Below are positions 1 through 34,744 of a stretch of DNA of 34,744 nt, in pieces. Under the pieces are notes generated by a model. The model did not search any database, had not been told where the DNA came from, and worked only from the letters and a program-made list of their open reading frames with translations. Every line of letters starts with the position of its first letter. The first letter of the stretch is position 1. This stretch comes from Deltaproteobacteria bacterium. Lineage in GTDB: Bacteria; Desulfobacterota; WTBG01; CAIYCZ01; CAIRTM01. Location: assembly GCA_016932595.1 (NCBI GenBank), contig JAFGCP010000021.1, positions 1 to 34,744 on the forward strand, written 5' to 3'. The translations under genes and the position numbers were made by a program.

Positions 1-361
1 CGTGTCGGGGCCGCAGACCATGGTGCCCCGCTTTATCGAGTCCCTGGGCGTGACGTTTATCCCCTCGATTGCCGATGCGGTGCGTGATATGGACGTCATC
101 ATGATGCTGCGCATTCAGCTTGAGCGGCAGGCCCAGAGCCTGTTTTCGACCGTACGGGAATATTCGCGGTTTTTCGGGCTCAGCAGGGCAGTGCTGGAAA
201 ACGCGCGCCCCGATGTGCTCATTATGCATCCGGGGCCTGTTAACCGCGGCATAGAAATGTCGGCCGACGTGATGGACGGCCCGAAATCCATAATTCTTGA
301 TCAGGTGACAAACGGCGTCGCTGTGCGCATGGCGCTTATGTACCTTCTGATAGGGAAATAA
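1..361 (+). CDS. pyrB: aspartate carbamoyltransferase catalytic chain, 3' part only
   Basis: This is the C-terminal part (about 120 residues) of the catalytic chain of aspartate carbamoyltransferase, which condenses carbamoyl phosphate and aspartate in the second step of de novo pyrimidine synthesis. The frame is open at the left edge, so the true start lies outside the window; the GTG at position 2 is simply an internal codon. Visible family signatures are the RIQLERQ segment of the aspartate-binding domain, the MHPGPVNRG stretch, and the terminal ILDQVTNGVAVRMAL helix, which is typical of the family. The stop codon is followed after 3 bases by pyrC, so the two are probably co-transcribed. 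Identity is very secure; the upstream carbamoyl-phosphate-binding domain cannot be checked. Confidence 0.96.
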   Translation, partial: VSGPQTMVPRFIESLGVTFIPSIADAVRDMDVIMMLRIQLERQAQSLFSTVREYSRFFGLSRAVLENARPDVLIMHPGPVNRGIEMSADVMDGPKSIILDQVTNGVAVRMALMYLLIGK

Positions 362-364
362 ATT

Positions 365-1645
365 ATGCCGCTGCTTATTAAAAACGGACGCGTGCTTGAT
401 CCTGCCTCGGGAACCGATGCGCGTCTTGATGTTCTGATCGATAACGGGAAAATAGTTGAGCTGCGCGAGCAGATCGCCCCAGCCGGCAGCATGCAGGTCA
501 TTGACGCCGAAGGGCTGCTTGTGGCGCCCGGCCTTATCGACATGCATACGCACCTGCGCGAGCCGGGGCAGGAGTACAAGGAAACCATACAGACCGGCGC
601 CCGTGCTGCTGCAGCAGGCGGGTTTACCGCCATCGCGTGCATGCCCAACACGAGCCCGGTCAATGACAATGCCTCGGTAACCAACTTTATTGTCAATAAG
701 GCACGCACAGAGGCATGTATCAACGTGTATCCCGTTGGCGCGCTTACCCGGGACCTGAAAGGCGAAGCGCTTGCCGAGTATGGCGATATGAAGGAGGCGG
801 GCATTGTCGCGCTTTCCGATGACGGAAAAACGGTCAAAAGCGCGGAGGTCATGCGGCGCTGCATCGAGTATGCAAAAACATTTTCTCTCCCTGTTTTGTG
901 CCACTGCGAGGATGCAGATATTGCGGCACGGGGCGTGATGCATGAGGGTATCGTTTCGACCAGACTGGGCATGCGGGGTATAGCGCCTGCCGCCGAAGAG
1001 CTGATCGTGGCCCGCGAGATAGCGCTGGCCGACTGGGTCGGGCACCCGGTTCATATAGCCCATGTGAGCACCTTAGGCTCTGTCCGCATTATACGGGAGG
1101 CAAAAGCCCGCGGCATTGCCGTGACAGCAGAAACAGCCCCGCACTATTTTACCTTAACCGATGAAGCGGCGGCATCCTTTGATACGGCTGCAAAGGTGAA
1201 TCCGCCTTTGCGCACGCAGCAGGATAGGGAGGCTGTCCGGCAGGGGCTCCGGGACGGGACCCTGGATGTTATCGCAAGCGATCATGCCCCGCACTCCTCA
1301 CTTGAAAAGGATGTGGAGTTCGATCATGCCGCCTTCGGCATGATCGGTCTTGAAACCTCGCTGCCCCTGACGCTTGCGCTTGTTGCTGAGGGAGCGCTGA
1401 CGCTCATGCAGGCCCTTGAGAAATACACGATCTGCCCAGCGCGCATACTGCATCTGCCGAAGGGGCGTATTCAGTCCGGCCTTGACGCCGATATTACTAT
1501 CATCGACCCTGCAGCAGAGTATGTGTTTGACAAAGACCGGCTCTGCTCAAAAAGCAGCAATTCACCATTCCTCGGCAGACGCTTTACGGGCTGTGCAGCC
1601 TACACTATCGTCGCCGGCTCCATTGTCTATTCTTGTGCGGGCTGA
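365..1645 (+). CDS. pyrC: dihydroorotase (class I, zinc-dependent amidohydrolase)
   Basis: A 426-residue dihydroorotase, which cyclises N-carbamoyl-aspartate to dihydroorotate, the step after PyrB. It has the metal-binding HTH motif within DMHTHLREPG (His61, His63), the MPNT stretch near residue 93, Asp153 in SDDGK, His180 in CHCED, a His at 230/233 in HIAHVST, and Asp306 in SDHAPH. These correspond to the metal and catalytic ligands of the long bacterial class I enzymes such as the Aquifex one. Length is normal for that class. The ATG at 365 lies 3 bases after the pyrB stop, with a weak AGGG about 9 bases upstream. The tight pyrB-pyrC spacing indicates one operon; class I enzymes often associate physically with PyrB, which the pairing would fit. 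Confidence 0.97.
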   Translation: MPLLIKNGRVLDPASGTDARLDVLIDNGKIVELREQIAPAGSMQVIDAEGLLVAPGLIDMHTHLREPGQEYKETIQTGARAAAAGGFTAIACMPNTSPVNDNASVTNFIVNKARTEACINVYPVGALTRDLKGEALAEYGDMKEAGIVALSDDGKTVKSAEVMRRCIEYAKTFSLPVLCHCEDADIAARGVMHEGIVSTRLGMRGIAPAAEELIVAREIALADWVGHPVHIAHVSTLGSVRIIREAKARGIAVTAETAPHYFTLTDEAAASFDTAAKVNPPLRTQQDREAVRQGLRDGTLDVIASDHAPHSSLEKDVEFDHAAFGMIGLETSLPLTLALVAEGALTLMQALEKYTICPARILHLPKGRIQSGLDADITIIDPAAEYVFDKDRLCSKSSNSPFLGRRFTGCAAYTIVAGSIVYSCAG

Positions 1646-1647
1646 TA

Positions 1648-1706
1648 CCCCCCCTCTGTATTCTCACGGCCATCTGTGCTAGTATGATGCCGGATGCAGG
1701 GGGGGG
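1648..1706. repeat. complementary homopolymer tracts C7 and G8 between pyrC and pilR
   Basis: Seven consecutive C (1648-1654) just after the pyrC stop are complementary to eight consecutive G (1699-1706), with 44 bases between. In RNA they could pair into a long-loop hairpin, or the G8 tract could slip during replication. The tract lies between the putative -10 of the pilR promoter and the pilR start. What it does is unknown. Confidence 0.5.
1661..1688 (+). promoter_or_regulatory. possible sigma-70-type promoter for pilRS
   Basis: TTCTCA (1661-1666) and TATGAT (1683-1688) are separated by 16 bases; the -10 element matches the consensus at five of six positions and the -35 at four. It sits in the only gap upstream of pilR, so a separate pilRS transcript starting near 1695 is plausible. 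Motifs this short arise by chance. Confidence 0.3.
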
Positions 1707-1758
1707 CAACACTTGATCATGCGGCCGGGCACGTGCGCCCGTCATGGAAGCCATACAT

Positions 1759-3171
1759 ATGACAAAAGTTCTGGTTGTTGATGACGAAAAGAGCATACGG
1801 GAGATGCTGGAAATCTATCTCCAGCGCGAAGGCTATGACGTTTCATGCGCCTGCGACGGCCTGGACGCCCTTGCCCGCTGTGAGCAGGAGCCTTTTGATG
1901 TTGTTATTGCCGATATCAAAATGCCCCGGATGGACGGCATCACCCTTCTGCAGCGCGTGCGGGATTTTTCACCGCACACCATTTTTATCATGATTACGGC
2001 ATTTGCATCATATGAGACGGCCCGGGAGTCCATGCATGAAGATGCCTATGACTACATCACCAAGCCGTTTTATGTCGAGGATATAAAACGCAAAATTGAT
2101 GCGGCCCTTGAAAAGCGCTCACAGGCGCTCGACCCGCGGCTCGCAGGCAGAGATGCTTCCGGCAATCCACAGGACCACTCCTGCGGCATGATCGGCCAGA
2201 GCCCGTCGATGAAAAAGGTTCTTGACCTGATCGGCCGGGCGGCTTCAGTCAAGAGTAATGTGCTCATTACCGGCGAGAGCGGCACGGGCAAGGAGCTGGT
2301 CGCGCGGGCGATTTACAGCAGGAGCAATCGTTCAGAGCTGCCGTTTATCGTCATCAACTGCGGCGGCATCCCCGAGACCCTCCTTGAAAGCGAACTGTTC
2401 GGCTACAAAAAAGGGGCTTTTACCGGCGCCATTAAGGATAAAATGGGCTTTCTCGAGGCTTCGCACGGCGGCACGCTTTTTCTCGATGAGGTGGGAGAAC
2501 TGCCGCTTTCGCTGCAGGTGAAACTGTTGCGCATGGTGCAGGAGAAGACCTTTACGCCCGTGGGCGGTACGGACGAGATCAAGGTGGACGTGCGGATAAT
2601 CTCGGCTACAAATAAAAATCTCGCCCAGAAGGTCGCAGACGGATCGTTTCGGGAAGACCTGTACTACCGGCTGAATGTCATCAATATAGCTCTGCCGCCT
2701 CTTCGTGAGCGGCGGGAAGATATTCCGCTGCTGGCGCGGTATTTTCTTGAACGATCCGCCCTTGAAACCGGAAAAAATGTGAGCGAAATATCGGATTTTG
2801 CTCTTGACTGCCTCATGCGGCATGAATTCCCGGGGAATATCCGCGAGCTTGAAAATATCATCGAGCGCGGCGTTGCGCTGTCAACCACCAGTATTATGCT
2901 TCCGGAAGGCCTCGGTGTGGCATCCTCAGGCGGCGCCGGGGAGAGCCGGCCCGCAGCGGCTTCCGCCGATGGCAGTTTCAACATTCCGCAGGAAGGTGTT
3001 CTTCTGGATGAACTTGTTGAGAGCTATGAAAAGGGCTATGTTGAAGAAGCCCTGAAGCAATCAAAAGGCTCGATCAAGGGAGCGGCGAAGCTGCTGGGTA
3101 TAACGCTGCGGTCGATGCGCTACCGGATTCAGAAGCTTGCACTTGATGAGAGCAACCTCGAAAAAGACTGA
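1759..3171 (+). CDS. pilR: PilR-type sigma-54-dependent response regulator
   Basis: A 470-residue NtrC-family activator. The N-terminal receiver has the acidic pair Asp8/Asp9, phosphoacceptor Asp52 in ADIKMP, Thr80 and Lys102. The AAA+ domain has Walker A GESGTGKE, the sigma-54-contacting GAFTGA loop, and Walker B in TLFLDEVGEL. A C-terminal Fis-type helix-turn-helix begins at GSIKGAAKLLGI. Family members use ATP to remodel sigma-54 RNA polymerase from upstream enhancer sites. The frame is open from an ATG at 1744, but the ATG at 1759 is preferred: GGAAG (1746-1750) lies 8 bases before it and the receiver then starts normally. Being followed by a PilS-like kinase and then pilA with a sigma-54 promoter supports the PilR assignment over other NtrC paralogues. 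Confidence 0.92.
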   Translation: MTKVLVVDDEKSIREMLEIYLQREGYDVSCACDGLDALARCEQEPFDVVIADIKMPRMDGITLLQRVRDFSPHTIFIMITAFASYETARESMHEDAYDYITKPFYVEDIKRKIDAALEKRSQALDPRLAGRDASGNPQDHSCGMIGQSPSMKKVLDLIGRAASVKSNVLITGESGTGKELVARAIYSRSNRSELPFIVINCGGIPETLLESELFGYKKGAFTGAIKDKMGFLEASHGGTLFLDEVGELPLSLQVKLLRMVQEKTFTPVGGTDEIKVDVRIISATNKNLAQKVADGSFREDLYYRLNVINIALPPLRERREDIPLLARYFLERSALETGKNVSEISDFALDCLMRHEFPGNIRELENIIERGVALSTTSIMLPEGLGVASSGGAGESRPAAASADGSFNIPQEGVLLDELVESYEKGYVEEALKQSKGSIKGAAKLLGITLRSMRYRIQKLALDESNLEKD

Positions 3172-3214
3172 GAGCGCATATGCCGGGTGAAGATGGTGCG
3201 CCTGCTGGTATTGC

Positions 3215-4933
3215 ATGAAAGCACATGAGGACATGTACAGTCTGAAGGGCAGGCTCCAGCTGCTGATGCTTTTCAGAGTGCTGGTGGCGGCTTTTTTTCT
3301 CGGCATAGCCACCGTAACTCAGCTCCGCCGGAGCGATTCCTTTCTCACGCCGCATCTCATTTATCTCTATTCGCTTACCGGCACTGCTTTTGGCCTGACT
3401 TTTATCTACGTTTTTGTTCTTTCTTTTCTCAGGCGGTTTGTTTTTTTTGCCTATGTTCAGATTATCGTCGATCTTTTTTTGATCACGATGCTGCTGTTTA
3501 TTACCGGCGGCATCAACAGCATTTTCGCGTTTCTCTACAGCGTCGAGATCATCGCCGCCAGCATCTGCCTTTTTATTTCAGGCGGCCTTTTTGCGGCAAC
3601 TGCGGCAAGCATTCTTTTTCCATTGCTCATTACGCTTGAGCATTATCATGTTATTTCACCGTTTCATATCGGCGCGATTACCGCGACCGGATATGAACGG
3701 GAATCTTTGTTTTTCCCCATCGTCATCAATGTCGCGGCCTTTTATCTCGTTGCCGTTTTGAGCAGCTTTTTGACCGAGCAGGCGCGGAAATCAAGGCAGC
3801 AGCTTCAGAAAAAGCAGGTGGATCTTGCGCAGCTTGAAGCTTTAAACGAAAAAATCATAGAAAATATGCCCAGCGGGCTTGTGACCCTGAATCAGTTTCA
3901 GCAAATCATCACGTTTAACCGTGCCGCCGAGGAGATCACCGGCTACCGGTTTGCCCAAACATATATGAAGGGTATAGAGGACATTTTTCCGGGAATCGCC
4001 ACTGCCGTTTCGTCTCATTCGTTACTGTCGCCGGGCAGCTCTCTGACCGCGGGTTTTGAAATGGCGTTTCTCAGGCGTGACGGCCGCTCCCGGTGGCTTG
4101 GTTTTTCCGGCGCAAGACTCAAGGACGTATCAAATGACGAAATCGGCACGATCCTTATTTTTCAGGATCTTACCGATTTCCGCGAGATGCAGGAGCATTT
4201 AAAAAGAATAGACCGTCTGGCTGCCGTGGGCAGGCTTGCCGCCGGCATAGCTCATGAAGTCAGGAATCCGCTTGCTTCCATCAGCGGATCGATTCAGGTG
4301 CTTCAAAAAAGCCTTCAGCTGGATACCGCAGATAAACGCCTTATGGACATCATTGTCAGGGAGAGTGAAAATCTCAGCAGCCTGATATCGGACTTCACCC
4401 TATACGCGCGCGCAGAAGCTCCGGGGCACGAGCGCGTCGTCTTATACACGGTTGCAGATGAGGTTATCGATCTTTTTAAAAACAGCACTGAATGCAGCCC
4501 CGGTATAGCCATCCGTCAGCTCATTCCCCGGCAGATCACCATTACGGCCAACCGTCAGCAAATAAAGCAGGTTCTGTGGAATCTTATTTTGAATGCCGCT
4601 CAGGCTATGACGGACAAAAGCGGCTCAATTACGCTTACGGCTGCTGCGGTAGAGCATGGCTTTGAGCCGGCTGCATTAAAAAGCGGCAGCCTTGCGCCCG
4701 CAGCCGGCGCTCCTGCCGCGGCATGGGTGGTGCTTAAAATAGCCGATGAAGGCTGCGGCATTAAGAGGTCCGAAATCAACAGCATCTTTGATCCTTTTTT
4801 TACAACCAAAGATGCGGGGAGCGGTCTTGGGCTGTCCATTGTCTATAAAATTATTCAGGAGCATAAAGGCGCCATCGACGTTGAAAGTGAAGAAGGAAAA
4901 GGAGCGGTCTTTTCAGTTTTTTTTCCTGTCTAA
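3215..4933 (+). CDS. pilS: PilS-type membrane sensor histidine kinase
   Basis: A 572-residue sensor kinase. About six hydrophobic segments fill residues 13-190, as in PilS, followed by a short coiled coil (about 188-210), a PAS domain (about 210-325), and a HisKA domain with the phosphoacceptor His347 in GIAHEVRNPL. The catalytic ATPase domain has the N box LWNLILNAAQAM, the G1 box DEGCGI, DPFFTTK, and GSGLGLSIV. Family members sense pilin levels in the membrane and control phosphorylation of PilR. The gap to pilR is 43 bases. The start lacks a clear ribosome-binding site; an alternative ATG at 3233 would remove six residues. The gene order here is regulator before kinase. Confidence 0.9.
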   Translation: MKAHEDMYSLKGRLQLLMLFRVLVAAFFLGIATVTQLRRSDSFLTPHLIYLYSLTGTAFGLTFIYVFVLSFLRRFVFFAYVQIIVDLFLITMLLFITGGINSIFAFLYSVEIIAASICLFISGGLFAATAASILFPLLITLEHYHVISPFHIGAITATGYERESLFFPIVINVAAFYLVAVLSSFLTEQARKSRQQLQKKQVDLAQLEALNEKIIENMPSGLVTLNQFQQIITFNRAAEEITGYRFAQTYMKGIEDIFPGIATAVSSHSLLSPGSSLTAGFEMAFLRRDGRSRWLGFSGARLKDVSNDEIGTILIFQDLTDFREMQEHLKRIDRLAAVGRLAAGIAHEVRNPLASISGSIQVLQKSLQLDTADKRLMDIIVRESENLSSLISDFTLYARAEAPGHERVVLYTVADEVIDLFKNSTECSPGIAIRQLIPRQITITANRQQIKQVLWNLILNAAQAMTDKSGSITLTAAAVEHGFEPAALKSGSLAPAAGAPAAAWVVLKIADEGCGIKRSEINSIFDPFFTTKDAGSGLGLSIVYKIIQEHKGAIDVESEEGKGAVFSVFFPV

Positions 4934-5015
4934 CTCCGTGTCCATTTTTTCGGGGGAAGATCAGAATGGCCATTCGCCCCTGCGGCATGCCGGAAAATCC
5001 CGCGTTTCACTCAGG

Positions 5016-5042
5016 GTGACACTACATATATAAATGCGACAC
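5016..5042. promoter_or_regulatory. distal candidate PilR-site pair
   Basis: GTGACAC (5016-5022) and GCGACAC (5036-5042) are direct repeats exactly 20 bases apart. On the other strand both read GTGTC, the core described for PilR sites in Pseudomonas aeruginosa. They lie roughly 310-335 bases upstream of the predicted pilA start point. Confidence 0.4.
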
Positions 5043-5225
5043 AGTCTTAAAAGGGCGAAGCACAAAATGCAGCCGTATCCTTTCCCCGCACATTTTTCTG
5101 CATTTGCCAGAACCGGTTTTTTGCCAGTTGCGTATATGCACTCCAGCGCAATTACGGCAAAATTGGAATTATGAGAAGTTTTCTTGTGTGAGAGCAGACT
5201 TGACTGCCTTGCAGGAACAAAGGAT

Positions 5226-5251
5226 GTGACAATTTTTGTTGCGGCGTGACA
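5226..5251. promoter_or_regulatory. proximal candidate PilR enhancer pair
   Basis: Two GTGACA repeats (5226-5231 and 5246-5251) are spaced exactly 20 bases, two helical turns. They are about 100-125 bases upstream of the predicted sigma-54 start point, the usual position for activators of this family. Their reverse complement carries the TGTC core of known PilR sites. Binding by the PilR encoded at 1759-3171 is inferred. Confidence 0.5.
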
Positions 5252-5321
5252 TTTAAAGGTATTTACAGGCAACTTTTTTTATTGTTTTATTATACTTAGA
5301 TATAAATAGTATTTTTTATTT

Positions 5322-5338
5322 TTGGCATTGGTTTTGCA
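5322..5338 (+). promoter_or_regulatory. sigma-54 (-24/-12) promoter of pilA
   Basis: The element TTGGCA with its GG at 5324-5325, and TTGCA with its GC at 5336-5337, are 12 bases apart, matching the sigma-54 consensus very closely. Transcription would begin near 5349, leaving a leader of about 92 bases before pilA. The PilR gene upstream supplies the expected activator. Confidence 0.88.
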
Positions 5339-5356
5339 ATGCTTTAGATGCAGCGA

Positions 5357-5364
5357 AAGGAGGT
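5357..5364 (+). promoter_or_regulatory. orphan Shine-Dalgarno-like AAAGGAGG in the pilA leader
   Basis: A near-ideal anti-16S complement lies in the leader about 8 bases after the predicted start point and about 80 bases before the pilA ATG. No ATG, GTG or TTG follows at a usable distance, and the pilA frame has a stop at 5378-5380. It may act as a ribosome standby or mRNA-stability site, or have no function. Confidence 0.4.
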
Positions 5365-5440
5365 GGAACAAAACAAATAAAAATCAGATTTTACTAACCC
5401 AACAAACTTTATTAACTATATAACAAGGAAGGAAGACACA

Positions 5441-5920
5441 ATGATGCTCAAAACAAGAAATGAAAAAGGTTTTACCCTGATCGAACTCATGATCGTCGTG
5501 GCCATTATCGGTATTCTGGCCGCAATTGCAGTGCCGAACTTCATCGCCTATCGCAATAAGTCTCGTGTTGCAGCCTGCGTGTCAACGGCAGAGTCTATGA
5601 GAGGCTGCCTTGCCGGTTATGCCGTCGACTCAGAGGGCAATCAGTTTCCTGATGCTACCCGTGCAGGAACGTGGGACCTTTTTGTTACTGCATGCAATAA
5701 TAATGGCGGTACTCTTGCAGCAACTGAGGCATTGCAGGGGTATACACCCGGATCATTTGAGTATGTGGGTACGGATTCCGAAAGTGCTGAGTGTAATCTT
5801 GCATCCGGCCCAGAGTGCGCGTTGTATCAGATTACCGTCGAGTGCTCGGGCGTGCCCACCGACATGAAAGGATCCACGATCGTCGTTACCTCGACAGGCG
5901 TTGCGAAGCAGTCCAGCTGA
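5441..5920 (+). CDS. pilA: type IV major pilin precursor
   Basis: A 159-residue type IV pilin. A 10-residue charged leader ends in Lys-Gly, followed by the N-methylated Phe and the canonical helix beginning FTLIELMIVVAIIGILAAIA with Glu at mature position 5. Prepilin peptidase would cut after that Gly. The mature protein of about 149 residues has a real globular domain with six cysteines, so it is not the truncated Geobacter-style pilin. The C-terminus ends in Ser-Ser. The start at 5441 follows a strong AAGGAAGGAAG; the next codon is also ATG. It is expressed from the sigma-54 promoter at 5322 and closed by the terminator at 5949, so it is a single-gene transcript. Confidence 0.95.
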   Translation: MMLKTRNEKGFTLIELMIVVAIIGILAAIAVPNFIAYRNKSRVAACVSTAESMRGCLAGYAVDSEGNQFPDATRAGTWDLFVTACNNNGGTLAATEALQGYTPGSFEYVGTDSESAECNLASGPECALYQITVECSGVPTDMKGSTIVVTSTGVAKQSS

Positions 5921-5948
5921 TACTACGAATCAGTATGAGGTTTTTAAA

Positions 5949-5978
5949 ACAGAGGCCCAAAAGGCCTCTGTTTTTTTT
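5949..5978 (+). terminator. rho-independent terminator of pilA
   Basis: A perfect 9-base-pair stem (5949-5957 with 5963-5971), a 5-base loop, and a run of eight or nine T at the 3' side. It lies 28 bases after the pilA stop and separates pilA transcription from the downstream Wzy_C-like gene. Confidence 0.93.
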
Positions 5979-6062
5979 ACAGCAGGATGCTTTGTGCAAT
6001 CCAAAAAGCATATAACCCGCAAGTGCCGGCTGCATGATGCAAAGCAACGCCGGAGGAGCACA

Positions 6063-6089
6063 ATGCCTGGTGCCAGCAGCCACGGCTGA
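6063..6089 (+). other. possible 8-codon leader mini-ORF
   Basis: GGAGGAG (6052-6058) precedes an ATG at 6063 that opens an 8-codon frame ending TGA at 6087-6089. It lies in the 324-base gap between pilA and the Wzy_C-like gene, where apart from the pilA terminator nothing else is recognisable. It could be a translated leader peptide; such signals also occur by chance. Confidence 0.2.
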
Positions 6090-6244
6090 TGCGCGCTGGC
6101 CAGAGGGGGCTCATACAAACATTTTGATTGTTGACATACGAACCCGTCGTTTGTATGTATTACCTGGGATATCGAACGGCTTCAGCCGGGCTTTGTTCTT
6201 CGGACATACAGTGTGCAAAAATTTGCCATGAGAAAGCAGATGCT

Positions 6245-7603
6245 ATGACTTCCCCTGGTATGATTCTGCAGAGCATTATCAATATCAGTCTTTTTTTTCT
6301 TTTGGCTCTTGTTCCTTTGATGGTCAACCCTACGGCCTATGATTATTTCTACAAGCCCAAAATTGATTCGGTGTACGGGCTGATCTGCATAATCTGTGCT
6401 GCGGTGATCGCACGGTTGTGTATACGCAGAGTTGGGCTTCCCCTGCCCAGGCTTGCAGGCCCTGTTTTTTTGTTTTTATACGGCTGTTCAGCCATTATAT
6501 CAACCGTTCTGTCAATTGACCGCAAGCTGAGTCTGCAGGGCGATTTTTTGCGCTATGAAGGCCTGTTTACCCTGCTGGCATATGCCGCTCTGCCTGTCCT
6601 TTTCGCCGGTCTTGTTGAGTCCCGCATGCAGGCCGAGCAGCTTGTAAAATGGCTGCTTGCGAGCAGTTTTTTAATAGCCCTCTATGGCGTCATTCAATAC
6701 CTTGGCTTTAATCCGACACGGCATTTTATCGACTCCTTTAATGTGAGCAATGTGATCAACAGCACCATGGGCAATGGCAATTTCCTCGGCAAGTTTTTAG
6801 TGCTTACGGGGCCCCTTTTTGCAGGCTACTGCCTGTACAAAAATGAAAAAAAAACATATCTCCTGTGCTCCTTCGCGCTTGTTTTTGTCGTGATGGCGCT
6901 TGTGCTGAGCATGGCCAGGGCAAGCTGGCTGGGTTTTGCCTGTGCTGCGCTGCTTTTTGCGCTCCTGATTTTTCGCTATGGCGGGCCCGGGCAAAAAAGA
7001 TATATTGGTGTTTTTGGGGGAGCGATTGCCGGTGCGGCGCTTGTTTTCGGGGTGTTTGCCGCCAGCGGCTGGGGCTCATTCAATATCGGCAGCAGGATTG
7101 CCGCCAAGGCGAGGGCTGCTTTCAATCTGCAGCAGGGGCATGGTTCGGCCACGAGGATTTTTTTATGGGGGCAAGCGGTGCCTTTAATCGCCGAGCGGCC
7201 CTGGTTCGGCTACGGGCCTGATACGCATGTGCAGGTGTACAAGAAAGCATCTTTTGAGAGTTTTAAGCGGTTCAAGGCCTCCGGTATCATTGACCGCGCG
7301 CACAACAATTATATCGATATCGCGATCGGGCAGGGCATTTTTGGTTTGTTTGCCTACTGCGGCATTATGGTGTCTTTTCTTGTGTGGCTCTGGCGGTGCA
7401 TGAAACGTGAGACGGACCGGCGGCTGAGAATGCTTTTATGCGCTGTTTTCAGCAGCTATTGCGGCTATATGGTCAATGATTTTTTCAGCTTCAGCGTTGT
7501 CAGCGTTTCTCCAACCTTTTGGGCGCTTATGGGATTGACCTATGCATTGCAACGGTCAGATACCAGTGAAGACATGCACCCCCCGGGGGCTGCGGTTCTG
7601 TGA
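6245..7603 (+). CDS. Wzy_C-family O-antigen ligase / oligosaccharyltransferase-like membrane protein
   Basis: A roughly 452-residue protein with about 11-12 hydrophobic segments, which places it in the cytoplasmic membrane. The C-terminal half carries the Wzy_C pattern: an Arg-rich loop ATRIFLWGQA, the PWFGYGPDTH loop, and a periplasmic RAHNNYIDIAIGQG segment, whose His-Asn is conserved in WaaL ligases and in PglL/TfpO O-oligosaccharyltransferases. Such enzymes transfer a lipid-linked glycan to lipid A core or to protein. The frame is open from a TTG at 6128, but the first sensible start is ATG 6245, just before the first membrane helix; its ribosome site is weak. Lying next downstream of pilA recalls tfpO beside pilin genes. 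WaaL, Wzy polymerase and pilin transferase cannot be separated by sequence alone. Confidence 0.8.
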   Translation: MTSPGMILQSIINISLFFLLALVPLMVNPTAYDYFYKPKIDSVYGLICIICAAVIARLCIRRVGLPLPRLAGPVFLFLYGCSAIISTVLSIDRKLSLQGDFLRYEGLFTLLAYAALPVLFAGLVESRMQAEQLVKWLLASSFLIALYGVIQYLGFNPTRHFIDSFNVSNVINSTMGNGNFLGKFLVLTGPLFAGYCLYKNEKKTYLLCSFALVFVVMALVLSMARASWLGFACAALLFALLIFRYGGPGQKRYIGVFGGAIAGAALVFGVFAASGWGSFNIGSRIAAKARAAFNLQQGHGSATRIFLWGQAVPLIAERPWFGYGPDTHVQVYKKASFESFKRFKASGIIDRAHNNYIDIAIGQGIFGLFAYCGIMVSFLVWLWRCMKRETDRRLRMLLCAVFSSYCGYMVNDFFSFSVVSVSPTFWALMGLTYALQRSDTSEDMHPPGAAVL

Positions 7604-7682
7604 TGGCACAGTATGAAATGTGTCCGGTGCACGAGAGCCTGCGTTTGCAGCAACTTTTTTTTCAGCATGGTGGAGTGCTATG

Positions 7683-8849
7683 ATGGTGTCTGATGCCAGG
7701 AACAGAAAGGTTCTGTTTGTTATTCGTTATTTTCACCCATTTATCGGCGGCATGGAAAAGCAAGCCCTCACTGTTGCCGCGGCCCTTGCCAGACAGGGCT
7801 GGCACATCGAAGTTGTGACAAGCAGGCTTCACCGTTCCTGGGCGCCAAGGGAAGAAATACAAAATATTTCAATTACCCGTTTACCTACTCTGCGTCTCAA
7901 ATATGTTGGCGCTTTCATTTTTCTTGTAAGCCTTATCCTCTATCTTTATAAAAACAGATTCTCCTGCTCAATGATTCAGACGTTTCAGGTCGGCTATACC
8001 TCTGCAGCTGCTATCATGATGGCAAACATATTCAACAAGGCCTCTGTATTAAAGCTTGCCTGCAGCGGCGCCGGCGGTGATATCAAAAACCATGAGCGGT
8101 CATGTCTGGGGAGGTTTTTTTTGGCATGCTGCAAGAATGCCACAGCCATTGTCGTTCTGAACGAAGAAATGCAGCGTGAGCTTGCTGGAATCGGCTATCC
8201 GCTTTATAAAACCCGTGCTATTGTCAACGGTGTTGATACCGGTATATATCATCCGGCAGAGAATCGAAGCGAGCTGAGACAGTCGATGGGGCTGCCTGAT
8301 GAAAAAATTTTTGTTTATACAGGAAGAATACTGTTTTCACAAAAAAGAACTGATTGGCTCGTGCGCGCGATTTGCAGGATTCAGAGCGCTCAACGTTTCA
8401 GACTGTATATAATCGGGGAGGGGCGTGATGGCGCTCTTCTTCAAACACTCTGCAAGCAGTTGGGTGTGCATGACAGGGTTAAAATCTTGAATACGGTTCC
8501 CTGTATGGCACCTTTTCTGCAGTCCGCAGATGTTTTTATATTGCCGTCGGCCTATGAAGGTATATCCAACTCCCTGCTTGAAGCAATGGCCTCCGGTCTT
8601 GCAGTTCTCGCAACCGATATTCCCGGGAACAGGGAGCTTATCGACGATGGTGTCACGGGAATACTCATACCGTGTGGTAATGATGAGAAACTGATCAGCG
8701 CTCTTGAAGCACTCCTGGTGGATGATGCAAGGGCTGCAGATCTTGGAAAAAATGCCCGGGAAAAGGTCTGTCGTCACTATGCAGTGAAAAAAGTTGCGCA
8801 GCAGTATGGGGAGCTTTACGATTTCCTGATAAAAGGACGTGCCGCATAG
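7683..8849 (+). CDS. glycosyltransferase family 4 (GT-B)
   Basis: A 388-residue GT-B enzyme, predicted to add a sugar from a nucleotide donor to a growing glycan at the inner face of the membrane. The N-terminal domain starts with the typical VLFVIRYFHPFIGGMEK, with a glycine-rich acceptor loop. The C-terminal domain has the donor-binding signature YEGISNSLLEAMASG, with the E-x7-E pair at about Glu292 and Glu300. The frame is open from GTG 7620, but GGAG (7672-7675) is 7 bases before ATG 7683, which also starts right before the fold; ATG 7680 is an alternative. It follows the Wzy_C-like gene by 79 bases. The sugar is unknown. Confidence 0.88.
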   Translation: MVSDARNRKVLFVIRYFHPFIGGMEKQALTVAAALARQGWHIEVVTSRLHRSWAPREEIQNISITRLPTLRLKYVGAFIFLVSLILYLYKNRFSCSMIQTFQVGYTSAAAIMMANIFNKASVLKLACSGAGGDIKNHERSCLGRFFLACCKNATAIVVLNEEMQRELAGIGYPLYKTRAIVNGVDTGIYHPAENRSELRQSMGLPDEKIFVYTGRILFSQKRTDWLVRAICRIQSAQRFRLYIIGEGRDGALLQTLCKQLGVHDRVKILNTVPCMAPFLQSADVFILPSAYEGISNSLLEAMASGLAVLATDIPGNRELIDDGVTGILIPCGNDEKLISALEALLVDDARAADLGKNAREKVCRHYAVKKVAQQYGELYDFLIKGRAA

Positions 8850-8993
8850 CAGCGGTTGCTCCCCGGTCAGGCTGCAGCTTTCTGACAGATTCCGCATATG
8901 CAAAAAAAAGAACCTTTGAAAAAAACGTCAACGATGAGCTGTGGATGCGTTATCGCCTGCGGGCTCCATGAAGACTGATTTAAGGCTGAAAGC

Positions 8994-9104
8994 ATGCTGA
9001 TGAATATATTTAAAGGGGCTGATGCTCCCGGCAGGAACCAGTGGAAAAGAAAAGAAGGGGTAAATGCGTTTGTGCCGGCAGCCGTAGAGCCTCTGATAGG
9101 TTGA
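8994..9104 (+). CDS. small hypothetical ORF (36 codons)
   Basis: A 36-codon frame starting ATG 8994, with AAGG 8 bases upstream, and ending TGA 4 bases before the next gene's ATG. The product is basic in the middle with no membrane segment and no recognised family. Position and ribosome site make translation, possibly coupled to the downstream gene, conceivable. The rest of the 259-base gap (8850-9108) shows no clear structure. Confidence 0.25.
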   Translation: MLMNIFKGADAPGRNQWKRKEGVNAFVPAAVEPLIG

Positions 9105-9108
9105 AACT

Positions 9109-10374
9109 ATGAAAATTACTCAGCCGCAATGCGCGCCTTACAGGGACCGGTATGTGTTTTTTCTTTTTGCGATGTTGATTGCGATTGCAGTTCTCGTCAT
9201 CAGCTATATTTCTACGAAAAACTATTATGCGCCGGAATTGGTTTTTACCGGACTATTAAGTTCCTCCGAACACACATCCGCCTACCCCCCTGGTATTTTT
9301 CTGATTGTCAGCTGCTTTCAGAAAATAACAGGGCTTGCCGTCAATCATTATGTCTATAAAGTCATCATGCTCATGCTGTGGTTCTGGGCAGCGTTTGCAA
9401 CTGCGCGATATGTTTTGGGTAAAGGCTGGCTCTGTTTCTTTGCTGTTTGCGCCATGATGCTCAATCCGTATTTTATCTGGTCCTGCCTCATGTCATCGGC
9501 TGCCGCCAGTGAATGCTTTTTTATGTTTTTGTCGTTTTATATGCTGATCAGATTGCATGATAGCGTCTCCGATAGTGGCAGCCATAGAGCTTTTTTCTGC
9601 TTCCTGGCAGGTCTTCTCGCTGCGTCTGCACTTGTACGATCTACAAATTTCGTGATTTTGTTTTCCCTGCTGGGGGTTTTTGTTTGTGCAGGGAGGAGGA
9701 AGGCAAAAAAGTATTTTGCGGGATTGCTGCTTATTTTTTGTATCTATACAGCCTTGTTCTGCTTGTATAACTATAAACGCTCTCTGTCGTTCGGGCTGGG
9801 AACAACATTCGGGATTAATTTTTTTATAGGGAACAACCGTGACTACCTCCATGGACACCCCAATTATGATATTGATATTTTTTTCGAGAAAAAAATACTT
9901 GCAGGCATAAAAAGCGGGATCAAGGGGTTCAGTGAGGCGCAGCAGAATGAGTATTTTTTCAAGGCTGGTATAAATGAAATACGTCAGGATGTGCCGGCTT
10001 TTCTCTATCGCTGCATTGTGAAGTCATTATGGCACTGGTTGAATGTCGAAAAAATACCCCGTTTTGCCGCGCCGGAGACCTATATTGAGGGTGATGGAAA
10101 AACAGTACACGTGGGCGGCATTGTTATTTTGCCAGCCCTGCTGTATGTTGTGTACAAGCTGTTGTATATCCCTCTTTTTGTCGGGGCGCTGCTTCTTCTT
10201 TTTGGCAGGAAGCTATCCTTAAAGGAAGCGGTTTTTTTTGTGCCGTATTTTGCATTATGGCCCGTTGTTGTTCTGCTTTTTCCTGATACGCGATTCAAAA
10301 TATGCGCAGAGATCATGGCGGTTATACCGATGATGCGGTGTCTGCAGTATGGACTCCGGAAATACCATGGGTAA
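9109..10374 (+). CDS. multi-pass membrane protein, GT-C glycosyltransferase-like
   Basis: A 421-residue protein with about ten hydrophobic segments. After the first segment comes an external loop with SAYPPGIFL, resembling the YPP motif of the PMT/ArnT-like GT-C families, which use polyprenyl-phosphate sugars outside the cytoplasmic membrane. An obvious Asp-Asp or Asp-x-Asp pair in that first loop is missing; only Glu residues are present, so catalytic status is unclear. The C-terminal region has several helices and a short cytoplasmic tail. It is followed by a convergent gene at 10436. The call to the GT-C superfamily rests on topology and one motif, so it is moderate; otherwise it is an unknown membrane protein. 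Confidence 0.55.
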   Translation: MKITQPQCAPYRDRYVFFLFAMLIAIAVLVISYISTKNYYAPELVFTGLLSSSEHTSAYPPGIFLIVSCFQKITGLAVNHYVYKVIMLMLWFWAAFATARYVLGKGWLCFFAVCAMMLNPYFIWSCLMSSAAASECFFMFLSFYMLIRLHDSVSDSGSHRAFFCFLAGLLAASALVRSTNFVILFSLLGVFVCAGRRKAKKYFAGLLLIFCIYTALFCLYNYKRSLSFGLGTTFGINFFIGNNRDYLHGHPNYDIDIFFEKKILAGIKSGIKGFSEAQQNEYFFKAGINEIRQDVPAFLYRCIVKSLWHWLNVEKIPRFAAPETYIEGDGKTVHVGGIVILPALLYVVYKLLYIPLFVGALLLLFGRKLSLKEAVFFVPYFALWPVVVLLFPDTRFKICAEIMAVIPMMRCLQYGLRKYHG

Positions 10375-10435
10375 GGCTGTCTGAATCATCGCGTGGAAAA
10401 TTAAAAGCGGCCGCCCTTGTGCGCCGGCCGGCGGC

Positions 10436-11149
10436 TTACCAGAGGTTTTCAAGAAACTCGCCATAATGAATATCAGGGATGAAATTATACGGCGGATAGA
10501 ATCTGCCATGGCGTGAATAGAGTCCGTATACAATAATGAATGGCCCCCTGAAGATTTTCGGTGCAGGCTGCATGCTCCATTGAACAGGCAAAGATTTGTT
10601 TGCAGCTGCCTGCAGGTCTTTTAGTGATACAGGGTTCCGGTCTTTGTCAGTTGATATCCAGGACGTGTTCGAATCGACGACTAACCAGCCATTTTGCGTT
10701 AAGACCTCAGTAATGGAGTGGGACTCAATGTCAGGTGTTGCAAGTGCTTCAAGAGAAGATTCAGCAGCTTTTTTTGCGTAGACTGAAACATGCCGTGTTT
10801 TGAATCCGGCATAGATTAAAATTTTTTCAATAGCCCTGCTTCTGTCATAGCATAACCCGGTTTTTGCAATATACAAATCCATGGGCTCCCTTTGCTGGTC
10901 GAATGGCAGGCCCTGGTTTTTGGCTGCAACTTTGAGAACAGAGCGTTGAACCGAAATTATAAAATTCAATTCTTCCGTATAGGTGGGTTTTTCTGGTAAA
11001 CGCGCTATGCCCTCCAGATACCGCGGTATGTACTGTTTGTCTTCCTGTGACAAGGCAGTATCTACCCGGTGGACATACAGTGTCACGAGAGCACACATGA
11101 GAAAGGTTCCGATTGCACATGCGGCGGCTGTTGTTCCGGTTGCTTTCAT
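10436..11149 (-). CDS. transglutaminase-like cysteine protein, membrane-anchored
   Basis: A 237-residue protein with one N-terminal hydrophobic segment (about residues 6-26) that would anchor or export it. The rest resembles the transglutaminase-like fold: Cys100 in GLCYDRSRA at the start of a helix, His144 in ESHSITEV and Asp159 in VVDSN, spaced as in the Cys-His-Asp triad. Family members act as peptidases, amidases or cross-linkers and occur beside exopolysaccharide genes. The frame opens at 11224, but ATG 11149, with AGGAG 4 bases upstream, is a much better start and puts the hydrophobic segment at the N-terminus. It is convergent with the 9109 gene and divergent from the SGNH gene. Substrate unknown. 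Confidence 0.62.
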   Translation of the reverse strand: MKATGTTAAACAIGTFLMCALVTLYVHRVDTALSQEDKQYIPRYLEGIARLPEKPTYTEELNFIISVQRSVLKVAAKNQGLPFDQQREPMDLYIAKTGLCYDRSRAIEKILIYAGFKTRHVSVYAKKAAESSLEALATPDIESHSITEVLTQNGWLVVDSNTSWISTDKDRNPVSLKDLQAAANKSLPVQWSMQPAPKIFRGPFIIVYGLYSRHGRFYPPYNFIPDIHYGEFLENLW

Positions 11150-11346
11150 GGAGCTCCTGATGCATGTGAAAAAAGCTTTTTTAGCCTCACAGCAATCAAG
11201 GTTTATGGTGCCCGTGAAATCCATGATGCCTGTGCAAAGGCCGGTCAGCCCTTAAGGGTGTAAAACAGCACCAGCATCCAGTTTAAAAATTTTATCAGAA
11301 ACCGGGCTATGTTACAAGCGATGATGACAGGCGATGAGGATTGGTT

Positions 11347-12615
11347 ATGCGGAAATCAATGAAAAATTTTTTGCTGGTCTGCGCCAGCAGTGCTGCGGCT
11401 TTACTTGCCCTTGAAATTTTTTTGAGGCTCAGCGGCTTTTCCTATCCGGGATTTTACCAGTACGACAGGGCTGCTGGTTCGGCCCATCGTCCGGGCGCTG
11501 AGGGCTGGTGGCGCGAGGAAGGCCGGGGGTTTGTTAAAATTAACCGCTTCGGCATGAGGGATGACCGCGAGATCAGCAAAAAAAAACCTTCCGGGGTCTA
11601 TCGCATAGCAGTGCTCGGAGATTCATACGCGGAAGCTTTTCAAGTGCCGGTTGGGGATACGTTCTGGCGTGTTCTGGAAAATAAGCTCCATGCCTGCGGT
11701 GCTTTTGACGGCAAAAAAGCAGAGGTCCTGAATTTCGGCGTAGCCGGCTATGCAACAGTGCAGGAATTGCTCACCCTTCGCAGCAGGGTGTGGGATTTTC
11801 AGCCGGATATGGTCCTGCTGGCATTTCTGTCTGGCAATGACGTGCGCGACAATCACCCGTCTCTCTGCCCCGCGCCTTCCCGGCCTTTTTTTGTTTTGCA
11901 GGACAGCTCATTGAGCCTGGATACCGCCCTGTTGCAGTCTTATTCCTTTCGTTTTAAATCCAGCTCCCTGTATGCAGGAACCGTGAAAGTTCTGGACTGT
12001 TTTCGCCTGTATCAGTTTATAAAGAAAGCCCAAAGAGATTTTTTTGTCAGACGCCATGCGGCACCGCTCCCAAAGCGTCAGCCGCAGACAGGCGCTGAGC
12101 CCAGCCCTCTCGCACAGAAACCCGATCCAGCCGAACCTGCCGGTACACAGCCCGGCCCGGACATTGGACTGGACAACCATATTTACCTGCCCCCGCAGTC
12201 GAAAGAATGGGAGGAGGCATGGCGGATTACTGAAGCGCTGCTTGCGCAGATGCGCCGGGAGGTTGCGGAACGGGGGGCGAGATTTCTTCTGGTGAGCTTG
12301 ACAAACGGCATTCAGGTGCATCCCGATCCGAAAGCCAGAGAGGCCTTTGCCCGGTCCCTTGGCTGTGATGACCTGCTGTATCCTGACAGGCGAATCGCTT
12401 CCTTTGCAGCTGCTCAGGGCATTGAAGCGATTGTTCTTGCGCCACCAATGCAGAAGCGTGCGGAGCAGACGCAGCGCTATTTCCATGGTTTCCCCAATAC
12501 CAGTATGGGGGGCGGGCACTGGAATGAAAATGGACACCGGGTAGCGGGCGAAATAATAGCTGAATACTTGTGTAATCAGGGGAAGAACACAGCCGACCAG
12601 CAAACAGGGCATTGA
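11347..12615 (+). CDS. SGNH/GDSL hydrolase-like protein, membrane-anchored
   Basis: A 422-residue protein. An N-terminal hydrophobic segment (about residues 6-26) acts as signal anchor. The SGNH blocks follow: LGDSYAEAF (nucleophile Ser93), FGVAGYATVQE (block II Gly), LSGNDVRDN (block III Asn) and a C-terminal GHWNENGHRVAG (His). Related exported enzymes add or remove O-acetyl or other ester groups on polysaccharide. A Pro/Gln-rich low-complexity stretch lies at about residues 235-270. The residue two before the last-block His, usually Asp in D-x-H, is Gly here. ATG 11347 is chosen over the TTG at 11341 because GAGGA (11336-11340) is 6 bases upstream of it. It probably modifies the glycan made by the cluster. 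Confidence 0.78.
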   Translation: MRKSMKNFLLVCASSAAALLALEIFLRLSGFSYPGFYQYDRAAGSAHRPGAEGWWREEGRGFVKINRFGMRDDREISKKKPSGVYRIAVLGDSYAEAFQVPVGDTFWRVLENKLHACGAFDGKKAEVLNFGVAGYATVQELLTLRSRVWDFQPDMVLLAFLSGNDVRDNHPSLCPAPSRPFFVLQDSSLSLDTALLQSYSFRFKSSSLYAGTVKVLDCFRLYQFIKKAQRDFFVRRHAAPLPKRQPQTGAEPSPLAQKPDPAEPAGTQPGPDIGLDNHIYLPPQSKEWEEAWRITEALLAQMRREVAERGARFLLVSLTNGIQVHPDPKAREAFARSLGCDDLLYPDRRIASFAAAQGIEAIVLAPPMQKRAEQTQRYFHGFPNTSMGGGHWNENGHRVAGEIIAEYLCNQGKNTADQQTGH

Positions 12616-12700
12616 CGCTTGCAGGTTTGTGCTGACCGCTGTTTATTCAGCGTGGACCACTATCCTGCTCCAGCCTGATGGCAGAGAACGCAGCCGCGCG

Positions 12701-14224
12701 TCAATCTGAAATAGTGGATTGCCGCTGATATACCGCCACCTGCCGGAAGGATATTATTCGTCTGTACTGATCCCGGAACTGCTGCAGGCTGTGGGACTGC
12801 CAGTCAGGCAGACCGGAGGGTTCCCCTTTCCATGGGGGGCTATGCATAACGATCACCTGAGGCGGATTTGATTTAAACCACCAATCCCACTCCTCTTTTT
12901 GCAGAGAGGGCAGCGCCTCCGGATGAAGAAGGCCGTGGATATCGCGTATCCGGCGTTTCGAAAAATAGCCTATGTAGCCGATTTCGGTTGCTGCAACGAC
13001 AAAATCCCCTGGTGTGTTCTGCTCAATCCACTCGCCAGCTGCCCTGTATTCGCTGCCAAGACGATACGGCTTCAATCGGCTGAAAGGTGCTGCGGCAAAT
13101 TTTGTCATGTATACGAGCACCATCACGGAAATGAAGGCCGCCCGAATAACTGCAGATACATGAAGGGCTTTGTTTGCCTCGAATAATCCGAAGATGCTTT
13201 GCCCTAGTGTGAATGCCCCAAGCACAATGGCAATATCCAGGGCCATATTGCCCGGGGCGAGATACCAAAAGTATCCAACAGGAGCGTCAAGCAGAGAATA
13301 TGCCGCAACCTGTATGGCGCCAAACGCCATTATCAGCAATAAAAAGCGATGCCCGTTCATGAAGTCGCGATATGCCTGAAAAACCCCCAGTGCTGCCAGC
13401 GGGTAACTTACCCAGGGTATCAATGGTTGATTAAGGAAAAAATTCAACCATGAGGGTTGCTTCCGCCACCATCCTATAGTGTGCTGAATCGCTTTAACAG
13501 AGACGCTGCTGGGCACTATGTGCCCATAGGTTGCCCATGAATACAGCAGCCAGGGCGTAAGTGTGGCGGCGAAGACTGTTAGCATGCCCCACAATAGTTT
13601 CCGCTCTGTTAGAAGATGCGCCCCTGCTAAAACGCCAATGAGGGCGATACCCTCCGGGCGCGATAGAGCAGTGAAGGCGCAGAACATGCCTGCTGTCAAA
13701 TATCGTCCATGGGTGTAGGCCAGTATTGAAAAAACAATGCATGCCATAAAAGTGCTTGTTTCCATTCCCCATGAGCGAATGGGCACAGAGGCGCTACTGA
13801 CAAAGATCGCCATCGTTAATGCCAGCAGTCGGTTGTACTGCCGTATGCCAAAGTAAATACCCGCGCCCAGCGCGATCAGGCCTGACAGGTATACGAAGCT
13901 GATGGTGGCTGGTGCCGCACAGGGGAACACTTTAGCGCCAGCCAGAATAAAGGCGTAAAATGGCGATGTTATAGGGTTTACCATTGCGTCGTAATTATAT
14001 GTCAAGCCATGTCCGTCCCAGAAATTGTCCACGACCCTCTGAAATATGTATGCATCATCCACAAGGCTTTTTTGCATTGACGCCGGGGATGCGGTTACAA
14101 AGGCGGCCCAGTAAAGCGCAAGCATGGAGAGCGCCAGTATATCCCGGACACGAAAAGGAAGGCGGCAAAGTGGGGTGAAGGCATGTAAGTACAAGTTCAT
14201 TTTGCACCACTGCTGATGTTGCAT
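12701..14224 (-). CDS. GT-C-like membrane glycosyltransferase
   Basis: A 507-residue protein with about 10-12 hydrophobic segments and a hydrophilic C-terminal domain (about 420-505) expected to lie outside the cytoplasm. The first external loop holds SLVDDAYIFQR, followed by GHGLTYN and NPITSPFYAF. This acidic-pair plus TSP pattern is like that of AftB-type and related GT-C enzymes that use polyprenyl-phosphate sugar donors. AAGG lies 7 bases before ATG 14224; an internal ATG eight codons later is possible. It is divergent from the DPM1-like GT2 at 14416, the enzyme type that would make such a donor. The acceptor is unknown. Confidence 0.7.
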   Translation of the reverse strand: MQHQQWCKMNLYLHAFTPLCRLPFRVRDILALSMLALYWAAFVTASPASMQKSLVDDAYIFQRVVDNFWDGHGLTYNYDAMVNPITSPFYAFILAGAKVFPCAAPATISFVYLSGLIALGAGIYFGIRQYNRLLALTMAIFVSSASVPIRSWGMETSTFMACIVFSILAYTHGRYLTAGMFCAFTALSRPEGIALIGVLAGAHLLTERKLLWGMLTVFAATLTPWLLYSWATYGHIVPSSVSVKAIQHTIGWWRKQPSWLNFFLNQPLIPWVSYPLAALGVFQAYRDFMNGHRFLLLIMAFGAIQVAAYSLLDAPVGYFWYLAPGNMALDIAIVLGAFTLGQSIFGLFEANKALHVSAVIRAAFISVMVLVYMTKFAAAPFSRLKPYRLGSEYRAAGEWIEQNTPGDFVVAATEIGYIGYFSKRRIRDIHGLLHPEALPSLQKEEWDWWFKSNPPQVIVMHSPPWKGEPSGLPDWQSHSLQQFRDQYRRIISFRQVAVYQRQSTISD

Positions 14225-14353
14225 ATCAAAACCTTATGCTTGAAAGGGGCTTTTTTATGTGCTGCTTATGCCGTGTACTTAAAAGCCGCCTGAACTCTGT
14301 TGAATGTGATTCCAGCTGGATGTTAGTTGCGCCGGCGCCGTGCTTGAGACATC

Positions 14354-14382
14354 TTTACAAGTCGCGGGGAAACTGTTAAACT
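14354..14382 (+). promoter_or_regulatory. probable sigma-70 promoter for the GT2 gene at 14416
   Basis: TTTACA (14354-14359) and TAAACT (14377-14382) are separated by exactly 17 bases, with five and four of six consensus matches. Transcription would start near 14389, shortly before the GT2 start, in the only gap between the divergent genes. Confidence 0.5.
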
Positions 14383-14398
14383 TCCCTAAAATAGGGAA
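14382..14398. promoter_or_regulatory. perfect inverted repeat at the predicted start point
   Basis: TTCCCTA and TAGGGAA form a perfect 7-base inverted repeat around AAA, abutting the putative -10 and covering the predicted +1 of the promoter at 14354. It could be an operator or a 5' leader hairpin. The GT2 start has no other convincing ribosome site, the nearest purine-rich AGGGA being inside this repeat. Confidence 0.4.
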
Positions 14399-14415
14399 AC
14401 GGCCTTGCCGAAAGC

Positions 14416-15375
14416 ATGAAAGTCATTATACAAATACCCTGCTATAACGAAGAGGCAACGCTGCCTGAAACGGTGCGTGACCTGCCCGCAGCCCTGGATG
14501 GGGTTGACGCGGTAGAGTATCTTGTCGTCGATGACGGGAGCAGCGATCGTACGGTTGAGGTTGCGCGCAGCCTCGGCGTTCATCACATTGTCAGGCTCAA
14601 AAACAGATGCGGCCTTGCCCTGGCATTCAAGGCGGGCATTGAGGCCTGTCTTGAACGCGGGGCTGACATCGTGGTGAATACCGATGGCGACAATCAATAT
14701 AGGGGCGCTGATATTCCGAAGCTGATCGGGCCGATTCTCCGGGGCGAGGCTGATATTGTCATCGGCGAACGGCCGATACAGGATATCCCCCATTTTTCGC
14801 CGCTGAAAAAATTTTTACAAAGAAAAGGAAGCGCCGTTGTCGGCTGGCTGGCAAATATGCGGGTTCCGGACGCGACCAGCGGTTTCAGGGCATTCACGCG
14901 CCAGGCTCTTCTGAAGCTGAATCTTGTCAGCGACTATACCTATACGCTTGAGTCCATCATCTATGCCGGCCGCAAGCATATTCCCGTCACCAGCGTCAGG
15001 ATCGGAGTCAACCCCATGACCCGCGAGTCCAGGCTTATCAAGAATATTATCTCCTATATGAGCCTTTCGGTGCTGACCATTCTGCGTGTGTGGCTCAATT
15101 ACGCAGCCCTGAAGATCAGCCTTTTAATTGCCGCAGCGCTCATTTTTCTTGGTCTGGCCATCGGAGCGCGCTTTCTTTATTATTTTGTTACCGAGGGCGG
15201 GGCCGGCCATGTTCAGTCGCTTATTTTGATGGCTGTTCTCATCTTTACGGGTTTCCAAATGGTGCTCATAGGTTTTCTTGCCGATCTTATAAGCGGCAAT
15301 AAACGGCTGCTGGAGGACATCAGCATGCGGGTCAAGCTCCTTGAGCAGGAGCATAAAAAGTCAAGCAGTACATGA
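14416..15375 (+). CDS. GT2 polyprenyl-phosphate-sugar synthase-like (DPM1-like) with C-terminal membrane helices
   Basis: A 319-residue family 2 GT-A enzyme. It has IIQIPCYNEEATLPET at the N-terminus, VVDDGSSDRT (donor-binding Asp pair) at about residue 38, and NTDGDNQY at about residue 95 as the metal-binding block. A conserved SGFRAF acceptor region lies near residue 155. Two hydrophobic segments at about 238-262 and 275-298 anchor it in the cytoplasmic membrane. Members with this layout load a sugar onto polyprenyl phosphate (dolichyl-phosphate mannose synthase, GtrB and ArnC types). It is transcribed away from the GT-C gene at 12701 and converges on the flippase-like gene at 15418, matching a lipid-linked sugar route. 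The sugar is unknown. Confidence 0.85.
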   Translation: MKVIIQIPCYNEEATLPETVRDLPAALDGVDAVEYLVVDDGSSDRTVEVARSLGVHHIVRLKNRCGLALAFKAGIEACLERGADIVVNTDGDNQYRGADIPKLIGPILRGEADIVIGERPIQDIPHFSPLKKFLQRKGSAVVGWLANMRVPDATSGFRAFTRQALLKLNLVSDYTYTLESIIYAGRKHIPVTSVRIGVNPMTRESRLIKNIISYMSLSVLTILRVWLNYAALKISLLIAAALIFLGLAIGARFLYYFVTEGGAGHVQSLILMAVLIFTGFQMVLIGFLADLISGNKRLLEDISMRVKLLEQEHKKSSST

Positions 15376-15417
15376 AGGTTATCCTGCCAGTCCTGGGCCC
15401 GCGCCGTCAGAACTGTT

Positions 15418-16374
15418 TTATTCGTTTGATGCGCCGGTAAAAAAGCTGCTTTTGCGCGCCAGGGTATAGGCCGTGACAAACATCAGGCCGTCAGCGGCAA
15501 TGCTGGCCGCGCGCAAAGCTATGGCCAGACCGCCTGCAACAGCAGGCCCGAATGCGGGGCTCAGCAACTCCAGCAGCACGACCTCCCGAACCCCAATTCC
15601 CGCTGGCGCTCCGAAGGCCAGCAGGCCGGCAATCCAGGAAGCAGCAAAGGCCCCCGTTAACAGAACAAGATGACTTTCCTTTGCCCCGAAAATTCCCGCT
15701 GCCAGGGCATCACCTGCCAGGCCGATCAGCAGAAACGTTATACTATAGAGGCCGAAGCAGCTTGCAAGACAACTCAGAAGGGTTCTGCCGCCTGCCTGCG
15801 TCCCGCTGCCGTGGCGGAACCTCTGCCAGAGCCAAAAGCCCGCTGCCCCGATAATCGGAACAGCAAATGCCGCACCTGGCAACAGCGCATGCAGCCAGGA
15901 TGGCAGAAACGCTGCAAGCGCCGGCGGCAAGACGGCATCGGCCATGCCAAAGCAGGCTGCGGCAACCGAAGCGGCCGTAATCAGAGCCCATCCAATCTCG
16001 ATGAGCAGGCTCATGGCGGCAGCTGCCGCAGGGATGCTGCAGCTTTTTCCCAGCACGACTCTACCGGCATAATGCGCAATATTGCCGGGCAAATATCGGG
16101 CAAATTGTGCCAGTATGAAAACTGCTATGCCATTAGCAGTTCGCACCGGAGCAGCATACAGCCGAAGCAGCAAGCACCAGGCATAGCCGCTCAGCATAAG
16201 CGCGCCGCAGTTCGCAAGAATTGCACCGGCAAGGGCCAAGAAAGTCCCTGCTCCCCAGGTGATGGGCGGCAGCGAAGAAAACTGTTGGATAGCCGTGATG
16301 GCAAAATAGGCCAGGGCTGCGAGCCCGATGGCGAAGCCCAGCCAGCGCAGCGCTGTTTTTATTGTCGTGTGCAT
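15418..16374 (-). CDS. lysylphosphatidylglycerol-synthase-TM-like (UPF0104/flippase-like) membrane protein
   Basis: A 318-residue protein with about eight hydrophobic segments and no soluble domain. The hallmark of the family is the GAPAGIGVREVVLLELL stretch near residue 260 and the FARYLPGNIAHYAGR stretch near residue 90. Members occur as the membrane half of MprF, and as stand-alone proteins beside GT genes, where a lipid-flipping role has been proposed but rarely proven. Its start overlaps the end of the upstream methyltransferase gene by 16 bases, indicating translational coupling. It is the last gene of the long minus-strand series and ends 42 bases from the convergent GT2. Confidence 0.8.
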   Translation of the reverse strand: MHTTIKTALRWLGFAIGLAALAYFAITAIQQFSSLPPITWGAGTFLALAGAILANCGALMLSGYAWCLLLRLYAAPVRTANGIAVFILAQFARYLPGNIAHYAGRVVLGKSCSIPAAAAAMSLLIEIGWALITAASVAAACFGMADAVLPPALAAFLPSWLHALLPGAAFAVPIIGAAGFWLWQRFRHGSGTQAGGRTLLSCLASCFGLYSITFLLIGLAGDALAAGIFGAKESHLVLLTGAFAASWIAGLLAFGAPAGIGVREVVLLELLSPAFGPAVAGGLAIALRAASIAADGLMFVTAYTLARKSSFFTGASNE

Positions 16375-17144
16375 AGCGCAATAAATCCGGTGCCCAGGCT
16401 GGTGTTTAAAAAAAGTTTTTGCAGGGCGAAAAAAAATTGCATGCAGAGAGTTCCGGGCAGGCTTGCCTCCAGGGGATACAGTTTTGTTTCCAGGCTGCGC
16501 TCAATGCCGCTGCGAAGGCTGCAATCAGCCCGGTCGCGCATAACGGAGCGGCGAAGCCGGCGCCCGTGGTAGATAGCGCGAAAGGGGTCTATCAGGTTGG
16601 AAAGAGGGAACCCGTAACACTGAACAACCTGCGGGGAAAAGCCGCAGTCCCGCAAAAGATCCAGCAGGCCCTGCCGCTCATACCTGCGGCAGTGGCCTGC
16701 CCATTCGTCTGAAGCAGACCAGCGGGAACGGTGTGCAGGCACGGACAGCAGCAGATGCCCTCCAGGCTTGAGCCAGCTGTGCCACTGCTGCAGTGCTGCT
16801 GCATCATCCTCTATGTGCTCAAGCACTTCAAAGGAGAGCACATGATCAAAAGCGCTGCCCCAGTCCTTTTCCGGGGTTTCAAATATTTGAAGACCGCGCG
16901 TTTCTCTATTTATATACAAAGCTAAATCCCTGGCTTCTGCAGACTGCTCAAGGCCGGAAACGTGAAATCCTGAACGGGCCATATCATACAGAAGCGCGCC
17001 GGAGCCGCATCCGATTTCAAGAAGGCGGCCGGCCGGAAGCCCTGCCAGAAGCCGCAGCACGCGATCTCTTCTCAACAAATAGCGCGGAGCTGGCACCCAG
17101 CCCCGCTCGGGGGCGCTTATGCCGTACACCGGATGTATATGCAT
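16359..17144 (-). CDS. class I SAM-dependent methyltransferase
   Basis: A 261-residue methyltransferase. Motif I is LLEIGCGSGALLYDMA at about residue 40, followed by the acidic end of beta-2 in GLEQS, FEVLEHIED at about 108 and LKPGGHLLLSVP at about 127. The C-terminal part is like that of methyltransferases found in polysaccharide loci and the UbiG/Methyltransf_11 group. It probably O- or N-methylates a sugar or lipid intermediate. The 3' end overlaps the downstream flippase-like gene by 16 bases; a 92-base gap separates it from the upstream GT4 gene. The substrate cannot be deduced. Confidence 0.85.
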   Translation of the reverse strand: MHIHPVYGISAPERGWVPAPRYLLRRDRVLRLLAGLPAGRLLEIGCGSGALLYDMARSGFHVSGLEQSAEARDLALYINRETRGLQIFETPEKDWGSAFDHVLSFEVLEHIEDDAAALQQWHSWLKPGGHLLLSVPAHRSRWSASDEWAGHCRRYERQGLLDLLRDCGFSPQVVQCYGFPLSNLIDPFRAIYHGRRLRRSVMRDRADCSLRSGIERSLETKLYPLEASLPGTLCMQFFFALQKLFLNTSLGTGFIALCTRQ

Positions 17145-17236
17145 GAAGTTTTTTTCTCCCTTCAGTATATGCTAAAACCAGGGCTGCGCATCTGCATGCA
17201 GGCAGGCACCGCGGCCGTTGGAGGGGTTGCCGGCAT

Positions 17237-18382
17237 TTATATCACCCCGACCGTGTGCAGCGCCCCGGCTAGCTGCTCCCCTACCTCGCGAGGGCCTATG
17301 ACGGGCAGGCCCGCATTTTGCAGAGCTTGATCAGCCCCTGCTGCGGTGGCCTCCTGCAACGCGACAGCAGCCGCAGCAAGGGCTGCGGGATTTCCCTGCT
17401 CTACCAGCCGCACGGCCGGCCCCTCTGAGAGCAGTTCTCTGACGGCCGGGGTATCGGCGGTGATGATTTGCGCGCCAGCGGCCAGGGCCTGAAAAATTTT
17501 GTTGGGAATAACTCTTGCGGCTTTTCCGCCTGCGCCGAAAATTCCCAGGCAGACATCAGCCTCGCTGATATAGCCGGCCAGGGCTTCATAGGCGACCCAG
17601 GCTATTCTCTCGATTGATTGCACGCCAAGCCGTGCAATCAGCGCGTCAATGCGGTGCTGCTCCTGCCCCGATCCGATGATAATCCAACGAATGGGGGTAC
17701 CTGAGCCCTCAATAATTTTTGCTGCTTCGACAATTGTTTCAATGCCCTGCAGGGGTATGAACTGGCCGTAAAACAGTACGGTGAAGGGCTTGTCCAAATC
17801 CCTCGGCTTGTTCTCAAGCCGGCGGAAAACATCTGTTTCAGCGCCGACAAAAACCCTTTGGACGCTGCCCTGCGCAAGGCCGTACAGCGATTCAAAATAT
17901 GCGGCATGCGCCCGTGTGTCCATGATGAGCAGGTCGGCTGTTCTGGCGGCAAGCCACTCCAGCCCGTAGAGGCTCCATTTGACAAGCGGGTGTGCGGCAA
18001 GCTTTCTATCAGTTACTATGGTGTCATAGAGGGAGATAAAAATGTCCCAGCATACGGTAACACCGCGCAGACGGGCAAAAAGCCTGATGACAAACAGGTC
18101 GATTATACCGAGATAGCCCACAAGAACAGCCTCATGGGGCGGCAGCCGCAGGTAGCGCCATACCAGCTGCGGGTAGGACAGGAAGAGCCGCATGAGGCGC
18201 TTCAGCTGCACTCGCCGGCTTATCTGGCTCTTGTCCTCAATGCCTCCCCAGATATCGGCATGGCATTCGATAACATGATAGCCGGCATGCCTGGCCGCAG
18301 CCAGCAATATCCGGACGCGGGGCTTGCCAGTGTCATAGGTTCCCCAGAAGATAATCGTGCGGGGCTGCGCGCTCAGGCTCAT
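17237..18382 (-). CDS. glycosyltransferase family 4-like (GT-B) with altered donor motif
   Basis: A 381-residue GT-B protein. The N-terminal acceptor domain begins RTIIFWGTYDTGKPRVR, and the C-terminal Rossmann domain includes VLFYGQFIPLQGIETIVEAA and GSGQEQ. The usual Glu-x7-Glu donor signature is replaced: the region around residue 305 reads KAARVIPNKIFQALAAG, with Gln where the second Glu is expected. This variant occurs in some GT4-like subfamilies, so it need not be inactive. The ATG at 18382 lies 3 bases after the stop of the upstream GT-C gene, so the two are probably translated together. Confidence 0.78.
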   Translation of the reverse strand: MSLSAQPRTIIFWGTYDTGKPRVRILLAAARHAGYHVIECHADIWGGIEDKSQISRRVQLKRLMRLFLSYPQLVWRYLRLPPHEAVLVGYLGIIDLFVIRLFARLRGVTVCWDIFISLYDTIVTDRKLAAHPLVKWSLYGLEWLAARTADLLIMDTRAHAAYFESLYGLAQGSVQRVFVGAETDVFRRLENKPRDLDKPFTVLFYGQFIPLQGIETIVEAAKIIEGSGTPIRWIIIGSGQEQHRIDALIARLGVQSIERIAWVAYEALAGYISEADVCLGIFGAGGKAARVIPNKIFQALAAGAQIITADTPAVRELLSEGPAVRLVEQGNPAALAAAAVALQEATAAGADQALQNAGLPVIGPREVGEQLAGALHTVGVI

Positions 18383-18385
18383 GGG

Positions 18386-19870
18386 TTATCCGTGCTCCGG
18401 TTTTGTGCGGACAGCTGCACGGCAGTACCGGTACAGCCTGCCTGCTGCGCCGGGCATATGCCGGAAGATATACCGGTGCAGCACGATGCTTGCCGCGATC
18501 CACAGAACGGGCAGCAGCGGCGTATTGTACCGGGCTATATTGTGGGTGAAAAATGAAAAAAAAGCATAGGAGAACAATGACGGCGCGAGGAATGCAAGCA
18601 GGACGGCATCCCGTGCTCTGAGACTGTGGAGGGTAAGCATGAACAAAGACAGGAAGAGCAGATAGCACACATAGGTTCCCTTCAGCAGGTAGATGTCATT
18701 CCAGAGGTACAGCCGGGGGCTGACGAAAATGCCCCGATAGGCAAAAGGCACGGTGGTTGCAAGGTGCTTGAAAAAATGTTTTCTCAGGGCCTGCCAGCCC
18801 TCAGCAACAAGCAGCTTATCGGTTTCGACCTGACTGCCCGTCTGTTTCAGCAGTTCCTTTTCGCGGGCGATAATGCGCGCGCGATAGCCGTTCTCATGCT
18901 CACGGTCGATATTGCGGTAGTCCTCAGGCGAGAAATATCTGGTGAGCAGCCGCTGCGCCGTGTCATTGGGCGTCCAGTACAGAAATGAGGCCAGGTATTC
19001 GCTCATGGTCATGGTGTCATAGACGGCCCGTCCGCTCAGGACCCCTCCGCCCCGTTCGGTAAGGTAGAACCTGCCGAAATGATACTGGTTGCGCGCCATC
19101 CATGCTCCGGTCAGCAGCGCAAAGGCAAGGGCAAAGACACTGATGCGGCGCAGCATCTGCAGAGGCGTCAGCCCGGCGCTGCGCGCTTCAAGCCAGAGCA
19201 GCAGCAGCGCGGGCGGAAAAAAATAGAAATAGACGGCATTGCTCAGCGCGAGCGCCGCCAGAAGCACGCCTGCGGCAGCATAGGCAAACGCCCTGTGCCG
19301 TGCCTTGAGCAGAATCGCCAGGCCGAGGCTCAGCCCCAGCAGCAGCAAAGAGGTAAGCCCTTCGGTAAGAAAACAGTTAACATTTTCCCAAAGATTTCTG
19401 CTTTGCGCCAGGCAGATACAGGCTGCAAGCGAAACAGCATAGCTGCGCGTCAGGACATATCCCGCCAGGAAGGTGAGTCCCGCAAGCAGGACAAAAACGG
19501 CTTTATTGACGGATTTGAGCTGGTTTATGCCCGCCTGCAGTGAAGGCTTCGTGGTTTGCATAACATCTATGGGCTGCACCTCTCCCCGGTTGAAAGAAAA
19601 AAGCATGCCGAACGATAAAAGAAAGGGGTATGCCGGCATGCGATGGGCTGTCGGCCGGACGCTGCTGCCTGAAGCGTCGAGGGAGAAAACCCCGTGATTG
19701 TAGAAATTAATGGCCATGGTTAAATTCTGGGCTGCGTCATAGATGATCGGCTCATATCTGATATGCTTGTCTGCGGCTCGCCAGCACATGGCCCCTATGA
19801 AAAGCAGCATGAGAAGCTTCAGCCCATTGGTGAGGTTTCGCAAAAGTGCAGGTGGAAATATTTTAACCAT
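18386..19870 (-). CDS. GT-C (PMT/ArnT-like) membrane glycosyltransferase
   Basis: A 494-residue multi-pass protein with about ten hydrophobic segments. The first external loop has the pattern PIIYDAAQNLTMAINFYNHG followed by RMPAYPFLLS, matching GT39-like enzymes in which an acidic residue of this loop acts in transfer from polyprenyl-phosphate sugars. A hydrophilic region at about residues 290-370, carrying a charged stretch near EHENGYRARI, is probably external. The start has GAAG 8 bases upstream and lies 18 bases after the stop of the neighbouring, similar gene. Two such enzymes in tandem suggest two periplasmic sugar additions. Donor and acceptor are unknown. Confidence 0.72.
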   Translation of the reverse strand: MVKIFPPALLRNLTNGLKLLMLLFIGAMCWRAADKHIRYEPIIYDAAQNLTMAINFYNHGVFSLDASGSSVRPTAHRMPAYPFLLSFGMLFSFNRGEVQPIDVMQTTKPSLQAGINQLKSVNKAVFVLLAGLTFLAGYVLTRSYAVSLAACICLAQSRNLWENVNCFLTEGLTSLLLLGLSLGLAILLKARHRAFAYAAAGVLLAALALSNAVYFYFFPPALLLLWLEARSAGLTPLQMLRRISVFALAFALLTGAWMARNQYHFGRFYLTERGGGVLSGRAVYDTMTMSEYLASFLYWTPNDTAQRLLTRYFSPEDYRNIDREHENGYRARIIAREKELLKQTGSQVETDKLLVAEGWQALRKHFFKHLATTVPFAYRGIFVSPRLYLWNDIYLLKGTYVCYLLFLSLFMLTLHSLRARDAVLLAFLAPSLFSYAFFSFFTHNIARYNTPLLPVLWIAASIVLHRYIFRHMPGAAGRLYRYCRAAVRTKPEHG

Positions 19871-19888
19871 GCATGCATCTTCAGGTTA

Positions 19889-21826
19889 TTAAAGGTGCGG
19901 GCAGGCCCGAGCTCTCATGCTGTGAGGGTTCGTGCCGCAAAAGGGAATTTTTTTTCCGAGCCGGATACTGCCGTAATAGATGGCGCTGGCGCAGCAGAGC
20001 GCTATGACCGGATAGGCATGGGCGGTCAAACGAGGTTCCAGCCCGATAGCGCCGGCGATAAATGCTGTGTGCAGCTGGAAGGAAACGAGGCAGCTGCAGA
20101 TGAAAAAATGACGATGAGCAAGCAATACAAGCATGCCCGCAACAAGCGCCAGTGCACAACATGCAGTCAGGCAATACTCTCCAATATCTCGCAGGGTAAG
20201 ATCCTCAAGCCAGCTGAAGCAGTCACGCCAATCGGCAAGGGATGCGGCGTTTTTCAGGCAGGGGAGTGTTGCGAGTATCTTTTTTTGATTTCCTTTGCCG
20301 CTGGCAAAAGAGAGCGGCATGGCAAACGTCGTTTTGCAGAGCCCGATGGCGCTTGTAGTCATTAATGCCAGAGGCGTATGCAGTTTGAAATAATATTCAA
20401 AAGGGGTAATCGTCGGGCCTGTATACAGCCCCTTAACGGCTAGTTCCTCTTGTGTCGGAAATCCCGGCCGGCCGGCGAATTCAAGGTTGGCATAGAAGCG
20501 GGTATGTGTGTTGACTGCATAAAAAGGATTGCCGTACTGGCTCCAGGTATTGTAGAGGTGCGGTGAGAGCAGCGCGACCCCGATACCGAGTGACGGAAGA
20601 ACGGTGCGCCATGCCCAGGTTTTTTTTTCAAATAGCATCAGGCAGACCATGACGGCCAGGATCAGTGGAAGCGTTTCGGAGCGCGTCAACAGGATCGCGC
20701 CGATTGTGAAGCCGGCAGAGAGGGCTTTTGCCAGAGAAGACCTTTTGGGGGAATCCCGGCCGATAATGAGCAGGACGAGCAGCAGGCAGGTAAACACTTC
20801 TTCGCGCAGTCCCCGTGCGCCCAGCTCGATCAGATACGGATGTACCGCCAGAAGTGCCGCTGCTAAAATGCCAATAGGTTCTGCAAGCCATTTTTTGCCC
20901 AGCCGCCATGACAACATAACGACCAGCACTGAAAATAAGCATGAAACAAAGCGCAGATGCGTTTCTGTAAAGCCGGTCAGGTCAAGAATTGTTTTGGCTA
21001 TGAACAGATACATCGGTTCCCTCATCCCGAACTGGGCCGAGAAAAAACCCGTGGCGTTGAAAAGATCCATTCTGCGGGCAAAGTTGAGATAGCCATGCGC
21101 ATCGCTGTCAAGAGCAGTGCCGGCAAGACGAATAACTTCATTCCAGCGCAGATAAAAAGCTGTAAAAATGATACAGCAGATGAGCCCCCGGTGCAGGAGT
21201 TCTTGTGTGCCTGCCCGGCGGTGGAGCAGCAGGCAGCCAATAAAATAGACAATAAGAAAAACAGCACAGGGGATGGTAAGATCAGGCAGAACCGGTACTG
21301 GCGAGCCTGCAGCGCCGATATGTATGTCCAGGCGATCCAGGATGATCTGGGCATAGGGCGCATGGTTTTTTGCGGTGAGGCGAAAAACGAGTTGTGTCAG
21401 GGGAGTGGCAAGCGGACTTATGTCCAGAACCCTGCCGATGCTGTTCGTGCTTTTTGTGACCGGGATATAGGTCGTTCCGTTATCCAGAGATATGTCCAGA
21501 GAGCCCGGGCGTTCAGCATCACTGTAGAGCCATAGCCGGAGGAGGCATCCCTGCCCTTTTTCCTTCCTGACCCAGAGCATAAGGCTTCCCTCTGATCCTG
21601 GATCAAGCATTAGGCCGCCGATCGATTGAACAAATCCCCGCATAAAAAGCTGGCAAGCCTCAGAAGCCGGGGGGCTGCCTTGCAACGGGAACTGATATGC
21701 AAGGCTTTTAGGGGGATCAGGCTTGCGCAGGTCCCGGAACTCGTTTGGAAACAACAGAAAAACCGCCAGGCAGGCGGTTATCAGCGGGAGGGCTGCTTTA
21801 CCATAGGATAGCAGTGATCGGTTCAT
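19889..21826 (-). CDS. GT-C membrane glycosyltransferase with N-terminal beta-rich domain
   Basis: A 645-residue membrane protein. One hydrophobic segment (about 10-27) is followed by roughly 150 residues with alternating hydrophobic pattern and turns (SLMLWVRKE, LRLWLYSD, SLDISLDNGT, IILDRLDIHIG), typical of a beta-sandwich. A second hydrophobic segment follows near 180-200, and then a GT-C body with LDSDAHGYLNFAR and FGMREPMYLF near residues 240-275, the expected acidic catalytic loop. Most GT39-like proteins begin directly with the catalytic loop after the first helix, so the extra domain is unusual and might bind glycan. It sits 9 bases after the upstream GT4 gene. Confidence 0.72.
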   Translation of the reverse strand: MNRSLLSYGKAALPLITACLAVFLLFPNEFRDLRKPDPPKSLAYQFPLQGSPPASEACQLFMRGFVQSIGGLMLDPGSEGSLMLWVRKEKGQGCLLRLWLYSDAERPGSLDISLDNGTTYIPVTKSTNSIGRVLDISPLATPLTQLVFRLTAKNHAPYAQIILDRLDIHIGAAGSPVPVLPDLTIPCAVFLIVYFIGCLLLHRRAGTQELLHRGLICCIIFTAFYLRWNEVIRLAGTALDSDAHGYLNFARRMDLFNATGFFSAQFGMREPMYLFIAKTILDLTGFTETHLRFVSCLFSVLVVMLSWRLGKKWLAEPIGILAAALLAVHPYLIELGARGLREEVFTCLLLVLLIIGRDSPKRSSLAKALSAGFTIGAILLTRSETLPLILAVMVCLMLFEKKTWAWRTVLPSLGIGVALLSPHLYNTWSQYGNPFYAVNTHTRFYANLEFAGRPGFPTQEELAVKGLYTGPTITPFEYYFKLHTPLALMTTSAIGLCKTTFAMPLSFASGKGNQKKILATLPCLKNAASLADWRDCFSWLEDLTLRDIGEYCLTACCALALVAGMLVLLAHRHFFICSCLVSFQLHTAFIAGAIGLEPRLTAHAYPVIALCCASAIYYGSIRLGKKIPFCGTNPHSMRARACPHL

Positions 21827-21835
21827 TGCGGGGTG

Positions 21836-22966
21836 TTACTCCTGGTGCCTGAAAAGGTCATGGTAGAGCTCAAGATAGGCCCCGGTTGTCCTGTCAAGGC
21901 TGTAGAGCGCCTCGGCATCCCTTCTGGCCCGGCTGCCGATTCTGGCCGCAAGCTCGGTATCGGCGAAAAGAGAAGCAAGGGCCGCGCTGAGTGCCTCAAT
22001 GTCATCGGGGGCGATGAGCAGGCCATTGCGCCCGTTTTGGATAATGTCGGGAATGCCGCCAACCGATGTGGCAATAATCGGCACTCCGCAGGCCATTGCT
22101 TCCAGCACCGCATTCGGCATGCCTTCTGAGCGTGACGGCAGAACGAAAACAGCGGCGGCATGTAAATGCCGGACAATGTCTGAACACGTTCCGGCAAAAA
22201 CAACCTGATTTGCTATGTTTAACTTTTTGGCCAGGTGCATCAGGTCATCTCTGTCTGGCCCGTCACCGGCAATGGTGCATGAGGGGCTATATCCCCGCTT
22301 TTTGAGTTCAGCGATGGCTTCCAGCAGTATATCGACACCCTTCATCTTATCCAAACGACCGACAAAGAGAATATTTCTGGATGATGCAGGCGGCCGCGGT
22401 GCAGGGGTGAAAACGGTCAGGTCAACGCCATTGGGAATATGGATGATTTGCTGCGGGCTGAATTCTGCAGCGAGCGCTTCCTGCCTTGACCGGCTGCACA
22501 GGACGATAATTGTATCAGCCCTTCGGACGCATTTGAGTAAAAACCCGCCAGCGGTGCTCCGGCCCAGCAGCAGAAAATCGCTCAGAGGACCTGTTGCCGA
22601 CACGCGAATGATGACTTTTTTTTTGAAAAAGTGCTTCATGGCCACGGCTGCAAGGGAGTGAAACCCCTGCAGTATATAGCACTGAATGACAGTATATGCA
22701 TGCCGGTGTTTCACAAGGAACCACAGGCATGAGAGAAAATAGGTGATGCCGAAAAGCTTGCCCCAGGGCAGGGTGTAAATAGCGCGATATACCGGAACGC
22801 CGCTCACCAGTTCCGAGCGCGGCAGGCCCGGAAAATGGCGCGTCAGCACGGCGGCCAGCAGGCCCTGTCGCTGCAGCCGTGCGCCGAGCAGCAAAGCCTG
22901 CTGCTCGGCGCCTCCCCGGTGGGGGTAAAAATAGGGAATAATGATGAGGATTTTAGGCGCAGGCAT
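21836..22966 (-). CDS. glycosyltransferase family 4 (GT-B)
   Basis: A 376-residue GT4. The N-terminus KILIIIPYFYPHRGGAEQQ gives the glycine loop of the acceptor domain. The C-terminal domain shows NILFVGRLDKMKGVDILLEA, VFAGTC and the donor signature SEGMPNAVLEAMACGVPII with a proper Glu-x7-Glu. It is cytoplasmic or loosely membrane-attached and adds one sugar from a nucleotide donor. The gene is 9 bases upstream of the GT-C gene and 45 bases downstream of another GT4 in the same transcript. Its close resemblance in layout to the 23012 enzyme suggests related specificities, which cannot be named. Confidence 0.9.
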   Translation of the reverse strand: MPAPKILIIIPYFYPHRGGAEQQALLLGARLQRQGLLAAVLTRHFPGLPRSELVSGVPVYRAIYTLPWGKLFGITYFLSCLWFLVKHRHAYTVIQCYILQGFHSLAAVAMKHFFKKKVIIRVSATGPLSDFLLLGRSTAGGFLLKCVRRADTIIVLCSRSRQEALAAEFSPQQIIHIPNGVDLTVFTPAPRPPASSRNILFVGRLDKMKGVDILLEAIAELKKRGYSPSCTIAGDGPDRDDLMHLAKKLNIANQVVFAGTCSDIVRHLHAAAVFVLPSRSEGMPNAVLEAMACGVPIIATSVGGIPDIIQNGRNGLLIAPDDIEALSAALASLFADTELAARIGSRARRDAEALYSLDRTTGAYLELYHDLFRHQE

Positions 22967-23011
22967 GCTGCTGTGCGGCTGATTCTATTTTAGGATAATG
23001 AGTGCTGACGG

Positions 23012-24151
23012 TCAGTTTAAGATAGCCAGATAGTTTTGAATAACCCGATCAAGCGCATACGTTCTTATAATATTTTGGCGAGCATTTGCGCCGAGGCTTT
23101 TGCGCAAATCAGGGCTGCGGAGCAGGGCCTGGATCGCCTCAGCCAGCAGTTCAGGGTTTTCAGGAGGCACCAGAATACCGCTTTCACAGACCGCATAGTC
23201 ATCACGGCTGTTTCGTACGTGTTGAGGATCGAGCACATCAGGCATCCCGCCGACGGACGTTGCGACTATGGCCAGACCGCTTGCCATCGCTTCAAGCAGC
23301 ACCAGCGGCAGCCCTTCAAAGCGGGACGGCATGACAAGAATATCTGTCTTGCGGAAATAAGGCGCGACATCCTGCTGCAGGCCCGCAAAGGTTACGGTAT
23401 CCGAAAGCCCCAGCTGATGCACTCTTCCCACGAGTTCAGCGCGCTGGGGGCCGTCACCGACAATACAGGCTGCATATGCGACTCCCCGATCTGAAATAAT
23501 TTTCAGTGCGTTGAGCAGCAGATCTATGCCCTTTTGTTTCTCCAGCCTTCCGATACAGCTGATTACCGGCATGGTTTTTTCTTTTTGATAGTCGCACGGC
23601 GCAAAACGCCTGATATCAACAGAATTTGAAATGCGCTGGATCTTTTTTTGAGGGAATCCATGCAACAGAAGCTCATGTTCGATTTCGCTGCTTATTGCGA
23701 GAATACGGTGCGCCCGTTTTGAGGACCAGATGATTAATTTCCTGAATTTGAGAGGCGCCATTCTTTGGAAGTCCCCATACGCCCCGCCGCATTCAAGGCG
23801 GAGCAGGACTTTCTTGCCGCTGCAGAATCCGAATAGCACGGCAGGTACTGCATACAGATACATACCGAAACAGAGAATAGTGTCAAAGCTTTTGCGGTGC
23901 TTCCAGAGCAGCATAAACACGGACAGAATGTAGGTGAATTCAAAAAAATGCCAGCCCCTAATTTTTCTGTAGACCGGGATTCCGTCTATGACTTCAAATG
24001 GCTGCAGGCCATCACGGTATTCTGTCAGCACAGTAACCGTATGCCCCATCTCAATAAGCTTTCGGGACACATTCTGACATTCCCTTTCCGCCCCGCCGAC
24101 AAAGGGGTGGAAAAGGCCGATGAGCATAAGTATTTTTTTCTGGGAATTCAT
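23012..24151 (-). CDS. glycosyltransferase family 4 (GT-B)
   Basis: A 379-residue GT4 with ILMLIGLFHPFVGGAEREC at the N-terminus, VISCIGRLEKQKGIDLLL in the second domain, and RFEGLPLVLLEAMASG as an intact Glu-x7-Glu donor signature. The reading frame extends 46 codons upstream to 24289, but that extension overlaps the end of the GT2 gene and has none of the fold, so the ATG at 24151 is used; no strong ribosome site is visible there. It probably works in sequence with the neighbouring GT4s, one linkage each. Confidence 0.89.
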   Translation of the reverse strand: MNSQKKILMLIGLFHPFVGGAERECQNVSRKLIEMGHTVTVLTEYRDGLQPFEVIDGIPVYRKIRGWHFFEFTYILSVFMLLWKHRKSFDTILCFGMYLYAVPAVLFGFCSGKKVLLRLECGGAYGDFQRMAPLKFRKLIIWSSKRAHRILAISSEIEHELLLHGFPQKKIQRISNSVDIRRFAPCDYQKEKTMPVISCIGRLEKQKGIDLLLNALKIISDRGVAYAACIVGDGPQRAELVGRVHQLGLSDTVTFAGLQQDVAPYFRKTDILVMPSRFEGLPLVLLEAMASGLAIVATSVGGMPDVLDPQHVRNSRDDYAVCESGILVPPENPELLAEAIQALLRSPDLRKSLGANARQNIIRTYALDRVIQNYLAILN

Positions 24152-24188
24152 AGGTGTACGCCGGCTGGAAACCGCTTTATGTGCTGAT

Positions 24189-25106
24189 TTACAGCCACAG
24201 TGGTCCCTGTGTGCGGCACAGTTCCTGGTGCTTTTTGATTTGATGCGCCCTGGGTACGACCTGCAGCAATGAGGCGATAACAGCCGCACCCTCTTTGGCG
24301 TCGCCTTCTATGGCAGCGTGCAGGCATGCGCGCGCCCAGGTGATAAGAAAGCCGGGCAGGTTGCGTGCAAATTTCCGGTCCGGCCTTTTGAGCATATTGA
24401 TTGCCTGCGTATACAGCAGGTTTGTTCTTTTTTTGACGGAGGCGCTTTGGCCGCCTGAACCGCCGTGGAAGTGAAATATGCGGGCCTGCGGCGTAATTCC
24501 GATTTTAAAGCCATGATGCCGTGCTCTGGCGCAATAATCATTGTCTTCGCCGTACATGAAGAAAACAGGATCAAATCCGCCCACGGTTTCAAGAAGGCTT
24601 CGGCGCATAAGCCAGGCTGCGGCATTAACAAAAGGCACGTCGTAGATGCTGCGGAACTTCCCCAGCAGCCCATCTGATATGAAAGTTTGGTGTTGCTGGG
24701 CATACTGCAAAAATGCCCTGTCCATTTCCCCCCCCGCATAGTTCAGATGCAGGGGGCTTATAATGCCGAAATCAGCATGGTTCTGCAGGGCTGCGAGAAG
24801 ATGCGCGATTGTGTCGGGCTCAATACGGGCATCCTGATTTAACAGAAACAGATATTGTGCTCCCCTGGCGAGGGCATGGCGAAGTCCTTCATTGTTGGCG
24901 GCAGCAAATCCCCGGTTGCAAGGCATTTTCAGGACGGCAGCCCGCGGGCAGGAGGATTCAATAAGGGCGAGGGTGCTGTCGGACGAAGCATTGTCAACCA
25001 CGACTGGCGCCGTGGGCACTGTGCTGTGCTGAAGGCTTTCCAGGGCGGGAGCTATCCACCTCTCGGCATTATGGGTAACAATAATCGTATGAACGGCGGG
25101 GTTCAT
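24189..25106 (-). CDS. glycosyltransferase family 2, rhamnosyltransferase-like (GT-A)
   Basis: A 305-residue GT-A enzyme. It has VVVDNASSDST (nucleotide-binding Asp), CNRGFAAANNEGL, FLLNQDARIEPD (metal-binding block), FMYGEDNDYCARARHHG (acceptor/catalytic acidic block) and FHFHGGSGG. This set is typical of the WbbL/RfbN group, often rhamnosyltransferases in O-antigen synthesis, but the sugar is not established. The ATG at 25106 overlaps the stop of the upstream GT4 gene as ATGA, with GGTGAG about 6 bases before it, which is why the longer frame from 25133 was not used. Confidence 0.88.
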   Translation of the reverse strand: MNPAVHTIIVTHNAERWIAPALESLQHSTVPTAPVVVDNASSDSTLALIESSCPRAAVLKMPCNRGFAAANNEGLRHALARGAQYLFLLNQDARIEPDTIAHLLAALQNHADFGIISPLHLNYAGGEMDRAFLQYAQQHQTFISDGLLGKFRSIYDVPFVNAAAWLMRRSLLETVGGFDPVFFMYGEDNDYCARARHHGFKIGITPQARIFHFHGGSGGQSASVKKRTNLLYTQAINMLKRPDRKFARNLPGFLITWARACLHAAIEGDAKEGAAVIASLLQVVPRAHQIKKHQELCRTQGPLWL

Positions 25107-26218
25107 GGCAGGCTCACCCGGGGTAACGACCATCGGGATTTTGCTTGTATCGCATCAAGCAGGACTGCCTCGGTATCACGGGCAACCCTGTCCCAGTTGT
25201 AGTAATCAAGAGCGCTCTGCCGGGCATTGGCCCCCAGTGTGGTGCGCAGCGCGGGGTCTGCTTTCAGCATGCGCAAAGCATCTTTCAGAGCCTCAACCGT
25301 CGTGTCGATAAAAATGCCGTTGGCCCCATGTTGTATTATTTTTTCAAGCTGACCAAGCGCAGTCGTGATAACTGGTTTTCCTGCTGCCATGTAATCAAAG
25401 CACTTCAGGGGCGAGTTGTGAAATTGGTCCGTTTTTTTAATGTACGGGCACAGGCAAACATCAGCCGCAGCAAGAAAATGCTGGATGTCCGTAAACGGAA
25501 CCTGTCGAAGGACAAGCAGGTTTTTAAGCACAGGAAAATGATAGGCGCTTTCGCCGGCAATAATGATGAAAAGCATTTCCGGATCCGTCTGTTCGAGGCG
25601 CCTGGCGGCTTCAATAATGAGATCGAGCCCCTGCCAGACGGTTTTTGCATTCCCTGCCCAGATTATTTTGAACTTTTTGGAGAATTGCTCCAGGGGCGTT
25701 TTGACAATATTTTCAGGCATAAAGGCTTCCGGTAAAGCGCCATTGGGAATGCTGTAAGCCTTTTTTATGCCCATATGATGAAGCAGGTACTGCTGCAAAA
25801 TATCGGAAACGCCTATGCCGGCATCCGCCAGCCTGGCAAGAACCTTTAACCTGCGCTTCTCTCTTTTGATGAGGCGATCATGGTCTGTATTTGCGGGAAG
25901 CGTAGCGGCAAGCTCCTCGACGGGAGCATTCATTTCCCAGACAACCGGCAGCGACAAGGGGCGCAGGCATTTCAGCAGCGTGGCAAGGGGTAGATTTGAA
26001 AATACGGAAGCGCGTATATACAGCACATCGGCTGCATGCGCCAGCCGGAAAGCACCCAGTTTTGAACGGCTGAAATTGATGCAGTCGGGGTTTCCGTCGC
26101 CAGCACAGGACAGTATTTCATGCCCCCTTTTTTTCAGGGCTTGCATAAGGCAGTAGCCATGCACCGAGCAGCTTGCGGTAACAGGATAGTAGGGTGGATA
26201 GAAGTAGCCGATCTTCAT
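25103..26218 (-). CDS. glycosyltransferase family 4-like (GT-B)
   Basis: A 371-residue GT-B protein. MKIGYFYPPYYPVTASCSVH begins the acceptor domain; the second domain has FKIIWAGNAKTVWQGLDLII and a donor-region variant HNSPLKCFDYMAAGKPVI in which the second Glu of the usual pair is Asp. That NSPLK-type signature is a recognised subtype of GT4 enzymes. The start ATG overlaps the stop of the upstream gene by 4 bases (ATGA), and its own stop overlaps the next start in the same way, so three GT genes are translationally coupled here. Confidence 0.85.
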   Translation of the reverse strand: MKIGYFYPPYYPVTASCSVHGYCLMQALKKRGHEILSCAGDGNPDCINFSRSKLGAFRLAHAADVLYIRASVFSNLPLATLLKCLRPLSLPVVWEMNAPVEELAATLPANTDHDRLIKREKRRLKVLARLADAGIGVSDILQQYLLHHMGIKKAYSIPNGALPEAFMPENIVKTPLEQFSKKFKIIWAGNAKTVWQGLDLIIEAARRLEQTDPEMLFIIIAGESAYHFPVLKNLLVLRQVPFTDIQHFLAAADVCLCPYIKKTDQFHNSPLKCFDYMAAGKPVITTALGQLEKIIQHGANGIFIDTTVEALKDALRMLKADPALRTTLGANARQSALDYYNWDRVARDTEAVLLDAIQAKSRWSLPRVSLP

Positions 26219-27573
26219 TGCAGAGTTTCCGTCCTGTGCAGGGCTTGTGACAAGCGATGCCGGCGGCCAGGTGATTGAGAGCGGCCTGATTCGATGAGCG
26301 AGCCGTACAGCTTCAGTATTTCATCAGTATAAACGGTAATATCTTTCACCAGAGGCAGGTGGCGCGTGAGCCGTTCCCGCAGGCTTCGATCATTAATAAG
26401 CAGGGTGATTTTTTCAGCCAGAGAGGAGCTGTCGCCAGCTGTAAAGGTCAGACCTGAAAGGCCGTTATCGACAAGCTCGGCCATGCCGCCCAAATCAGAG
26501 ACGATGACCGGAGTCTTCGCCATGAAAGCTTCACCGATAACAAGAGGGCAGTTTTCATAGCAGACTGAAGGAAGTATGAGTACATCGATATCTGCAAAAG
26601 CGGCTTTTTTATTTTCTTTTTTCAATTCTTCCATGATGTAAATCCGGGGGTTGGTGATTTTTTTTTGCAGGTCCCGGCGCGTTGCAGGATGTATGGCCCC
26701 GTAAATTTTGAGCTCATGAGGGGGCGGGATACGGTTGAAGGCGGCAATTAATGTGTCAATGCCTTTATGGGGGCGTATGCCTCCTATAAAGGCAAATCGT
26801 AAAGCCGTGGAAGATGTTTTTTTGATATTGCTAAACATGCCGCTGTCGAAACCATGCCGGCAGAAGACTATTTTTTCTGCAGGTACTCCTGCATGGATAT
26901 ATTTTTCCATCAGAAAGCGGGAAGGAGCAATGAACAGATCGATATCTTTAACAATTTTTTTTATAAAAAACGGGCGCCATGAGGCAAGACTGAAATAGAG
27001 GAGCTTTTTTTTTGCGAAATTAATGACTTTTTTTGCGGTCTGCTTAAAAAGGCGTAACGGCAAAGGCCCGCGGCTATCAGCAGCATACAGGCCTGTTCGG
27101 TCCGACAGGCAGTCGCTGCAGCGTTGAGCGTCATAGCCGGGGCACAGCTGCATCATTTGATTCAGCAAAAAAGTCCGGGGGCACAAAAGCCAGAAATCAT
27201 GGAGGGTGAAGCAGCAGGCAATGCTGTGCGCTTTTGCGATGCGGGGCAGTCCGAGTGACAGATTGACAAGATGCTGAAAGTGTATAATGTCGGGCTTGAA
27301 TTCCCGGACGGCTTTGTCGAACTCCTGTTCGACCCATCTGCTTCGTTCATGAAACGGCTGATTGAAATTAGAATAGTTTTTGCCGAGCGCCCAGTAGGGT
27401 ATGCCGTTATGGCAGCCCTGTTCCACGGTCTTATCGGCGGCTTTGTCAGGAATGGTGAAAAACACACGGACATCATGTGCTTTCAGGAGTTCTTGAGAAA
27501 GCTGGCAGGTGTGCAACTCGCTGCCGCCCAGCCCAGTGGGTGGAAAATAGTGAATAACCTGTAAAATTTTCAC
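26215..27573 (-). CDS. glycosyltransferase family 4 (GT-B) with cysteine cluster
   Basis: A 452-residue GT4 starting at a GTG codon. The N-terminal domain opens MKILQVIHYFPPTGLGGSE and carries HDFWLLCPRT, followed by a cysteine group CPGYDAQRCSDC near residues 145-156 that might bind a metal; this insertion is seen in a subset of GT4 enzymes. The C-terminal domain has FIGGIRPHKGIDTLI and the donor signature YENCPLVIGEAF with Glu-x7-Glu. The last 20 or so residues are basic and poorly conserved-looking. It is coupled by an ATGA overlap to the next GT4. Confidence 0.88.
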   Translation of the reverse strand: MKILQVIHYFPPTGLGGSELHTCQLSQELLKAHDVRVFFTIPDKAADKTVEQGCHNGIPYWALGKNYSNFNQPFHERSRWVEQEFDKAVREFKPDIIHFQHLVNLSLGLPRIAKAHSIACCFTLHDFWLLCPRTFLLNQMMQLCPGYDAQRCSDCLSDRTGLYAADSRGPLPLRLFKQTAKKVINFAKKKLLYFSLASWRPFFIKKIVKDIDLFIAPSRFLMEKYIHAGVPAEKIVFCRHGFDSGMFSNIKKTSSTALRFAFIGGIRPHKGIDTLIAAFNRIPPPHELKIYGAIHPATRRDLQKKITNPRIYIMEELKKENKKAAFADIDVLILPSVCYENCPLVIGEAFMAKTPVIVSDLGGMAELVDNGLSGLTFTAGDSSSLAEKITLLINDRSLRERLTRHLPLVKDITVYTDEILKLYGSLIESGRSQSPGRRHRLSQALHRTETLQ

Positions 27574-27669
27574 GGCGGTATGTGAAGCTAAAAACTACGG
27601 GCAGCTGTTTTTTTGTATTGTCCAGATACCCCGTTATTCAGGGCCGCAGGCATGGCAGCAAAATAATGC

Positions 27670-28863
27670 TCACAATTTTTCATGTGCGCTGGAGCGCTCC
27701 TGCCGGCGGATTTTTGAGGCGGTTTGTTCTTTTATGACAAGCAGTTTATTTAAAAAAGGTTTTCCTGAAAAAGAAAGCAAGTAAAAGATGAGAAGGCTCA
27801 GGGGCAGAGACGGAGAAGAACAGGCCAGCGCATGCCGTATGCACCGGCGAAAATGCCGCATCTCACCCCGCTGATAATATGCCCAGGCCAGTAGGATGTA
27901 GTGCCGGTTAAACGCTTTTTTTATTAACGCGGGCGTCCTGGTTTTTCCGGGCTGTTCCCAGTAGGATTTAAAGATATCAAAAAAAGCCTCTTCTTTATCC
28001 CGCAGATCGCCGTCATAGCTGATAATTTTATCGCTGAGCGGAAAAAGCTCAATGGCCTGCAGCAGAAGCCGGGAAAAGTCTGCCCGGCAGCCGGCATTCC
28101 AGTACATCCAGGCCCAGTAAACACAGCGATCGAAAAAAAATGACGATTTATTTTTTTCGCTGATATCAACAGCATATTTATCAAGAAGCGCAAAAGAATC
28201 CCGCTCCATACGGGGCAGATTTTTATGAAGGTTGCTCCCGTGTATATAAAGCTTTACCAGGGGCTCAGCGATAAAATCTATATGACTGCGGCGAGCCGCC
28301 CTGATCCAGAGATCCCAATCCTCACAAGTATAAAAATTATTGTCGAACAGGCCGATTTCATCCAGCAGGCTTTTTCTTATAAGGACGGCGGAATCTGATC
28401 CGGTAATATGATTTCTAATCAGAAGATCCTGGAAAACAGCGCCCCGTTTTTCCGGAAGCACCTGCCGCAGCTCAGCTCCGTTTTCGTCCATCTGCAGAAA
28501 TCCACAATACACCATTCCGACAGAAGGATGCTGCTTCATGAGCTGCATCTGTAGTTGTAATTTTTTCGGCAGCCATTTATCATCATCATCCAAAAAAGCT
28601 ATATAGTCCCCCTGTGAAGCTAAAATTCCCGTATTTCTGGCAGCGCCAGGCCCTTCCGAGGATGATTTTTTAATAACGGTCACATTGCCATAAAAATGGC
28701 TTGCAAGCAATTCGTCTGTTCCATCTGTGCTTGCATCATCAACGACAATGATTTCATAATCAGTAAAAGTTTGTTTCAACACGCTGTTGAGGGCCCTTTG
28801 CAGTAAGAATTTCCTGTTATGCGTTGGTATGATGATGCTGACAGCAGGATTTGTTGTATTCAT
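27670..28863 (-). CDS. glycosyltransferase family 2 (GT-A)
   Basis: A 397-residue GT2. The first 110 residues are classical: VSIIIPTHNRKFLLQRAL, IIVVDDASTDGT and YIAFLDDDDKWLPKKL, giving the nucleotide-binding and metal-binding acidic groups. After the GT-A domain (to about 230) there is a largely helical tail, ending with a hydrophobic segment near residues 350-370 that could associate with the membrane, and a basic end. Gaps of 96 bases (downstream) and 134 bases (upstream) flank it, larger than within the adjacent coupled genes, with no terminator seen in either. Confidence 0.88.
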   Translation of the reverse strand: MNTTNPAVSIIIPTHNRKFLLQRALNSVLKQTFTDYEIIVVDDASTDGTDELLASHFYGNVTVIKKSSSEGPGAARNTGILASQGDYIAFLDDDDKWLPKKLQLQMQLMKQHPSVGMVYCGFLQMDENGAELRQVLPEKRGAVFQDLLIRNHITGSDSAVLIRKSLLDEIGLFDNNFYTCEDWDLWIRAARRSHIDFIAEPLVKLYIHGSNLHKNLPRMERDSFALLDKYAVDISEKNKSSFFFDRCVYWAWMYWNAGCRADFSRLLLQAIELFPLSDKIISYDGDLRDKEEAFFDIFKSYWEQPGKTRTPALIKKAFNRHYILLAWAYYQRGEMRHFRRCIRHALACSSPSLPLSLLIFYLLSFSGKPFLNKLLVIKEQTASKIRRQERSSAHEKL

Positions 28864-28997
28864 GATGGCTAAAAAAAGAGCTTTTTTTAATGTATGAAAA
28901 AGGCTCCGGACGGGCTGCTAGCTGACGGAAAACCAGATAAGTTGGTCGCGGCCAGGCGCCGGGGCGACCGGGCTAAAAGCAGGTAAGCGGCATACAA

Positions 28998-29687
28998 TCA
29001 TTTTCTGCAAATGGCCATTTTTCGAAAGACTGAAATGCAATCCGTGTTTTTGCCCCAAGGTATATCAATTTGGTTTATTATTTCCAACCCATTTCGTTTG
29101 CAATATTTTTTAAATAACTCTTTGGTCATATTGCTGCGCAGGCCAGGGTTTAAAGAAATATCTGATTTGGCCAATTTGCCTAAATTGGAATGGTGAACAA
29201 ATCCTGTTCCATTCACCTTGAGCACTCGTGAAAACTCTTTAATATAGTCACGCAGTACGCCTTTATCAAAATGCACCGCTGCATCCCAGCAGTAGATAAA
29301 CGTTATACTGCAATCCTTTATCATATTGAGGTCACTGCCTTCATTTTTATAGAAATACATACTGCAGTTCACTGCTTGATTTTCAAAACGTTTTCGAAGT
29401 TTCTCCAGTGCGTATTCGTTTAAGTCAACGGCATGAATTATGCGGGAAACTTGTGCGAGTTTTTCCGTATTTCTTCCTGCTCCGGGAGCAAGCTCCAGAA
29501 CGGTTTCAAAATTAAAATCCTTTATTACCGGCCATATCATTTTATCCCACTGCGTATCCATAGACTGCTCTGCCATTGCGAAATAGTCATTCCACAATCC
29601 CTTAGTGGAACAAAATTTTTTATTTTTCTTTTTTGACGAAAAAACTTCCAGTAGCACATCCAAAAAAAATCGCACATTTTTTTTCAT
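28998..29687 (-). CDS. class I SAM-dependent methyltransferase
   Basis: A 229-residue methyltransferase with motif I LELAPGAGRNTEKLA at about residue 63, HAVDLNEYALEKL (acidic end of beta-2), ITFIYCWDAAVHF and VLKVNGTGFVHHSN. The layout suits a sugar or glycan-end methyltransferase. Codons are visibly richer in A/T and Lys/Asn than in the neighbouring genes, suggesting a separate origin. The ATG at 29687 has only a purine-rich AAAAAGG very close upstream, so the start is less certain than the frame. It is flanked by the most A/T-rich intergenic stretch in the cluster (29688-29783). Confidence 0.8.
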   Translation of the reverse strand: MKKNVRFFLDVLLEVFSSKKKNKKFCSTKGLWNDYFAMAEQSMDTQWDKMIWPVIKDFNFETVLELAPGAGRNTEKLAQVSRIIHAVDLNEYALEKLRKRFENQAVNCSMYFYKNEGSDLNMIKDCSITFIYCWDAAVHFDKGVLRDYIKEFSRVLKVNGTGFVHHSNLGKLAKSDISLNPGLRSNMTKELFKKYCKRNGLEIINQIDIPWGKNTDCISVFRKMAICRK

Positions 29688-29783
29688 GCCTTTTTTGTCC
29701 TTAATAAAAATATAAACATATTGTTGTTCTGAATCAAATTCATGAAAAAGATCGTATAGTATTCAAAGATTCCCCTTGCTTGC

Positions 29784-30728
29784 TCAGGCGCCGCTAGTAT
29801 CATTTTCTTTTGGAGCAGTAGAGACATAGCGCTTAGCCCGGCGAAACAATGCTCCAAGAACGCGTCGGGGGAAAAAGAACGGTGCTTTCAAGGCTTCTTT
29901 ACAGGCATGCAAGCGGGGATGGAGGATTTTCCATTTACCCTCAAGCCGCTGAAGGTGCTCAGGCCTTTGTGAGCGCTGAACACCCTGATCAGTCAATAGC
30001 CAATTAGCATCCCAAAGGGTGAACCATCTATCTTTACAGCCAGCTAACGCTTTATTGCGAACACATTCCGGCCCTTCCCAAACCGTCTGCCACCCGTTCG
30101 GAGCATGGGAGTAATCATGGTTCTGGTGGATAGCTGTTATAACCGGCGTGGCGTCTATAACCGCAGCCCTGCGTGCCCGCGCCCTGTAGATCAGCCAGTT
30201 GTCATAGGCCGGCCGGCCTATGGCAAACGGCGGGATTTTACCCCAGAGTCCGTGAGAAAAAACAAAATAATCAATGCCGTCGGGTGTATGGAGCACTGCA
30301 TCCTTTCCGAGTCTATAACGCAGTTTTGTTTCCCAGGCAGCATCATGAAAGTCCAGAGGGTGATCAATATGCATATCCCAGCGTTGACCAGCCAAAAGGA
30401 AGCGGTGAAATGATATATTGTTGAGCGCCTTCGGAAAATCACTTAACAAAATAATATCAGCATTGATGAAGCAAAAAAACTTGTTTGTGGAAAGGTGCTG
30501 AGCCTTCTCGAAAATATCATTTAATAATGGTGTGCCAAACTCATTGCGGGCAATTTCAGGGCAATGTCGAGCGCCATATTCCTCTGCAACCTCTGCAGTG
30601 CCTTCCTCATCGCCAAATAAAATGATCTCACAAGACGATTTCAGGCTCATCCAGCTTTGAATTGCATTGCGCTGAATAATGTTAAAATGTCCCTTGAAAT
30701 GTTTGGGGACGGCGAACAGCGTCAGCAT
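29784..30728 (-). CDS. GT-A-fold nucleotide-sugar transferase-like protein
   Basis: A 314-residue protein without a signal or membrane segment. FFCFINADIILLSDF near residue 88 resembles the metal/donor site of GT-A enzymes, with an Asn-Ala-Asp in the DxD position. HGLWGKIPPFAIGRPAYDNW (about 160-180) is typical of a small group of poorly characterised transferases in bacterial glycan loci. The basic C-terminus (RRVLGALFRRAKR) could attach it to the membrane. AAGGA lies 7 bases before the ATG at 30728, which overlaps the end of the upstream GT4 gene by 7 bases. The function is predicted by fold only. Confidence 0.65.
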   Translation of the reverse strand: MLTLFAVPKHFKGHFNIIQRNAIQSWMSLKSSCEIILFGDEEGTAEVAEEYGARHCPEIARNEFGTPLLNDIFEKAQHLSTNKFFCFINADIILLSDFPKALNNISFHRFLLAGQRWDMHIDHPLDFHDAAWETKLRYRLGKDAVLHTPDGIDYFVFSHGLWGKIPPFAIGRPAYDNWLIYRARARRAAVIDATPVITAIHQNHDYSHAPNGWQTVWEGPECVRNKALAGCKDRWFTLWDANWLLTDQGVQRSQRPEHLQRLEGKWKILHPRLHACKEALKAPFFFPRRVLGALFRRAKRYVSTAPKENDTSGA

Positions 30729-32176
30729 AGAGCATCCTTTTTATCCGTCCGCCACGAGCGGGGGGCGCTTTGTCTGTGGATGCTTTCCTTCTCGATGATT
30801 TCCTGGTACCATGCAAGATACGCATCTGCCTGCCGTTCAAGGGAGAAACGCGCTCGGGCATCCTGCGCCGCCTGGACGCCAAGCTGCCGACACAGCTCAT
30901 CATCGCCGGCCAAAGCAAGTATCGCTGCCGATAACGCCGCCGGGTCGCCTCCGGGAACCAGTATTCCCGTTGCCTGCTCCTTTGCAAAAAGCCGCAGCCC
31001 ATCCGGCGCCGCGCTTGATCCTAAGCTCATAATCTGCTCGGGAATGCCGCCCACTGCCGTTGCAACTACCGGCGTGCCGCAGGCAAGCGCTTCAAGAATC
31101 GTGTTGGGAAATGTGTCGGCTCGTGCAGCGTGCACATACATGTCAGCCGCCCGGTAGTAGCATGCGATGCGCCGCGGGTCCTGCTGGGGGGGCACAAAAC
31201 ATACCTCGGCATTACCGATGCGCTCCGGCGGCGCATCTTCTCCCAGGGCTATAAATGTTATGCCCCCTTCCTGAAGGTTCGCATCGGTCAGGGCAACCGC
31301 TTTTCGGAGCGAATGATAGTCTTTCCAGATATTATCGCGGATGCCGTGTGCTGCAAACAGCAGGACTTTTGCAGCCTGGTTGATGCCGAGCGCGGCCCGT
31401 GCAGCCTGCTTTTCTCCCGGATGAAAAACGGCAAGATCTACTCCATTGGGTATGACCCGGCAGCCCTGTGCGCCGGTCATTAACATGGATTTGCGCACCT
31501 TGTCCATAAGCCAGTTGCACGGCGTTGCGATATAGAGGCGGCTGCGGGCATAAATTTTTTTTTTGCGCCGCCAGTTCCAGGCAGTGGCGTCCCGTTTGAT
31601 CCCCGGATAGATAGTGAGATCAGGGCAGGCTCCGCATCCGGTTATCCATCTGTTGCACTCAAAGGAATGCGCGCAGTGCCCGCTCAGCAGCCACGCATCG
31701 TGCAGATGCACTATAAGGGGCACTGCATGGCTGAGCATGGGTAGATAGCGCAGGTCAAAATAGTTCGCATGGAGGTTGTGGGCATGAATGATATCCGGCC
31801 TCTGCGGGGTGGACTGCAGCATCTTTCTGGTGCCTGGAAAATTAAAATCCTCCCATCCCAGCTCACGCTGGATTGCAGGAATACCCTGCGCCATTATGCG
31901 CAGCCATCCGCAGAGCCGCCCCAGGGCTTGTGTTCTGTTTCCGTTTGGAATCAGCCGGTCGTGCAAGCCCGGGCACAGGCGCGCCCAGGGCACAGAGGTG
32001 GCCGTTTTCGGGATTTCAAAAACATGGTCGTCCTGCGCAAGCTTTCGGCCTACCGCAAGCCAGGAGCCATGCCCCCTTTGTTGATATGTTTTGAACAGTC
32101 CCCAGGCGATCTTTTCAGCGCCGCCGTAACAATCAAAAGTATTTATCTGCAGAATATCGAGCTGGTTTTTATTCAT
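30722..32176 (-). CDS. glycosyltransferase family 4 (GT-B)
   Basis: A 484-residue GT4. The N-terminal domain starts DILQINTFDCYGGAEK and includes HDAWLLSGHC and a cysteine set (CAHSFECNRWITGCGAC) that resembles the metal-binding insertion of some GT4 proteins. The second domain has VLLFAAHGIRD and the donor motif RADTFPNTILEALACG, with Asp in place of the first Glu, a frequent variant. The frame is open to 32266, but the first 30 codons overlap the upstream methyltransferase gene and look non-native, so ATG 32176 is used, though its ribosome site is weak. The end overlaps the next gene by 7 bases. Confidence 0.86.
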   Translation of the reverse strand: MNKNQLDILQINTFDCYGGAEKIAWGLFKTYQQRGHGSWLAVGRKLAQDDHVFEIPKTATSVPWARLCPGLHDRLIPNGNRTQALGRLCGWLRIMAQGIPAIQRELGWEDFNFPGTRKMLQSTPQRPDIIHAHNLHANYFDLRYLPMLSHAVPLIVHLHDAWLLSGHCAHSFECNRWITGCGACPDLTIYPGIKRDATAWNWRRKKKIYARSRLYIATPCNWLMDKVRKSMLMTGAQGCRVIPNGVDLAVFHPGEKQAARAALGINQAAKVLLFAAHGIRDNIWKDYHSLRKAVALTDANLQEGGITFIALGEDAPPERIGNAEVCFVPPQQDPRRIACYYRAADMYVHAARADTFPNTILEALACGTPVVATAVGGIPEQIMSLGSSAAPDGLRLFAKEQATGILVPGGDPAALSAAILALAGDDELCRQLGVQAAQDARARFSLERQADAYLAWYQEIIEKESIHRQSAPRSWRTDKKDALC

Positions 32177-32223
32177 GGAGCATTGCATTGTAGAAAGACG
32201 TGGACAGGCCGCAGCCTGTGAAA

Positions 32224-32880
32224 TCAAGCGTTTTGTTTTTCCGCAATTGCCCGAACCTGAAACCATGAGCGTGCTATTCTTCCGTACACCCTGCAGGCTG
32301 CTTCAAATACTGTGCGCCCGGCATACTTTGCAATGGAGGCATATTTCGGGGGCCATTTATGGATATAGGGCTTTGATTCGATCAGTGAAAACCCGGCTTC
32401 CGTGAGCAGATTGCCCAAACACATCGGGCTCCAGGTGTAGAGGTGATGGTTGATATCATTGGGTGAAAAAGAATAATTGATTGATTCGCACGGAACGACA
32501 ATGATGATCCGCCCCCTTTGTTTTAGCTTTGCATACAGTGTTTCCAATTCCAGCAGAGGATGCAATGCATGCTCAAGAGCATTGTTGGAGATGATTTTGT
32601 CGGCATAGTCGTCCGGCACATCCCTCGAGCATGAGTATACTTCAACCCCGTTTTTTTTTGCCGCTTCCGCCGCTGCGGCATTGGGTTCAATGCCTATTTT
32701 TTTGCGGCAGTGCAGATTCTTAAGAAGATAGCCGCCACCGCAGCCAAAGTCCAGGACATCATCGGATTGGCCAAGGTAGCTGCTGAATTTAGTCAGATTC
32801 GCCCAGCCGCCGAATTCACCCACCGAGGATTGCCAGGAAAAATATTTTTTATCATAGTGTGTGCTCGTTGCTTCCGGCAT
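32224..32880 (-). CDS. class I SAM-dependent methyltransferase
   Basis: A 218-residue methyltransferase: THYDKKYFSWQ at the N-terminus, motif I VLDFGCGGGYLLKNL at about residue 42, IGIEPNAAAAE, ISNNALEHALHPLLELE and GRIIIVVPCE. The N-terminal pattern and NNALEH motif match methyltransferases found in O-antigen and capsule clusters (Methyltransf_23 type). The frame is open from a TTG at 32919, but ATG 32880 with AAGG 9 bases upstream is preferred. It lies 47 bases upstream of the GT4 gene. Target unknown. Confidence 0.85.
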   Translation of the reverse strand: MPEATSTHYDKKYFSWQSSVGEFGGWANLTKFSSYLGQSDDVLDFGCGGGYLLKNLHCRKKIGIEPNAAAAEAAKKNGVEVYSCSRDVPDDYADKIISNNALEHALHPLLELETLYAKLKQRGRIIIVVPCESINYSFSPNDINHHLYTWSPMCLGNLLTEAGFSLIESKPYIHKWPPKYASIAKYAGRTVFEAACRVYGRIARSWFQVRAIAEKQNA

Positions 32881-32987
32881 ACAAACCAGCCTTAAAATAA
32901 GTTTACCGTAGCCCGTCAACCATGGCGGGAATGCAAGATGCAGCGCTAATGTTTGCAGCGCCAGTGTCTAAAAACACCATCAGGTTT

Positions 32988-33893
32988 TCATGAGAACCTG
33001 CTGCGCCAGTTTTTTAAAAAAGAAGGCGCAGCAATTTTTTCTTCACGTATAAAAAAACGTTTTTTCAAGATCTCCTGCAGGGCGGCCTCTGAGTGGACGA
33101 TGAATTCCGGATGGTGCAGCGGTGTCCCGATTTCAAAAGAAGTACGCGCGCTGAAAGGAAAAATTTCTTTTGTATGTGTTGCAGCATATCCGAAACCGAT
33201 ATTGCTTACTAAATTCATATTAGAATTTATACATAATCCGCTATTGCAAAAAATGGTATATGTCCAAATATAGGCCCATGAGTCAATAGCGCCGTTTTTA
33301 ACTTTCAAAAAGATATCCTCCCAGTATTTTTTTTGGCTGTCCGTAAAAAAAATGCTGCTCAAAATATCGTGTTCGATAAATTTGTCAAGATTATGCATGT
33401 CTATATCAAAGTGCCGCCAAGCCCGTTTCCACGTCGCCCATCCCCAGCAGTGTTCTATTTTTGAAAAATAATAGCTGTCGTGCGAAACCGGGTGATCCAG
33501 GGGGTTTTCGCCTGATATATGCATGATTCTTTCATCGTTGCGGTACTGCTTCAGCAGTTCCCGGCAGTAGTGAAAAAAGCTGTGTGACGGCAGCGTATCG
33601 TCTTCCAGAATTATTCCTTCTTCTGTATGTTCGAAAAACCAATTAATCGCCTCGCTTACAGCTTTTTTACACCCCAGGTTTTTTTCTCTAAAGAGCGTTT
33701 TCACCTCGCAGTCCCAATCAATTTGCTCAATTATGCCGCGCGTGCGTTCGCACAGAATCCTTTCAGCTTCATTCCTGGGCCCGTCTGCCGCGACAAAAAG
33801 ACGCGCGGGCTGAGCCATGCGAATTTCTCTGAAAACAAGCTCGGTGAGCTCCGGCCTGTTGAATATCAGGAATAATACCGGTACGTCAAACAT
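32988..33893 (-). CDS. GT-A glycosyltransferase-like protein (HlpA-like annotation group)
   Basis: A 301-residue protein of the nucleotide-diphospho-sugar transferase superfamily. VPVLFLIFNRPELTELVF opens it, FVAADGPRNE is the first acidic loop, NLGCKKAV follows, EGIILEDDTLPSHSFF at about residue 95 is the metal-site block, and HCWGWATWKRAW at about 150 is characteristic of this group. Relatives are often labelled hemolytic protein HlpA-like, but the fold and setting indicate sugar transfer. The ribosome site is strong: GAGGAG about 5 bases before ATG 33893. No clear terminator follows, although its stop codon lies within a short imperfect hairpin (CAGGTT and AACCTG arms, about 32983-33002). 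Confidence 0.75.
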   Translation of the reverse strand: MFDVPVLFLIFNRPELTELVFREIRMAQPARLFVAADGPRNEAERILCERTRGIIEQIDWDCEVKTLFREKNLGCKKAVSEAINWFFEHTEEGIILEDDTLPSHSFFHYCRELLKQYRNDERIMHISGENPLDHPVSHDSYYFSKIEHCWGWATWKRAWRHFDIDMHNLDKFIEHDILSSIFFTDSQKKYWEDIFLKVKNGAIDSWAYIWTYTIFCNSGLCINSNMNLVSNIGFGYAATHTKEIFPFSARTSFEIGTPLHHPEFIVHSEAALQEILKKRFFIREEKIAAPSFLKNWRSRFS

Positions 33894-34043
33894 TGGAACT
33901 CCTCAGGGTGGTTCGGTCGAGGGGCAGTTTCAGTAATAAAAAGCTGTGCTGGTTTAGCCGTTTTGATGCATGAGCGCATCCACCGGGTCACATTCAGGCG
34001 CTGAAAATATTAAGAAGAATAGGGGTGGGCACCGAATGGTTTT

Positions 34044-34283
34044 TCATGTATTGGAAATTGCGCGTCTTTGATAAAGAATATTGTAATAGCTTTCCTCGAA
34101 ATTCAATATGGCCAGGGGTTTATACAGGTGGACGATGACTGCTTCAATTTTGTCCCCGCATCGCGCCTCAACCAGAATGAATTAAATGCGGCGCCGATCA
34201 AAGGCAATGCCTTTCAGAACCGGCGCCTCCGATCCCTCGACGTCCAGCGACAGCAGATCGATATGTTTAAGATAATGTTTTTC
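34044..34283 (-). pseudogene. remnant of an FkbM-family methyltransferase (C-terminal part, broken)
   Basis: Read on the minus strand, this stretch gives HIDLLSLDVEGSEAPVLKG and then FDRRRI, an in-frame TAA at 34182-34184, and beyond it FILVEARCGDKIEAVIVHLY and NILYQRRAISN up to a TGA at 34044-34046. IDLLSLDVEG...ILVE is the conserved C-terminal signature of FkbM-type O-methyltransferases, and the order and spacing are right for that family. The N-terminal SAM-binding part is absent; the remnant starts inside the end of the Wzt-like gene in another frame. So the gene is truncated at 5' and interrupted by a stop. The rest of the gap up to 33894 shows nothing recognisable. A sequencing error at the stop cannot restore the missing N-terminus. 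Confidence 0.8.
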
Positions 34284-34744
34284 CCTGCATGGACAAAGTG
34301 TTGTGGCGTTCATGTTCGGACAGGAGCGTGCTGCTGCCGGCGGTCCATCTGTGATCGATCAGAATGTCTCCCTGGGTTCGTTCAATCAGTTTGCCGGTTC
34401 CGTAATAGTCGCCATCCTCGACGGTAATAATGAAGGCGTTTTGTAACCAATCCACGATTTCTCCATTGACGGAGCAAAAGAGATTGCAGTCATAACGTCC
34501 GGATCTGAGTTGGAGTTTTGGCCAGTAACACTCAAAATAGCCCGATGAATGTATATCAAGCAGAGTGTGGCCCGTATCTGCAGAATTCAGGTTGGTCAGG
34601 AGATACCCCTGGCTGCTTCTCACATTAAAGGAAATGAGAACAGATGCACTCGGTTTTTCCCGTTCTGATAGATAGTATAATTTAATGCGGACGTCCTGTC
34701 CGCTCATCACTTGTTGCAGTTCATTACCTGCGGAATTGCAAATA
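34267..34744 (-). CDS. wzt: Wzt-type ABC exporter ATPase, C-terminal glycan-binding domain (5' part outside window)
   Basis: The C-terminal approximately 160 residues of a polysaccharide ABC-transporter ATPase. The frame stays open to the right edge, and the residues upstream of the GTG at 34710 (NSAGNELQQVMSGQ) continue the domain, so that GTG is not the true start. The beta-sandwich pattern matches the Wzt C-terminal domain, which recognises the capped end of O-antigen before export: VRIKLYYLSE, VLISFNVRSSQG, LQLRSGRYDCNLFCSV, DYYGTGKL and ILIDHRW. The ATPase half is not visible. The last 25 or so residues after the Trp do not look native and lead into the broken FkbM sequence. Its presence predicts a partner permease (Wzm) upstream. 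Confidence 0.85.
   Translation of the reverse strand, partial: ICNSAGNELQQVMSGQDVRIKLYYLSEREKPSASVLISFNVRSSQGYLLTNLNSADTGHTLLDIHSSGYFECYWPKLQLRSGRYDCNLFCSVNGEIVDWLQNAFIITVEDGDYYGTGKLIERTQGDILIDHRWTAGSSTLLSEHERHNTLSMQGKTLS

What the first reader, a model, noticed from the sequence alone, without database searches (positions are those of the whole stretch)
34044..34744. Wzt gene end joined to a decayed FkbM methyltransferase
Beyond the DYYGTG...DHRW end of the Wzt domain, the frame runs on for about 25 residues (including NTLSM) and stops inside sequence that, in another frame, encodes the FkbM C-terminal signature. NTLSM itself resembles the TL-containing segment that precedes IDLLSLDVEG in FkbM proteins, so a deletion plus a +1 shift near 34285 may have fused the two genes. 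The FkbM part also has a TAA at 34182. Loss of a capping methyltransferase next to a cap-recognising Wzt domain could change chain-length control.
Basis: partly seen in the sequence, partly recalled or inferred. Interest (0 to 1): 0.5.

Follow-up and report, generated by a model that had tools for sequence, protein, structure and literature searches.

The report
Decayed methyltransferase gene behind transporter gene
At one end of an assembly piece, a polysaccharide-exporter gene runs into the last third of a sugar-methylating enzyme gene whose front is missing and which carries a stop codon, an ordinary piece of gene decay, since an intact copy of the same gene pair exists elsewhere in the genome.

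Summary
On the minus strand the Wzt (O-antigen ABC exporter) cap-binding domain keeps its conserved final Trp (34347-34345), then reads 25 further residues to a TAA at 34269-34267. Thirteen Wzt relatives have 1-16 residues after that Trp. The stop lies inside the C-terminal third of an FkbM methyltransferase (about 34310-34044) in another frame, which has its own in-frame TAA at 34184-34182. FkbM codons 1 to about 143 are missing. An intact, syntenic wzt-fkbM-third gene set lies on contig C285 of the same assembly; its FkbM is 63% identical to the remnant, far closer than any other relative found. So this is pseudogenisation of fkbM by a deletion that also removed the wzt stop. The effect on chain length is untested: nothing shows that this FkbM makes the cap, and three other methyltransferase genes lie in the cluster. 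The junction is about 400 bases from the contig end, so assembly error is not excluded. Ordinary; low interest.

The parts
34267..34743 (-). 3' part of wzt: end of the cap-binding Wzt_C domain (to the W codon, 34347-34345) plus the run-on tail and TAA at 34269-34267; 5' part beyond the contig end
   Evidence: Pfam PF14524 45.6 bits over cut-off 30.4; window is the whole contig C256, 34744 bases
34270..34344 (-). 25-residue run-on of the Wzt frame past the conserved Trp, read partly out of frame through FkbM sequence
   Evidence: tail lengths in 13 Wzt relatives are 1-16 residues
34044..34310 (-). fkbM remnant: codons equivalent to 144-226 of the intact C285 copy, five further codons (AISNT) and a stop at 34046-34044; codons 1 to about 143 are missing
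   Evidence: tblastn 63% over 82-83 residues; PF05050
34182..34184 (-). in-frame TAA inside the fkbM remnant, at the position of Glu186 of the intact copy
34310..34344 (-). stretch that holds the deletion junction on the preferred reading; parentage of these bases not resolved
   Evidence: no significant match to the intact wzt end or fkbM
32988..33893 (-). gene of 301 aa, homologue of the gene that follows the intact fkbM on C285 (48% over 288 aligned positions); shows the synteny
   Evidence: blastp; no Pfam match at E 0.01

Best explanation
A degraded gene. An ancestral gene order wzt, fkbM, third gene, still intact on contig C285 of the same genome, lost by deletion the wzt stop codon and roughly the first 143 codons of fkbM. 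The join put wzt out of frame with the FkbM remainder, so the Wzt frame runs 25 residues past its last conserved Trp and stops. The FkbM remainder also acquired an in-frame TAA. Shown: the missing front part, the TAA, the run-on tail, and the syntenic intact set. Inferred: that one deletion made the join, that FkbM activity from this locus is lost (the SAM-binding half, placed there from general knowledge of the family, is gone), and that Wzt still works, its conserved domain being intact as far as the contig reaches and carrying only a changed tail. The effect on the glycan is unknown; the FkbM may have been a cap enzyme or an ordinary side-group methylase.
For: Same gene order on C285, all open there, with 30-31% (Wzt), 63% (FkbM) and 48% (third gene) protein identity. 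The remnant and the C285 FkbM are by far each other's nearest relatives: the best other match to the C285 FkbM in a search of 395 genomes is 40%, and on plasmids 42.7%. The remnant aligns only from residue 144/145 on. One TAA inside. Of 13 Wzt relatives none has a tail of 25 residues; the longest is 16. Remnant against intact copy: dN 0.26, dS 0.81, differences 18/13/30 at codon positions 1/2/3 over 72 codons, so the gene was under constraint for most of the divergence and decay is probably recent. No direct repeat in 33900-34744 and no second copy of the junction in the assembly.
Against: The junction is about 400 bases from the contig end of a 76%-complete, 460-contig assembly, and no reads or second genome of the species could be consulted. 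The bases at 34310-34344 match neither parent clearly. A weak 14-base inverted pair has one arm at 34312-34325. A Wzt-frame match to FkbM (LSEHERHNTLSMQGKTLS with residues 132-149 of the C285 copy) scores 26, reached by 112 of 3,000 DNA shuffles, so a join further upstream plus a second small deletion remains possible.
Confidence: 0.82

Rival explanations
1. Assembly artefact: the last 400 bases of the contig were mis-joined or collapsed, and an intact fkbM exists in the organism.
For: Fragmented assembly; junction close to a contig end; the wzt front is on no other contig that could be recognised.
Against: The order wzt, fkbM part, third gene matches the intact set on C285, which a random mis-join would not give. 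There is no direct repeat at the junction and no other copy of it in the assembly. The TAA at 34184-34182 is a second, independent lesion.
Confidence: 0.12
2. Two steps: wzt fused in frame to mid-fkbM near LSEHER, then a small deletion with a frame shift near 34270-34285. (A variant of the best explanation as to how the decay happened, not a rival to decay.)
For: 18-residue ungapped match of the Wzt-frame tail to C285 FkbM 132-149, ending in identical KTLS; in that fixed register reached by 0 of 20,000 residue shuffles.
Against: In free register it is reached by 112 of 3,000 DNA shuffles, and by 82 of 1,422 random open 25-codon pieces of the window. The competing ungapped FkbM-frame match over the same bases is reached by 8 of 20,000 and keeps the spacing of TL (or TI) to the ID of HIDLL seen in the 8 FkbM rows that I picked by hand for from the 22 rows printed.
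Confidence: 0.2
3. A working short product, or a programmed +1 frameshift, makes a Wzt-FkbM fusion.
For: The two frames overlap by about 40 bases.
Against: The front part of FkbM is absent in any frame, and a TAA follows at 34184-34182. No Wzt with such an extension is among the 13 relatives aligned (from the search of 395 genomes).
Confidence: 0.02

Closest known systems
Wzt with C-terminal cap-binding module (E. coli O9a, A. aeolicus)
   Same: Wzt_C domain over the Pfam cut-off, with DYYGTG and the final Trp strand
   Different: 25-residue tail past the Trp; ABC domain lies beyond the contig; the cap recognised is unknown
FkbM-family methyltransferase (PF05050)
   Same: C-terminal third with the IDLLSLDVEG signature
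   Different: front part missing, in-frame stop: a pseudogene
WbdD, the chain terminator of E. coli O9a
   Same: a methyltransferase working with a cap-recognising Wzt (PMC3482155, abstract and passages)
   Different: WbdD is a kinase-methyltransferase with a coiled coil; no evidence that this FkbM is a terminator

Membership tests
Wzt_C (PF14524) | match over the curated cut-off | tested here: met
   45.6 against 30.4 bits, profile positions 17-133 of 143
Wzt of ABC-dependent O-antigen export | N-terminal ATP-binding domain and neighbouring wzm | not testable with these tools
   beyond the contig end; no unattached front half recognised in the assembly
FkbM methyltransferase (PF05050) | match over the curated cut-off | tested here: met
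   29.1 and 30.7 against 22.7 bits, positions 100-148 and 107-148 of 173 only
FkbM methyltransferase (PF05050), working enzyme | complete open frame with the SAM-binding half | tested here: not met
   residues 1 to about 143 absent; TAA at 34184-34182
chain-terminating cap methyltransferase | methylates the non-reducing end and is needed for export | not testable with these tools
   no biochemical data; papers seen describe other enzymes

The most novel reading that the evidence does not exclude
After the cap methyltransferase was lost, the Wzt cap-binding domain was kept with a new tail next to its C-terminal strand (the strand exchanged in CBD dimers), and now exports glycans capped by another methyltransferase of the cluster, so cap specificity was switched by gene decay.
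Probability: 0.05. Interest if true: 0.4.

Novelty: new member of a known kind. Interest (0 to 1): 0.12.

Why it matters
It is an example of decay in an O-antigen export locus of an unnamed bacterium. If the lost FkbM were the cap enzyme, the locus would be a natural test of how a cap-recognising exporter copes without its cap, because the terminator is essential for export in the E. coli O9a model (PMC3482155). An intact copy of the pair in the same genome makes loss of one copy easier to tolerate. No broader significance is shown.

Tried and rejected
Two scans of named genomes, with the Wzt fragment and with an FkbM alignment, confirmed no relative. Plasmid searches gave only distant FkbM (26 records, all under 60% identity) and 2 Wzt records. 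PDB sequence searches gave nothing for either protein. The AlphaFold model of the Wzt fragment, made from a single sequence, has mean pLDDT 45 and was not used. Promoter and terminator scans are at or near chance (3 and 1 found; shuffle means 1.3 and 1.0). A programmed frameshift was considered and rejected: the front part of FkbM is absent and a stop follows. Paper searches with Wzt + FkbM + methyltransferase + O-antigen (0 papers) and FkbM + O-antigen + ABC transporter + cap (2 papers, not on this subject by their listing) showed no report of this pairing in that library.

Full report
Setting. The window is a whole contig (C256, 34,744 bases) of a 3.87-Mb assembly in 460 contigs, 76% complete. 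The finding lies at its very end. The minus-strand genes next to it are a polysaccharide cluster: glycosyltransferases of groups 1 and 2 and three methyltransferase genes at 32224-32919, 28998-29687 and 16359-17144, with an O-antigen-ligase-type gene (Wzy_C) further off at 6128-7603.

Observation. The frame 34743-34267 (minus) is the end of a Wzt: PF14524 matches with 45.6 bits against a cut-off of 30.4. It keeps the DYYGTG motif and the last conserved Trp, codon 34347-34345, then runs 25 residues to TAA. In another frame the same bases and those beyond encode the C-terminal third of an FkbM methyltransferase (PF05050), with a TAA at 34184-34182 and the final stop at 34046-34044.

The intact counterpart. 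The same assembly holds, on C285, an open wzt (428 aa), a 226-residue FkbM whose start overlaps the wzt stop, and a gene homologous to the window's 32988-33893. The remnant matches this FkbM from residue 144/145 to 226 at 63%; DNA identity is 77% over 169 bases. Residues 1 to about 143 have no counterpart in the window. The nearest other FkbM in the sample of 395 genomes of the phylum is 40% identical to the C285 protein (13 of 395 genomes match at E 1e-10, own genome included). Searched with the remnant itself, 2 of 58 genomes match at E 0.001: the own genome, and one of the same family at 32%. Two further FkbM genes are present, on C400 and C158, the latter also just downstream of a wzt. Of 14 Wzt loci looked at, FkbM was found downstream in 3 (C285, C158, and G001 of the same genus); for some of the others the DNA held after wzt is short (L004 ends about 100 bases after it), so the count is a lower bound.

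Tail. In 13 Wzt relatives (from; the C285 gene, held twice as L007 and L016, counted once; C158 and C412, which that search did not list, not included) 1-16 residues follow the conserved Trp, as read from the alignment. The window has 25. So the original wzt stop is most likely gone.

Where the frame changes. The FkbM frame has its own TL at the usual spacing to HIDLL, and its anchored match upstream of HIDLL is reached by 8 of 20,000 DNA shuffles. The Wzt-frame match (LSEHERHNTLSMQGKTLS against LAKDEKTYIVKVPAKTLS) is reached in free register by 112 of 3,000 DNA shuffles and by 82 of 1,422 random open pieces of the window. NTLSM is thus most likely an out-of-frame reading of the TTL codons, and a single out-of-frame deletion suffices. 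The two tests differ in form (anchored against free register), so this is a preference and not a proof.

Age. Against the intact copy the remnant differs at 18, 13 and 30 of 72 first, second and third codon positions; dN is 0.26 and dS 0.81 with the stop codon left out. Most of the divergence accumulated under constraint, so decay is probably recent relative to the split of the two copies.

Function. In the E. coli O9a model the terminator WbdD caps the chain, and without the cap the chain is made but not exported (PMC3482155, abstract and passages). In A. aeolicus the Wzt domain binds 3-O-methyl-mannose, and isolated CBDs exchange C-terminal strands in the dimer (PMC9445017, passages). Some exporters lack such a domain, and terminators differ in kind (PMC11231755, passages). 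The idea that losing FkbM alters chain length is therefore reasonable but untested: this FkbM is not shown to be a terminator, other methyltransferases are nearby, and an intact paralogue exists.

Verdict. An ordinary degraded gene, with an assembly error near the contig end as the main rival.

Noticed in passing
L046 1884-4070 (G000:C285), minus strand: C285 carries a second permease-Wzt pair besides the one next to the intact fkbM; its Wzt ATP-binding part is 64% identical to the first.
   Followed up: no
L039 2950-3429 (Neorhizobium galegae VafX2 plasmid pNgVX): The FkbM gene annotated here is short (480 bases), and its match to the FkbM of strain 7g (L038) breaks off mid-protein, possibly another frameshifted FkbM.
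   Followed up: no
window 33894-34043: 150 bases without a gene between the fkbM remnant and the next gene, against a gap of roughly 20-30 bases at the same place on C285 (from the ORF coordinates).
   Followed up: partly
window 18389-19870, 15421-16374, 12704-14224, 29787-30728, 32991-33893: Open frames in the polysaccharide cluster without a Pfam match (E limits 1e-5 or 0.01).
   Followed up: no
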